A DNA stretch of 50,801 nt from an uncultured Bacilli bacterium (GTDB taxonomy: Bacteria; Bacillota_I; Bacilli_A; RF39; UBA660), in the NCBI GenBank assembly GCA_944332715.1, contig CALVKN010000006.1, positions 1 to 50,801 on the forward strand, written 5' to 3'. Positions within the stretch are counted from its first letter, which is position 1; each line of letters opens with the position of its first letter. The notes under the pieces are model-generated. The model searched no databases. It was not told where the DNA came from and saw nothing but the letters and a program-made list of their open reading frames with translations. Below are positions 1 through 50,801 of this stretch, one piece after another. A program made the translations under genes and the position numbers.

Positions 1-72
1 TTACTTTAGGGATTCCTTTTTAAACTAGTTTATAGGTATATTTCTTTCTATTAAAGAAAGAGGGTTTTGGAA

Positions 73-957
73 ATGAAAGAAAAAGAAGCAGTAGGATCAG
101 GAGATGATTTTTTTAAAGCAGTAATGCTTTCTAAGAAGGGGAAAAAAATACTTGAACAAATAATTGGACAAGTGTTAGGTAAAAAGGTGGAAATAATAGA
201 GTTTATCAATACGGAACTCGGTAAAACACAAAAAATAGAAAAAGGAAAAAGAATAGATGTAATAGTAAAAATAGATGGAATAATAGCTAATGTTGAAGTA
301 AATGCTAATGATTATAATTATGTAAAGTTTTTTAGAAATTTTGCTTATTTAGTAAATCTATTTAATAGATATTCTGTAACAGAAAATAAAGATAATGAAA
401 AGATATATGATTTAAAAACAGAAATAATTCAAATAAATTTAAATTTTGGGAAAGTAAATACTAAAGAAGCGATATTAATAAATGAATTTGGTAATGATAA
501 AGGAATGAAGATAAAGACATTAAGATCATATGACATTTTTATGGACAACTTTGAGAAATTTTGCTATGATAATAGTGAAGTAGATAAGTATAAATATATA
601 CTTATGCTAAACAAGTCGGAAGAAGAATTAGAAAGTTTTTATCCGGGAGATGAAATAATAAAGGATTATGGTGAAGCATTAATGAAATATAAGAGTGAAG
701 GATTTATTTATCCATATACAACTGATGAAGAAAAAGAAATGATTCATAATACAGAAAAACAACTTGCATATGATGAAGGTGTTGATGCTGGAATTAAAAA
801 GGGATTTAGTAAAGGTATTGAGCAAAAAGAAATAGATGTTATTAAAAATATGCTTGAATTAAAACTTCCGATTTCAACGATTGCCAAATCATTAAATATA
901 AGTGAAGATGAAATAGAAAAAATAATTACAGAAAATAATCTTGATAACAAGAACTAA
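73..957 (+). CDS. Rpn/PD-(D/E)XK family nuclease-transposase-like protein
   Basis: The protein (about 294 aa) looks like the PDDEXK_2/Rpn group of recombination-promoting nuclease or transposase-like proteins. The N-terminal half has the nuclease-like strand pair RIDVIVKIDGIIANVEVN: an Asp, then E-x-N where active members carry E-x-K or E-x-Q, so the active site may be altered. The C-terminal third is charged and helical and ends in a small helix-turn-helix-like stretch (ISTIAKSLNISEDEIEKII), common in this family. The ATG at 73 is preferred over the TTG at 67 because AAAGAGGG lies 8-9 bases upstream. It stands alone and is followed by a strong hairpin terminator. The family assignment is from motif and length; activity is not shown by the sequence. 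Confidence 0.75.
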   Translation: MKEKEAVGSGDDFFKAVMLSKKGKKILEQIIGQVLGKKVEIIEFINTELGKTQKIEKGKRIDVIVKIDGIIANVEVNANDYNYVKFFRNFAYLVNLFNRYSVTENKDNEKIYDLKTEIIQINLNFGKVNTKEAILINEFGNDKGMKIKTLRSYDIFMDNFEKFCYDNSEVDKYKYILMLNKSEEELESFYPGDEIIKDYGEALMKYKSEGFIYPYTTDEEKEMIHNTEKQLAYDEGVDAGIKKGFSKGIEQKEIDVIKNMLELKLPISTIAKSLNISEDEIEKIITENNLDNKN

Positions 958-996
958 TAGCAAAGATATATATTGTAAAATTCTATATTAAATGAT

Positions 997-1035
997 AATC
1001 TAGTATGAATAGTAAACATACTGGATTTTTTCTTT
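997..1035 (+). terminator. Intrinsic terminator after the Rpn-like gene
   Basis: An 11-bp stem (AATCTAGTATG paired with CATACTGGATT, one T-G wobble) with a 9-nt loop runs into a T-rich tract. It isolates the Rpn-like gene from yvcK. Confidence 0.8.
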
Positions 1036-1081
1036 CTCTAACTTTACCTTTTTTGGTATTTGTGATAGACTTAGGTTAGTG

Positions 1082-2041
1082 ATGAATATGAAGAAAATTG
1101 TTATTTTTGGTGGTGGAAGTGGACTTTCACAACTTTTAAAGGGAATTAAATTATTTCCAGTAGAAATTACAGCAGTAGTTACTGTTGCTGATAATGGAGC
1201 AAGTACTGGAAGATTACGTAGAGAAATGAAGATACCTGCAGTGGGAGATATTTCTAAAGTAATGCTAAGTATGGCTAATGTTGATCAAGATGTAATTGAT
1301 TTGATGAATTATAGGTTTACTAAGTCTAAGACATTAGGAAATCATTCTGTTAAGAATTTATTACTTACGGCCTTACTTGATTTAAAAGGTAATTTTGATA
1401 GTGCTATACCAGTATTAGGTAATATACTTGATTTAAAGGGTACTGTTTTACCTTTAACTGAAGATAATATAAACCTAGTTGGTGTTACAACCGAAGGTAA
1501 AGAAATTAAGGGAGAAGAACAAGTAACGAAGTGTGCAAGTAAGATTGATTATGTAAAATATGATAAAGAATTTACTGTTAATCCGAAAGTAATAAAGGCA
1601 GTTGATGGTGCAGATTTAATTATATTTTCATCAGGAAGTTTGCTTACAAGTATTATACCACATTTAGTTGATAAAGGGTTAGTAGATGTAATAAATAAAG
1701 CAAAAGCTGATAAGATGTATATATGTAATTTATTTACTCAACCGGGGGAAACTGATGATTTTACAGTAAGAGATCATATAGATTTCTTGGAAAAATATTT
1801 GGGTAAAGGAAGCATTGATGTAGTAATTGCTAATAATGCAATTATGAGTAGTAAGTTAGCAAGAAAATATGCTGATGAAGAACAAAAGGATCCAGTAATT
1901 CTTGATATGCATGAGTTAGAAGATACAAATATTTATGTAATAGCTGATAAGTTATTTACAGTAGAAGATGGATATTATAGACATGATTCATTAAAGACCG
2001 GCTATTTGATATTTTCATATTTGATGGATGGTAGAAAATAA
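1082..2041 (+). CDS. yvcK: YvcK/CofD-like UDP-GlcNAc-binding regulator of carbon and cell-wall metabolism
   Basis: This is the YvcK (gluconeogenesis factor) family, a Rossmann-like protein that binds UDP-sugars and is needed in Bacillota for normal growth on gluconeogenic carbon sources and for cell-shape control. The N-terminus shows the family nucleotide loop VIFGGGSGLSQLLKG, followed by TVADNGASTGRLRRE and the PAVGDISKVMLSMA block; KTLGNHSVKNLLLTAL follows. Its length of about 319 aa is normal. The start is ATG at 1082 or 1088; GTG at 1079 is also in frame but less likely. The last base is shared with the first base of whiA, so the two are translationally coupled, as in the yvcJ-yvcK-whiA operon of Bacillus. 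The usual rapZ/yvcJ neighbour is not present here. Confidence 0.93.
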   Translation: MNMKKIVIFGGGSGLSQLLKGIKLFPVEITAVVTVADNGASTGRLRREMKIPAVGDISKVMLSMANVDQDVIDLMNYRFTKSKTLGNHSVKNLLLTALLDLKGNFDSAIPVLGNILDLKGTVLPLTEDNINLVGVTTEGKEIKGEEQVTKCASKIDYVKYDKEFTVNPKVIKAVDGADLIIFSSGSLLTSIIPHLVDKGLVDVINKAKADKMYICNLFTQPGETDDFTVRDHIDFLEKYLGKGSIDVVIANNAIMSSKLARKYADEEQKDPVILDMHELEDTNIYVIADKLFTVEDGYYRHDSLKTGYLIFSYLMDGRK

Positions 2042-2967
2042 TGACTTTTACTACAATGTTAAAAGAAGAAATATCTAAAAATGATTTTAATATTGTTGAA
2101 GCGAGATATGAACTTATGGCATTTTTAAATTGTTTAGGTAAGTTTAGTAAAGATGAATTATTAATAACGGTGGAAAATGCAAGTATTGCTAGGAGAATAT
2201 ATAAAGAAATAAAGGAAATATACGGAGTAAATCCTAAAATAATTATTAGGACGCAAAAGAGATTTAAAGTAAAACAAATATATATTTTAAGTATTAAAGA
2301 AAGATTGGATTTTATTAAGGATTCAGTTAGTTTAGGGATAAAGATAGATTTGGAAACACTTGTTACCGATGAGGAAAAGATTGCTTTTATCGAAGGCGCA
2401 TTCCTTGCTGTAGGTAATATTTCTAATCCTAGCACTAGTGGATATCATTTAGAGTTTATATTTACAAAAGAAAGACTTGCTAAGCAAGTGCTTAAGTTGC
2501 TCGAGTATTTTAAACTAAATGCTAAAATGATAAAACGAGGATATAAGACGGTTGTTTATATTAAAGCAAGTGAAAATATAAGTGATTTAATTAAGCTTTT
2601 TAAAGCAACTAGTTCATTATTTTATTTTGAAGATATAAGGATATATAGGGACCATAAAAATATGGTTAATAGACTTAATAATTGTGAGATAGCAAATCAG
2701 GAAAAGACATTTAAAACTGGTCAAAAGCAACTTGAAGATATTGAGTATTTGAAGACAATGGATTTATTTGATTTGCTTGATGATAAGACTAAGATTGTGG
2801 CTGATGCTAGGGTTAAGTATCCAGAACTTTCGTATCAAGAATTAGCAGATATTATAACTAGTGAAATGGATTATAAAATTGGTAAATCTGGTGTTAATCA
2901 TCATTTTATAAAGATAAGTAATTTAGTTAATAGACATAAAGAAAAGAGGAGTAGTAATGAAAGTTAG
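2041..2967 (+). CDS. whiA: WhiA-family DNA-binding protein
   Basis: WhiA homologue of 308 aa. The family combines an N-terminal degenerate LAGLIDADG-homing-endonuclease fold with a C-terminal helix-turn-helix. In Bacillota WhiA is linked to cell division and chromosome segregation rather than to sporulation as such. The N-terminal TTMLKEEISKN, the block EKIAFIEGAFLAVGNISNPSTSGYHLEF, and the C-terminal VADARVKYPELSYQELADII...GKSGVNHH helix-turn-helix are all present. The ATG overlaps the stop of yvcK by one base, and the 3' end overlaps nrdG by 11 bases, so yvcK-whiA-nrdG is one operon. Confidence 0.95.
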   Translation: MTFTTMLKEEISKNDFNIVEARYELMAFLNCLGKFSKDELLITVENASIARRIYKEIKEIYGVNPKIIIRTQKRFKVKQIYILSIKERLDFIKDSVSLGIKIDLETLVTDEEKIAFIEGAFLAVGNISNPSTSGYHLEFIFTKERLAKQVLKLLEYFKLNAKMIKRGYKTVVYIKASENISDLIKLFKATSSLFYFEDIRIYRDHKNMVNRLNNCEIANQEKTFKTGQKQLEDIEYLKTMDLFDLLDDKTKIVADARVKYPELSYQELADIITSEMDYKIGKSGVNHHFIKISNLVNRHKEKRSSNES

Positions 2968-3454
2968 ACTTGCAAGTAATTTACAAAGTGATAGTATTGT
3001 TGATGGAGATGGAATAAGAACTGTTATTTGGTTTCAAGGATGTAAGCATCACTGCAAAGAGTGCCAAAATCCTGAGACTTGGAATTTTGATGGTGGTATG
3101 GAAGTAGATATTGAAGATATAAAGGAACAATTAAAAAAACTTAAATATCAAACGGGTATTACTTTATCTGGGGGAGATCCTTTCTTTCAAGCAAGTGCTG
3201 CAGCAGAAATTGCTAAATTTGCTCATAGTATTGGATTAAATGTCTGGACTTATACCGGATTTACTTATGATGAAATAATAAATGCTAATGATGAGAAAAT
3301 GGAACTACTTAAAAATACTGATGTACTTGTAGATGGAAGATTTGAGATTGATAAAAAAAGTTTAGCATGTAAGTTTAGGGGAAGTACTAATCAAAGAGTA
3401 ATTGATGTAAAAAAGAGTTTAGAAGAAGGGGGAGTTGTTACAATTTATGATTAG
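2957..3454 (+). CDS. nrdG: Anaerobic ribonucleotide reductase activating protein, radical SAM
   Basis: NrdG uses a [4Fe-4S] cluster and S-adenosylmethionine to install the glycyl radical on the class III ribonucleotide reductase NrdD. The CX3CX2C cluster motif is visible as C29-KHH-C33-KE-C36, preceded by VDGDGIRTVIWFQG and followed by TLSGGDPFFQ, both typical. At 165 aa it has full family length. No nrdD lies in the window, so the partner must be elsewhere. It overlaps whiA upstream and the ECF-like gene downstream. Its presence indicates an anaerobic or facultative lifestyle. Confidence 0.95.
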   Translation: MKVRLASNLQSDSIVDGDGIRTVIWFQGCKHHCKECQNPETWNFDGGMEVDIEDIKEQLKKLKYQTGITLSGGDPFFQASAAAEIAKFAHSIGLNVWTYTGFTYDEIINANDEKMELLKNTDVLVDGRFEIDKKSLACKFRGSTNQRVIDVKKSLEEGGVVTIYD

Positions 3455-3920
3455 TAATGAAGAATATAATTATGTGATACTTAGTAATGATATTGATAAA
3501 GTTTTTTTAGCAAAATATTCTGAATATCCAATGATTGATAATATTTCATTTAGTGAACTAAGAAGTAAACTTGAATTTAATACAACTAAAAGAATAGTTT
3601 TTAATAATACTTTTTATGGATATAGAGAAGATGAAATAAAAGAAATAATGGAGTTGTTAAAAAAACAAAATATTAAATTTGTTTTAATTACAAGTAATGT
3701 TGAAGAGGCTTTATATGGAGATTATATATTAGTTTATGATGGAAAAAATATAGTATTAGAAGGATTAAAGGAAGTAGTATTAAAAGAAGAAAAAAAATTA
3801 AAACATTTAGGATATGGCCTACCTTTTGTAGTTGATTTATCTATCCAACTAACTTATTATGATGTTTTTGATAAAGTATATTTTGATATAGATAATATGA
3901 TAGGTGATTTATGGAATTAG
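3447..3920 (+). CDS. Degenerate EcfA-like ABC ATPase (pseudo-ATPase), first copy
   Basis: A 157-aa protein that I read as the eroded C-terminal half of an energy-coupling-factor transporter ATPase (EcfA1). The segment FVLITSNVEEALYGDYILVYDGKNIVLEG matches the H-loop and following strands of EcfA, and LKHLGYGLPFVVDLSIQL matches the EcfA C-terminal motif. The catalytic parts are gone: no Walker A, no LSGGQ, the Walker B position reads RIVFNNTFYG, and the H-loop His is Asn. The ATG at 3447 is chosen because GGGGGAG lies 12 bases upstream; a TTG at 3435 would sit directly on that ribosome site. It overlaps nrdG by 8 bases and the next gene by 10. The position in front of truA is the usual place of ecfA1-ecfA2-ecfT. 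The reading frame is intact, so a structural role is possible. Confidence 0.6.
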   Translation: MISNEEYNYVILSNDIDKVFLAKYSEYPMIDNISFSELRSKLEFNTTKRIVFNNTFYGYREDEIKEIMELLKKQNIKFVLITSNVEEALYGDYILVYDGKNIVLEGLKEVVLKEEKKLKHLGYGLPFVVDLSIQLTYYDVFDKVYFDIDNMIGDLWN

Positions 3921-4468
3921 GTAGTTTAAATGGTAATGTTATCGGAGTAATTGCTGATAATTATAAAAGTGATGATTTTAAAGATACATTAGTTAGTGAG
4001 ATAATAACTAAAAGGATCGAAGAAACATTAAAAATGGTGAAATTAGAAAGTAGTGTTTTAGAAAAAAGATTTAGTGATTTATCTAGTAGAAATAAAGAAA
4101 AAGTTATACTTGCAAGTAAACTTCATGATAAAGAAATAATATTGGTTAATTTTTCGGAAGGTTTAATTAAAAGTGATTTAGACTATTTTAAAACATTATT
4201 TAGAAGAGTAACTAAATATAATAAAAAAGTTATATTGATTGATAAAAATACAGAATTATTTTTAAATTGTGTTGATCGTATTTATGTTTTAGAGCAGGAT
4301 GCTATAAAATATGAAACTGTAGATATTTTTGATAAGATATTAGAATTATATGTTGATTTACCTAAGATTGTTGATTTTGCCAATAGATGTGAAAAAGTGG
4401 GGGTAAGGCTTGATCACTATACGGAATTAGATGAATTAATGAAAGCTATATATAGGATAAAATCATGA
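3911..4468 (+). CDS. Degenerate EcfA-like ABC ATPase (pseudo-ATPase), second copy
   Basis: The 185-aa product aligns by eye with the second half of EcfA2: LSSRNKEKVILASKLHDKEIILVNFSEGL stands where LSGGQ-x-RVAIAG...ILVLDEPTAGL is expected, followed by KKVILIDKNTELFLNCVDRIYVLEQ for the H-loop and the C-terminal LPKIVDFANRCEKVGVRLDHYTELDELM. Walker A is absent, LSGGQ has become LSSRN, the Walker B Asp-Glu pair has become Asn-Phe, and the H-loop His is Lys. It should not hydrolyse ATP. It overlaps the preceding gene by 10 bases and truA by ATGA, so translation is coupled. No ecfT membrane component follows, unlike the canonical operon. Confidence 0.6.
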   Translation: MELGSLNGNVIGVIADNYKSDDFKDTLVSEIITKRIEETLKMVKLESSVLEKRFSDLSSRNKEKVILASKLHDKEIILVNFSEGLIKSDLDYFKTLFRRVTKYNKKVILIDKNTELFLNCVDRIYVLEQDAIKYETVDIFDKILELYVDLPKIVDFANRCEKVGVRLDHYTELDELMKAIYRIKS

Positions 4469-5184
4469 GATATTTGATTAGGTTTAGTTATGATGGAACA
4501 AAGTTTCATGGGTTTCAAAGACAAAACGATGTAAAAAATGTTCAAGGAACTTTAGAGAGAGTTTTAAGTGATGTTTTTGAAAGCGATATAGTTATCAAAG
4601 GAAGTGGTAGAACTGATGCAGGAGTACATGCAAATGGGCAATGTGCGCACTTTGATATAGATAAGAAAATTACTAAAGAAGATATTAATATAATAAATAG
4701 AATATTAAATGATGAAATTGTTATAAAATCATATAAGTTAGTAAGAAATGACTTTCATGCTAGACATGATGTAAAAAGGAAAAAATATATCTATAAGTTA
4801 AATATTGGAGATTTTGATAAAACTAAAGAAGGTTATTGTTATCAAAAGAGGTTGAAATTAGATTTTTCCTTAATGAAAAGAGCAATGAAATTGTTTGTGG
4901 GAACTCATGATTTTCGTAATTTTGTAAGTGGTCCAAGACTTGATTATACAACAACTATTTATAAAACTAAAATAAAAAGAAAAGGGGATATGGTTTTATT
5001 TGAATTTGTGGGAATTGGTTTTTATAGATATATGGTTAGACACTTAGTTGGAGCTGTAATTGATGTTGGTCGTGGTAAAGCAAAGGTAAGTGATGTAGAG
5101 CGAATGATTGAAAATTCATTGGTTGAAAAAAATTTAAGTGTAGTGCCTGCGGAGGGATTATATTTAGTGGAAGTTAAGTATTGA
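4465..5184 (+). CDS. truA: tRNA pseudouridine(38-40) synthase TruA
   Basis: TruA isomerises uridines 38-40 in the anticodon stem-loop of many tRNAs. The catalytic motif GSGRTDAGVHA is present, with Asp51 as nucleophile, as are FHARHDVKRKKYIYKL and the C-terminal FYRYMVRHLVGAVIDVGRGK. Length 239 aa is normal. Its start overlaps the upstream stop (ATGA). The end is followed within a few bases by a new promoter for the next small membrane gene, so truA ends this operon. Confidence 0.95.
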   Translation: MRYLIRFSYDGTKFHGFQRQNDVKNVQGTLERVLSDVFESDIVIKGSGRTDAGVHANGQCAHFDIDKKITKEDINIINRILNDEIVIKSYKLVRNDFHARHDVKRKKYIYKLNIGDFDKTKEGYCYQKRLKLDFSLMKRAMKLFVGTHDFRNFVSGPRLDYTTTIYKTKIKRKGDMVLFEFVGIGFYRYMVRHLVGAVIDVGRGKAKVSDVERMIENSLVEKNLSVVPAEGLYLVEVKY

Positions 5185-5187
5185 TGC

Positions 5188-5216
5188 TTGATTTCTTTTT
5201 CTTTTTATGGTATTAT
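5188..5216 (+). promoter_or_regulatory. Sigma-A-type promoter
   Basis: TTGATT, a 17-bp spacer, then TATTAT, directly after the truA stop. It would drive the small membrane protein gene that starts at 5248. Confidence 0.7.
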
Positions 5217-5247
5217 AGCAGCAATTTATCAAGGGGGGGAAAAGTTA

Positions 5248-5568
5248 ATGACAAGTGAAGAAAATAAATTTATTGTAAAAAAGATAAAAAAATATAATGG
5301 AAAAATTGGATTTTATGATAATTGTTCATTTGCAGCTTTTGTAGTATTTTTGTTTTCTATTGCAGGTTTATTAAGTAGTGGTAAGGTAAGTGCAGAGACA
5401 GAATCTTTGGTTAATCAAATTATTGAACAGCTTAGTATGATTGGAGTTTTTGTTAGTCCAATGTTATTTACAGGATTTTTATATGGTAAGATGCAATCTA
5501 AAGAAATAGTTAAGGATTTATTAGATTTATTAGATCAAGAAGAAATGACAGAAAGTAGAAGAAAATAG
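5248..5568 (+). CDS. Small two-helix membrane protein, function unknown
   Basis: A 106-aa protein with a charged N-terminus (TSEENKFIVKKIKKYNGKIGFYD), a first hydrophobic segment (FAAFVVFLFSIAGLLSSG), a linker and a second segment (MIGVFVSPMLFTGFLYG), ending in an acidic and basic tail. I do not recognise a family. The ATG at 5248 is chosen because it follows GGGGGGAAAAG; an upstream in-frame start at 5188 would overlap the promoter. It lies between truA and the ribosomal protein operon. Confidence 0.65.
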   Translation: MTSEENKFIVKKIKKYNGKIGFYDNCSFAAFVVFLFSIAGLLSSGKVSAETESLVNQIIEQLSMIGVFVSPMLFTGFLYGKMQSKEIVKDLLDLLDQEEMTESRRK

Positions 5569-5665
5569 TGAATTATAAAGAAATAACTTATACTGTAAAA
5601 AAACTTAAAAAATATGAAAAATAATGTGGAGTTTTTTTAGAGGGCTATACTAGTGGTGGTAGATA

Positions 5666-5932
5666 ATGATAGATATATTAGATATAGTTACGTTAGATAA
5701 TGATATTGATTATGTTGTTGGAGCTAAAACAAAAATTTATGATAATTTTTATTATTGTTTAGTTAATGAAAATAATCCAGAAGATTTACTTATATGTAAG
5801 AGTAGTGATGAAGTAAATTTGACGGAAGTAACAGATAGTGAAGTAATAAAAGGGTTGCTTCCAAAGTTTTATGAAAGTATTAGAGAAGCAAAAATAATAG
5901 AAAAGTGTCTAAAAATGAATGAAAATGCCTAA
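5666..5932 (+). CDS. Small acidic protein, possibly DUF1292-like
   Basis: An 88-aa acidic protein with alternating beta-strand-like stretches (DIVTLDNDIDYVVGAKTKIYDNFYYCLVNENNPEDLLICKSSDEV). The arrangement resembles the DUF1292/YrzB group of small Bacillota proteins of unknown function, but the match is weak. The ATG follows GGTGGTAG. Its stop codon lies inside the hairpin of the terminator that separates it from rplM. The 97 bases upstream hold an A/T-only inverted repeat (AAAAAAACT with AGTTTTTTT) of doubtful meaning. Confidence 0.55.
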   Translation: MIDILDIVTLDNDIDYVVGAKTKIYDNFYYCLVNENNPEDLLICKSSDEVNLTEVTDSEVIKGLLPKFYESIREAKIIEKCLKMNENA

Positions 5933-5959
5933 AAGTATTTGACTTTTAGCGTTTTTTTT
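5929..5959 (+). terminator. Intrinsic terminator overlapping the rplM promoter
   Basis: CTAAAAGT and ACTTTTAG form a perfect 8-bp stem around a 5-nt loop, followed after CG by eight T residues. The stop codon of the upstream gene is inside the left arm. Confidence 0.8.
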
Positions 5960-5967
5960 CATATAAT
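5939..5967 (+). promoter_or_regulatory. Promoter of the rplM-rpsI operon
   Basis: TTGACT, a 17-bp spacer, then TATAAT, near consensus. The -35 box lies in the loop and right arm of the upstream terminator hairpin, so the terminator and promoter are interleaved. Confidence 0.85.
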
Positions 5968-5986
5968 TTTAATCGGTACATTTTAT

Positions 5987-6031
5987 TTATGTGATTTATT
6001 TAGTCGTGGGAAAATTAAATAAGGAACATAA
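5987..6031 (+). ncRNA. L13-type ribosomal protein leader
   Basis: Nested helices in the 5' leader of rplM: an outer TTATGT/ACATAA and an inner TTATTTA/TAAATAA around a 13-nt loop, GTCGTGGGAAAAT. The position and the compact, nearly uninterrupted double stem fit the L13 leader of Bacillota, thought to be bound by L13 for feedback control. Assignment rests on structure and position, not on a covariance search. Confidence 0.65.
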
Positions 6032-6045
6032 TTGAAAGGATTAGT

Positions 6046-6477
6046 ATGAAAACATTTATGCAAAAAAAAGAAACTGTTGAAAGAAATTGGTATGTAATCG
6101 ATGCTGAAGGACAAACTTTAGGTCGTCTTGCAACTAAAGCAGCTCATATTTTACGTGGTAAGCATAAAGTTACATATACTCCTCATGTTGATTGTGGAGA
6201 CTATGTAATTGTAATTAATGCTGAAAAGGCAGTTCTAACTGGAAACAAACTAGATGATAAGAAATATTATAATCATTCAGGTTATCCAGGAGGACTAAGA
6301 GAAAGAACTGCTAAAGAAATGATTGAAAAGTATCCAGAAGAAATGGTTGAAAGAGCAATTAAAGGAATGCTTCCTCATGGTAGACTTGGTAGAGCGATGG
6401 GCAAAAAATTATTTGTTTATCGTGGATCTGATCACAAGCATGAAGCTCAAAAGCCAATTGCTTTGGAAGTTAAGTAG
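6046..6477 (+). CDS. rplM: Large ribosomal subunit protein uL13
   Basis: L13, a primary-binding protein of the 50S subunit, 143 aa. Recognised from [62 protein letters not shown] and [20 protein letters not shown]. The ATG follows GAAAGGA by 6 bases. It is cotranscribed with rpsI 9 bases downstream, the universal bacterial arrangement, and carries a leader that probably controls its own synthesis. Confidence 0.98.
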
Positions 6478-6486
6478 GAGGATTTT

Positions 6487-6906
6487 ATGAGTAAAAATTT
6501 AGAATGGACCGCAACTGGTCGTCGTAAAAGAAGTGTTGCTCAAGTAAGAATGACTGGTGGAACTGGAAATATTACTGTTAATGGTGTTGATGTTAATGAA
6601 TATATGCCATATGCTACATTAGTAATGGATTTAAAACAACCACTTGTTGCTACTGGAAATGAAAACAGATTTGATATCGATGTTAAAGTTACTGGTGGTG
6701 GCTTTTCTGGACAAACTGGTGCTATTCGTTTAGGTATTACTAGAGCATTACTTAAGTTTGATGCTAATACTGACCAAACAAGAGAAGATAGTTATAGACA
6801 TATTCTTAAAAATGCTGGATTTGTCACTAGAGACCCTAGAGTTAAAGAAAGAAAGAAATATGGTCTTAAGAAAGCACGTAGAGCTCCACAATTTTCTAAG
6901 AGATAG
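6487..6906 (+). CDS. rpsI: Small ribosomal subunit protein uS9
   Basis: S9 of the 30S subunit, 139 aa, whose C-terminal tail reaches the P-site tRNA. The family blocks [44 protein letters not shown] and the basic tail [25 protein letters not shown] are complete. The ATG follows AGGAGG. A strong terminator directly after the stop closes the operon. Confidence 0.98.
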
Positions 6907-6916
6907 TATATTTTAT

Positions 6917-6945
6917 CCTATAAACTTGATGTTTATAGGTTTTTT
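6917..6945 (+). terminator. Terminator of rplM-rpsI
   Basis: CCTATAAAC and GTTTATAGG form a perfect 9-bp stem with a 5-nt loop and a T tract. Confidence 0.9.
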
Positions 6946-7035
6946 GTTATAAAATCAATGTAAATGAGTATTGAGAATGTAGATTTTTTTAAAATTTTCT
7001 GATAAACTTTAATTGTAAGTGTAAAGGAGTAAGTT

Positions 7036-7671
7036 ATGGATAAGGTTTCACAAATTGTACCAGATGGAATTGATAGCAAGTATTTTGAAGTAAAATATCG
7101 ACCAGGAATATCTAATGCATCTCTTGATGTTAAATGTAATCTTTTACTTAATTATTTAGCTCTTGCAGATGTAAGTAGAAGACAGAAAGAAATATCATTG
7201 CTTTATGAATTTTTTATTACTGTGTTAGCAAAATGTAATTCAGAAGAAGAATTAAATAATTTAACTAAATTTATGGAAGAAACAGCAAAAATAGGAGGTT
7301 ATGCAACTACATTTGCTAGCGATGTTGCAAAATATATTAATGTTGATGGGCGAAATGCCGCAGTAAAGTTTGTTGCATTAAAAAAAGAACGAAAGGAAAA
7401 ACAAAAAGATACAAGATTAGAAGAATGGAACAGAAGATATAACCGTGTATGTAGTGAATATGCAAGCGTGATGGAAAAATCAATGGTGGATGATGAAGAA
7501 ATATCTGCTTTGATTAGTCAGTTTAATGCTTTGCAAAGCGAATTATATACTTTTGGTGAGGGTGTAGATAAAGAATTTATTGCAGAAATGGACAGAGATA
7601 TTGAACAAAGAATAGATTATTTAAAAGAAGTATATTTAGCAATTGAAAAGGCAACTAAATGGGAGTTATAA
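7036..7671 (+). CDS. Soluble helical protein, function unknown
   Basis: A 211-aa protein without membrane segments or signal peptide and with no family I recognise. It is mostly helical, with a charged middle segment (KKERKEKQKDTRLEEWNRRYNRV) that could form a coiled coil and an acidic helical C-terminus. The ATG follows AAAGGAG with good spacing, and composition matches neighbouring genes, so it is probably real. It stands alone between the ribosomal operon and the structured RNA-like region. Confidence 0.6.
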   Translation: MDKVSQIVPDGIDSKYFEVKYRPGISNASLDVKCNLLLNYLALADVSRRQKEISLLYEFFITVLAKCNSEEELNNLTKFMEETAKIGGYATTFASDVAKYINVDGRNAAVKFVALKKERKEKQKDTRLEEWNRRYNRVCSEYASVMEKSMVDDEEISALISQFNALQSELYTFGEGVDKEFIAEMDRDIEQRIDYLKEVYLAIEKATKWEL

Positions 7672-7719
7672 TTTTCATTAAGGAGTTTTTGAAATAATAA
7701 TTTGCGGGATAACTTTAAA

Positions 7720-7809
7720 GCGATTTTTAATTGCTAATTTTTATAGAAACTGGCATTATAGTAAATGTCAGAAATGATTGACTCCGATACTTCGGAGGTT
7801 TTTCTTTTT
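7720..7809 (+). ncRNA. Candidate structured small RNA or long 3' leader with terminator
   Basis: Three consecutive hairpins fill the gap between two genes: GCGATT-TTT-AATTGC, then CTGGCATT/AATGTCAG (one G-T pair), then CTCCGA-TACT-TCGGAG followed by a T-rich tract. There is no reading frame of note. It could be a small RNA, a processed 3' UTR of the upstream gene, or simply a complex terminator. I see no clear promoter directly upstream. Confidence 0.4.
7782..7809 (+). terminator. Intrinsic terminator upstream of abiE operon
   Basis: CTCCGA/TCGGAG stem with TACT loop, then TTTTTCTTTTT. Confidence 0.85.
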
Positions 7810-7825
7810 AAATTTATAATATTGC

Positions 7826-7854
7826 TTGATTTCCTCCGAAATTTATCGTATAAT
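7826..7854 (+). promoter_or_regulatory. Promoter and possible operator of the AbiE-like operon
   Basis: TTGATT, a 17-bp spacer, TATAAT. The -10 box is bracketed by TTATC and GATAA (inverted arms), a plausible site for negative autoregulation by the AbiEi antitoxin. In addition TCCTCC within the spacer can pair with GGAGGA of the ribosome site at 7865-7870; it lies upstream of the expected RNA start, so this pairing matters only for read-through transcripts. Confidence 0.7.
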
Positions 7855-7873
7855 GATAATTAAAGGAGGAAAT

Positions 7874-8461
7874 ATGGTAGTTTCAAATAATATTCAAAAG
7901 AATAAATATGTAAATTATATTAATAAGGATACGAAGTTGGCTAGAGATGTTAAAGAAGGAAAGTTAATTAAAATTAAAAAAGGATTATATGAAACTAATC
8001 CTAATACTCCGGCATATTATTTGGCTAATTTTATATATGGACCATCTTATATCTCATTTGATTTTGCGTTATCTTTTTATGGCTTAATACCAGAGAGAGT
8101 AGAAGTTGTTACATGTGCTACATTTAATAAAAATAAGAAAAGAACTTATAATACCCCATTTGGAACATTAATATATAGAGATGTTCCTGAAAGAGTTTTT
8201 TCGCTTTATGTTGATTTACTAGAAGAAAATGGTTATGCTTTTCATTTGGCAACAAAGGAAAAAGCATTATGTGATAAATTATATACATTGAGTCCGGTTA
8301 AAAATATAGAACAAATGAAGAATTTATTGTTGTATGATTTAAGAATTGATGAAGAAGAGTTAGAAAAATTAAATATGGATATTATAAAAGAACTTAGTGA
8401 AATATATCATTCAACTAACGTTTCATATTTATATAAATTTTTAAGGAGGGTTAATGAATAA
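7874..8461 (+). CDS. AbiEi-like antitoxin / transcriptional regulator
   Basis: The 195-aa protein matches the AbiEi antitoxin group: an N-terminal winged-helix part (NKYVNYINKDTKLARDVKEGKLIKIKKGLYETN), then the characteristic PAYYLANFIYGPSYISFDFALSFYGLIPERVEVVTCAT block and the C-terminal antitoxin domain. AbiEi proteins repress their own operon and neutralise the AbiEii nucleotidyltransferase in type IV toxin-antitoxin systems. The ATG at 7874 is chosen because GGAGGA precedes it and because the longer frame would begin inside the promoter. It overlaps the toxin gene by 8 bases. Confidence 0.85.
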   Translation: MVVSNNIQKNKYVNYINKDTKLARDVKEGKLIKIKKGLYETNPNTPAYYLANFIYGPSYISFDFALSFYGLIPERVEVVTCATFNKNKKRTYNTPFGTLIYRDVPERVFSLYVDLLEENGYAFHLATKEKALCDKLYTLSPVKNIEQMKNLLLYDLRIDEEELEKLNMDIIKELSEIYHSTNVSYLYKFLRRVNE

Positions 8462-9314
8462 TATTTTACAAAAAATGCTTGAAAAATATGAAATAAATAA
8501 TGAACAAGATGAAATTAATGCAATGAAGGAAATTATACAAGAAATAGTTTTATCGGGATTAAGTAGAGGACTTTTTTTTGATGAAGTAGCATTTTATGGT
8601 GGTACTGCTTTAAGAATATTTTATGGTTTGGATAGATTTTCAGAGGATTTAGATTTTGCATTAATTAAACCAAATACTAATTTTGATTTATCGAAATATT
8701 TTGTATTTATTGAAAATGAAGTTAAATCTTATGGTTTAAATCTTGTTGTTAATAAAAAAGAAAAGGAAAAAGATTCTAATATAACTTCAGCATTTTTAAA
8801 GGGAGATACAATGGAACATGTGATGTTGTTTTTTACAGATAATAATCATCAAACTAATAATAAATTATTAAAAGATATTAAAATAAAGTTTGAAGTTGAT
8901 ATTAATCCTCCAGCAGGTGCTAACTATGAACTGAAATATCAATTATTACCATCACCATACCAAATTAGACTTTATGATCTTCCTTCTTTATTTGCAGGTA
9001 AAATTCACGCAATATTATGTAGAAAATGGAATTTAAGAACAAAGGGAAGAGATTTATATGATTATGTGTTTTTCTTATCATTAAATATTAAAGTAAACAT
9101 TGATTTAGTTAAAAATAAATTAATTGAATCAAAATATATAAAAGAAAGTGATTCTTTTAATATAGATATATTAAGGAAGTTATTAAAAGAAAAATTTAAA
9201 GAAATAGACTATGATAATGCTAGAGAAGATGTTATACCTTTTATCAAAAATATTTCTTCTCTTGATTTGTGGAGTAGTGATTTTTTTATTAATATCACTG
9301 ATAAATTGGAATAA
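8454..9314 (+). CDS. AbiEii/AbiGii-family nucleotidyltransferase toxin
   Basis: The 286-aa protein is an AbiEii-like nucleotidyltransferase. It has GGTALR (residues 49-54), the metal-binding RFSEDLDFAL with Asp65 and Asp67, the LFAGKIHAILCR segment and KGRDLYDYVFFL, the four motifs of the family. AbiEii toxins act as phage-exclusion or growth-inhibiting factors and are held in check by AbiEi. All key residues are present, so the toxin appears functional. It is translationally coupled to the antitoxin. Confidence 0.9.
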   Translation: MNNILQKMLEKYEINNEQDEINAMKEIIQEIVLSGLSRGLFFDEVAFYGGTALRIFYGLDRFSEDLDFALIKPNTNFDLSKYFVFIENEVKSYGLNLVVNKKEKEKDSNITSAFLKGDTMEHVMLFFTDNNHQTNNKLLKDIKIKFEVDINPPAGANYELKYQLLPSPYQIRLYDLPSLFAGKIHAILCRKWNLRTKGRDLYDYVFFLSLNIKVNIDLVKNKLIESKYIKESDSFNIDILRKLLKEKFKEIDYDNAREDVIPFIKNISSLDLWSSDFFINITDKLE

Positions 9315-9327
9315 ATGGAGGTAAAGT

Positions 9328-10191
9328 ATGCGTATTAGTGATGAATGGATAGATTATGAGTGTTTGGATGCCGGAAATGGAGAGAAGTTGGAACGGTGGG
9401 GTAATATAATATTGCGTCGTCCAGAACCACAGGCAATGTGGCCGATAGAAATGGATAAATCTTGGGAAGATGTAAGTGGGACTTACTACCGTTTTAAAGA
9501 TGGCGGAGGGCACTGGGAATTTAAGGATAAATTACCTGATTACTGGACTGTTAATTATAAAGATTTGAAATTTAAAGTAAGTCCAACTAATTTTAAACAT
9601 ACAGGGCTATTTCCAGAACAAGCAACTAATTGGGATTTTATGGCTGAAAAAATTAAAAATGCTGGAAGACCTATTCGGGTACTTAATTTGTTTGCTTATA
9701 CGGGTGCTGCAACAATGGCTTGTAGCAAAGCAGGAGCGGAGTTAGTAGTGCATGTTGATTCTGCTAAAGGAATGGTTTCTTGGGCTAAAGAAAACATGCA
9801 TTTGTGTGGAGTTCAAGACAATTATATTCGTTTTATTGTGGATGATTGCCTGAAGTTTGTTGAAAGAGAAATAAGAAGAGGAAATAAGTATGATGCGATA
9901 GTAATGGATCCTCCAAGTTATGGAAGAGGACCTAATGGGGAAGTGTGGAAACTTGAACATAATTTGGAATATCTGGTTAGAAAATGTATGGAATTATTAA
10001 GTGATAAACCCCTATTCTTCTTAATTAATGCTTATACTACAGGTATTTCAAGCACTGTACTATATAATATTTTGAAACTTACTGTAGCAAGCAAATTTGG
10101 TGGAAAAATAGATAATGGAGAGGTAGGATTACCAATTAGTAATAATAGATTAGTCTTACCGTGTGGTATATATGGTAGATGGCAAAGTTAA
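9328..10191 (+). CDS. Class I SAM-dependent methyltransferase, RlmI/RlmK-like
   Basis: A 287-aa Rossmann methyltransferase of the group containing 23S rRNA m5C/m2G enzymes. It has motif I as NLFAYTGAATMACSKAGA, an acidic post-motif (HVDSAKGMVSWAKENM), and the catalytic DPPSYGRGPNG motif. The N-terminal segment with RRPEPQAMWP and TGLFPEQATNWDFM is typical of this shorter, PUA-less version. The substrate is probably rRNA, which is inference. It overlaps the pseudouridine synthase gene that follows, consistent with an RNA-modification operon. Confidence 0.85.
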   Translation: MRISDEWIDYECLDAGNGEKLERWGNIILRRPEPQAMWPIEMDKSWEDVSGTYYRFKDGGGHWEFKDKLPDYWTVNYKDLKFKVSPTNFKHTGLFPEQATNWDFMAEKIKNAGRPIRVLNLFAYTGAATMACSKAGAELVVHVDSAKGMVSWAKENMHLCGVQDNYIRFIVDDCLKFVEREIRRGNKYDAIVMDPPSYGRGPNGEVWKLEHNLEYLVRKCMELLSDKPLFFLINAYTTGISSTVLYNILKLTVASKFGGKIDNGEVGLPISNNRLVLPCGIYGRWQS

Positions 10192-10843
10192 TGTAATATA
10201 CGAAGATAATCATATAATTGTTGTAGAAAAACCAAGGAATGTTTTAGTACAGGCGGATAGTACAAATGATTTAGATTTACTTACAATAGTAAAAAAATAT
10301 TTAAAGGAAAAATATCAAAAACCAGGTAATGTTTATTTAGGTCTTGTGCATCGATTAGATAGACCAGTTGGTGGAGTAATGGTATTTGCTAAAACGAGTA
10401 AGGCTGCCGGAAGACTTTCAGAATCTATTAGAACACATAACTTTAAAAAGACTTATTTAGCAGTTGTAAGTGGTACTTTAAGTGGTAAGGGAGTATTTGA
10501 AGATAAATTAAAAGTAAGTGAAAGCAAAAATAAAACTCTAGTTGCAAGTGATGGTAAGGATGCTAAGTTGGAATACGAAGTAATTGCAAGTAAAGATAAT
10601 TTGTCTTTGGTAAGAATAAATTTAATAACAGGAAGAAAACATCAAATAAGGGTGCAATTTGCATCGCGTAATTTGCCACTTTGGGGAGATCAAAAATATA
10701 ATAGTAAAGCAGTAGTGGGTGAGCAAATTGCACTGTGGGCAACAAAAATAGAATTTATGCATCCTGTTTTAAAAGAAGTAATGTGCTTTAGTCTAGATCC
10801 TAAAGATGAATATCCATGGAATATATTTAAAGGGGAATATTAG
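10172..10843 (+). CDS. RluA-family RNA pseudouridine synthase
   Basis: RluA-type synthase of about 223 aa with the catalytic motif HRLDRPVGGVMVFAKT (the Asp is the nucleophile), the YLAVVSG strand and the C-terminal RINLITGRKHQIRVQFA. It lacks an N-terminal S4 domain, so it is a short RluA/YqgA-like member; the target uridine cannot be told. The start is uncertain: ATG at 10172 or GTG at 10163, both inside the end of the methyltransferase gene and without a strong ribosome site. Its stop overlaps the GTG of the HD gene. Confidence 0.9.
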   Translation: MVDGKVNVIYEDNHIIVVEKPRNVLVQADSTNDLDLLTIVKKYLKEKYQKPGNVYLGLVHRLDRPVGGVMVFAKTSKAAGRLSESIRTHNFKKTYLAVVSGTLSGKGVFEDKLKVSESKNKTLVASDGKDAKLEYEVIASKDNLSLVRINLITGRKHQIRVQFASRNLPLWGDQKYNSKAVVGEQIALWATKIEFMHPVLKEVMCFSLDPKDEYPWNIFKGEY

Positions 10844-11571
10844 TGAATGATTTAGAGATTTTTAAGAGTTATGTTAATAAATTTGATATGAGTGATAAAA
10901 ATATTGCTCGTAAATATTGGCACTCTATTAGAGTTATGAATAATGCTGTAGAGATTGCTCACTTTTTAAAATTAGATGAGCACAATTTGAAATTAGCTCA
11001 GTTTATTGGTCTTACTCATGATATAGGAAGATTTTTGCAATGGAAAATATATGGAACTTTTGTAGATAATAAAAGTATTGATCATGCCATTTTAGGTATT
11101 CAAGTCTTATTTGGGGAAAGTAAGCAAGTAAAATTTGATATCGATTTTGGTGATGAGAAAGTTATTAGAAGTGCTATATATAATCATAATAAATATAAAA
11201 TAGATGAACTTTTAAGTGAAGATGAATTATTACATGCTAAAATAATAAGAGATGCCGATAAAATAGATTTGCTTTATTTACTGGGGGAAGAGGAAATCAT
11301 TTTAGAAGAGGATAATAGTGAGGTAACAGATGTTATTGCTGATGCATTTTGGAATTTTAAAGAAATAGATACATTAGATTGTAAAACATTATCTGATAAA
11401 ATTTTATTTAAAATGGCATTTGTTTTTGATATTAATTTTTTAAAGTCTTTTGAAATAATAAAAAAAGAAAAATTATTAGACAAATTTTATAATAATTTGA
11501 GATATAAAGAAAAATATAAAAAGTATTATTTACATGCAAAAGAGTTTTTAGATAGCGAGGTATCAATATGA
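10843..11571 (+). CDS. HD-domain phosphohydrolase
   Basis: A 242-aa protein with an HD fold: RKYWHSIRVMNNAVEIA supplies the first His, LTHDIGRFLQW the His-Asp pair, and IRDADKIDLLYLL the distal Asp. Such proteins hydrolyse phosphate esters of nucleotides or nucleotide second messengers; the substrate is not evident. GTG start at 10843 preceded by AAAGGGGA, sharing its first base with the upstream stop. It is the last gene of the three-gene operon and converges on a small gene on the other strand, overlapping it by 9 bases. Confidence 0.8.
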   Translation: MNDLEIFKSYVNKFDMSDKNIARKYWHSIRVMNNAVEIAHFLKLDEHNLKLAQFIGLTHDIGRFLQWKIYGTFVDNKSIDHAILGIQVLFGESKQVKFDIDFGDEKVIRSAIYNHNKYKIDELLSEDELLHAKIIRDADKIDLLYLLGEEEIILEEDNSEVTDVIADAFWNFKEIDTLDCKTLSDKILFKMAFVFDINFLKSFEIIKKEKLLDKFYNNLRYKEKYKKYYLHAKEFLDSEVSI

Positions 11572-11580
11572 TATCTTTTT
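11559..11580 (+). terminator. Short terminator of the HD operon
   Basis: GGTATC/GATATC (one G-T pair) with loop AATAT and five T residues; the HD stop codon is in the loop region. Confidence 0.6.
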
Positions 11581-11775
11581 GTTTTTAATATTCTTTTGAC
11601 TTTCTTTTAATATGTACTCAAATTCTTTATCAGTAAAATTTTTGCATTCGTGTAAACTGTTATATAAAACAATTGGATCTATGTTGTTTTCAAAATTTAA
11701 TTCTAATGTTGCTAATTCAATAGCATGTTTGATTTTTAATTTATTATAAAGTTCTTGATAGTTTTTATTTTTCAT
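11563..11775 (-). CDS. Small helical protein, function unknown
   Basis: A 70-aa charged helical protein (MKNKNYQELYNKLKIKHAIELATLELNFENN...). No family recognised. On the minus strand the ATG follows AAGGAGTAAC, and a TATAAT box lies upstream (plus-strand 11797-11802), so expression is credible. It converges with the HD gene and diverges from the small HTH gene at 11877. Confidence 0.6.
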   Translation of the reverse strand: MKNKNYQELYNKLKIKHAIELATLELNFENNIDPIVLYNSLHECKNFTDKEFEYILKESQKNIKNKKISY

Positions 11776-11876
11776 TTGTTACTCCTTATTACTCTAATTA
11801 TATCACTTTTTTGTATGCGTTGCAGTATTTTGTGAATACTAATTTTAGTAAAATTAGTTTAAAGGATTTGATATTT

Positions 11877-12149
11877 ATGGCAAAAACTGCAAAAATCAAG
11901 TCAATTGATGGTTGTGATGATTTTGGTCATTATTATGTTTCAATTGAACATTTAGTAAAACCACTAAATTGTAGTATAACTTATATAGTGCGAATGACTG
12001 GACTTAATTATAGAACAATAGAAAAGCTTATAGATGGTACTAATCAAAGAACAGTTGAGAATAAAACTATTGAAAGAATATGTTATTGTTTTGATTGTAA
12101 GCCTGAGGATTTCTGCTTTTATATTCCACCGAAGAAAAAAGATAAGTAG
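11877..12149 (+). CDS. Small Cro/XRE-type helix-turn-helix protein
   Basis: A 90-aa DNA-binding protein: VKPLNCSITYIVRMTGLNYRTIEKLIDGTNQRTVENKTIERICYCFDCKPEDF is a five-helix Cro/C1-type domain. The ATG at 11877 has AAAGGA 10 bases upstream; an in-frame TTG at 11811 has none. The 100 bases between it and the divergent small gene carry both promoters, so it may control that gene. Target unknown. Confidence 0.75.
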   Translation: MAKTAKIKSIDGCDDFGHYYVSIEHLVKPLNCSITYIVRMTGLNYRTIEKLIDGTNQRTVENKTIERICYCFDCKPEDFCFYIPPKKKDK

Positions 12150-12169
12150 CACCAATTATGGTGTTTTTT
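12150..12169 (+). terminator. Terminator after the small HTH gene
   Basis: CACCA-ATTA-TGGTG followed by six T residues. Confidence 0.85.
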
Positions 12170-12194
12170 CTTGGATAAATGAATAAATATTAAT

Positions 12195-12842
12195 ATGAAA
12201 TATTATTGGAAAATTTTATGTTCTTTTGTAATTGTTTTTTTGCTTTTGTATGGTATACCAGTGTCTGCTAGTTTGCCTTTGCAAGGAAAAGTAATTGTAG
12301 TTGATGCAGGACATGGGGGAAAAGATCCTGGAACTACTTATAAAGAAATATATGAAAAAGATATTAATTTAAGTATTAGCTTATATTTAGAAGAATATCT
12401 AAGTGCATATGGAGCAACAGTTGTGCTTACTAGAGATAGTGATAGTGATTTAAGTTATGGAGAGACTAATCATCGTAAGAAAACAGACTTCGATAATAGA
12501 ATAAAGATAATAAATAATAAATATACAGATATGTATGTATCGATACATTTAAATTATTTAAGTAATAGTAAGTATTATGGAGCTCAAGTATTTTATAATA
12601 AGGATAATGAATATTTAGCACAGAGTGTACAAGATTATTTAAATAGTCATTTAGATACTGATAGAGAAATTAAAAATATACCAACAACTACATATATGTA
12701 TGAAAAACTAGAAAAAAGGGGAATACTAATAGAGTGTGGTTTTTTATCTAATGCTATAGAAAGAAGCAAGTTGATAACTGAAGAATATCAAAGAAAGGTA
12801 GCAAGTGTTATTGCTGATGCAATTGCTAATTACTATAGATAA
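12195..12842 (+). CDS. Secreted N-acetylmuramoyl-L-alanine amidase, CwlD-like
   Basis: A 215-aa Amidase_3 enzyme that cuts the MurNAc-L-Ala bond of peptidoglycan. Residues 1-26 form a signal peptide or anchor (FVIVFLLLYGIPVSAS). Zinc ligands are His40 in VVDAGHGGKDPG, Glu54 in EKDINLS and the His of YVSIHLNY; the catalytic Glu is in ILIECGFLSNAIE. Size and topology match CwlD, but CwlD acts on spore cortex and no sporulation genes are seen here, so the role may be ordinary wall turnover. The ribosome site is weak. The LysM-type amidase disrupted at 18.6 kb is a paralogue. Confidence 0.85.
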   Translation: MKYYWKILCSFVIVFLLLYGIPVSASLPLQGKVIVVDAGHGGKDPGTTYKEIYEKDINLSISLYLEEYLSAYGATVVLTRDSDSDLSYGETNHRKKTDFDNRIKIINNKYTDMYVSIHLNYLSNSKYYGAQVFYNKDNEYLAQSVQDYLNSHLDTDREIKNIPTTTYMYEKLEKRGILIECGFLSNAIERSKLITEEYQRKVASVIADAIANYYR

Positions 12843-12874
12843 ATGTATGATATAATTATATAGTTGGAGGTTGT

Positions 12875-13369
12875 ATGAAAAGTTTATTAATAGTAATTGA
12901 TTTACAAAGTAATTTTATAAATGATAATACCAATATGATTCCTGATAAAGTAAATAAGTTACTTCAAAGTAAAAGGTTTGATAATGTAATATTTACCAAA
13001 TTTATAAATGATCAAAATAGCTCTTTTTATAAAATTTTGGGGTATAAAGGATGTATTGAGGAAAAGGATAGAGAAATAGTCATTGATACAGGTAATTGTA
13101 AGGTGATAGAGAAAAGACCTTATACGGCATATAATGATGAATTAGTTAAATATATAAAGGATAATAACATTAATACGATTTATTTGTGTGGAATAGACAC
13201 AGATGCTTGTGTTTTAAAAACTGCTCTAGATTTATTTGAAAATAATTATGATGTTAAAGTTATTGAGGATTGTTCAATGAGTCATTCGGGGAAAGAATAC
13301 CATGATTGGGCAATTATGATGTTACAAAAATTGATAGGTAAACAAAATATAATTAAAGTATTTAATTGA
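12875..13369 (+). CDS. Isochorismatase-family cysteine hydrolase
   Basis: A 164-aa cysteine hydrolase of the isochorismatase/nicotinamidase fold. The triad is visible: Asp9 in LLIVIDLQ, Lys80 in VIEKRPYTAY and Cys112 in CGIDTDACVLKTALD. The substrate is unknown; small members include nicotinamidase and N-carbamoyl hydrolases. The ATG follows TTGGAGG, and TGATATAAT (extended -10) lies just upstream, giving it its own promoter. Confidence 0.88.
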   Translation: MKSLLIVIDLQSNFINDNTNMIPDKVNKLLQSKRFDNVIFTKFINDQNSSFYKILGYKGCIEEKDREIVIDTGNCKVIEKRPYTAYNDELVKYIKDNNINTIYLCGIDTDACVLKTALDLFENNYDVKVIEDCSMSHSGKEYHDWAIMMLQKLIGKQNIIKVFN

Positions 13370-13447
13370 AAATTGCAAGTTCACTTTCTTTTCACATTAT
13401 TTTAACATTAAAGACATTAAAAGTTAGTATATTTATTGTGTCGTTTG

Positions 13448-13456
13448 TGATATAAT
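13448..13456 (+). promoter_or_regulatory. Extended -10 promoter of the Abi gene
   Basis: TGATATAAT with no good -35 box. It contains the ATG at 13455, so that ATG cannot be the start; the GTG at 13482, eight bases after AAAGGCGG, is the likely start. Confidence 0.65.
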
Positions 13457-13481
13457 GTTTACAGTAAAGGCGGTTTGGCGT

Positions 13482-14411
13482 GTGAAGACAAAGACTTTCA
13501 AAACATTAGATGAACAAATCGACATCCTTATTAGTAAGGGTTTAGTTTTTGATGATATCGAAAGCGCTAAATCTATTTTACTAAGAGAAAATTATTTCTT
13601 TTTAAGTGGTTATCGGCATGTTTTTTTGAATCCAGATAGGAAAACATTTATTGAAGGAACAAAGTTTAGAGAATTATATGCAATGTTTTCTTTTGATAGG
13701 CAGCTTAGAAATGTTATTTTTAAAAATATATTAATTGTAGAAAATAACTTAAAAAGTATACTTGCCTATGTAATGAGTAAAAACCATGGTTTTAAAGAAA
13801 AAAATTATTTAAATCCTCATAATTTTGTTAAAGATTCAAAGAAGACAAAACAAATAAATGACTTAATAAGAAAGATGAAAAGACAAATAAGTGTTAATGG
13901 AAAACAACATTCAGCAACAGCCCACTATTTGATTAATTATGGTTATATTCCTTTGTGGGTAGTGGTAAAAGTTTTATCATTTGGTATTGTTGGAGAGTTA
14001 TATACAATTTTACAATATCAAGATCAAAAAGAAATTGCTGATGTGTTTGGTGTTGACATTTATAGCATGATTGAGTATTTACCAATACTTGCTAATTATC
14101 GGAATTTATGTGCTCATGAAGATATTTGTTACAGTAATAGAACCCAAAAAGTAATTGAAGATACTAAGTATCACAGGTTGCTTTATATAACGAAATCTGA
14201 TGATGAATATATTTATGGCAAAAATGATTTGTTTGCATTGGTAATTATTTTAAAGTTTATGCTAAATAATGAGGACTTTACTTTATTTATTAATGAAATT
14301 AGTTATGAACTAGATCGACTTTCTGGTAAGTTGGAGGTTATAACAATAGATAAAGTATTACATGTAATGGGATTTCCTAATAATTATAAAGAAATTGTGA
14401 GGTTAGATTAA
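13482..14411 (+). CDS. Abi_2/AbiD-like abortive-infection HEPN protein
   Basis: A 309-aa Abi_2 family protein. The N-terminus FKTLDEQIDILISKGLVFDDIESAKSILLRENYFFLSGYRHVFL is the family signature, followed by FRELYAMFSFDRQLRNVIFKNILIVENNLKS. The HEPN RNase motif R-x4-H is present as R207-NLCA-H212. AbiD/AbiF proteins stop phage growth, probably by RNA cleavage. The start is GTG at 13482, set by the promoter and ribosome site. It is followed by htrA one base after its stop, so the two may be cotranscribed. No paired antitoxin is adjacent. Confidence 0.85.
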   Translation: MKTKTFKTLDEQIDILISKGLVFDDIESAKSILLRENYFFLSGYRHVFLNPDRKTFIEGTKFRELYAMFSFDRQLRNVIFKNILIVENNLKSILAYVMSKNHGFKEKNYLNPHNFVKDSKKTKQINDLIRKMKRQISVNGKQHSATAHYLINYGYIPLWVVVKVLSFGIVGELYTILQYQDQKEIADVFGVDIYSMIEYLPILANYRNLCAHEDICYSNRTQKVIEDTKYHRLLYITKSDDEYIYGKNDLFALVIILKFMLNNEDFTLFINEISYELDRLSGKLEVITIDKVLHVMGFPNNYKEIVRLD

Positions 14412-14412
14412 T

Positions 14413-15531
14413 ATGGAAGAAAATTTGAATGTTAAAAATAATAATAGTAAAAAAATAATGATTTACATTATTACATTTTTTGTGGGATGCTTAGTTATGT
14501 ATGCAGTTGTATATTTCTTTCCAATTGCTATTTCTGAAGATGTAATTAAAGAAGTAAGAGATGTAACAATTAATGATACAGGCATAGCTGAGGCAGTTGA
14601 AAAAGTATATGATGCAGTTGTAGTGGTTTCAACTTATAGAGATGGTACATACATAGCATCTGGTACAGGTTTTGTATATCGTGCTGATGGAGATACTTAT
14701 TATCTTCTTACCAATTACCATGTAATTGAAGATGGTGATAATGTAACTGTAACATTTACTGATGGTGATGTTGTAGAAACAGAAATTGTTGGTCATGACG
14801 AATATGCGGATATAGCAGTGTTATCTATTGAATCTGATAAAGAATTGGTTGTTGCTGAACTTGGCGATAACGAAGAAAGCAGAGTTGGTGATACAGCATT
14901 TGCTGTTGGTGCTCCACTTGATAATGCTTATTCTTGGACAGTAACTAGAGGTATAATATCTGGTAAAGATAGAATGGTAGAAGTATCAATTGGAGACTCT
15001 AATACTAGCGATTATGTAATGAAGGTTTTACAAACAGATGCAGCCATAAATTCTGGTAATAGTGGTGGGCCTTTATGTAATGCTAATGGTGAAGTAATTG
15101 GTATTACATCTCTTAAACTTATTAGTGATGGTGTTGAAGGTATGGGATTTGCTATTCCAATTGAAGATGCTGTAGAAAAGGCTGAACAAATTATAAATGG
15201 TGAAGTTAGTGCATATCCATATATTGGTATTTCAATGACAGATTTCTCTAGTGCATATTATACACAATATTATAGTTTAATTAGGGATTCTGGTTTAGAA
15301 AACGGTGTAATTGTTATTTCTGTAGAAAATGGTTCTCCAGCTGATGAAGGTGGCATGGAAGCAAATGACATTATAACTGCTATTGATGGGGAAGAAGTAA
15401 TTAATGTTGCATATTTAAAATATTATTTATATCAACATGATGTTGGAGAAACAGTAACAGTAACAGTACAACGTGATGGAAGAAGTGTGGACTTAGAAGT
15501 AACACTTGGTTCTGATGGGCAAACTCTTTAG
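14413..15531 (+). CDS. Membrane-anchored HtrA/DegP-type serine protease
   Basis: A 372-aa S1C protease. Residues 16-38 form a membrane anchor (MIYIITFFVGCLVMYAVVYFFPIAI). The trypsin-like domain carries the triad His103 (NYHVIE), Asp133 (YADIAV) and Ser217 (NSGNSGGPL). A PDZ domain follows from about residue 265 (YIGISM...GVIVISVENGSPADEGGMEANDIITAIDGEEV). Such proteins degrade or chaperone misfolded exported proteins at the outer face of the membrane. Its stop codon is inside the loop of the terminator hairpin. Confidence 0.95.
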   Translation: MEENLNVKNNNSKKIMIYIITFFVGCLVMYAVVYFFPIAISEDVIKEVRDVTINDTGIAEAVEKVYDAVVVVSTYRDGTYIASGTGFVYRADGDTYYLLTNYHVIEDGDNVTVTFTDGDVVETEIVGHDEYADIAVLSIESDKELVVAELGDNEESRVGDTAFAVGAPLDNAYSWTVTRGIISGKDRMVEVSIGDSNTSDYVMKVLQTDAAINSGNSGGPLCNANGEVIGITSLKLISDGVEGMGFAIPIEDAVEKAEQIINGEVSAYPYIGISMTDFSSAYYTQYYSLIRDSGLENGVIVISVENGSPADEGGMEANDIITAIDGEEVINVAYLKYYLYQHDVGETVTVTVQRDGRSVDLEVTLGSDGQTL

Positions 15532-15545
15532 GGTTTGCTTTTTTT
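15519..15545 (+). terminator. Terminator of htrA
   Basis: GCAAAC/GTTTGC stem, 8-nt loop containing the htrA stop codon, then seven T residues. Confidence 0.85.
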
Positions 15546-15562
15546 CTAAATTGATGTACAAT
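15535..15562 (+). promoter_or_regulatory. Likely promoter of the RDD-YbaK pair
   Basis: TTGCTT, 16-bp spacer, TACAAT, overlapping the right arm of the htrA terminator. Confidence 0.5.
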
Positions 15563-15582
15563 AATAAATGAAAGGAAAAGTT

Positions 15583-16188
15583 ATGAATAGTAATATAAAA
15601 TTTAGAAGATTTAGTGCCTATTTGATAGATTATTTATTTATATTTTTGCTTATTACGATGATTAGTCAAATAAGAGTGTTAAATCCTACTTATAATGAAT
15701 ATATTGATTCTTATGGAAGATATACAGAAATATATGAGGATTTAACGGTTGATAATGTTTTAGAAATAGCGGAAAGTGATGAATATAAGGAAGTAAATTA
15801 TGATTTAAGTCGTTATAGTGTATCAATATCAATTATTTCTTTAGTGGTTTATTTTGCTTATTTTGTAGGATTTCAAAAATGGAATAAAAATCAAACATTA
15901 GGAAAGAAAATGTTTAATATAGAAGTTGCTAGTGATGATGGTAAGGATGTATCATGGTTTCAGATGTTAATTAGGGAAATAATTATTTATAATTTGCTAT
16001 TAGAAATACTTTCTATTATTAGTATTTTTGTCTTTGATTATCAAGGATACTGGGTTGCTAGTAATATTTTAACATTTATAGCAGGATTAATTTCTTGGGT
16101 TAGTGTTTTCTTTATTTTATTTAGAAAAGATGGCAAAGGAATTCATGATTTACTTGCTAAAACTAGAGTAGTTGGAAAGGAACAATAA
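15583..16188 (+). CDS. RDD-family membrane protein
   Basis: A 201-aa RDD-domain protein. The signature FRRFSAYLIDYLFIFLLI opens the protein, followed by a second helix pair (SIISLVVYFAYFVGFQKWNKNQTLGKKMFNIEV) and a C-terminal pair with RKDGKGIHDLLAKTRVV. RDD proteins are membrane proteins of mostly unknown function; some have been proposed as transporters. The ATG at 15583 follows AAAGGAAAAG; the ATG at 15568 lacks a ribosome site. YbaK follows directly. Confidence 0.85.
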   Translation: MNSNIKFRRFSAYLIDYLFIFLLITMISQIRVLNPTYNEYIDSYGRYTEIYEDLTVDNVLEIAESDEYKEVNYDLSRYSVSISIISLVVYFAYFVGFQKWNKNQTLGKKMFNIEVASDDGKDVSWFQMLIREIIIYNLLLEILSIISIFVFDYQGYWVASNILTFIAGLISWVSVFFILFRKDGKGIHDLLAKTRVVGKEQ

Positions 16189-16189
16189 A

Positions 16190-16651
16190 ATGGCAATTGA
16201 AAGAGTAAGAGAATATTTAAAAAAATATAATAAAGATCAAGATATTTTGGAATTTGATGGTTCTAGTGCAACAGTAGTGGATGCTGCTGCTTCTATTGGG
16301 TGTGACGATGCCCATATTGCTAAGACAATGTCATTTATAGTAGATGATAGACCAATTTTAATTGTAATAGCCGGAGACAAAAAAATTGATAACTCTAAAT
16401 TCAAACAAACTTTTAAATGTAAAGCTAAGATGGTACCTAGTGATATGCTAGGAAAGTTAATAGGACATGAGGCTGGAGGAGTTTGTCCGTTTGGTATAAA
16501 TGGTGGAGTAGATGTTTATTTGGATGAATCTCTTAAAAGATTTCAGTATGTCTATCCAGCATGTGGAAGTAGTAATAGTGCTATAAAACTTACAATACCT
16601 GAACTTGAAAAATATTCTAATTATAAATCCTGGGTAGATGTTGGCAAATAA
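16190..16651 (+). CDS. YbaK/EbsC-family aminoacyl-tRNA deacylase
   Basis: A 153-aa YbaK/ProX-type editing domain. These free-standing proteins hydrolyse misacylated tRNAs such as Cys-tRNA-Pro. Family features: SSATVVDAAASIGCDDAHIAKTMSFIV, the conserved Lys in the AKT motif, and GHEAGGVCPFGINGGVDVYLDESL with the conserved GxxPFG. The ATG at 16190 is chosen over an upstream TTG because GGAAAGGAAC precedes it. It lies one base after the RDD stop. Confidence 0.9.
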   Translation: MAIERVREYLKKYNKDQDILEFDGSSATVVDAAASIGCDDAHIAKTMSFIVDDRPILIVIAGDKKIDNSKFKQTFKCKAKMVPSDMLGKLIGHEAGGVCPFGINGGVDVYLDESLKRFQYVYPACGSSNSAIKLTIPELEKYSNYKSWVDVGK

Positions 16652-16652
16652 A

Positions 16653-16683
16653 AAGAACAGCTTAATTAATAACAGCTGTTCTT
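16653..16683. terminator. Bidirectional terminator between convergent genes
   Basis: AAGAACAGCT and AGCTGTTCTT form a perfect 10-bp stem with an 11-nt loop; an A-rich flank on the left gives a T tract for the minus strand. The minus-strand gene ends inside it. Confidence 0.8.
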
Positions 16684-17225
16684 ATTCTTCCTTTGCCTAA
16701 TGTTTCAATTGGTTCTTTTACTGTGTAATCGATTTGCGTTCTTAGAAGACTATATTTAAGTTTTAAAAGTAATACCATACTTTTATATATTTCTATAGCT
16801 TTATCAAGATTACCTTCTTTTATTGCTTGGACACAAGGAATTAAAAAGTTTCTTGTGTTTTCTATTGCAGCAATTTTCGCATCGGGATCACTCATTATAT
16901 TATCACTTATTATTGGACCAACTTGGTCGTATTCAATTAGAAGTGGTAGATATTCTTCATGTTGTTTTAAAAAGTTTTCACGAAAATCTCTTAAAACTAC
17001 TAAAAGTTCACAATCATCTGGATATCCCAAAATATTACATACGATGGTTGTAATATAGCAACCCGCTCTTTGATAACCTTCTTTTTCATTTTTTTTTATA
17101 AATGATGAACATGCTGGTGTAGTTGGAGCCAAATATTTTCCTTTTTTACTACAGTAATGTTCATTTCCCCATTTTGGGGCACCCTTTGAGTCATATAAAG
17201 CGCATTCTGCACAAAAATTTGCCAT
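16662..17225 (-). CDS. Cysteine-rich CFI-box protein, function unknown
   Basis: A 187-aa protein with two parts. Residues 1-45 have four cysteines (C5-x2-C8-x16-C25-x13-C39), likely a metal site. Residues 53-85 (AGCYITTIVCNILGYPDDCELLVVLRDFRENFL) match the CFI-box, a motif seen at protein C-termini and in bacterial proteins of unknown role. A helical tail follows. The ATG comes after GAAAGGGGGAAA. It has a good own promoter: TTGACT, 17-bp spacer, TAAAAT on the minus strand. The nuclease gene diverges from it. Confidence 0.75.
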   Translation of the reverse strand: MANFCAECALYDSKGAPKWGNEHYCSKKGKYLAPTTPACSSFIKKNEKEGYQRAGCYITTIVCNILGYPDDCELLVVLRDFRENFLKQHEEYLPLLIEYDQVGPIISDNIMSDPDAKIAAIENTRNFLIPCVQAIKEGNLDKAIEIYKSMVLLLKLKYSLLRTQIDYTVKEPIETLGKGRIRTAVIN

Positions 17226-17251
17226 GTTTTCCCCCTTTCAGATTGGATATT

Positions 17252-17292
17252 ATTTTAACACAATTGTTTGTTTTAGTCAATTTTGATATAAT
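17252..17292. promoter_or_regulatory. Overlapping divergent promoters
   Basis: Minus strand: TTGACT (17280-17275), 17-bp spacer, TAAAAT (17257-17252). Plus strand: TTGTTT (17264-17269), 17-bp spacer, TATAAT (17287-17292) with extended TGA. The minus -35 lies within the plus spacer, so the two cannot be bound at once. Confidence 0.75.
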
Positions 17293-17313
17293 GTTAATAC
17301 AAGGATGGTAGTA

Positions 17314-18036
17314 ATGGCTAGAAGAAAGAAGAAAAATAATCTAAATAAAGTACTTGTATTAGTTCTTTTGTTTTTAGTTTCTTATTTTGCTTATTATTTT
17401 AGAGATGAATGGATAAAATATAGTGAGGGAAGTAATAAAACTATAGAAAATGTAAGCAAAGAAGAAATACCTGATTATAATGGGGAAGCATATATTTATT
17501 TAAATGAAAATGTGCCAGAGTTTAGTGATAAGGATAAAACTACCCAAAGTTTTGAATATTATAGTAATTTAGATGATTTAGGTAGATGCGGAGTGGCTTT
17601 TGCGAATGTTAGTGTTGATACAATGCCAACAGAGGAAAGAGAAAGTATTGGTCAAATTAAACCAAGTGGATGGCACACTGTAAAATATGATATAGTAAGC
17701 GGAGGATATTTATATAACAGATGTCATTTAATTGGTTATCAGTTAACTGGGGAAAATGCTAATGAAGAGAATTTGATAACTTGTACAAGATATATGAATG
17801 CAACAACGATGTTACAATTTGAAACGGAAGTTGCTTCTTATGTAGAAGAAACAGGGAATCATGTGCTTTATCGAGTTACACCATATTTTGATGGGGATAG
17901 TTTAGTAGCAACTGGTGTACAAATGGAAGCATATTCAGTTGAAGATAATGGAGAATTACAGTTTAATGTATTTGTTTATAATGTTCAACCAGGTATAATG
18001 ATTGACTATGCTACCGGGGATAGTAGTTTGGAGTAG
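17314..18036 (+). CDS. Membrane-anchored DNA/RNA non-specific endonuclease
   Basis: A 240-aa beta-beta-alpha-metal nuclease similar to competence nuclease EndA and streptococcal nucleases. Basic N-terminus, anchor (VLVLVLLFLVSYFAYYF), then the nuclease domain with LGRCGVAFANV and NRCHLIGYQLTGENANEENLITCTRYMN: the His of NRCHL takes the place of the DRGH His, and the Asn of RYMN binds metal. In Gram-positives such enzymes degrade external DNA or process DNA for uptake. The ATG at 17314 is used because the ATG at 17305 lies in the ribosome site AAGGA. A GNAT gene follows 3 bases later. Confidence 0.88.
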   Translation: MARRKKKNNLNKVLVLVLLFLVSYFAYYFRDEWIKYSEGSNKTIENVSKEEIPDYNGEAYIYLNENVPEFSDKDKTTQSFEYYSNLDDLGRCGVAFANVSVDTMPTEERESIGQIKPSGWHTVKYDIVSGGYLYNRCHLIGYQLTGENANEENLITCTRYMNATTMLQFETEVASYVEETGNHVLYRVTPYFDGDSLVATGVQMEAYSVEDNGELQFNVFVYNVQPGIMIDYATGDSSLE

Positions 18037-18039
18037 ATT

Positions 18040-18540
18040 ATGAAATTAGATGATTTAAAATGTGTAAATGATAATATTGATTTGGATGAGTATGTAGATT
18101 TTAGAGAATTAGTCAAACAAAATATGGAATATCCAGAATGGCTAGGAGACTTTTCTAAAAATGATTTAGTTAATATGTTGAATATTGGATCTAAAATTTG
18201 GATATTTTATAAGGATAATGAACCAGTAGCATCAATGATGCTTATACCAAGTGATGAAGATGCCCTAAGAAAATTTGGATTGGATTTAAATTATAGAGAA
18301 GTTGTCGACTATGGTCCGATGTTTGTAAATCCTAAATATGTAGGAAATAAATTACAGTATCAAATGTTGCAGAAAATCGATAAATATTCTAAGATGTTAG
18401 GATATAAGTATGCTGTTGGAACAATTCACCCTGATAATAAATATTCAATTAATAATTTAGTGAAAGCAGGCTTTGAATTAAAGGGGACTAGGACATTTAA
18501 AAGAGGAGTTAGAAATATATATTTAAAAGAGTTTAATTGA
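18040..18540 (+). CDS. GNAT-family N-acetyltransferase
   Basis: A 166-aa protein with the GNAT layout: EPVASMMLIPS (beta strands 2-3), VVDYGPMFVNPKYVGNKLQYQMLQKIDKYSKMLGYKYAVGTIHP (strand 4, acyl-CoA loop and helix) and SINNLVKAGFEL (strand 5 region). The acyl-CoA loop is a divergent form of R/QxxGxG/A. Substrate unknown. It is in an apparent two-gene unit with the nuclease. Confidence 0.85.
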   Translation: MKLDDLKCVNDNIDLDEYVDFRELVKQNMEYPEWLGDFSKNDLVNMLNIGSKIWIFYKDNEPVASMMLIPSDEDALRKFGLDLNYREVVDYGPMFVNPKYVGNKLQYQMLQKIDKYSKMLGYKYAVGTIHPDNKYSINNLVKAGFELKGTRTFKRGVRNIYLKEFN

Positions 18541-18544
18541 TAAC

Positions 18545-18559
18545 ATAATTTGAAATTAT
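18545..18559. repeat. Perfect short palindrome upstream of the amidase
   Basis: ATAATTT-G-AAATTAT, just upstream of a TATAAT box at 18563-18568. It could be an operator for the amidase gene. No T tract follows, so it is not a terminator of the GNAT gene. Confidence 0.35.
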
Positions 18560-18584
18560 CCATATAATATTCTAGGTGATATAC

Positions 18585-18884
18585 ATGGATAGAGCGTTAA
18601 AAAAAGTGGTAATTGATGCTGGTCATGGAGGGGAAGATCCTGGAACTATTGCAAATGGAATTACAGAGAAAGATTATACGTTAAAAATTAGTGAATATAT
18701 ACATAATAGGTTAGATGAAATGGGAATTCCGAATGAATTATCTAGAGATAGTGATGTAACTTTAGATAGTAATTCAAGGCCCGATAAGATACAATCGTTT
18801 TATGGTGATGGAAGTGATGTAATAGTTGTATCTAATCATATAAACGCTGGTGGTGCGAAAGGTAAGAATGTAGGCAAAGTGTAA
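18585..18884 (+). pseudogene. 5' fragment of LysM-type N-acetylmuramoyl-L-alanine amidase, interrupted by the element
   Basis: Amidase_3 N-terminal part: His14 in VVIDAGHGGEDPG, Glu28 in ITEKDYTLKISEYI and His85 in VVSNHINAGG are the three zinc ligands. After codon ...AGG at 18854 the frame enters the mobile element, adds a few foreign residues (AKGKNVGKV) and stops. The catalytic Glu and the LysM domain are on the far side of the element. The ATG at 18585 follows AGGTGAT. The truncated product should be inactive, but precise excision would restore the whole enzyme in frame. Confidence 0.9.
18852..18874 (+). other. attL of the serine-recombinase element
   Basis: Core GGTG at 18852-18855, then eight bases, then the arm AAGAATGTAGG. 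To the left is the amidase reading frame. Confidence 0.75.
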
Positions 18885-19172
18885 TAGTGTCTTGTATTGC
18901 CCTGAAATATAAGGATTTTGGCTTAATGTTGAAATTCTTTTTTTATGAATTAACAATTTAAAATAGAATGTATTTTGCTATGCTGTTTATTATTTATACT
19001 ATTTCTCTATTTAAAGTTAGAAAAGCAATCGTAATAAATTGACAATTTTATAAAAAAATTACTCTGTGTCGTAATTAATTACCAAAAAATTAAATCAAAT
19101 TAATAAATATTTATTTTAATTTAATCATATTTTCATTTTTAGCTTGTATTTATAATAAAAGTATTGTATAAT
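18885..19172 (+). promoter_or_regulatory. Left-end non-coding region and promoter of the RM operon
   Basis: The first 260 bases are very AT-rich and hold no gene I can support. At 19144-19172 lies TTGTAT, 17-bp spacer, TATAAT. Downstream the palindrome ATAAGCTTAT (19184-19193) sits between the expected RNA start and the XRE gene and could be its operator. Confidence 0.65.
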
Positions 19173-19215
19173 TATATTAACATATAAGCTTATTAGTTAA
19201 TATAGAGGTGATTAA

Positions 19216-19584
19216 ATGAAAAAAGATTCTTTAGGTAGATTTATTGTAAATGCAAGAGCTAAGAAAAACATATCATCACGACAGTTGGCGATAAGTAGCG
19301 AAGTGTCAGCAGCTTATATGAATGATATTGAAAAAGGAAAGAGAGTTCCTACTTTTTATGTGCTAAAAAAAATTGGTTCAGCACTTGAATTAAATGATGA
19401 GAACATGTACAGATTGTTGGATTTGGCAGCCAAAAGTAGTAATAATAGAGTGCCATATGACATAATAGAATATATTATGCAAAATGATTCTTTAAGAAGA
19501 TGCATTAGAGAAAAGATTAAAAACAACGATTATTCAGGATGGGAAAGAGCACTTGAAAATTGTGGAAAGGAGGATATAAAATGA
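19216..19584 (+). CDS. XRE-family regulator of the restriction-modification operon
   Basis: A 122-aa protein. Residues 5-60 form a Cro/C1 helix-turn-helix (LGRFIVNARAKKNISSRQLAISSEVSAAYMNDIEKGKRVPTFYVLKKIGSALEL). The C-terminal half is an extra helical domain. As first gene of the operon, overlapping the first methyltransferase by ATGA, it is probably the controller that times methyltransferase and nuclease synthesis. The ATG follows AGAGGTG. Confidence 0.85.
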   Translation: MKKDSLGRFIVNARAKKNISSRQLAISSEVSAAYMNDIEKGKRVPTFYVLKKIGSALELNDENMYRLLDLAAKSSNNRVPYDIIEYIMQNDSLRRCIREKIKNNDYSGWERALENCGKEDIK

Positions 19585-20666
19585 AAAAATATACTGTAGT
19601 AGATTTATTTTGTGGAGCTGGTGGGTTATCCAAAGGATTTTTAGATGCGGGATTTAATGTAGTTTTAGGTGTTGACTTTGATGAACCAGCTTTAAGAACG
19701 TTTGAAGCTAATCACGGTAGTGCTAAAGCAATGAAGTTGGATTTGTTTAACCACGATAATATTTTTGAAATAAAAAAATATCTAGAAGATAATAAAATAC
19801 AATTGGACGTTTTAGTTGGAGGTCCCCCTTGTCAAGGATTTTCGCTTGCTGGAAAAAGAGAGGAAAATGATGAAAGAAATGTTTTGTATTCTGCTATGGT
19901 TAAAACAGCAAAAGAATTAAGACCTAAAATAGTAGTTTTAGAAAATGTTCCAGGAATGTTAAAACTATATGATGGCAAAGGTGCAAAACGTATCATAAAT
20001 GATTTTACTGAGCTTGGCTATAAAATGTCAGCAGAAATTTTATATGCTCCAAACTTTGGAGTTCCCCAAATTAGAAAAAGAGTAGTTTTTGTAGGAATTT
20101 TAAATGGCAAGAAAGAGTTTGAATATCCCATTCCAAAGATTAAACCTGAGAATTATATAACATGTGAAGAAGCTATAAGCGACTTACCAAGTCTAGAAAA
20201 TGATAATGATTATTCACTAGATAAAATTAGAGAATACATTATGGAACCAACAAATGATTACCAAAAACAAATGAGGAAAAATTCAATTAAAGTTTTTAAT
20301 CACTTTCCAACTAAGCATGCTCAAAAAACTATTGAAAACATTGCTAAAATACCGGATGGTGGCAATTATAAAGATCTTCCTGTTGGAGAGTCAGAAAAAT
20401 TTAAATATCATGAATCTTTAACGAGATACAATAGTAAAAAGCCATCTTTGACAATCGATACAGGACATAGAACACACTTTCACTATAAATATAATAGAAT
20501 CCCTTCGGTTAGGGAAAATGCAAGATTACAATCATTTCCGGACGACTTTATATTCTATGGTAGTAAGCAGCAACAGTATAAACAAGTTGGTAATGCAGTT
20601 CCACCATTATTAGGAAAAGCGGTAGCGGAAAAAATTAAGGAAGTATTAGATAATGAAGAAGTATAA
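19581..20666 (+). CDS. DNA (cytosine-5-)methyltransferase, first of pair
   Basis: A 361-aa m5C methyltransferase with all principal motifs: I (DLFCGAGGLSKGFLDAGF), IV with catalytic Cys84 (GGPPCQGFSLAGKR), VI (ENVPGML), VIII (QIRKRVVFVG), and IX-X (RLQSFPDDF, QVGNAVPPLLGKAVAEKI). It protects the element's recognition site on one strand. GGAAAGGAGG precedes the ATG, which overlaps the XRE stop. It overlaps the second methyltransferase by 14 bases. Confidence 0.96.
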   Translation: MKKYTVVDLFCGAGGLSKGFLDAGFNVVLGVDFDEPALRTFEANHGSAKAMKLDLFNHDNIFEIKKYLEDNKIQLDVLVGGPPCQGFSLAGKREENDERNVLYSAMVKTAKELRPKIVVLENVPGMLKLYDGKGAKRIINDFTELGYKMSAEILYAPNFGVPQIRKRVVFVGILNGKKEFEYPIPKIKPENYITCEEAISDLPSLENDNDYSLDKIREYIMEPTNDYQKQMRKNSIKVFNHFPTKHAQKTIENIAKIPDGGNYKDLPVGESEKFKYHESLTRYNSKKPSLTIDTGHRTHFHYKYNRIPSVRENARLQSFPDDFIFYGSKQQQYKQVGNAVPPLLGKAVAEKIKEVLDNEEV

Positions 20667-21864
20667 TATTATAGATTTATTTTCAGGATGTGGTGGATTA
20701 TTGGATGGATTTATGCAAACCGGAAAATATAATCCAGTTGCGTCTGTAGAATGGGAATTAAAACCAACACAAACATTGGCAAAAAGACTAAAAGAAAAAT
20801 GGAATATATCAGATGTGGATGAATCAGTGATGAGATTTGATATACAGCGAGTAGATGAATTGTTTAATGGATATGATGATTTAAAATATGGCAAAAATAA
20901 GGGATTATTAAAGATAATAGGAAAAAGGAAGATAGATTTCATAATTGGAGGGCCACCTTGTCAAGCTTATTCTGTAGCTGGTAGAGTAAGAGAAAAAAAC
21001 AATATGAAACAAGACTATAGAAACTATCTATTTGAGTATTATTTACAAATTGTAGAAAAATTACAGCCAAAATTATTTGTATTTGAAAACGTTCCTGGAA
21101 TGTTGTCAGCAATGCCAGATGGAACTCCTATTATAGATTTAATAAGACGAGATATAGAATCTAAAGGATATGAAATTATTGAGGATATAAGAAAATATGC
21201 TGTATTAGATGCTAGTGATTTTTCTGTCCCACAAGCAAGAAAAAGAGTGATTCTAATTGGTATGAATAAGGAGTATTTTAAAAATAAAAATATCCAAAAT
21301 GAATTAAAAAAATTTTATACTCAAATTTTACCAAGATATAAATCAAAAAGAAAAATTAGTGTTAAAGAGGCTATTGGTGATTTGCCAAAATGTATGCCAT
21401 ATTATCGAGATACAAGACCTTCTCATACAGATCCAGAATGCTCAATAACCTGGCATCATCCAAGGTATCATGGATTGAGAGATGTTAAGATATTTAAAAT
21501 GTTAGCAGAAGATATAGAAAAAGGTGAAAATCAGTATACAGATTCTGATATTTTGAAAGAAATATATAATAAGGCAACCGGTAGTAGCACAAATGTCCAT
21601 AAGTATCATGTTTTAAGAGCTGATGAACCAAGTACAACTATATTAGCTCATTTACACAAGGATGGTTTAAGATTTATTCACTATGATTCATCTCAAGCTA
21701 GGTCTATAACCGTTAGAGAAGCAGCTAGATTGCAAAGCTTTGATGACGATTTTGAATTTGTCGGTACTCAAGGTGATGCTTATAAAATGATTGGTAATGC
21801 AGTACCTGTAAAATTTGCAAATGCAATAGCTCGTGCTATAATAGAATTAATGAAGGAGGAGTAG
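20653..21864 (+). CDS. DNA (cytosine-5-)methyltransferase, second of pair
   Basis: A 403-aa m5C methyltransferase distinct in sequence from the first. Motifs: I (DLFSGCGGLLDGFMQTGK), IV with Cys103 (GGPPCQAYSVAGRVREKN), VI (ENVPGMLSAMPDG), VIII (QARKRVILIG), IX-X (REAARLQSFDDDF, MIGNAVPVKFANAIARAI). The target recognition region between VIII and IX differs from that of the first enzyme. Two different m5C enzymes in tandem suggest an asymmetric site, with one enzyme per strand, as in LlaJI. Strong coupling to its neighbours. Confidence 0.96.
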   Translation: MKKYNIIDLFSGCGGLLDGFMQTGKYNPVASVEWELKPTQTLAKRLKEKWNISDVDESVMRFDIQRVDELFNGYDDLKYGKNKGLLKIIGKRKIDFIIGGPPCQAYSVAGRVREKNNMKQDYRNYLFEYYLQIVEKLQPKLFVFENVPGMLSAMPDGTPIIDLIRRDIESKGYEIIEDIRKYAVLDASDFSVPQARKRVILIGMNKEYFKNKNIQNELKKFYTQILPRYKSKRKISVKEAIGDLPKCMPYYRDTRPSHTDPECSITWHHPRYHGLRDVKIFKMLAEDIEKGENQYTDSDILKEIYNKATGSSTNVHKYHVLRADEPSTTILAHLHKDGLRFIHYDSSQARSITVREAARLQSFDDDFEFVGTQGDAYKMIGNAVPVKFANAIARAIIELMKEE

Positions 21865-21870
21865 TGTAGT

Positions 21871-24183
21871 ATGGCAGGAATTCCAAGGGAGCATTCAACT
21901 TTATATTTTGATGCTTTATGTAGAACACAGAAAAAGGAAACAGTATTAAGCTTAATAAAAGCAACTTATTATGCAAAAAAAAATAATGCAACTGTAGATG
22001 ATGTAAAAAAAGAAATAGCTGAACGATTAAAACACGGATATGGATTGTTCAAAGACAACATTCGTGGATATGATAATGGAATAGGCAGTTATCAAGGCAC
22101 TTTAGAACAATTTTCTAGTCAGTATACGATAGGACACGAATTATCTATTTGGAAAAATTCAGATCTTGAACTAAACGATTTGGCAATAAAAGTTGCAAAA
22201 GATGAAATAACAATTACAAAATATTTTGATATTGTTTTCTTAAATTATTTTCAACCAGTACAAGGTAAAAATGTTCATCCATTATATTTAATTTTAAAAT
22301 ATATGGGCGAAAACAAATTAAGTGTTTTCGAAAAAAGTATGTTAGGCTTAGCCTTAACTGTACCAACAGATGATGGTTCGACTAACGCTTTATTTAACAT
22401 GCTAGGAGATACATCATATTTTACTTTTGAAAATAACAAATTGGTCTTTAATGATAACTATGATATTGAAAAGTTGATAGAATGTTGTAATACAAAGTAT
22501 TTGGGACAAAATGGTTTATTGGATGCAAAGAGAGAACTAAATGATTCAGATTCTTATATAAAATATATAACTTATGAAAATCCAAAACTAAATGATACAA
22601 TAAATTTAGATATGGATAAGACTTATATAAATAAATTTAGAAAATATTATGTAGATAATATTGAGAGATTGAAACGTGATCATGATTGGTCGACAGGAAG
22701 AAAAGACTTTTTAGCTGAATACCCATTAGATAGAATAAACATTCTTCAATTAGATGAATATGCATTAGGAACTGATAATTATGAGAATTCCTTTAGTTAT
22801 AAGTTAGAATATGGAAAATATAAAAATTTAGGGATAGGTATTGGTGGCGGTACAGCAGCCAAACATGGTATATATAGAAAAAAAGATACCAAAAAATATT
22901 ATGGAATAAACAATAAGGAAATAGATAATCCGCAAGAGTATTGGCTTCAATTTAGAACGGAATTATATAGTTATTTAAAAAGTTTAAGTGGTATTAAAGA
23001 TATGTATAATGCAAAAGATAAATACCCATACTTACAAGGTACTTCAATGGTATTAACAAAATTAGCAACCATTTATTATCCAGAGTATTTCTTGAATATT
23101 TGTTCAAAAGAAAAATTGTTAGTTATAGCAAGCTATTTTTCAATACCAATAAATAAAAATGACTCTTCAGAGAAAATTTCATTTGAAATAAACAAATTTA
23201 TTAGACGCATGATCCCTGAAGTGAATCAAAATCATTCATATTATATTGGCGACATGCTATATAAGTTTATTGATTTTATTGATGAAAATAATATTATTTT
23301 AGATGATGACAAAAAAGAAAAAATAAATCCATATAACAAAGAAGATTTCTTAAAAGATGTTTATATTGATGAGGAAGATTATGAAAAGTTAAATAACTTA
23401 TTGAATAAAAAGAAAAATATTATTTTAGAGGGTGCCCCTGGTGTTGGAAAAACATTCATGGCAAAAAGACTTGCTTATTCAAGGATAGGTTATGAAGATA
23501 ACTCTAAAATTCTAATGATTCAATTTCATCAGAGTTATTCCTATGAAGATTTTATCGAAGGTATAAGACCGGTTGATGGAAATTTTAAAGTAGTTGATGG
23601 AGTGTTTAAGGAATTCTGTTTAAAAGCGCAAAGTGATAAATCGAATAATTATTATTGCATTATAGATGAAATAAATAGAGGTAATATTAGCAAAATCCTT
23701 GGTGAACTTATGATGTTAATTGAAACAGATAAAAGGGATAAAGAAAAACTTGAATTACCTTATTCTGGAGATGAATTCTACGTCCCTGAAAATTTATATA
23801 TTATAGGAATGCTAAATACAGCTGATAGAAGTTTAGCACTGATAGATTATGCTTTGAGAAGAAGGTTTTCTTTCTACAAAGTTGTACCTGCTTTTAATAA
23901 TGAAAAATTTAAGCAATATATTGAGGAATATCTTGATAAAAGATTTGATAAATTAATTGAAGAAATTAAAAAACTTAATATTGCAATTGATGATGATGAT
24001 TCGTTGGGAGATGGTTTTGAAATTGGCCACAGTTATTTTTGCCAATTAAACCATGATTATGAAAAAGAATTGGATGATATCGTTGAATATGATATATTAC
24101 CTATGTTAAGGGAATATTGGTTTGATGATAAAGCAAAATATGAAGAGTGGGAAAAAGCATTAACTGGTGTAATAAATGAATAA
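21871..24183 (+). CDS. McrB-like AAA+ restriction NTPase (LlaJI R1-like)
   Basis: A 770-aa restriction subunit. The C-terminal part is a McrB-type AAA+ motor: Walker A GAPGVGKT (521-528), Walker B IIDEINRG (Asp599-Glu600) and the McrB signature NTADRS (649-654), followed by LIDYALRRRFSF. The N-terminal 480 residues are not McrB-like to my eye and probably read DNA sequence. In LlaJI the equivalent R1 subunit has a McrB-like GTPase domain and acts with R2. The ATG is 7 bases after the second methyltransferase, with AAGGAGG upstream; the end overlaps the nuclease gene by 8 bases. Confidence 0.88.
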   Translation: MAGIPREHSTLYFDALCRTQKKETVLSLIKATYYAKKNNATVDDVKKEIAERLKHGYGLFKDNIRGYDNGIGSYQGTLEQFSSQYTIGHELSIWKNSDLELNDLAIKVAKDEITITKYFDIVFLNYFQPVQGKNVHPLYLILKYMGENKLSVFEKSMLGLALTVPTDDGSTNALFNMLGDTSYFTFENNKLVFNDNYDIEKLIECCNTKYLGQNGLLDAKRELNDSDSYIKYITYENPKLNDTINLDMDKTYINKFRKYYVDNIERLKRDHDWSTGRKDFLAEYPLDRINILQLDEYALGTDNYENSFSYKLEYGKYKNLGIGIGGGTAAKHGIYRKKDTKKYYGINNKEIDNPQEYWLQFRTELYSYLKSLSGIKDMYNAKDKYPYLQGTSMVLTKLATIYYPEYFLNICSKEKLLVIASYFSIPINKNDSSEKISFEINKFIRRMIPEVNQNHSYYIGDMLYKFIDFIDENNIILDDDKKEKINPYNKEDFLKDVYIDEEDYEKLNNLLNKKKNIILEGAPGVGKTFMAKRLAYSRIGYEDNSKILMIQFHQSYSYEDFIEGIRPVDGNFKVVDGVFKEFCLKAQSDKSNNYYCIIDEINRGNISKILGELMMLIETDKRDKEKLELPYSGDEFYVPENLYIIGMLNTADRSLALIDYALRRRFSFYKVVPAFNNEKFKQYIEEYLDKRFDKLIEEIKKLNIAIDDDDSLGDGFEIGHSYFCQLNHDYEKELDDIVEYDILPMLREYWFDDKAKYEEWEKALTGVINE

Positions 24184-25234
24184 CAAAGATTATCGAATAA
24201 GTAATATTTATTATATGCTAGCTTATGCTTTTAGATTTGATAAGCTTATTGAAAAGGCTAAAACTTCTGGTGCATTTGAAGAATTTGAAAATATTTACGA
24301 TTTATTATCGTATATGTTATTAACTTTAATCAATAAAATGATAAAAAGAGGTTTTTATAAAGATTATAAGTTGACTACTGAAATAACTTCTATAGCAAAA
24401 GGTAAAATCAACATTAGTCAAACAATTAAAAGTAATACATTGATTAATCAGAAATTAGTTTGTGATTTTGATGATTTTAGTGAAAATATTTATCTAAATA
24501 AAATTATTAAAACTACATTGTTTTACTTAATAAAATCGAACAAAGTAAAGAAAGAACTGAAACAAAAGGTAAAGAAAATATATTTGTTTTTTGATGACAT
24601 TGATATATTGGATAACAGAAAAATTCAGTGGAACCAAATACTTTTAAATAAGTCAAATAAGGAATATAGGTATGTTATAAATATTTGCTATCTGATTTTG
24701 AATGAATTAATAATTACACAAAGTAATGGTGAAAAAGAGTATAAAGAATTTTTTGAGGATGAAAAATTATCCGTTATATATGAAAGATTTGTACGAGAAT
24801 ATTATATAAAACATTACCCAGATTTAAAGCCTGGTGTAAAAAAAATGAGATGGAACATAGATGAAGGATATCCAATGATTGATTTTATACCTACAATGAT
24901 TACTGATATAAATTTATATCATAAGAATAAAGTTTTAATTATAGATACAAAATTTTATGCCAATATATTAGGCAAAAGTAGATATGATAAAAAAATTATT
25001 AGTAGAGATAATTGGAATCAGCTATTTGCATATGTGTCAAATGAGGCTTATAAAACTGATGAAATAGTTAGTGGCATGTTGTTATATGCACAAACTGATG
25101 AAGAAATTGCTAATAATAGTACTACATCTGTAATGGGCAACAAGATGTCTATAAGAATTTTAGATTTAAGAAAAGAATTTGGTCATATAAGTACTGAATT
25201 AAATAAAATTGCAGATGATTTCATTGTTGAGTAG
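24176..25234 (+). CDS. McrC-like PD-(D/E)XK restriction subunit (LlaJI R2-like)
   Basis: A 352-aa McrC-family protein. The C-terminal nuclease core shows MIDFIPTMITDI with Asp236 and KVLIIDTKFYANI with Asp257 and Lys259, the D...DxK form of the PD-(D/E)XK site. The N-terminal region (YYMLAYAFRFDKL) fits the McrC domain that docks on the McrB-like ring. Together with the upstream NTPase it should translocate on and cut unmodified DNA. It is the last gene of the operon; a terminator follows. Confidence 0.88.
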   Translation: MNNKDYRISNIYYMLAYAFRFDKLIEKAKTSGAFEEFENIYDLLSYMLLTLINKMIKRGFYKDYKLTTEITSIAKGKINISQTIKSNTLINQKLVCDFDDFSENIYLNKIIKTTLFYLIKSNKVKKELKQKVKKIYLFFDDIDILDNRKIQWNQILLNKSNKEYRYVINICYLILNELIITQSNGEKEYKEFFEDEKLSVIYERFVREYYIKHYPDLKPGVKKMRWNIDEGYPMIDFIPTMITDINLYHKNKVLIIDTKFYANILGKSRYDKKIISRDNWNQLFAYVSNEAYKTDEIVSGMLLYAQTDEEIANNSTTSVMGNKMSIRILDLRKEFGHISTELNKIADDFIVE

Positions 25235-25261
25235 AATTATAATATGTATTAAAAATTCATT

Positions 25262-25288
25262 GAGGAAGAATTATTTTTTCCTCTTTTT
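25262..25288 (+). terminator. Terminator of the RM operon
   Basis: GAGGAAGAA/TTTTTCCTC (one G-T pair), loop TTAT, then five T residues. Confidence 0.85.
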
Positions 25289-25327
25289 GTTATTATAAAT
25301 TGCATAATAATGTTCTCTTTTTTGACA

Positions 25328-25437
25328 TTGACTTCTAATTTATTTACGATATAATTATTATAATATAGCAATAGTTCTAGGATATGAACTATTAGATGCT
25401 AAAATACTATATTCAGTTTATGAGTATAGTATTTTTT
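25328..25437 (+). ncRNA. Candidate short terminated leader RNA within the element
   Basis: TTGACT (25328-25333), 16-bp spacer, TATAAT (25350-25355); a second TATAAT follows at 25359. The transcript would begin near 25362 and fold into AATAGTTC/GAACTATT, then a terminator-like hairpin AAATACTATA/TATAGTATTT with trailing T residues. AAGGAGG follows directly but no lasting frame starts there. It could be an attenuated leader or a small RNA. The rest of the 25,235-25,945 gap has no gene I can support. Confidence 0.45.
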
Positions 25438-25560
25438 TGTAAGGAGGAATTGTTATCTAAAATTATATAAACAAAAAGTATGTACCAAGAAATTATAAAA
25501 AAATAAATAATTAAGGTACCTAAAAAAGCTAGTTTATGTGTGAAAAGAGGTTCATAATTA

Positions 25561-25670
25561 GCAATTTTGTTAATCCAAAAGTATGTCATTTGTATAACCA
25601 TTTGTGTGTCTAACTGCTATTTTTGATACAAAATTTGCTATTTTTAGTTAACCCAATAGTATGACATTTA
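25561..25670 (+). repeat. Pair of imperfect direct repeats near the recombinase gene
   Basis: Two copies of about 34 bases (25561-25594 and 25637-25670) share the pattern GC-A/T-ATTTTT-GTTAA-CCAA-AGTATG-CATTT. A shorter partial copy (AAAAGTATGTACC) lies at 25474-25486. They may be accessory recombinase or regulator sites. Confidence 0.5.
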
Positions 25671-25702
25671 TTTTAATGTATGACAAAGTAGTCTTTCACA
25701 AT

Positions 25703-25750
25703 CCCTTTAAAATAGGGCTAAACTCCCCACTGGGAAGTTGTTTGTCAGCC
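25703..25750 (+). other. GC-richer structured stretch in the element
   Basis: CCCT/AGGG, then GGCT...AGCC enclosing AACTCCCC/GGGAAGTT with one mismatch. It stands out from the AT-rich surroundings and looks like a folded RNA or a protein-binding site upstream of the recombinase genes. No known family recognised. Confidence 0.35.
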
Positions 25751-25945
25751 ATCGTTATCCTGCTAAAAATAAACACACGGAATATTTAGAAAATTAGAGA
25801 ATTAAAGTCATAAGTTATGTACCCAATTTTATATAAAAACAATAAAAAAATTTATTAAGGAGGAGTGATTTATAAGATGTAAAAGTAATATAAATTTAAG
25901 TTTTAGGAATATATTTAAGTATGAAACCAAAAGGGGTAGGTTGGT

Positions 25946-26131
25946 ATGATAATAACTGAAACTTTTAAAAATGGTGGTAAAGATATTGGGGCTTTATTAC
26001 AAGAATATGTATGTTTAATACTTAAATATAAAGATGAAAATAATAAAATAAATGACACAAATGATGGTAAGAGAGTTATAATGGAATCGGCAAACAAGAT
26101 GCTATGCAAAAGAAAGGAGAATAATGTATAG
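25946..26131 (+). CDS. Small protein coupled to the serine recombinase
   Basis: A 61-aa protein (MIITETFKNGGKDIGALLQEYVCLILKYK...) with a basic C-terminus. It starts after AAAGGGG and overlaps the recombinase start by 8 bases, so translation is coupled. Short proteins of this kind often precede large serine recombinases in Bacillota elements; a directionality factor or regulator is possible, but the sequence does not show it. Confidence 0.55.
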   Translation: MIITETFKNGGKDIGALLQEYVCLILKYKDENNKINDTNDGKRVIMESANKMLCKRKENNV

Positions 26132-27698
26132 CACAGTAAAACCACCATCATTTTATAATGTAGGAATATACATAAGATTATCGCAAGAAGATGAGGACAA
26201 GGCACATAAAAGAGAGTCTGAAAGCGAAAGTGTATTAAATCAAAGAAGTTTACTTATGAACTTTTTGAGGGATAATGGATTTGTTTTAACTGATGAGTAT
26301 GTTGATGATGGATATTCAGGTACTAACTTTGATAGACCAGCATTTAAAAGATTACTTGAAGACATAGAAAATGGAAAAATAAATTGCGTTATAACTAAAG
26401 ACTTATCAAGATTAGGTAGAGATTATATCAAGTGCGGTTATTATATAGAACAATATTTTCCATTAAAAAAAGTTAGATATATTTCTATACTAGATAATGT
26501 AGATACTTTTCTAGATTCTGCAAATAATGATATAGCACCTTTCAAAGCATTATTTAATGATATGACTAGTAAAGATACATCAAAGAAAATAAAATCAATA
26601 TTAAGAGATAAAAAAGTGAAAGGTAAGTTTATAGGTAGTAAACCAAGTTTTGGGTACATAAGAGATCCATTTGATAAAGGCCATCTAATACCAAATCCCG
26701 ATACAGCATGGATAGTAAAAAGAATATTTAACGAAGTATCAAGAGGAGACAAAATATCAGATATAATTGAAAGATTAAATAATGAAAATATTCCAACGCC
26801 AAGTGCATACAAACAAATAAAAAAATCAAAAAGACAAATAAATGGATACATCTGGACTTGTAGTACGATTAATAAAATATTAAAAAATAGGATGTATACT
26901 GGTGATATGATTCAAAATGTTCAGACTAAATTAAACTATAAATCACAAAAGAGAATATGTCTTTCTAGTGAGTATTGGATAATTGTAGAAAATACCCACG
27001 AACCATTAGTAGATAGAGCAGTATTTAATCAAATACAAACAAGTGCTAACAGAACTAGAACAGTAAAATTAAACCGTCCACAGAGGCTATTAGAGGGTTT
27101 ACTTTATTGCAAAGAGTGTGGCAATAAGTTAACGGTTAGTTATAGAGAAAAACGCAATTACTGGTCTATAAATTGCAACAAATATTCTAGAAGTCCAAGA
27201 CAAAGATTATGTGAACCACACTTTTCAGAATATAATAGTTTTGAAAAAATAATTTTAAATCAAATCAAAAAAACTTGTAAAAAGTATATAGATAAAGTTG
27301 ATATTGATAGTTTAGTATCTAATGTAAAAAGTGAGAAGGATAACAAGGAAAATTTAATTATAGAAAAACAAAAACTAGAAAATAATATCAAAGAACTACA
27401 ACTAAAAATAGATGCTTTATATGAAGATAAATATAATGGGATAATCTCAGTTGATACTTATACAAGATTATCTTCTAACACAGAAAATCTAATAAGGACA
27501 TATAATTCTAGAATAAAAGAATTAGAAAATTCTATTAATGAAGTTCCTAAAAAACATAATGATGAAGAAATAAAACAAAAAATAAAAGAATTAATTAGTA
27601 TGAAAAAACCTACTAGAGAATTATTGTTTATACTAGTAGATAAAATAATTGTTGATAAAAACAAAAATGTAGAAATAATATATAGTTTTAATAAATAA
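26124..27698 (+). CDS. Large serine recombinase (TndX/TnpX-type integrase)
   Basis: A 524-aa large serine recombinase. The resolvase domain contains the catalytic Ser20 (GIYIRLSQEDED) with DGYSGTNFDRPAFKRLL and TKDLSRLGRDYIKCGYYIEQYF. A recombinase domain (GSKPSFGYIRDP...NRMYTGDM) and a zinc-ribbon (LLYCKECGNKL...CNKYSRSPRQRLC) follow, then a long coiled coil (about 410-480). It should integrate and excise the element at GGTG. The gene ends 40 bases from the right end, the usual position for such enzymes. It looks intact. Confidence 0.95.
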   Translation: MYSTVKPPSFYNVGIYIRLSQEDEDKAHKRESESESVLNQRSLLMNFLRDNGFVLTDEYVDDGYSGTNFDRPAFKRLLEDIENGKINCVITKDLSRLGRDYIKCGYYIEQYFPLKKVRYISILDNVDTFLDSANNDIAPFKALFNDMTSKDTSKKIKSILRDKKVKGKFIGSKPSFGYIRDPFDKGHLIPNPDTAWIVKRIFNEVSRGDKISDIIERLNNENIPTPSAYKQIKKSKRQINGYIWTCSTINKILKNRMYTGDMIQNVQTKLNYKSQKRICLSSEYWIIVENTHEPLVDRAVFNQIQTSANRTRTVKLNRPQRLLEGLLYCKECGNKLTVSYREKRNYWSINCNKYSRSPRQRLCEPHFSEYNSFEKIILNQIKKTCKKYIDKVDIDSLVSNVKSEKDNKENLIIEKQKLENNIKELQLKIDALYEDKYNGIISVDTYTRLSSNTENLIRTYNSRIKELENSINEVPKKHNDEEIKQKIKELISMKKPTRELLFILVDKIIVDKNKNVEIIYSFNK

Positions 27699-27716
27699 AA
27701 GATTAGTTAATACCTA

Positions 27717-27741
27717 CCTACATTCTTCGACTTCGGGGGTG
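27717..27741 (+). other. attR of the serine-recombinase element
   Basis: Arm CCTACATTCTT (27717-27727), ten bases, core GGTG (27738-27741), then the amidase frame resumes (gat gga gca gaa). With attL this rebuilds an attP whose dyad centre is the first GG of the core; inner TTCG/CGAA are also symmetric. Confidence 0.75.
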
Positions 27742-28814
27742 GAGATGGAGCAGAAGTAATTTATGCTTTACGTAATACTGATACATTTTCATCAAAAATT
27801 GCTAAGGAATTAGAAACTGCTGGTCAAAATGTAAGAAAATATTATCAAAGAAGATTACCTAGTAATCCAGCGAAAGATTATTACTATATAATGCGAGATA
27901 CTCCAAATAATGAAACAGTAATTGTTGAATATGGATTTGCTGATTCAACTGGTGATGATGTAAGTCAATTAAAAAATAATTGGGAAGATTTAGCAGAGGC
28001 AGTAACTAAGGCAATTGTGGAATATGCTGGAGGAACTTATCAAGCACCTGCAGGTTCAAATTATTACACAGTCCAAAGTGGTGATAGCTTGTGGAGTATT
28101 TCTAAAAAGTTTGGTATAAGTGTAGATGAGTTAAAACAAGCAAATAATTTGACAAATAATTTATTAAGTATTGGTCAAAATTTATATATTCCAAATAAAG
28201 AAACAGATGTTACTATATCAGAATATGTTGTTAGTAAGGGAGATACTTTGTATGGAATTGCTCAAAAATTTGGAACTACTGTTGATAACTTAAAATCTAT
28301 TAACAATTTAACAACAGATTCACTTGCTATTGGTCAAATATTAAAAATTCCAAGTGAAGAAGAAAGTAGTACAAATACATATACAGTAAAAAGTGGAGAT
28401 ACTCTTTATGGAATAGCCAGTAAATATAACACAACTGTAGATGAATTAAAAAGTTTAAATAACTTAACAAGTAATACATTAAGTATTGGTCAAACTTTAA
28501 AAATACCAAATGGAACAACTAGTAATAATACTTCTACTTATACTGTAGTAAAAGGTGATACCCTTTATGGAATAGCAAATAAATACAATACAACAGTAGA
28601 TGAACTTAAGAGTTTAAATGATTTAACAAGTAATACTTTAAGTATTGGAGAAGTTTTAAAAGTTCCTAGTAGTAATATAACTTATACAGTAAAAAGTGGA
28701 GATACACTATATAGTATTGCTAGAGAATTTGGAACTACGGTATCTGCAATAACAGATTTAAATAACTTGGAAACAACGGTTCTTTCAATAGGTCAAAAAT
28801 TGTTATTACCATAG
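27741..28814 (+). pseudogene. 3' fragment of LysM-type amidase (catalytic end plus five LysM repeats)
   Basis: In frame from the GGTG core: GDGAEVIYALRNTDTFSSKIAKEL, then the catalytic Glu in TVIVEYGFADS, and from about 28060 five LysM domains that bind glycan chains. This is the rest of the amidase begun at 18585. Joined to it, the product would be about 447 aa. An internal ATG at 27891 could give a LysM-only product, but no ribosome site supports it. The frame is undamaged, suggesting recent insertion or regular excision. Confidence 0.9.
28062..28811 (+). repeat. Five tandem LysM-coding repeats
   Basis: Each unit of about 43 aa has the pattern YTV-x2-GDTLYGIA-x-K(Y/F)-x-TTVDELKSLNNL-x5-LSIGQ-x-L-IP. 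Units 3 and 4 (about 28376-28511 and 28541-28671) are nearly identical in DNA as well, pointing to recent duplication. Linkers are Ser/Thr/Asn-rich. Confidence 0.9.
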
Positions 28815-28970
28815 AAAAAAGCAAGCGATTATTTTAAAACTTTATATTTAAATTATTTGTTTAATTTTATACTATTATAAATTAAAGGAATTAATATAAC
28901 TGTTGATAAAAGTGTAAATACATCTTTTGTGTTATTAGAAAATATGGAATTATTATAAGTTATATTATAT

Positions 28971-29015
28971 AAACAACAATTAAAGATATTATAGTAGATA
29001 CTTTAATTGTTGTTT
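28971..29015. repeat. Perfect 15-bp inverted repeat between amidase tail and fic
   Basis: AAACAACAATTAAAG and CTTTAATTGTTGTTT with a 15-nt loop. It may end transcription from the amidase side, although the T tract is short. The rest of 28815-29100 is AT-rich without a supportable gene. Confidence 0.6.
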
Positions 29016-29103
29016 ATCATTTTATAAAAAAGCAGACAATTAATTAGGCGTAAATTTATAATTTTGTATTTGTTAATATTAAAAATAATTTTAAAAGCAA
29101 ATA

Positions 29104-29154
29104 TACCGATAACGGAATGAATATGTTGACAAATGCTACCGATATCGGTATAAT
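29104..29154 (+). promoter_or_regulatory. fic promoter with palindromic operator
   Basis: TTGACA (29126-29131), 17-bp spacer, TATAAT (29149-29154): consensus. The perfect 14-bp palindrome TACCGATATCGGTA (29137-29150) fills the spacer and touches the -10 box. An imperfect copy, TACCGATAACGGAA, lies at 29104-29117 upstream of the -35. A bound repressor would block RNA polymerase. Confidence 0.85.
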
Positions 29155-29173
29155 TGTTGCAGAGGTGAAAAAA

Positions 29174-30100
29174 ATGGAATTTATGACTACAAAAGAAGCC
29201 GCTGAAAAATGGAATATTAGTGAGAGAAGAATAAGACAATTATTAGAAGACGGGAGAGTTGAAGGTGCTGTTAAAGTGGGAAACAACTGGAATATTCCTG
29301 TTGATGCTAATAAACCTGTTGATAAAAGAGTAATCAAATTAAATGATAATAAATTTATTATTGATTTAGATGATAATTATTTTGATGAAGTAGATACTTT
29401 AAAAAAAGAATTAGATAGCAAAAGACCAATACCTAAAGAAACTTTGAAATCTTTAAAAGAATCCATTAACTTAGAATGGACTTATAATAGTAATGGGATT
29501 GAAGGCAATACTTTAACATTAAAGGAAACACAAGTAGTTTTAGAAGGAATAACTGTTGGTGGAAAATCTATTAAAGAGCATTTGGAAGCAATTAATCATG
29601 ATAAAGCAATTTGGTTTTTGAATGATTTAGTTAAAGATAATGAACCAATTAGTGAATGGAATATAAAGAGTATTCATCAATTAATTTTAAAAGATATTGA
29701 TAATGAACATGCTGGAAGATATAGAAAAGAAAATGTAACCATTAAAGGTGCAACGCATATTCCTCCAGACTATATTAAGCTTCCTGAATTGATGGAAAAA
29801 TTGATATTAACTTATAAGACTTGGAATAAATATCATCCAATAATTAGAGCGGCATTATTGCATGGAGAATTAGTTAAAATTCATCCATTTGTAGATGGTA
29901 ATGGTAGAACATCAAGATTACTTATGAATTTAGATTTAATGAATAGTGGATATAATCCTGTAATTATTAAGAAAGAATCAAGATTAAAATATTATGAAGC
30001 ATTAGATAAAGCACATACAACTGGTAATTATACAGATTTTGTTAAATTGGTTACTAAATTAGAAGTTGAGATGTTAAAGAAATATTTAAATTTATTATAG
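29174..30100 (+). CDS. Fic-domain AMPylase-type protein with N-terminal helix-turn-helix
   Basis: A 308-aa protein. Residues 1-45 (MEFMTTKEAAEKWNISERRIRQLLEDGRVEGAVKVGNNWNIP) form an excisionase/MerR-like helix-turn-helix. The Fic core has HPFVDGNGRTSR (237-248) with catalytic His237. An N-terminal inhibitory helix S106-NGI-E110-G111 matches (S/T)xxxE(G/N), so the enzyme is self-inhibited. It would transfer AMP, or another phosphate-linked group, to Ser/Thr/Tyr of unknown targets. The start at ATG 29174 follows AGAGGTG; the earlier ATG at 29117 is upstream of the promoter. The HTH plus the operator in its own promoter suggest autoregulation. Confidence 0.92.
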   Translation: MEFMTTKEAAEKWNISERRIRQLLEDGRVEGAVKVGNNWNIPVDANKPVDKRVIKLNDNKFIIDLDDNYFDEVDTLKKELDSKRPIPKETLKSLKESINLEWTYNSNGIEGNTLTLKETQVVLEGITVGGKSIKEHLEAINHDKAIWFLNDLVKDNEPISEWNIKSIHQLILKDIDNEHAGRYRKENVTIKGATHIPPDYIKLPELMEKLILTYKTWNKYHPIIRAALLHGELVKIHPFVDGNGRTSRLLMNLDLMNSGYNPVIIKKESRLKYYEALDKAHTTGNYTDFVKLVTKLEVEMLKKYLNLL

Positions 30101-30109
30101 GAATCATCA

Positions 30110-30247
30110 ATGAGAGCAGAAACTAGAACTATTGTTAATAATTATTATAGTAAAGAAGAAATAATTTTTTTTAAGAAGTTTGCAAAAATAATTGATAAAG
30201 AATACATGAATAAAGAAAAACAAAGGTTAATATGGGAATTTGATTAA
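30110..30247 (+). CDS. 45-aa small ORF after fic
   Basis: ATG 9 bases after the fic stop, encoding a basic peptide (MRAETRTIVNNYYSKEEII...KQRLIWEFD). A weak ribosome site (TAGGAAT) precedes it. It may be a small accessory protein or a remnant of a longer gene. No family recognised. Confidence 0.4.
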   Translation: MRAETRTIVNNYYSKEEIIFFKKFAKIIDKEYMNKEKQRLIWEFD

Positions 30248-30282
30248 AAAATTGAAATGAAGTAAGAAAGTGGTATAAAGGT

Positions 30283-30960
30283 ATGAATTTATTAAATATT
30301 AATGAAGAAGCTCCCAAAGTATTTTATATTTTTATTGGACAAGGAAAAAATTCATATAGTCAGATTAATTTTCATAACTATAAATTAAATAAAATCATTG
30401 TATCCAGTGGTTTTAGAAATCTTACAGCAGAACCAGATAAAATAGAAGACTTTATCTGTGGAAATATTGTTTATGCTCCATTTATTCCTAATAAAACAAC
30501 TTTTAGTAGTCCATCATCTCATAGTATGACTGTTGCTAATGGATATAATACGGAATATATATTAGAATATATAAGGGTGAGTGATTATAAAAATTATCCA
30601 TCAAGATTTTCGTGTGTTTATGCATTTGGAGATTACGATAGTTGTAAAAAAGCTAGTAAATGGTATGGGTGGAATTTAAAAAATGTAAAAAAATTTAGGC
30701 TGAAGAAAACTAATAGCGTGTTGGATTCCTGTATAAAAATAGTTAAATGTAATATGGAAATCGTAACAAGAATGTGGAATTGTGATATTTCTATTTTTGA
30801 TCATAATTCTATAAATAGAATTGCAAAAGCTTATTGGAATGGAACAGGGAGTGTTGCAACGGAACAATTGGATATAGATACAGGATTACGCACACAAAAA
30901 GTTAGTGATGTATTATATGAATATTTGATAGAGGGTATATTAGAAGAAATCGAAGAATAA
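30283..30960 (+). CDS. Unknown protein, possibly ADP-ribosyltransferase-like (DUF2441-like)
   Basis: A 225-aa soluble protein. The central part, EYIRVSDYKNYPSRFSCVYAFGDYDSCKKASKWYGWNLKNVKKFRLKK, resembles the 'PSRF...yaF...A..W' pattern of DUF2441-type proteins, which are proposed to have an ART-like fold. An N-terminal strand YIFIGQGKNSYSQINFHNY would fit the first core strand. This is a weak fold-level guess; otherwise unknown. It starts at ATG with a poor ribosome site (AAGGT), ends at TAA, and only 28 bases separate it from the displaced amidase tail. It may belong with fic to a second, older insertion. Confidence 0.5.
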   Translation: MNLLNINEEAPKVFYIFIGQGKNSYSQINFHNYKLNKIIVSSGFRNLTAEPDKIEDFICGNIVYAPFIPNKTTFSSPSSHSMTVANGYNTEYILEYIRVSDYKNYPSRFSCVYAFGDYDSCKKASKWYGWNLKNVKKFRLKKTNSVLDSCIKIVKCNMEIVTRMWNCDISIFDHNSINRIAKAYWNGTGSVATEQLDIDTGLRTQKVSDVLYEYLIEGILEEIEE

Positions 30961-30988
30961 TAAATTAACTACACAATGACCATCGGCA

Positions 30989-31147
30989 GGTGAAGATGGA
31001 GCAGAAGTAATTTATGCTTTACGTAATACCGATACATTTTCATCTAAAATTGCTAGAGAATTTGGAACTACTGTATCTGCCATAACAGATTTAAATAATT
31101 TGGAAACAACGGTGTTATCAGTAGGGCAAAAATTATTGTTGCCATAA
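30989..31147 (+). pseudogene. Displaced, internally deleted second amidase tail
   Basis: Starting at GGTG (30989-30992), the frame reads GEDGAEVIYALRNTDTFSSKIA and then jumps to REFGTTVSAITDLNNLETTVLSVGQKLLLP, the last LysM. It matches 27742-27803 and then 28721-28814, lacking about 0.9 kb between; the join lies at the shared ATTGCTA. The two tails differ at a few third positions in the first block and at roughly a dozen in the last, mostly silent, so this is an old homologue rather than a fresh copy. Bases left of GGTG (CATCGGCA) match neither amidase nor the element ends. Confidence 0.85.
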
Positions 31148-31150
31148 AAA

Positions 31151-31182
31151 AAGTAAGTTTAAATTATTTTTTAGACTTACTT
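31151..31182. terminator. Bidirectional terminator
   Basis: AAGTAAGTTTAAA pairs with TTTAGACTTACTT (one T-G pair), with A and T tracts on both sides. The minus-strand membrane gene ends in it. Confidence 0.85.
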
Positions 31183-31913
31183 TTTTTCTTTTGCTTTTCA
31201 ATAGTTTTTTTGATCTTTTCTTTTTTAACCTTAGTATTAATTTCTTCAATGGCTTTTTTAGCTTTTTCTTGTTGCTCCTTAATTATTTTAGACATATTTG
31301 GAAACGCTTTTACAATACGGTCATACATAAATAAATTATTATGAATAAATTTGTGAATAGCTTTTTTAATTTCTTCAGTTGAGTCTTTAGTTACATTACG
31401 TGTAACTGTTTTTAAATTAAATACTACATTACTAGATATTAATATATCTATAATAAATAAACTCATTAGAATAATAACAATTATTGTTAATGTATGAGAA
31501 TTAATTAAACTAATTAAATCTAATAACCATGGGTTAACATATTTTACTACAATTACCCCAATTATACCAAAGGGAATCATTGTTTCTAAACATATTCTGC
31601 CATTGATATTGTATTTCATATTTGTATAGTCCCACCATCTTAGTTTAAATATTTTTTCCATTATCCAACTTGTGAAGTATTCAAGTATTGAACACACTAT
31701 TATAGATAAACCAAATAAAACTAAAATGTTATCTGCATAATCCGATAATAAAAGGATTAAAAGTAAGCATCCAACACCATAAATAGGGCAGTAAGGGCCA
31801 ATTAAAAAACCACGGTTGACTATTTTTTTTAGTTCAAAATAAGAAAATACTATTTCTAGTAGCCAACCAATTATAGAATATATAATAAACAATAAAAAAT
31901 AAGTATAGAACAT
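31164..31913 (-). CDS. Putative ABC-transporter type IV (CmpB-like) membrane protein
   Basis: A 249-aa membrane protein with about five helices in the first 170 residues: FLLFIIYSIIGWLLEIVFSYF, then RGFLIGPYCPIYGVGCLLLILLL, which is the signature of the putative ABC-transporter type IV family (PF06541). ILEYFTSWIMEKIFKLRWWDY and a basic, Lys-rich coiled C-terminus follow. Function unknown. The ATG at 31913 is chosen because a promoter (TTGCAA, 16-bp spacer, TATAAT, plus positions 31963-31936) lies just upstream and GGTGATT precedes the ATG; longer frames would start before the promoter. Confidence 0.8.
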   Translation of the reverse strand: MFYTYFLLFIIYSIIGWLLEIVFSYFELKKIVNRGFLIGPYCPIYGVGCLLLILLLSDYADNILVLFGLSIIVCSILEYFTSWIMEKIFKLRWWDYTNMKYNINGRICLETMIPFGIIGVIVVKYVNPWLLDLISLINSHTLTIIVIILMSLFIIDILISSNVVFNLKTVTRNVTKDSTEEIKKAIHKFIHNNLFMYDRIVKAFPNMSKIIKEQQEKAKKAIEEINTKVKKEKIKKTIEKQKKKSKSKK

Positions 31914-31935
31914 ATAATCACCATCTATACTTAAC

Positions 31936-31963
31936 ATTATACAAGATATTAGATTTTTTGCAA
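31936..31963 (-). promoter_or_regulatory. Promoter of the CmpB-like gene
   Basis: On the minus strand TTGCAA, 16-bp spacer, TATAAT, located just after the stop of the SleB-like gene. Confidence 0.65.
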
Positions 31964-31965
31964 GT

Positions 31966-32388
31966 TTAATGTATTTCTTCACAAACTCCCGGATCAGGAT
32001 TATAAAAACAATGGCTTTTGTATCTTCCTGCTAATTCTTGGTCATACCAGGTGGATTTACATGATGCATTACCGGATGGAGCATAAAACCATAAAGCATT
32101 AGTTGCAGGATAATAGTATTCACCGTTTAGTATTCTTTGGGCAAGTTGTTTTTCTAATGTGGTGGCACTGGCATTAAATAAAGATGAATCAGTTCCTACG
32201 AATTGATTAGGTTGATAAATAGCATCATATACACTATCAATATCTTTAAATGTAAGACAATCCGCTAGGACACGATTAACAACGACGTTACCAACCATTA
32301 ACATGCCAAGATTTCCTTCACTTAGGGCTTCAGCACGCATTATTCTAGCAAGTAGGTCTAGTTCAGTTGAGGTATAACTAATAATCAT
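31966..32388 (-). CDS. SleB-type cell-wall hydrolase
   Basis: A 140-aa Hydrolase_2 domain protein, the catalytic domain of spore-cortex-lytic and related lytic transglycosylases. It has the catalytic Glu20 in LLARIMRAEALSEG, MVGNVVVNRVL, the VYDAIYQPNQF motif and the C-terminal ALWFYAPSGNASCKSTWYDQ...HCFYNP. There is no signal peptide and no peptidoglycan-binding domain, so it is either released by other means or acts in situ. AGGTGATT precedes the ATG. Confidence 0.88.
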   Translation of the reverse strand: MIISYTSTELDLLARIMRAEALSEGNLGMLMVGNVVVNRVLADCLTFKDIDSVYDAIYQPNQFVGTDSSLFNASATTLEKQLAQRILNGEYYYPATNALWFYAPSGNASCKSTWYDQELAGRYKSHCFYNPDPGVCEEIH

Positions 32389-32462
32389 AGAAAATCACCT
32401 GTTGTATTTTATGTAAGGTATTTAAAAATTGTTAAAAAAATATGGTAAATAATAATTTAATA

Positions 32463-32471
32463 TGATATAAT
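32463..32471 (+). promoter_or_regulatory. Extended -10 promoter of tRNA-Trp
   Basis: TGATATAAT, 20 bases before the tRNA; no clear -35. Confidence 0.55.
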
Positions 32472-32491
32472 CTTAATTGGTTAACCCATTT

Positions 32492-32565
32492 AGGGGCGTG
32501 GTATAATGGTAGCATAGGAGTCTCCAAAACTTTTGATGGGAGTTCGATTCTCTCCGCCCCTGCCA
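32492..32565 (+). tRNA. tRNA-Trp (CCA)
   Basis: 74-nt tRNA. Acceptor AGGGGCG pairs with CGCCCCT, discriminator G and encoded CCA follow. Anticodon loop CTCCAAA with anticodon CCA at 32524-32526. T-arm GGGAG-TTCGATT-CTCTC. Reading only UGG is consistent with TGA as stop. The type IV secretion operon begins 200 bases downstream. Confidence 0.96.
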
Positions 32566-32575
32566 ATTAAATATT

Positions 32576-32599
32576 ACTCCATATATTGGAGTTTTTTTT
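32576..32599 (+). terminator. Terminator of tRNA-Trp
   Basis: ACTCCA/TGGAGT, loop of five, then seven or more T residues. Confidence 0.9.
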
Positions 32600-32660
32600 G
32601 TTTAAATTATTTTAAATAGTATTCATGGTATTTTATATTATATTTAGGATAATCAAATTA

Positions 32661-32729
32661 TTGATTTGTAATAATAAATTTGTTATAATTTAGTTAATTA
32701 AATTAATAGATTGTTACAATAATTATTGT
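32661..32729 (+). promoter_or_regulatory. Promoter and candidate operator of the type IV secretion operon
   Basis: TTGATT (32661-32666), 17-bp spacer, TATAAT (32684-32689). The perfect 14-bp palindrome ACAATAATTATTGT lies at 32716-32729, after the expected RNA start and before the first gene, where a repressor could act. Confidence 0.75.
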
Positions 32730-32767
32730 TGTAGTTTATATGTCAAACAAAGGATGGAAGTGATTTT

Positions 32768-33211
32768 ATGGAAATAATAAAAAAAAGTATATTTTTAAGT
32801 TTTGTAGTCTTTCTATCTTTTTTTTGTTATATTCAAACAACTAATGCAAGCACTATAGAAGTAGATGATAATAATTTAGTAGAAGAATACAAGCTTTTTG
32901 ATGTTACAATTGATCAATCGGTAGATGATTGTAATTCATATTTTGGAGATCCGGATGATAGTCAATATCCAGCTTATTGGATGCAATGGATATTAAATAT
33001 CATTAAGTATGTGGCAATTGCTGCTTTACTTGTTCTAAGTACGGTTGATTTTATAAAGGCATTGGTATCTAATGATAAAGATGCATTAAAGAAAGCTACG
33101 ATGACAACAGCTAAGAGATTTATATATGTTGTAATTTTGTTTTTCTTACCAATTATTGTTGATTTTATAATGCGTTTATTTGGTGCTTATGGCACTTGTG
33201 GGATTGGGTAG
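32768..33211 (+). CDS. VirB2-like pilin/small membrane subunit of the T4SS
   Basis: A 147-aa protein with a signal peptide (IFLSFVVFLSFFCYIQTTNAS), a short acidic external segment with Cys, and two C-terminal membrane helices (WILNIIKYVAIAALLVLSTVDFIKALV and FIYVVILFFLPIIVDFIMRLF) split by a charged loop, the layout of VirB2/TrbC-type pilins. First gene of the T4SS operon; the ATG follows GGATGGAAGTGA. Its stop is inside the ribosome site of the next gene. Assignment is by topology and position. Confidence 0.7.
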   Translation: MEIIKKSIFLSFVVFLSFFCYIQTTNASTIEVDDNNLVEEYKLFDVTIDQSVDDCNSYFGDPDDSQYPAYWMQWILNIIKYVAIAALLVLSTVDFIKALVSNDKDALKKATMTTAKRFIYVVILFFLPIIVDFIMRLFGAYGTCGIG

Positions 33212-33221
33212 GTGATAGTTT

Positions 33222-35330
33222 GTGGCTACTGTATGGTCAGTATTAATGTTAATAGATGGAGCAATTTATAATTTAATTTGCTACGTTTATGAAATATTTT
33301 ATTATTTAGCTACTTTAAATATATTTACTGAAGAACATTACCAAGGAATTGTAAATAGGATTTATGTTGTTTTAGGTTTATTTATGCTATTTGTTTTAGC
33401 CTATTCCTTATTAAGGGCAATTATAGATCCAGATAATTTTGCCAAAAAGGAAAATTCTTTTCCTAATTTAATAAAAAATGTCATAATATCTTTAGTAATA
33501 ATTGTATTGTTACCAACCGTATTTTCAGTTGCGTTTAATATCCAAAATGCTGTTTTAAATAATGATACAATTCCAAAACTTATTTTAGGGTTAGATGGAG
33601 CAACTGATGATACCTCTGGTGGTGGAAGAACTATTGCATATTATTTGTTTAAGGCATTTTTATATCCGAATTCTGATTATTGTACAAGTGAAGGCTATAC
33701 AGACATTGAAGAATGCCGTGATTCAATTAAAGGTAATGGTTGGTTATTTGTTACAAATGGAGATCAACTAACAGTAATGGATCAGGCAGTGCTTAATGGA
33801 TCTTCATTTACTAACTATAATGATTATAGTGAATCTGTAAGAGATGGGAAACTAAGTTATTTATTCCCAATTTCTACGGTTGCTGGTATATTTACTTTAT
33901 ATGTACTTCTTAATTTCTGCTTTGACATGGCAATAAGGGTTGTTAAACTTGCTTTTTATCAAATAATTGCTCCGATACCTGTAATTTGTCGAGTTATGCC
34001 TGGCGGAAGCATGAAAGATGTTTTCAATAAATGGGTTAAACAAATAATTAGTATATTTTTAGAGGTATTTATTAGGATAGCGGTACTCGCAATTTGTATT
34101 TATCTAATAAATATTGTTGTTGAAACATATAATAATGGACTACCAAACATAGATAGTTTGGGACTTACTCAAAGACCTATTGTTTTAGCATTAATTATAA
34201 TGGGTATTGTTATATTTATGAGACAAGCTCCACAAATTTTAGGAGATTTACTTGGCCTTAAGACTGATGGTATGAAACTTGGACTTATGGATAAACTTGC
34301 CATGGGTGGTGGATTACTTGCTGGAGCTGCTGTTGGTGGTGGACTTACATCTGGAGTTAGAAATTTAGTTGGTGGAATCAAAGGAACCGCTCATAATGTA
34401 AAAAATGCTAGTGGCTTTAGAGGAAAGGCTGGAGCTTTAATTGGTGGAACTTTAGGTGCAGCAAAATCAACTATTGGCGGAGCTGGTTCTGGATTTGTAC
34501 GAGGCGGCTTTGCTGGTAGAGGTGCAAAAAACTTTAAAGATATGAGAGGTGCTGCTAGCACTGCTGCTAAAGGAGCAGCTGAAGCTAGAACTAAGCGTGA
34601 AAATTATAAAGCTGCACATAGAAAGAAAATACCAGTTGTTGGTGGAATTATAGGCGCTGGTTTAGGTCATGGAGCGGATTTACTAGGCAGTGCTGGTAGA
34701 TTTGTAGGACTTGGTAACATTGATGCTTTACGTGCTGAAAATGCGGCAATGGCAGAAATTACTGGTGCCGAAGATGCATTTAATAATGAATTTGAAAGTA
34801 CTCTTTTAAAAAGTCTTAATAAAGGTAAAACAAGTTTGGCGGGAGCTAATTTATCAACTTTTTCTGCTGCAAAGCAAAGGCTAGATCAAGCTAGATTAAG
34901 TGGGGTAAATGTTGCTGGTGCAGAAAAAGCTTATAAAGATGCTATTAAAGATGTTCAAAAATCTTTGCATAACAAATTGTATTCTTCACAAAGTAATTGG
35001 AATAAATTAAGTCAGGATGATCAAATTGCATTAGGTCAATTAAGAGTTAAAGCTACAGAATATCGTGGTGCTATAATGAATAATTCTTCATTACAAGCTT
35101 TAAGAGATGCTGGTATTGTAGGATCTGATTTTGCTATGAATAAAGATGTTTCGGAATCTGTATTTTATGATCCAGTGGATGCAAATGGCAATGCAATTAG
35201 AGATGCTCAAGGTAATGTAATTAAATCTGTTGTTTCTAAAATGGGAGATAATATTAAATTGCATACTGCAAGTAATGACGTTAATATAAGTGCTATGAAA
35301 CAAAAGAATACTGATGAGAATAAAAAATAA
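33222..35330 (+). CDS. VirB6/TrbL-like polytopic membrane protein with Gly/Ala-rich C-terminal domain
   Basis: A 702-aa protein. The first 370 residues hold about seven membrane helices (for example IYVVLGLFMLFVLAYSLLRAI, LFPISTVAGIFTLYVLLNFCFDMAI, IFLEVFIRIAVLAICIYLINIVV), as in VirB6/TrbL inner-membrane channel proteins. After residue 365 comes a Gly/Ala/Lys-rich segment (GGGLLAGAAVGGGLTSGVRN...) with repeated small-residue patches, then a charged helical tail. GTG start, with TAGGTGAT five bases before it. It should form the membrane channel together with VirB3- and VirB8-like proteins. Confidence 0.8.
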   Translation: MATVWSVLMLIDGAIYNLICYVYEIFYYLATLNIFTEEHYQGIVNRIYVVLGLFMLFVLAYSLLRAIIDPDNFAKKENSFPNLIKNVIISLVIIVLLPTVFSVAFNIQNAVLNNDTIPKLILGLDGATDDTSGGGRTIAYYLFKAFLYPNSDYCTSEGYTDIEECRDSIKGNGWLFVTNGDQLTVMDQAVLNGSSFTNYNDYSESVRDGKLSYLFPISTVAGIFTLYVLLNFCFDMAIRVVKLAFYQIIAPIPVICRVMPGGSMKDVFNKWVKQIISIFLEVFIRIAVLAICIYLINIVVETYNNGLPNIDSLGLTQRPIVLALIIMGIVIFMRQAPQILGDLLGLKTDGMKLGLMDKLAMGGGLLAGAAVGGGLTSGVRNLVGGIKGTAHNVKNASGFRGKAGALIGGTLGAAKSTIGGAGSGFVRGGFAGRGAKNFKDMRGAASTAAKGAAEARTKRENYKAAHRKKIPVVGGIIGAGLGHGADLLGSAGRFVGLGNIDALRAENAAMAEITGAEDAFNNEFESTLLKSLNKGKTSLAGANLSTFSAAKQRLDQARLSGVNVAGAEKAYKDAIKDVQKSLHNKLYSSQSNWNKLSQDDQIALGQLRVKATEYRGAIMNNSSLQALRDAGIVGSDFAMNKDVSESVFYDPVDANGNAIRDAQGNVIKSVVSKMGDNIKLHTASNDVNISAMKQKNTDENKK

Positions 35331-35349
35331 ATGAAAGGAATAATGGGGA

Positions 35350-35670
35350 ATGAACAATAATTATTTGATACCTGCAAATTCAAAAAAGTCACAGTTGATA
35401 TTAGGCTTCTTTACACCATTAGATTTAATACTATTTGGGTCTGGTTGTGGACTTACAGTATTACTTCTAATGCTTGTAAGAAATGCTAATTTATCTGTTA
35501 TGATATTAATATTGCTGCCAGCATTGGTTACAGGTTTTTTGGTTACACCGGTGCTTCATTATCATAATGTCTTGCAGTTTATTATTAATGTTTTAACATA
35601 TATTGCAAATCCTAGAAGGTATTATTGGAGAGGTTGGTGTGTGAAATATGACTCAGAAGATAAACAATAA
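35350..35670 (+). CDS. PrgI/VirB3-like membrane protein
   Basis: A 106-aa protein with two membrane helices (LDLILFGSGCGLTVLLLMLV and SVMILILLPALVTGFLVTPVL) and the C-terminal NPRRYYWRGWCV, as in PrgI-type proteins, the Gram-positive VirB3 equivalents. It precedes the VirB4-like ATPase in the standard order and overlaps the next gene by 23 bases. Confidence 0.85.
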   Translation: MNNNYLIPANSKKSQLILGFFTPLDLILFGSGCGLTVLLLMLVRNANLSVMILILLPALVTGFLVTPVLHYHNVLQFIINVLTYIANPRRYYWRGWCVKYDSEDKQ

Positions 35671-36202
35671 TTTAAATTATTCTGAAGATTGGTTACCTAT
35701 TAAGCAAATTATGAATGGTATGATTCAAATTGAGGATGGATCATATGTAACGGGAGTTAAAATAGCTCCTAGAAATATATTTATATTGGATGCTGGAAGT
35801 CAAAATGCTGCTATATATAATTTGCGAAATTTTTATAATAGTATTGATTTTGAATTTTGGTTACTTGTTGCTGATAGACCTGTAGATATTGATGTTTATG
35901 TATCGCAATTGCAACTTATGTATAACAATGCTCAAAGTAATGCAATAAGAAAATTGATTATGCAAGATATTAATAAAGCAAATTTATTTACGAGTGTTGA
36001 ATACAATGTTGTTGATACAGAATATTATATTTTGTTTAAAGAAAAGAGATTAGAACTTGTTCAAAAGAAATTGCATAATTTGATTAGTGGACTAGCTACG
36101 GCTGGTTTACAATCACAACAAACTTCGAATAATGATTTGAGAATGATTTTAGATAATTTCTTAAATGGTGGAGAACAAACTAACTTTGGGGCGGTGATGT
36201 GA
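35648..36202 (+). CDS. N-terminal half of a VirB4-like ATPase, encoded separately
   Basis: A 184-aa protein (LPIKQIMNGMIQIEDGSYVTGVKIAPRNIFILDAG...) matching the N-terminal CagE-like domain of VirB4/TcpF, with no ATPase motifs. Its TGA stop overlaps the GTGAT ribosome site, and the next gene's ATG is one base after the stop. In the reading frame of the second gene there is a stop at 36195, so this is not a single missed frame. The two proteins probably assemble into one VirB4 unit. Confidence 0.75.
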   Translation: MTQKINNNLNYSEDWLPIKQIMNGMIQIEDGSYVTGVKIAPRNIFILDAGSQNAAIYNLRNFYNSIDFEFWLLVADRPVDIDVYVSQLQLMYNNAQSNAIRKLIMQDINKANLFTSVEYNVVDTEYYILFKEKRLELVQKKLHNLISGLATAGLQSQQTSNNDLRMILDNFLNGGEQTNFGAVM

Positions 36203-36203
36203 T

Positions 36204-37991
36204 ATGGCAAAATTAAAAAGCGAAATAGCTCCAAAAGGGATGGAGTTTAAACCTACAGAATTTGTAATCGGTGGAAAATATGCAACAATTATGACAGTAA
36301 TTGCATTTCCAAGGATGATTCAACCAGGATTTTTGTCTGATATGACAAATATTAATGGGGTTAAACTAGCAATAAAACATATACCCATTGAATTTGAAGT
36401 CTTAAGAAAGATGCTTAATAAAGAAATTGCTGATTTAAAGGTGCGATATCAAAGTGAACGAGATCAAACCATGCAAGAAAAAATCAGACAAGACTATGAA
36501 TCTTTGGAACAATTTATTCAAATGCTTGCAGCAACTCAAGCAAGAATATTTGATTTTCAAATGCATTTAATGATTACTGCTGATAATAAAGAAGAACTTG
36601 AACTTAGAAAGATTCAAGTAAGAAGTTATTTAGATGCTCTTGGAATGCGGGCGGTATCTTTGATGTTTGAACAAGAAAAAGCATTAAAGTCAATACTTCC
36701 AATATTCCCACCGCAAGATATTGAAGAGCGAATTGGAACACCAATTCCATCAGTTACAATTGCAGCGATGTATCCGTTTGTATTTGATAGTATAAAAGAC
36801 CCAGGGGCTGGAACTTTACTTGGTGTAGATGCTTCTGGTGGGGTAATCTTATTTAATCAATTTTTATATCAAATTCAAAAAGAAAATAATAGAAATAATG
36901 CTAATTTAATTTTACTTGGTATGTCAGGTTCAGGTAAATCAACAGCGGCGAAAGTATTACTACGATCACACATTAGAAATGGTTGTAAGATTGTTTGTGT
37001 TGACCCTGAAGGTGAGTTAGAAGAAATGACTTATTCACTTGGTGGAGATTTCCTTGACTTAGGTAAAGGTGGAGAATTTGGTATGGTTAATCCACTTGAA
37101 ATAGTAATTGATGCTGATGAAGAAGAAATAGAACAAGGTTTAGGTTATACAGTTTTAACAAGAACATTACAACAAGTTAAAGCATTCATGAAATACTATT
37201 CACCAAGTATTGAAGAAGATGTACTTACAATGTTTAGTGAAGTATTACAAGATACTTATAAAAGATATAAGATTGATTATGATACGGATTTTACCAAACT
37301 TACAAGTAATGATTATCCAACATTTGATGATGTTTATGCAACAATTAAAGGTAGACTTTTATCAATGACAGATGCAACACATGAAAGAGATGTAATGGAA
37401 AGACTTGAATTAAAGGTAAGACCTTTGATAAAGGAACTTAGATATTATTTTACGGGACATACAACTTTAAAAATTGAAAGTGATTTTATTGTATTTAATA
37501 TAAAAGAACTTATGAATAGCGATGAAAATATTAAGAATGCTTTATTCTTTAATATTTTGAAATATGCATGGGGCTTATGTCTTGATAAAGATGTTAACAC
37601 AGTTATGATGGTTGATGAAGCACATGTGTTACTTGCTGGTCATAATGAACTTGGTGCAGAATTCTTAGCCCAAATTCAAAGACGAAGTAGAAAGTACAAT
37701 ACTGGTACAATTATAATTACGCAACAACCAACAGACTTTGCTGCTCCAAATATTATTACTCATGGTAAAGCAATATTTGATAATGCTTCATATTACTTAA
37801 TAATGGGACTTCGTAAGCAAGCTGTTGAAGATTTAGCTAAGTTAATTGATTTAAATGAATCTGAAAAAGAATCAATTAAGTATTATAATCAAGGTGATGC
37901 GTTATTTGTCTGTGGTAACAAGAGAATGCGTATTCAAATTGTTATTACCCAAGAAGAACTTGATTCATTTGGTTCAGGTGGGGGATATTAA
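36204..37991 (+). CDS. VirB4/TraC-like T4SS ATPase (C-terminal part with motor domain)
   Basis: A 595-aa T4SS ATPase. Walker A GMSGSGKST (about 238-246), then VCVDPEGELEEMTYSLGG, Walker B VMMVDEAHVLL, and FLAQIQRRSRKYNTGTIIITQQPTDF with the arginine-rich region typical of VirB4. It drives pilus or channel assembly and substrate movement. The first 200 residues continue the VirB4 N-terminal domain that begins in the preceding gene. Confidence 0.93.
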   Translation: MAKLKSEIAPKGMEFKPTEFVIGGKYATIMTVIAFPRMIQPGFLSDMTNINGVKLAIKHIPIEFEVLRKMLNKEIADLKVRYQSERDQTMQEKIRQDYESLEQFIQMLAATQARIFDFQMHLMITADNKEELELRKIQVRSYLDALGMRAVSLMFEQEKALKSILPIFPPQDIEERIGTPIPSVTIAAMYPFVFDSIKDPGAGTLLGVDASGGVILFNQFLYQIQKENNRNNANLILLGMSGSGKSTAAKVLLRSHIRNGCKIVCVDPEGELEEMTYSLGGDFLDLGKGGEFGMVNPLEIVIDADEEEIEQGLGYTVLTRTLQQVKAFMKYYSPSIEEDVLTMFSEVLQDTYKRYKIDYDTDFTKLTSNDYPTFDDVYATIKGRLLSMTDATHERDVMERLELKVRPLIKELRYYFTGHTTLKIESDFIVFNIKELMNSDENIKNALFFNILKYAWGLCLDKDVNTVMMVDEAHVLLAGHNELGAEFLAQIQRRSRKYNTGTIIITQQPTDFAAPNIITHGKAIFDNASYYLIMGLRKQAVEDLAKLIDLNESEKESIKYYNQGDALFVCGNKRMRIQIVITQEELDSFGSGGGY

Positions 37992-38005
37992 TCAAGGTGG
38001 TATAA

Positions 38006-40636
38006 TTGAATAGAAAAAGAGGAGTAAATAATTCGGAGAATAAATTACTTTATGATCCTAATCAAAGAAAACAAAGACGATTAGGTGCTTTTTCTATGGA
38101 AGAAAATGTAAGTGATGATGAAGAAAATAGTGAAGAAGTAGAACAAGAAGAAGAACAAAATGCTCAAGAACAAGAAACTCAAAGTCAAAGTGAACAAGTA
38201 AATGATGAACAAGCCCAAAGTGCTTCTGGTGGTGGTGCTGTAAAAAATGCAGCATCAACTGCCAAAAATGTTGCTGGTGATGCTGCTAAGAAGGCAGTAA
38301 AACAGGCTGGAAAGGCAATCGGAAAAGTAATTGGAGCTTTAGCCAAAAAATTGTTAGCATTTATTGTAGCTAATCCTTGGGTTTTACTAATATTAGGTAT
38401 AGTTTTGTTGATAGTTATAATTATTATTATTTTGGCAGGTGATACAGAGGGGCATGGTTATGGTTATTATGATACTCAATGTAATTTTAATGAATCTGTA
38501 GTTACTCTTAGTACTTGTAATACTGAAGATAGTACTCCACTTACAATTGATGAATATGTTTTAGGGGCAACTTATGCTTTAACTAAAGATAATAATTATT
38601 CTGAAGAGGTTATAAAAGCAATAATGATAATAATTAAAACTAATGCATTAAGTAATGGTGGATATACTAGTTCTTCAAAACAGTTGTATTTGGATGATTG
38701 TGATGTTGCTTTTGAATATTCAATTCCTGATGAAGATAAAGAAATGTTGAATGGTTACTATAATGAAATAGAAGAATACTTATTTTTAGCAACTACTTAT
38801 AATTCTACTATTACTACATTAGGTAGACGTGATATTGTTCAATTAAATGATAATTTGATAAATGAAATGACTTCAGTAGATGGAGATTATGCTAGTATTT
38901 TAGAAACTGTTTATAAAATTGATGATAATAGTGATAATCAGACGACGAATCGTGAAAATATTTTTATAGGAGATTCACGAACTAATGGAATGCGAATTGC
39001 AGGATTAATTGATAGTAATCATACTGTTTATGGAACTGGTTATGGGTATAATTGGTTTGTTGGTGAGGGAAACTTTAACTCTAGCAATACTAATGCTTTA
39101 TCTGGTGGTATTGATGGTGCAAATCAATTAATGAATGCTAATATGGATTATAATATAATAATTTGGTTAGGAATAAATGATTTTGGGTACATTAGTGCTC
39201 AACAATATTATGATATTTATTATGAACTTGCTACTGGTGATTGGTCTAATAATATGTTATATATAGTAGCTGTCGGACCGGTTGATGAAAATATTTCAAC
39301 TATTAATAATACGGATGTTGATACTTTTAATAATGAACTTGAAAATTTGATTAATAATAGTGGATTAAGTAATTTGCGTTATATTGATATTAACTATAAT
39401 ATTGAGTCTTATGATTCCGCAGGGGTTCATTATAGTAATACTGATTATATAAATATTTATAATGATATATTAGATGGTATTCAAAGTAGAGTAGATACGG
39501 AAAAAAGTTTATATAAAATGAGTGATTATTGTACATATTATACATTAACAGAAAATGATGCTTATTGGTGGCCGATAGGAAGTATTGCTCCAACTGAGGG
39601 AGATATTTATGGTGGTGTTCCTAGTTCTACAACAATTACTTCAGTTTTTGGCAATAGAACAATTAATGGTATAAACGGTAATCATGGTGCTATAGATATT
39701 GGAGCTACTTGTAATGATAATGTTGTTATTGCTGCAAAAGATGGAGAAGTAATTGCTACTTCAAATACATGTAGTAATGATGGTTACTATCAAAATAGTT
39801 GTGGTGGAGGATTTGGTAATTATGTATTTATAAAACACGATGATGGTGTTGTTACTAAATATGCTCACCTTTATCCTGATTCAATTGTCGTATCGGTAGG
39901 AGATAGAGTGGTTCAAGGTCAAAAAATTGCTATGGTAGGTAATAGTGGTAGTTCAACAGGATGTCATTTGCATTTTCAAGTTGAAGTTAATGGGACGAAA
40001 GTTGATCCTCTTGAATATGTTGATCCAGATAATCCAAGACCACTTAATTTAAGTTCGGGAAATATTAATTTAGCTTATATTGGCAATGATGAAGATTCTA
40101 AAAATGCTATTTGTCAAACATTACTTGCCAGTGGATTTTCTAGTAATGCTGTAATTGGAATAATGATTAATCTTTATGCTGAAAGTGGATTTAGTCCAAT
40201 TAATTTACAAAATTCATATGAAGGATCTTTAGGCTTTACAGATTCTAGTTATACTGTAGCGGTTGATAATGGAACTTATTCTAAGGATAGTTTTATTCAT
40301 GATTCTGCTGGTTATGGAATAATACAATGGACATATTATACAAGAAAAGAAGGTTTATATAATTATGCTAAGAACAATAATTATTCAATTGGGTCTTTAG
40401 AAATGCAATTACAATATATGTTAATTGAATTGGAGGCTAATACTAAAACATATAAATATATTACTGGTAATTATTCTGCTGCTGATATTAGTAACGCTTG
40501 GTGTGATTTCTTTGAAGGACCTTCGGGAAGTGAACCATGTAGAAACAATAATATTTGTCCTTCATCAACTTGTTCTTATAGAACTAATTCAAATATTACT
40601 GCAATGACTAATTATGTAATGAATGGTTGTCAATAG
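38006..40636 (+). CDS. Multidomain wall-active T4SS protein: anchor, SpoIID-like, SGNH hydrolase, M23 peptidase and lysozyme-like domains
   Basis: An 876-aa protein. Order: acidic Glu/Gln-rich region (30-75), basic Ala-rich helix, membrane segment (118-145), a SpoIID-like segment (PLTIDEYVLGATYALTKD...EVIKAIMIIIKTNAL), an SGNH hydrolase with Ser324 (FIGDSRTNG) and Asp470/His475 (DSAGVH), an M23 endopeptidase with His560/Asp564 (HGAIDIG) and His654-x-His656 (HLHFQVE), and a C-terminal phage-lysozyme-like domain (AICQTLLASGFSSNAVIGIMINLYAESGF...GYGIIQWT). It corresponds to the VirB1/TcpG-type wall hydrolase that opens peptidoglycan for the secretion channel. TTG start after AAGGTGG. Four extracellular domains in one protein is unusual. 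Confidence 0.82.
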   Translation: MNRKRGVNNSENKLLYDPNQRKQRRLGAFSMEENVSDDEENSEEVEQEEEQNAQEQETQSQSEQVNDEQAQSASGGGAVKNAASTAKNVAGDAAKKAVKQAGKAIGKVIGALAKKLLAFIVANPWVLLILGIVLLIVIIIIILAGDTEGHGYGYYDTQCNFNESVVTLSTCNTEDSTPLTIDEYVLGATYALTKDNNYSEEVIKAIMIIIKTNALSNGGYTSSSKQLYLDDCDVAFEYSIPDEDKEMLNGYYNEIEEYLFLATTYNSTITTLGRRDIVQLNDNLINEMTSVDGDYASILETVYKIDDNSDNQTTNRENIFIGDSRTNGMRIAGLIDSNHTVYGTGYGYNWFVGEGNFNSSNTNALSGGIDGANQLMNANMDYNIIIWLGINDFGYISAQQYYDIYYELATGDWSNNMLYIVAVGPVDENISTINNTDVDTFNNELENLINNSGLSNLRYIDINYNIESYDSAGVHYSNTDYINIYNDILDGIQSRVDTEKSLYKMSDYCTYYTLTENDAYWWPIGSIAPTEGDIYGGVPSSTTITSVFGNRTINGINGNHGAIDIGATCNDNVVIAAKDGEVIATSNTCSNDGYYQNSCGGGFGNYVFIKHDDGVVTKYAHLYPDSIVVSVGDRVVQGQKIAMVGNSGSSTGCHLHFQVEVNGTKVDPLEYVDPDNPRPLNLSSGNINLAYIGNDEDSKNAICQTLLASGFSSNAVIGIMINLYAESGFSPINLQNSYEGSLGFTDSSYTVAVDNGTYSKDSFIHDSAGYGIIQWTYYTRKEGLYNYAKNNNYSIGSLEMQLQYMLIELEANTKTYKYITGNYSAADISNAWCDFFEGPSGSEPCRNNNICPSSTCSYRTNSNITAMTNYVMNGCQ

Positions 40637-40645
40637 GGAGGAAAG

Positions 40646-41545
40646 ATGAATAAAAAAAATATTATAATTTGTGGTATAATTTTATTTGTTTTAATATTAA
40701 TTACTATACTAGTTTTAGTTATTGATAGTAATATGGATGCTAATAGTGATATTGATAATACCGATGATAATGAAGATGCAGTTATTACTTCTTTGGAAGT
40801 GGTAACTGATGAAAATGACTTTTTTACAGTTAAAAATATAATTAATAGTTTTTTAGAATTAGTTAAATGGAATGATGCAGATAGTTTATATAATGTTATT
40901 AATGATAATTATATAAATGAAAATGGTATCACATTAAATAATATACTTACACGCATTGATTATAATTATTTTAGTCCAAATTATGTAGCAACTGATATGT
41001 ATATGCGAGTTTATCAAAATATTAGTTATTATTTTGTGGATGGGTATGTATTAGATTTTACTGATAGTGATGTTTTAATTGATGAAAATGTTGGTTTTAT
41101 AGTTTTAATTGCTAATAATTATTATAATATTATACCTATTGAAGAAGGAACAAATTTTGAACAATTTGTTAATAATTATGAGTATAGTGATGACGTTAAA
41201 GTAAGTGGTGAAAATGCATTTGAGACTTATGATATTAATGTAGAGTCCAAATTAATAACTTATATACAGGAATTTATTAATTTACTTTATGCTGATGTGA
41301 CTTTGGCATATGATATGTTAGACGAAGATGCAAAAGAAGATTTTGGAGGTTTATCTGATTTTTCTAATTATCGAGATGCTATTTTAAATGATCTATCACC
41401 AATTGTATTTTCTTATTCTGTTACTGAAGCAGATGATTTTATAAGATATAATATAGTTGATAATAATCAAAATGTGGTAACAATTGAAGAATTTGGCATA
41501 ATGGATTACACTATTAATTTGAAAAATAACAATTTTGTTGTATAA
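40646..41545 (+). CDS. VirB8/TcpC-like bitopic membrane protein
   Basis: A 299-aa protein with one N-terminal membrane helix (IIICGIILFVLILITILVLVI) and an extracellular region that appears to hold two NTF2-like folds: residues 60-165 (FFTVKNIINSFLELVKWNDADSLYNVIND...) and 200-299 (ESKLITYIQEFINLLYADVTLAYDMLDEDAKE...). The layout matches TcpC/VirB8 components of Gram-positive T4SS. AGGGAGGAAAG precedes the ATG, 9 bases after the hydrolase stop. Assignment by topology and position. Confidence 0.65.
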   Translation: MNKKNIIICGIILFVLILITILVLVIDSNMDANSDIDNTDDNEDAVITSLEVVTDENDFFTVKNIINSFLELVKWNDADSLYNVINDNYINENGITLNNILTRIDYNYFSPNYVATDMYMRVYQNISYYFVDGYVLDFTDSDVLIDENVGFIVLIANNYYNIIPIEEGTNFEQFVNNYEYSDDVKVSGENAFETYDINVESKLITYIQEFINLLYADVTLAYDMLDEDAKEDFGGLSDFSNYRDAILNDLSPIVFSYSVTEADDFIRYNIVDNNQNVVTIEEFGIMDYTINLKNNNFVV

Positions 41546-41568
41546 TATTAGGGAAAGGAAGAAGAAAC

Positions 41569-43794
41569 GTGAAATTTAAAGTAGAACCTAAGGATTTTTT
41601 ACTATTTTGTATATATTGTGTTTTACTACTATATCTTTGCGCTATAGCTGTTTTAAATGTGGCTACACTTGCACAAGAAGGTAGATTTTATGGTTTGCTT
41701 CCTTTTAAGGCATTTACTGGTGCTTATTTGCCAGTTACATTACTCTTATTTGTAGGAGCATTAGTGGCAATATTTGCTAGTGTTTCTAGTTATATATTTA
41801 AGAAAGATAAAGGAAGTCATGGCGTTGGTTTAATCTTTAAAGGTAAATCTAGTGATGGTTATTCGAAATGGGCGAGTGAAAAAGATATAAAGGGAGCAAG
41901 TGAAGTTGTAAAGGTAAATCCTTTAAACGATACTTTAGATGCTGCGGGTATTCCTTTAATTAACAATGGTAAAGAAATATGGGTTGATAATGGGGAATAT
42001 CACAATTTAGTAATTGGGTCGACCGGTAGTGGTAAAACGCAAACAATAGTAAAACCAATGGTTAATTTGCTTGCTAAAAAAGGTGAAAGTATGATTATTA
42101 CTGACCCTAAAGGTGAAATATATAAATATAGTGCATCCTATTTAAAGAGTAGAGGATATAGAATAATTGTACTTAATTTTCGTGAGCCTCAAAGAGGTAA
42201 TTCATGGAATCCTTTGACACTTCCGTATAAATATTATACTGGGGGTAATCAAGATAAAGCTATCGAACTTTTAAATGACGTTGCTTTAAATATTTTGTAT
42301 GATCCAAGTAATAAATCGGAATCAGATTTCTGGGAAAAATCAGCAGCTGATTACTTTTCTGGTTTAGCTTTAGGGTTATTTGAAGATGCTAAAGAAAGAG
42401 AAGTAAACTTAAATAGTATTAACTATATGAGTGCTGTTGGAGAAGAAAGATACGCAACAAGTAACTATATTAAAGAATATTTTGGACTTAAGGGAGAAAA
42501 ATCAACCCCTTATATATTTGCAACAAGTACAATTAATGCACCGAATGATACTAAGGGTGGATTGTTAGCGACATTTAGACAAAAGATAAGAAACTTTTCA
42601 ACTGGGGAAGCACTAAGTGAAATGCTTTCTTATAGTGACTTTGATATGCGTGATATTGGTAATGGTAAGACTGCAGTATTTATGATTATACATGATGAAA
42701 AGAAAACTTACCATAGTTTGATGACAATTTTTATTAAGCAATGTTATGAAACATTAATTGATGTTGCCCAAGAAAATGGTGGAAAACTTCCATATAGAAC
42801 AAACTTTATTCTAGATGAATTTGCAAATATGCCGCCGCTTAAAGATGTGGATGCGATGGTATCTGCAGCAAGAAGTCGGGATATAAGATTTACATTTATT
42901 ATTCAAAACTTTGCTCAACTTAATGATGTATATGGTGATAATGTTGCAGAAATTATTAAAGGTAACTGTGGTAACTTAGTATACTTAATTAGTACAGAAA
43001 TGAAGGCTTTGGAAGAAATTTCGAAGATGTGCGGGGAAGTAAAGGTCACTGATGATAAAGATAAGAATGCAACTAGACCACTTATTACAGTAACTGACTT
43101 ACAAAAGATGAAACTTTTTGAAGCAATAATAAAAAGACTTAGAACAGATCCTTTTAGAACTAAATTAGAACCAGATTTTAAAATGGAATGGGGAATTGAA
43201 AGAAAAGAAGAGCCATATCCATCTAGAATTAAACAAGAAGTAGAAATATTTGATTTGAAAAAGTTTGTTACGGAAGAAAAAAGTAAAAAAATGGCAAATA
43301 TGAAATCTCCTGGGTTAGGAACTCCAAATCCTTTTAAACCAGTAGGTAATAGTTTTGGGACTATTAATGGTGGTAATACAATGAATAGCGGCATGTTAAA
43401 TAATAATTTTAATTCTTTAGATATCGATAGTATGTTAAAAGACTTAGATGAAAAATTTAAAGAATTAGATCGTCAGGAAGAAGAGAAAAAGAAAAAACAA
43501 ATTAATAATAGCATGCTAGATACTGGTTCAGAAATTGAACTACCAAAGAAAAAAGAAGAAGTTAAAGAAAATAGATTCTTTATGGATAATAAGAAAGAAG
43601 ATGTTTCTTTAAATAATTTTATAAAAGAAATTGATGCAAAAACTGAAGAACCTAAAAAGGAGATAAAAGAAGTTAAAGTAGAAGAAAATAATACTCCAAA
43701 AATAAATGTAGATGGATCAAGTAAAATAATTGATGACAATATTATTAGTGATGATGAATTTTTTGATGATTTCTTCAGCGATGATGATGAATAA
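41569..43794 (+). CDS. VirD4/TraG-type coupling ATPase with acidic tail
   Basis: A 741-aa type IV coupling protein. Two N-terminal membrane helices, Walker A GSTGSGKTQTIVKP (about 152-165), MIITDPKGEIYKY, SWNPLTLPYKYY, Walker B NFILDEFANMPPL and SRDIRFTFIIQNFAQL are all typical. Residues after about 560 are extra: a low-complexity Asn/Gly segment, coiled Lys/Glu-rich stretches and a very acidic end (DDEFFDDFFSDDDE), possibly a docking tail. It selects and delivers substrates to the channel. GTG start after AAGGAAGAAG. Last gene of the operon. Confidence 0.94.
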   Translation: MKFKVEPKDFLLFCIYCVLLLYLCAIAVLNVATLAQEGRFYGLLPFKAFTGAYLPVTLLLFVGALVAIFASVSSYIFKKDKGSHGVGLIFKGKSSDGYSKWASEKDIKGASEVVKVNPLNDTLDAAGIPLINNGKEIWVDNGEYHNLVIGSTGSGKTQTIVKPMVNLLAKKGESMIITDPKGEIYKYSASYLKSRGYRIIVLNFREPQRGNSWNPLTLPYKYYTGGNQDKAIELLNDVALNILYDPSNKSESDFWEKSAADYFSGLALGLFEDAKEREVNLNSINYMSAVGEERYATSNYIKEYFGLKGEKSTPYIFATSTINAPNDTKGGLLATFRQKIRNFSTGEALSEMLSYSDFDMRDIGNGKTAVFMIIHDEKKTYHSLMTIFIKQCYETLIDVAQENGGKLPYRTNFILDEFANMPPLKDVDAMVSAARSRDIRFTFIIQNFAQLNDVYGDNVAEIIKGNCGNLVYLISTEMKALEEISKMCGEVKVTDDKDKNATRPLITVTDLQKMKLFEAIIKRLRTDPFRTKLEPDFKMEWGIERKEEPYPSRIKQEVEIFDLKKFVTEEKSKKMANMKSPGLGTPNPFKPVGNSFGTINGGNTMNSGMLNNNFNSLDIDSMLKDLDEKFKELDRQEEEKKKKQINNSMLDTGSEIELPKKKEEVKENRFFMDNKKEDVSLNNFIKEIDAKTEEPKKEIKEVKVEENNTPKINVDGSSKIIDDNIISDDEFFDDFFSDDDE

Positions 43795-43817
43795 AACTCA
43801 CAAAAATGTGGGTTTTT
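43794..43817 (+). terminator. Terminator of the T4SS operon
   Basis: AAACTCACA/TGTGGGTTT (one wobble) with a short A-rich loop and trailing T residues, directly after the coupling-protein stop. Confidence 0.8.
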
Positions 43818-43863
43818 CTTATGGCCTAAATTTATTATAATCATAAAATATAATGTGATTAAT

Positions 43864-44121
43864 ATGAAGAAAATTATGTATAGTGAGTATGATCCTAGCA
43901 TGGGAATATTAATAGATGTACAGCACCCTTTGGATTATAAAGAAAATCCTACTCCTAATAGTAAAAATATTTATGCGGATAAATTACTTATGAATTATAA
44001 AGTATTACTTGATAGAGATAAAAAGTATTTTATTACATGCAATAGAGGAACTTTAAGTAAAAAAGTTGTTAATATGTTAGAATATTTAGGATATGATGTA
44101 ACCCAAGTGTTAAAAGAATAA
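43864..44121 (+). CDS. Small rhodanese-like protein
   Basis: An 85-aa rhodanese-fold protein: GILIDVQHPLDYKENPTPNSKNIYADKLL corresponds to the N-terminal part and YFITCNRGTLSKKVVNMLEYLGYDVTQV to the active-site loop with Cys in TCNRGTLS. Such domains carry sulfur as a cysteine persulfide. The ATG at 43864 is preferred over GTG at 43855, which looks like part of a ribosome site (GTGATT). Likely own promoter: TATAAT at 43848-43853. Confidence 0.75.
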   Translation: MKKIMYSEYDPSMGILIDVQHPLDYKENPTPNSKNIYADKLLMNYKVLLDRDKKYFITCNRGTLSKKVVNMLEYLGYDVTQVLKE

Positions 44122-44138
44122 AAGCAACTGTAAATTGA

Positions 44139-44167
44139 TTGTATTTTAAGGTGTTTTGTACTATACT
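44139..44167 (+). promoter_or_regulatory. Promoter of the VTT-domain gene
   Basis: TTGTAT, 17-bp spacer, TATACT. It shows that the start of the next gene must be downstream of 44174. Confidence 0.7.
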
Positions 44168-44183
44168 AACAATAGTGATTTTT

Positions 44184-44768
44184 ATGGGAGAGTTATTTAA
44201 TAGTTTTTATAATTTTATAATGGATACTATTGATGCAATGGGAGTTTATGGACCACTACTTGGTTGTTTCTTTATTGTGCTTGAATCTATTATTCCACCA
44301 CTTCCATTATTTGTTTTTATTACGATTAATTTTATTGCTTTTGGGCATGTATTAGGTTTTATTATATCTTGGGTTTGTACAATAATTGGTTGTTTAATAT
44401 CTTATTTTTTAGTAAAGAAATTTTTACGTAATTTTGTTGTTAGAAAAATAAAAAACATTGACTTACTTACTAAATGTATGAATTATATAGAAAATTTATC
44501 TTTAACAAAAGTAACAGTTATTTTATCGATTCCTTTTACTCCAGCATTTATGATGAATATTGCTGCAGGTTTAGTGGGAATGGATTTTAAAAAGTTTTTT
44601 ATCTCTATATTAATTAGCAAAATATTTTTAGTATATTTTTGGGGATTTGTTGGTACTAGTTTGGTTGAAAGTTTTCAAAATCCTACAAGTTTAATAACTG
44701 TTGTTTTGATGATGATAATTGCTTATCTACTTAGTTTAATAATAAAAAAAGTATTTAAAATTAATTAA
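44184..44768 (+). CDS. VTT/DedA (TVP38-type) membrane protein
   Basis: A 194-aa protein of the SNARE-associated/DedA family, some members of which move lipids such as undecaprenyl phosphate across the membrane. Features: re-entrant loop motif FFIVLESIIPPLPLFVFITINFIAFG, the IPFTPAFMMNIAAGLVGMDFKKFFIS block with the F/IP-x-P-x4-N-x-AAG pattern, and a final helix. The ATG at 44184 is set by the promoter; longer frames would start inside it. It converges on the next gene, overlapping it by 4 bases. Confidence 0.85.
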   Translation: MGELFNSFYNFIMDTIDAMGVYGPLLGCFFIVLESIIPPLPLFVFITINFIAFGHVLGFIISWVCTIIGCLISYFLVKKFLRNFVVRKIKNIDLLTKCMNYIENLSLTKVTVILSIPFTPAFMMNIAAGLVGMDFKKFFISILISKIFLVYFWGFVGTSLVESFQNPTSLITVVLMMIIAYLLSLIIKKVFKIN

Positions 44769-45529
44769 ATACTACGGGTTATATTTCTAACTAAAAGGTT
44801 TTTTATTGTTTCTGGGGATTCGATACATTCCTTTTTTTTGCAAAATTCTATAGCAAACTCTGTTAATGCTTTGTCATAGGTTATAGCAAAAGTTCTTTCA
44901 TCAATTGATGTATTTAATTGAGATTTTAAATTAGTTAAGAATGATTTAGTAATATCATCGATGTCACTGACTTCATGTAATGTATCATCAATTTTGATTT
45001 CATAAAAACTAAATTCTGTTTCAAATTCAAAATCATATGGTTCAATGTCAACAACTGCTTCTTGATAATATTTTATGCTATTTAGGTTAAATAGAATTAA
45101 ACTACTTATAGCAAATGGTGCAAGTTGTCTTTTGATTTCTATTGGTGTATCTTTACATGCAGCAAATAAATCGATATAAAGTCCATCATAGTCGTGACTT
45201 AAACTTTCGAAATCAATCCAATCGTCAGATGTTGGATAATGTTTTTTTAAAAACTCTAATTGATTAATATTGTTTAGATGAAATATTTTGGCAGAATCTT
45301 TTAGAGTTATTAAAACTGCTGGTATTGAAAATGGGTTACCTTTAAAATTTTTGTAAAAAAGAATGTATGGTTTTGTTGATAAAAATTCTATCCATGGATT
45401 ATAGTTTGGGTAAGTTTCATCATGGATTGTTGCCCATAAACCTCCGGTAGGTTTGGGATTACCATTTTTTATTGGTTGTTCTAATTCTTTTAATATTTTA
45501 TTAGTACCAACACTAAGATAAGTTGTCAT
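44765..45529 (-). CDS. Unknown protein with GGLWA motif
   Basis: A 254-aa soluble protein. Near the N-terminus it reads NGNPKPTGGLWATIHDETYPNYNPWIEFL, and later YDGLYIDLF. The combination of a '(K/R)P-x-GGLWA...W..F' segment and a downstream 'DYDGLYI' strand recurs in phage- and toxin-associated proteins of possible ADP-ribosyltransferase-like fold, but this is a guess. The start ATG at 45529 follows AAAGGGGAC. Own promoter on the minus strand: TTGACT, 17-bp spacer, TATAAT (plus 45589-45561). Confidence 0.6.
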   Translation of the reverse strand: MTTYLSVGTNKILKELEQPIKNGNPKPTGGLWATIHDETYPNYNPWIEFLSTKPYILFYKNFKGNPFSIPAVLITLKDSAKIFHLNNINQLEFLKKHYPTSDDWIDFESLSHDYDGLYIDLFAACKDTPIEIKRQLAPFAISSLILFNLNSIKYYQEAVVDIEPYDFEFETEFSFYEIKIDDTLHEVSDIDDITKSFLTNLKSQLNTSIDERTFAITYDKALTEFAIEFCKKKECIESPETIKNLLVRNITRSI

Positions 45530-45560
45530 TTTAGTGTCCCCTTTCTGTAAATTAGAGTCT

Positions 45561-45589
45561 ATTATAGCAGTATTTATTTGTAAAGTCAA
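45561..45589 (-). promoter_or_regulatory. Promoter of the GGLWA-protein gene
   Basis: Minus strand TTGACT, 17-bp spacer, TATAAT. Confidence 0.8.
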
Positions 45590-45623
45590 AGAAATATTGA
45601 TATACTTAGAGTGGTGAAGTAAA

Positions 45624-46469
45624 TTGGAAAAATTTGTGGAAAATTATTTGGATAAAGTAATTGCAGTTATAATTATACTTTTAGTAGCATTTATTTTAAA
45701 TAAGATTATAGATGGAGTCATTAGTAGAACTATTAGACATAAGAGAAAAAAGAATGTTACAACTTTACTTATGTTTATTAAAAGAATTAAAAAGTTTGTT
45801 ATTTATGCATTAGCAATTCTTGTTTGTTTAACACAATTTGATGTCTTTAATTCCTTCTCAGTAACTATTCTTTCAGGTTTAGGAATTGGATCTGTTGTTG
45901 TTGGTTTAGCTGCGCAAGAAAGTTTAAAGAATTTTTTTGGTAGTGTTGCTATTGTTTTAGGTAACCCTTATGAAGTTGGAGATTTTATCGAATGTGTTGA
46001 TAAAGCAGTTAGTGGGACTGTTGAAGATATTACAATGCGTCATACTATTATTAGAACAATTAATAACAGAAGAGTAATTATTCCTAACTGTGAAATGAAT
46101 ACATATACAATAGAAAACTTTAATTATAGTGAAAATGAAAATGTTAAATTAGTGGATTATGAAATTTCATATGAATCAGATGTCGATAAAGCAATGAAGA
46201 TATTAAAAGAAGAAATGGAAAAGTTATATCATCCTAATCCTAAGGGAAGAAATAAAGATGTGGAATTTCCAAAAGTTAGAGTCCTAGAATTAGGGGATGA
46301 TGGAATTAAACTTCGAGCTTGGGTTTGGGGAGATAATAACAGTGATGTATTTGAAAATATGTATCAACTTAATTATGCAATAAATAAAAGGTTTCCAAAG
46401 GAAGGTATTGAAATACCTTATCCTCATGTAGAAATAGTTGAAAATAAGAAGTCAAGAGGAAAAAAGTAA
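45624..46469 (+). CDS. Small-conductance mechanosensitive channel family protein
   Basis: A 281-aa MscS-type channel. Two N-terminal helices, then the pore helix VTILSGLGIGSVVVGLAAQESLKNFFGSVAIVL and the beta-domain NPYEVGDFIECVDKAVSGTVEDITMRHTIIRTINNRRVIIPN, both diagnostic. It relieves turgor during osmotic downshock. TTG start at 45624, after GGTGAAG. The dapF ATG lies one base after its stop, so the two are coupled. Confidence 0.93.
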   Translation: MEKFVENYLDKVIAVIIILLVAFILNKIIDGVISRTIRHKRKKNVTTLLMFIKRIKKFVIYALAILVCLTQFDVFNSFSVTILSGLGIGSVVVGLAAQESLKNFFGSVAIVLGNPYEVGDFIECVDKAVSGTVEDITMRHTIIRTINNRRVIIPNCEMNTYTIENFNYSENENVKLVDYEISYESDVDKAMKILKEEMEKLYHPNPKGRNKDVEFPKVRVLELGDDGIKLRAWVWGDNNSDVFENMYQLNYAINKRFPKEGIEIPYPHVEIVENKKSRGKK

Positions 46470-46470
46470 A

Positions 46471-47325
46471 ATGAAATTTACAAAAATGCATGGAATTGGC
46501 AATGATTATATTTATATAAATGGTTTTGAAGAGAATATTGTTCCAGAAGAAATGATTGAAGAAATTGTTGCCATGAGCGATAGACATAAAGGTATCGGGG
46601 GAGATGGCGTAATATTTATTATGTCAAGTGATGTTGCCGATGCTAAAATGCGAATGTTTAATGCTGATGGTTCTGAAGGCAAGATGTGCGGTAATGGAAT
46701 AAGATGTGTGGGAAAGTATATTTATGAACATGATATATCTCACAATAATCCTTTAAAAATAGAAACGGCATCAGGTATAAAAACATTAAATTTAGAAGTG
46801 GCCCAAGGAAAAGTAGAATCTGTTACAGTTGATATGGGAAGTCCTATTCTAGATCCTAAATTAATACCAGTAGATTTAGATGTAGAACAAGTTATAAATT
46901 ACCCACTTGTTGTAAATGGACAAGAATATATGATAACTTGTGTTTCAATTGGAAATCCTCACTGTGTTATATTTACAGAAGGAATAGATTATTTAGATTT
47001 AGAAAGTATTGGTCCATTATTTGAAAATAATCCCATATTTCCAGAACGTACTAATACAGAATTTATTGAAATAATTGATGATAAAACAATGAAAATGCGT
47101 GTTTGGGAACGTGGAAGTGGAGAGACTCTTGCTTGTGGCACTGGTGCTAGCGCTTCAGTGGTAGCAGCAATATATAACAATATTTTTACTCGTAATCAAG
47201 AAATTAAAGTTATTCTTAAAGGTGGAGAATTATACATAACACTAACTCAAGATAATCATGTTTTCATGCGTGGTAGTGCTACCGAAGTATTTACTGGGGA
47301 ATATAAATTAAAAAGAAAGTTATAG
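46471..47325 (+). CDS. dapF: Diaminopimelate epimerase
   Basis: DapF converts LL- to meso-diaminopimelate for lysine and peptidoglycan synthesis. The catalytic thiol pair is Cys73 in KMCGNGIRCVGKYIYE and Cys222 in GETLACGTGASASVVAA; KMHGIGNDYIYING opens the protein. 284 aa is normal length. The ATG at 46471 is chosen for fit to family N-termini and an AAGAGGAAAA site. It indicates a meso-DAP peptidoglycan; no other dap genes are in the window. Confidence 0.96.
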   Translation: MKFTKMHGIGNDYIYINGFEENIVPEEMIEEIVAMSDRHKGIGGDGVIFIMSSDVADAKMRMFNADGSEGKMCGNGIRCVGKYIYEHDISHNNPLKIETASGIKTLNLEVAQGKVESVTVDMGSPILDPKLIPVDLDVEQVINYPLVVNGQEYMITCVSIGNPHCVIFTEGIDYLDLESIGPLFENNPIFPERTNTEFIEIIDDKTMKMRVWERGSGETLACGTGASASVVAAIYNNIFTRNQEIKVILKGGELYITLTQDNHVFMRGSATEVFTGEYKLKRKL

Positions 47326-47335
47326 TCTATAAATG

Positions 47336-47360
47336 CCAAGTAAAGAGTACTTGGTTTTTT
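47336..47360 (+). terminator. Terminator of mscS-dapF
   Basis: CCAAGTA/TACTTGG with 5-nt loop and six T residues. Confidence 0.85.
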
Positions 47361-47395
47361 ATATATTAAGTTATTTCTGGAATAAGAAACAAATT

Positions 47396-47445
47396 AATAT
47401 ATTGTCAAGTTATTTCTTGTTTGAGAAATAACTTGACAATATATT
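47396..47445. repeat. Perfect 22-bp inverted repeat
   Basis: Arms at 47396-47417 and 47424-47445 with a 6-nt loop; inner ends AAGTTATTTCT and AGAAATAACTT. The left-arm motif AAGTTATTTCT occurs once more at 47369-47379. The right arm contains the -35 box of the downstream promoter. Confidence 0.9.
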
Positions 47446-47461
47446 TTTGATATTATATAAT
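47433..47461 (+). promoter_or_regulatory. Promoter of the AAA/DUF4143 gene
   Basis: TTGACA, 17-bp spacer, TATAAT: full consensus, with the -35 inside the inverted repeat, so a protein bound there would control access. Confidence 0.85.
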
Positions 47462-47478
47462 TTATATAGGTGATAAAC

Positions 47479-48672
47479 ATGCTTAAAAGAGAAAGTTATT
47501 TATCTAGAATTAGGGGCTTTTATAATAGTGATTTAATAAAAATTCTAGTAGGAATAAGAAGATGTGGTAAATCAGTTATCCTAAGACAAATTATTGATGA
47601 ATTAAAAGAAAATGGCTGTGATGATGAACATATTATATTTATAAACTTTGAATATATTGAATATGAAGAATTAAGAGATTATAAAAAACTTAATACTTTT
47701 ATAAAGGGTAAACTAATTGATAATAAGAGATATTATATTTTTTTAGATGAAATTCAAAAAGTTGAAAAGTTTGAAGAAGTAATTAATTCTTTAAGAGCAT
47801 CTATTGACAATACTAGCATATTTATAACGGGATCAAATAGTAAATTATTATCTAAAGAATTATCCACAGTTTTATCAGGAAGATATGTTTTATTTAATAT
47901 TTATCCTTTATCATATAAAGAATTTACTCTTTTATCTAAAAAGAATCCTTTATCTGAAGAGACTTTTTGGAATTATGTTAAATGGGGAGGTCTTCCTAAT
48001 AGATGTGAGTTTAGTGATGAAGATAATATAAGGGATTATTTACATAGTGTTTTTGATTCTATTATATTAAGGGATGTTGTAGATAGACTGGGTTTAAAAG
48101 ATACTTTGTTATTTAATTTATTACTACAATACATTGTTGATACTACAGGTAGAGAATTTTCAGCTGAAAATGTTATTAATTATTTAAAAAGTGAGGGTAA
48201 GTCTATATCAACAGATACTTTATATACATATTTAGATGCTTTATGTAAGGCTTTAATAATCAATAAAATATATAGATATGATATTCATGGTAAAGCTGTA
48301 CTTAAAACATTAAATAAGTATTATATGACTGATTTAGGGATTGCTCAAATAAAGAATAATAATTTTGAAATTAATAAAAGTTTTGCTATCGAAAATGTTG
48401 TATATAATGAATTATTAAAACGAGGATATGATGTTTATATAGGGAAAACTAAAAATGGAGAAATAGATTTTATTGCTATTAAAGGTAATATAAAAGAATA
48501 TTATCAAGTTACTTATTTGTTAGATTCTGACAAAGTAATTGATAGGGAATTTAATGCATTTGATGCAATAGATGATAATTATCCTAAATATGTTCTTTCA
48601 CTTGATAAAACTGATTTTTCACGGGATGGTATAATTCATAAAAATATAATTGATTGGTTATTAAGTGAATAG
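47479..48672 (+). CDS. AAA ATPase with DUF4143 domain
   Basis: A 397-aa protein of the AAA_14-DUF4143 family. Walker A GIRRCGKSVILRQI (from residue 25), Walker B YYIFLDEIQKV, sensor FITGSNSKLLS, then ELSTVLSGRYVLFNIYPLSYKEF. The C-terminal DUF4143 part includes YYMTDLGIAQ, a conserved ENVVYNELLKRGYDVYIGK, and a nuclease-like NGEIDFIAI with YYQVTYLL. Found in many anaerobic gut bacteria, often as mobile-looking single genes; role unknown. The ATG follows TAGGTGAT. It stands alone between terminators. Confidence 0.9.
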   Translation: MLKRESYLSRIRGFYNSDLIKILVGIRRCGKSVILRQIIDELKENGCDDEHIIFINFEYIEYEELRDYKKLNTFIKGKLIDNKRYYIFLDEIQKVEKFEEVINSLRASIDNTSIFITGSNSKLLSKELSTVLSGRYVLFNIYPLSYKEFTLLSKKNPLSEETFWNYVKWGGLPNRCEFSDEDNIRDYLHSVFDSIILRDVVDRLGLKDTLLFNLLLQYIVDTTGREFSAENVINYLKSEGKSISTDTLYTYLDALCKALIINKIYRYDIHGKAVLKTLNKYYMTDLGIAQIKNNNFEINKSFAIENVVYNELLKRGYDVYIGKTKNGEIDFIAIKGNIKEYYQVTYLLDSDKVIDREFNAFDAIDDNYPKYVLSLDKTDFSRDGIIHKNIIDWLLSE

Positions 48673-48703
48673 TAATGATTTATATCAAAATTTTAAGTTA
48701 AAT

Positions 48704-48728
48704 AAAAAATAGCGAAGAGCTATTTTTT
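48704..48728. terminator. Bidirectional terminator
   Basis: AAAAAATAGC/GCTATTTTTT with loop GAAGA, between convergent genes. Confidence 0.85.
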
Positions 48729-49872
48729 AATTGGTGAATAATACTTTTTCTGATTTGTATTGTTTGATAATGTAATAGATTACTATAACTATTATGATTA
48801 TTGTTGATATAAACATGAGTATTAAGTGTAATATGTTTAGATTACCATTAGTTATATCTGTAAATATAACACTGAAGTTTAAGAATGGAATTATTGATAA
48901 TATAGCATTGGTTTTTATATTTAGCATGAATGCTATCATCCCTGGGAAGAAAGCAATAAATGTAAGTGGTGTTAAGGCACTTTGGGCTTCTTTGAAGGTT
49001 TTAGACATACTTGCTATTGCTATACATAAGCCGCTGGTCATGATTGAGAATGCTATAATGATAACTATAGAACTAATAATTATTGGAGCATTTAATAGAT
49101 TAGCACCATTGTAGATATCAAAAGTATTTTGAATATAAATAATAGCAAGTATTGCTAATATTAGGCTTAGTAATCCAGTTATGATTGATGATAATGTAAC
49201 ATTAAGTAACTTACCAACAATGATATCTTTGCTTTTGATTGGGAATGTTAGTAATGTTTCTAATGTTCCTCTTTCTTTTTCTCCAGCAGTGGCATCAGTT
49301 GCTGGGTATGTTGCAGATACTGTTATAGCCATAAGGATAAATAAGAAGGCATAATTTACGATGTAATTACTATAGAAGTTTTGTTGTTCAATACTTTTTT
49401 GTTCATAAGTAAGGAGATTGTTAAAAGTATTGACATCAACATTATTTTCAGTAAGGTAGTTTGCTTCTAAAACTGATTTATAAGTTTCTAAGTAACTTTG
49501 AGCCATGACAGCAGCTTGGGAACTTTCGATGTTGGCTTCATCATAATTGATAATATAGTTATTGTTTTCTTTAGTTATATAACTGTTTAGTTCTTTATTG
49601 TTAAAACTACTTTCTAACTCTTCGGTTGAAGCAACAGTATAATCTATTTCTAAACTATCTAGTATTTCAATTTCAGTAGGGCTTAATTCGTAGTCGAAGC
49701 CAATTTTATTGTAAGTAGTAACATCGGCTTCTGTTTGACTTTGAAATAAAGCGGACATACCTATAATTATTAAGGGAATAAATATAGGGATAATTAGCAT
49801 CATAGCTAATGATTTTTTATCACGGAATAGTTCACGTAATTCTTTTTTTAAAATAAGTAATGTTTTATTCAT
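48727..49872 (-). CDS. ABC-2 type permease, NatB-like
   Basis: A 381-aa exporter permease. A helix at 25-45 (LAMMLIIPIFIPLIIIGMSALF), a large external loop (about 50-175), then five or six helices. The motif ATDATAGEKERGTLETLLTFPI before the second helix is a hallmark of NatB/ABC-2 permeases. It pairs with the ATPase upstream to export sodium, peptides or drugs; the substrate is unknown. The ATG at 49872 follows AGGTGA and overlaps the ATPase end by 8 bases. Confidence 0.92.
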   Translation of the reverse strand: MNKTLLILKKELRELFRDKKSLAMMLIIPIFIPLIIIGMSALFQSQTEADVTTYNKIGFDYELSPTEIEILDSLEIDYTVASTEELESSFNNKELNSYITKENNNYIINYDEANIESSQAAVMAQSYLETYKSVLEANYLTENNVDVNTFNNLLTYEQKSIEQQNFYSNYIVNYAFLFILMAITVSATYPATDATAGEKERGTLETLLTFPIKSKDIIVGKLLNVTLSSIITGLLSLILAILAIIYIQNTFDIYNGANLLNAPIIISSIVIIIAFSIMTSGLCIAIASMSKTFKEAQSALTPLTFIAFFPGMIAFMLNIKTNAILSIIPFLNFSVIFTDITNGNLNILHLILMFISTIIIIVIVIYYIIKQYKSEKVLFTN

Positions 49873-50617
49873 GAGTGTCACCTACTAAAGCGAAGAATGC
49901 ATCGCGAAGATTTGTGGTTTTTGTTTCTTTCTTTATTTGTTCTGGAGTACCAGTAGCAATAATTTTACCCTTATTTATCATGATAATCATATCACAGATA
50001 TTTTCCGCTTCTTCCATATAATGTGTTGAATAAAGAATGGTTTTTCCTTTTTCTTTTTCCCTCTTAATAAAGTTTAAGATTATTTGACTAGTTATAATAT
50101 CTAGACCACTAGTTGCTTCATCCAAGATGTAGTACTTTGGATTATGAACTAGACATCTAGCGATGTTTACTCGTTGTGTTTGCCCGGTTGATAGTTTTTC
50201 GATTCTGTTGTATAAAAATGAATTCATATTAAGTATTTTGCTAATTTCTTTAATTCTGGTATCGATTTCATTAGATGGGACATCGTAGATTTCAGCGCAC
50301 ATTTTAAGTAGTTCGTATGGTGAAATAGTGCCATAGATTTTAGTGTTGCCTGATAGATAAGCAATCATCTTTTTGATATCGGTTTCATTTTTTTCATAAG
50401 TTAGGTCATCAATGGTAATACTTCCGTTGTTTGGCATCATTATTCCTGCAATCATGCGAAGTAGAGTTGTTTTGCCGGCGCCATTGGGACCAAGGATACC
50501 TAGAATTTCTCCTTCTTTAACATCGAACGTTAAATCATTTACAGCAGTAAATTCAAAACGTTCTTTTTTCTTATTGGTTTTAATAAATTTTTTGGTTACA
50601 TTTTTAATAGTTATCAT
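49865..50617 (-). CDS. ABC transporter ATP-binding protein, NatA-like
   Basis: A 250-aa ABC ATPase with Walker A GPNGAGKTT (43-51), signature LSTGQTQRVNIARCL, Walker B YYILDEATSGLD and the H-loop STHYMEEAE. C-terminal motif GKIIATGTPEQIKKE. It powers the permease encoded immediately downstream; first gene of the operon. The ATG follows AAGGAGG. Confidence 0.95.
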   Translation of the reverse strand: MITIKNVTKKFIKTNKKKERFEFTAVNDLTFDVKEGEILGILGPNGAGKTTLLRMIAGIMMPNNGSITIDDLTYEKNETDIKKMIAYLSGNTKIYGTISPYELLKMCAEIYDVPSNEIDTRIKEISKILNMNSFLYNRIEKLSTGQTQRVNIARCLVHNPKYYILDEATSGLDIITSQIILNFIKREKEKGKTILYSTHYMEEAENICDMIIMINKGKIIATGTPEQIKKETKTTNLRDAFFALVGDTHE

Positions 50618-50632
50618 AAGTCCTCCTTCACA

Positions 50633-50661
50633 ATTATATTATAATGACAATATTATGTAAA
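50633..50661 (-). promoter_or_regulatory. Promoter of the NatAB-like operon
   Basis: Minus strand TTTACA, 17-bp spacer, TATAAT. Confidence 0.7.
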
Positions 50662-50698
50662 TAAAAAATGGATAATTGCTATTTAATATTAAAATTTA

Positions 50699-50731
50699 TG
50701 GTACAATTATTATGATAAGGAGGCTAGTCTG
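50699..50731 (+). promoter_or_regulatory. Plus-strand extended -10 and strong ribosome site without a visible gene
   Basis: TGGTACAAT followed by AAGGAGG at 50717-50723. No ATG, GTG or TTG follows at suitable distance; a CTG at 50729 would open only nine codons. The remaining bases to the window end hold nothing I can support. Confidence 0.35.
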
Positions 50732-50801
50732 AAAACAAAAAATAAATTTATTTTATAAAATTAAACAAAAAGGGCAGACTTCCCCTTACCCCAAAGAAAG
50801 T

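Follow-up and report, generated by a model that had tools for sequence, protein, structure and literature searches.

Few regulators are known that keep anti-phage genes silent until they are needed, and how this silencing works is an open question. The window analysed here (50,801 nucleotides of contig CALVKN010000006.1 from an uncultured Bacilli bacterium) contains a gene that encodes a Fic protein with a DNA-binding domain of its own, behind a promoter that holds a palindrome. Does this protein repress its own gene, and which other genes stand under the same promoter? A comparison that took in about 90 relatives suggests that the protein (HTH-Fic) is probably a self-repressing class II Fic protein that acts as a portable autorepressor of its own, often cargo-bearing, operon.

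The HTH-Fic gene occupies positions 29174–30100 of the forward strand, encodes 308 residues and has 52 relatives in the close set as well as further full-length ones. Its likely start codon is the ATG at 29174, which is preceded by a ribosome-binding site read from the sequence (GAGGTG, 29162–29167, forward strand). The start at 29117 of the automatic longest open reading frame was rejected because it would place coding sequence over the operator and promoter, and because alignment with the relatives begins at 29174. Residues 1–45 (29174–29308, forward strand) are predicted to form an N-terminal winged helix-turn-helix (HTH) of the excisionase type, in agreement with the first-pass annotation, which had placed an HTH at the start of the protein. 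The N-terminus matches the excisionase model TIGR01764 (8.6e-6) and a phage excisionase family (3.3e-9), whereas its HTH_17 match (residues 3–43, 23.4 bits) lies under the Pfam cut-off of 27; the distant relatives L152, L164 and L166 score 31.7, 27.1 and 30.9 bits, respectively, against the same model, all above that cut-off. The HTH is the sole confident part of the structure model (pLDDT about 70–85 across residues 1–50). In Foldseek, it matches DNA-bound lambda Xis with a target-normalised TM-score of 0.66–0.68, an rmsd of about 2 Å and a probability of 0.93–0.94; the E-value is no better than about 1, the domain being so short.

The Fic domain (PF02661) covers residues 158–253 (Pfam E-value 1.2e-23). 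Its active-site motif, H237PFVDGNGRTSR (29882–29917, forward strand), is intact and follows the HPFx[D/E]GNGRxxR pattern of the class II Fic family. The inhibitory helix (S/T)xxxE(G/N) precedes the Fic core in the same chain as S106-N-G-I-E110-G (29489–29506, forward strand), and its presence makes the protein class II by sequence. This motif is invariant or conservatively replaced in nearly all relatives and, in a set of 115 distinct sequences, is conserved with few exceptions. The earlier reading of an active site combined with an S-x3-E-G inhibitory helix therefore stands, and its numbering of His237 and Glu110 fits the 308-residue protein. The closest solved Fic domains by sequence (E-value about 1e-37) are those of human FICD and C. 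elegans Fic-1, which are also closest by fold in a model that is poor over the Fic domain. FICD and Fic-1 share the inhibitory-motif logic of HTH-Fic but carry TPR domains and a membrane anchor where HTH-Fic carries its HTH. In one relative (L068, G205:C60), FPF replaces HPF and SNGIDG replaces SNGIEG, while the HTH and the promoter site are retained; this single case, without the catalytic histidine and the inhibitory glutamate, fits separable functions.

The promoter of the window gene consists of a −35 box (TTGACA, 29126–29131) and a −10 box (TATAAT, 29149–29154), both perfect and on the forward strand, which are separated by a 17-bp spacer (29132–29148), as had been claimed. The main predicted operator, TACCGATATCGGTA (29137–29150, forward strand), is an exact 14-bp palindrome. 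It had been described as filling the spacer; it does sit inside it but covers 12 of the 17 bases and runs over the first two bases of the −10 box. An imperfect copy, TACCGATAACGGAA (29104–29117, forward strand), is present upstream as reported, with two mismatches and 33 bp before the main operator. The search for the palindrome at other loci gave a divided answer. The 1.52-Mb genome of the window contains neither a second TACCG-N4-CGGTA nor a further site at up to one mismatch, but the palindrome recurs at the promoters of relatives in other genomes.

The close set comprises 52 relatives in public genomes, among which the site is present in each that has enough upstream DNA. Operator statistics were taken on 41 distinct promoters, the window included. 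TACCG-N4-CGGTA occurs in 41 of these 41 orthologue promoters, which is more than chance. The ten bases of the operator arms are 93–100% conserved, and the variable N4 centre takes 18 forms. The −35 box begins with TTGA in 40 of the 41 promoters, the −10 box is shared by 39, and the 17-bp spacer and the distance to the −35 box are kept in 40. In 19, the operator is accompanied by a second copy 33 or 34 bp upstream. Insertion of a gene or a reverse transcriptase before fic leaves the operator in place at the promoter of the operon (L011, L012, L059, L072, L073, L131 and L132). A reverse transcriptase of the group II intron type stands between the operator-bearing promoter and fic in L011 and L071/L128. 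A 102–110-residue protein of no known family is encoded directly before fic in L059/L132, L084/L131, L125 and L127; it lies between operator and fic wherever the operator is intact and typically has a conserved EYELEV-like tail near the ribosome-binding site of fic. Two HTH-Fic genes (L015 and L017) lie about 7 kb from each other on contig CAMNRN010000012.1, and both have an operator of their own.

This promoter geometry bears on the direction of regulation. The HTH is related to the MerR/excisionase group and the palindrome lies in the spacer, so a protein seated between the −35 and −10 boxes might turn the promoter on in the manner of MerR. MerR activators, however, need a spacer of 19–20 bp, and a promoter with near-consensus boxes at 17 bp is expected to be strong unaided; a winged HTH placed between such boxes should block polymerase. 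In addition, the sites of clades B and C move while their overlap with the core promoter is kept. Activation of this kind is thus very improbable, and repression is the reading that we pursue.

The site changes together with the protein in more distant relatives. At 62–70% identity, the arms have drifted to T[AT]CCG. At 54–60% identity, they read TACCG or, in one clade, TGCCG, and the TGCCG clade has two palindrome copies about 55 bp apart. At 41–46% identity, the promoters mostly contain two to four direct repeats with TTCCG. In the tree, the TGCCG palindromes fall in one clade (support 100/100) and the TTCCG direct repeats in another (99/95). In clades B and C the position of the sites shifts, but the core promoter remains overlapped. 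Three independent lineages have HTH-Fic genes behind direct repeats as well: a Leptotrichia plasmid, Mycoplasmopsis cynos and the Streptococcus phage Javan422, a prophage; no relative of HTH-Fic was found in viral contigs. Promoters of HTH-bearing Fic genes contain 1.7–3.2 half-sites each, versus 0.2–0.5 (shuffle level) for eleven HTH-less Fic proteins, several of which have equal Fic-domain identity. Half-sites thus do not exceed the background number in the HTH-less set, and the site follows the DNA-binding domain, not the enzyme. In the genomes of clade B, TRCCG-N4-CGGYA outside fic is mostly near background, and pairs 55 bp apart adjoin fic in G483, G550, G527 and G531. Two other patterns were discarded. 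A fixed 22-bp direct-repeat pattern in 296 genomes was uninformative as the spacing varies, and in clade C genomes a search for loosely defined TTCCG pairs lacked specificity, its counts equalling those of a reversed control.

The site is therefore conserved and tracks the HTH domain, and from this we infer direct binding, repression and operon control by HTH-Fic. Because a matching site is found almost everywhere the DNA-binding half is present, the protein very probably switches off its own gene. The proposal in the first-pass annotation that the protein represses itself through its HTH thus gains strong support from comparison, in which even remote lineages with the HTH have the site and Fic genes whose product has no HTH do not.

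Specificity was examined with the full 18-mer site in 243 genomes of the family. All 15 distinct 18-mers with a TTGAC −35 box at the right distance precede HTH-Fic. Twelve further sites do not have that −35 box; two lie at HTH-Fic genes and ten elsewhere. Most of these ten strict 18-mers are in genomes without any HTH-Fic, and none has a −35 box at 17 bp. At least three precede a small gene for a DUF7695 protein, again where the genome has no HTH-Fic, and something else may therefore read the motif there; these non-fic sites form the main argument for a second reader. TACCG-N4-CGGTA was seen before small zinc-ribbon-like DUF7695 genes in L061, L065 and L077 and in degenerate form in L189; the majority of DUF7695 genes do not have the site. 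In L060, L067, L078 and L081, palindromes lie inside a recurring ATATCATACCG...CGGTATAATA context that is intergenic and not promoter-like.

The identical 18-mer before DUF7695 genes and at other places without HTH-Fic is what would be expected if the palindrome were read by an unlinked host regulator and the Fic protein used its HTH for another purpose. A host regulator does not readily account for a site that tracks the HTH into other families, a Fusobacteriota plasmid, a mycoplasma and a phage, that changes in sequence together with the HTH and is missing from HTH-less Fic genes, or for the single site in the window genome. This alternative is improbable, and autorepression by the protein itself appears to be the best explanation of the site distribution.

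The lambda Xis likeness and the genomic setting point to another possible role for the HTH. Lambda Xis is its closest structural match, and a serine recombinase is encoded near fic in the window and several relatives, so the HTH could be the excisionase (recombination directionality factor) of a conjugative element and the promoter sites incidental. That the sites hold fixed promoter positions, and that many copies lie off this element, with relatives on a plasmid, in a phage and at chromosomal loci, makes this the least likely of the readings considered, slightly behind MerR-like activation. A portable autorepressor remains the preferred reading.

The genes that share this promoter vary. In 22 of 46 close loci, the fic stop codon is followed within 40 bp (in many at 6–20 bp) by the start of a gene on the same strand, and the downstream cargo genes nearly all differ between loci. 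Many copies, distant ones especially, are solo genes without cargo. In the window, a 45-residue open reading frame (30110–30247, forward strand) begins 10 bp behind fic and is common to the nearest relatives only; it appears to be what is left of the front part of a cargo gene, whose full-length version in L041 encodes 206 residues. It is followed by a gene for a DUF2441 protein of 225 residues (30283–30960, forward strand; PF10386, 26.4 bits against a cut-off of 25), which probably belongs to the same operon as cargo; L002 has the same arrangement with a DUF2441 gene. Several cargo genes elsewhere resemble anti-phage systems (Dodola, OLD/Ari ATPases, SIR2 and restriction–modification). Taking close and more distant loci together, the cargo that could be recognised includes OLD/AriA-like ATPases (L017, L042 and L125), a ThsA-like SIR2 protein (L036), a PHP/Ppl-like protein (L019), PDC-M11A (L124), Dodola (L134; DolB E-value 2.6e-116) and a type III methyltransferase (L158). 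Restriction genes occur in L049, and hsdM lies beside the Mycoplasmopsis copy. Many genes in the cargo slot match no known family. No conserved partner antitoxin was found beside fic, and the neighbours differ in almost every locus, which does not fit a type II toxin–antitoxin module.

The link to defence that had been proposed draws support from gene context, in tightly coupled cargo that is in several cases anti-phage-like, but does not extend to a significant enrichment of the cargo over its neighbourhood. PADLOC matches were obtained for 10 of 18 cargo genes and for 3 of 10 random genes from the same loci, a difference that is not significant, so the defence enrichment in the cargo is suggestive and not proven. 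The random-gene control shows that HTH-Fic loci are rich in defence genes in general.

This background of defence genes would also suit a stand-alone abortive-infection enzyme resembling Sofic, whose autorepression just keeps its own level low and whose cargo reflects a shared insertion hot spot. Sofic is a class II Fic protein, as is HTH-Fic, and acts as a single-protein anti-phage system (PMC12249575); many HTH-Fic copies are solo genes with their own operator, and the PADLOC SoFic and PDC-S04 models match the Fic domain (E-value about 1e-34). The SoFic match (E-value 1e-34), however, covers model positions 42–266 of 361 only, short of full length, and the window protein scores 32.6 bits against a cut-off of 550 with the NCBIfam SoFic model. 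Sofic also has a different domain order with a C-terminal domain (PMC12249575), and no conserved counterpart of its 47-residue AS1 antitoxin was found downstream of HTH-Fic loci. The gene arrangement is harder to reconcile with this alternative. In several loci the operator stands before a cargo gene and not directly before fic, and in many the cargo follows the fic stop codon by 6–20 bp; barring internal promoters, the cargo must then be part of the repressed transcript. A stand-alone enzyme is somewhat unlikely, although it is the strongest of the alternatives.

In the mechanism that we propose, the Xis-type N-terminal winged HTH would recognise a pair of CCG half-sites (TACCG-N4-CGGTA in the window) that lies between −35 and −10, and RNA polymerase would be kept off the fic promoter by the HTH-bound operator. 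The same promoter would, in many mobile-element copies, drive variable cargo located behind fic or between promoter and fic. The protein is best seen as a portable operon autorepressor, since one promoter type is shared with variable cargo, and would additionally bear an autoinhibited AMPylating enzyme. HTH-Fic thus very probably silences the gene that encodes it, along with the anti-phage-type genes that follow in many of the copies on mobile elements, and a role as a control module for defence operons is plausible.

A Fic autorepressor (CccR) and repressors of defence operons (BrxR, CapS and RptR) are already known. CccR of Yersinia pseudotuberculosis combines a class II Fic domain and an HTH in one chain, represses its own promoter by binding inverted repeats near its −35 and −10 boxes and has separable regulatory and toxic activities (PMC9755527). 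HTH-Fic resembles it in the DNA-binding domain within the Fic chain (excisionase-type HTH, residues 1–45) and in repeated sites that overlap its own promoter. The order of domains is reversed, however, with Fic first and HTH last in CccR and an N-terminal Xis-like HTH here. The CccR half-sites are 26 bp apart, in contrast to the 4-bp gap or direct repeats of HTH-Fic, and CccR is type VI-secreted and is not reported to head defence operons (PMC9755527). The WYL repressors BrxR and CapW are autorepressors beside very different defence systems (PMC9122601, PMC9122589); HTH-Fic has no WYL domain, and its ligand-sensing half would be the Fic enzyme. CapK–CapS (PMC13373217) and RptR (PMC12255303) are repressors that head or adjoin diverse immune operons, and RptR binds direct repeats (PMC12255303). 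CapK–CapS is a separate kinase and repressor and RptR a small lone repressor, whereas HTH-Fic is a fusion with Fic. No description of the N-terminal HTH-Fic family or its operators was found in the literature searched, subscription journals being outside the scope, and the N-terminal Xis-type architecture and the operator code appear to be new.

The family offers a compact answer to the question of silencing, an autoinhibited enzyme that would also act as repressor of the operon at whose head it is encoded. Recognition can be studied with the operators of the different clades (TACCG, TGCCG and TTCCG), and the operator, as a mark of operon promoters, may lead to defence genes in the cargo slot that are so far uncharacterised. 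A broader idea, which we regard as speculative and rather unlikely, casts HTH-Fic as a mobile module that generally controls anti-phage operons, in Bacilli and in other groups, with the Fic enzyme as the sensor. A change of its autoinhibited, nucleotide-bound state (or self-AMPylation) during infection would free the HTH, such that one polypeptide would detect attack, induce interchangeable effectors and modify a target in the cell.

The window contains further candidate defence genes upstream of fic. Positions 19560–25234 hold two cytosine-5 DNA methyltransferase genes, recognised by eye, followed by an McrB/McrC pair (Pfam); this region forms a second defence locus on or beside the conjugative element. 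An AbiE-like pair (7826–9314) and an Abi_2-like protein (13455–14411) were identified by eye only.
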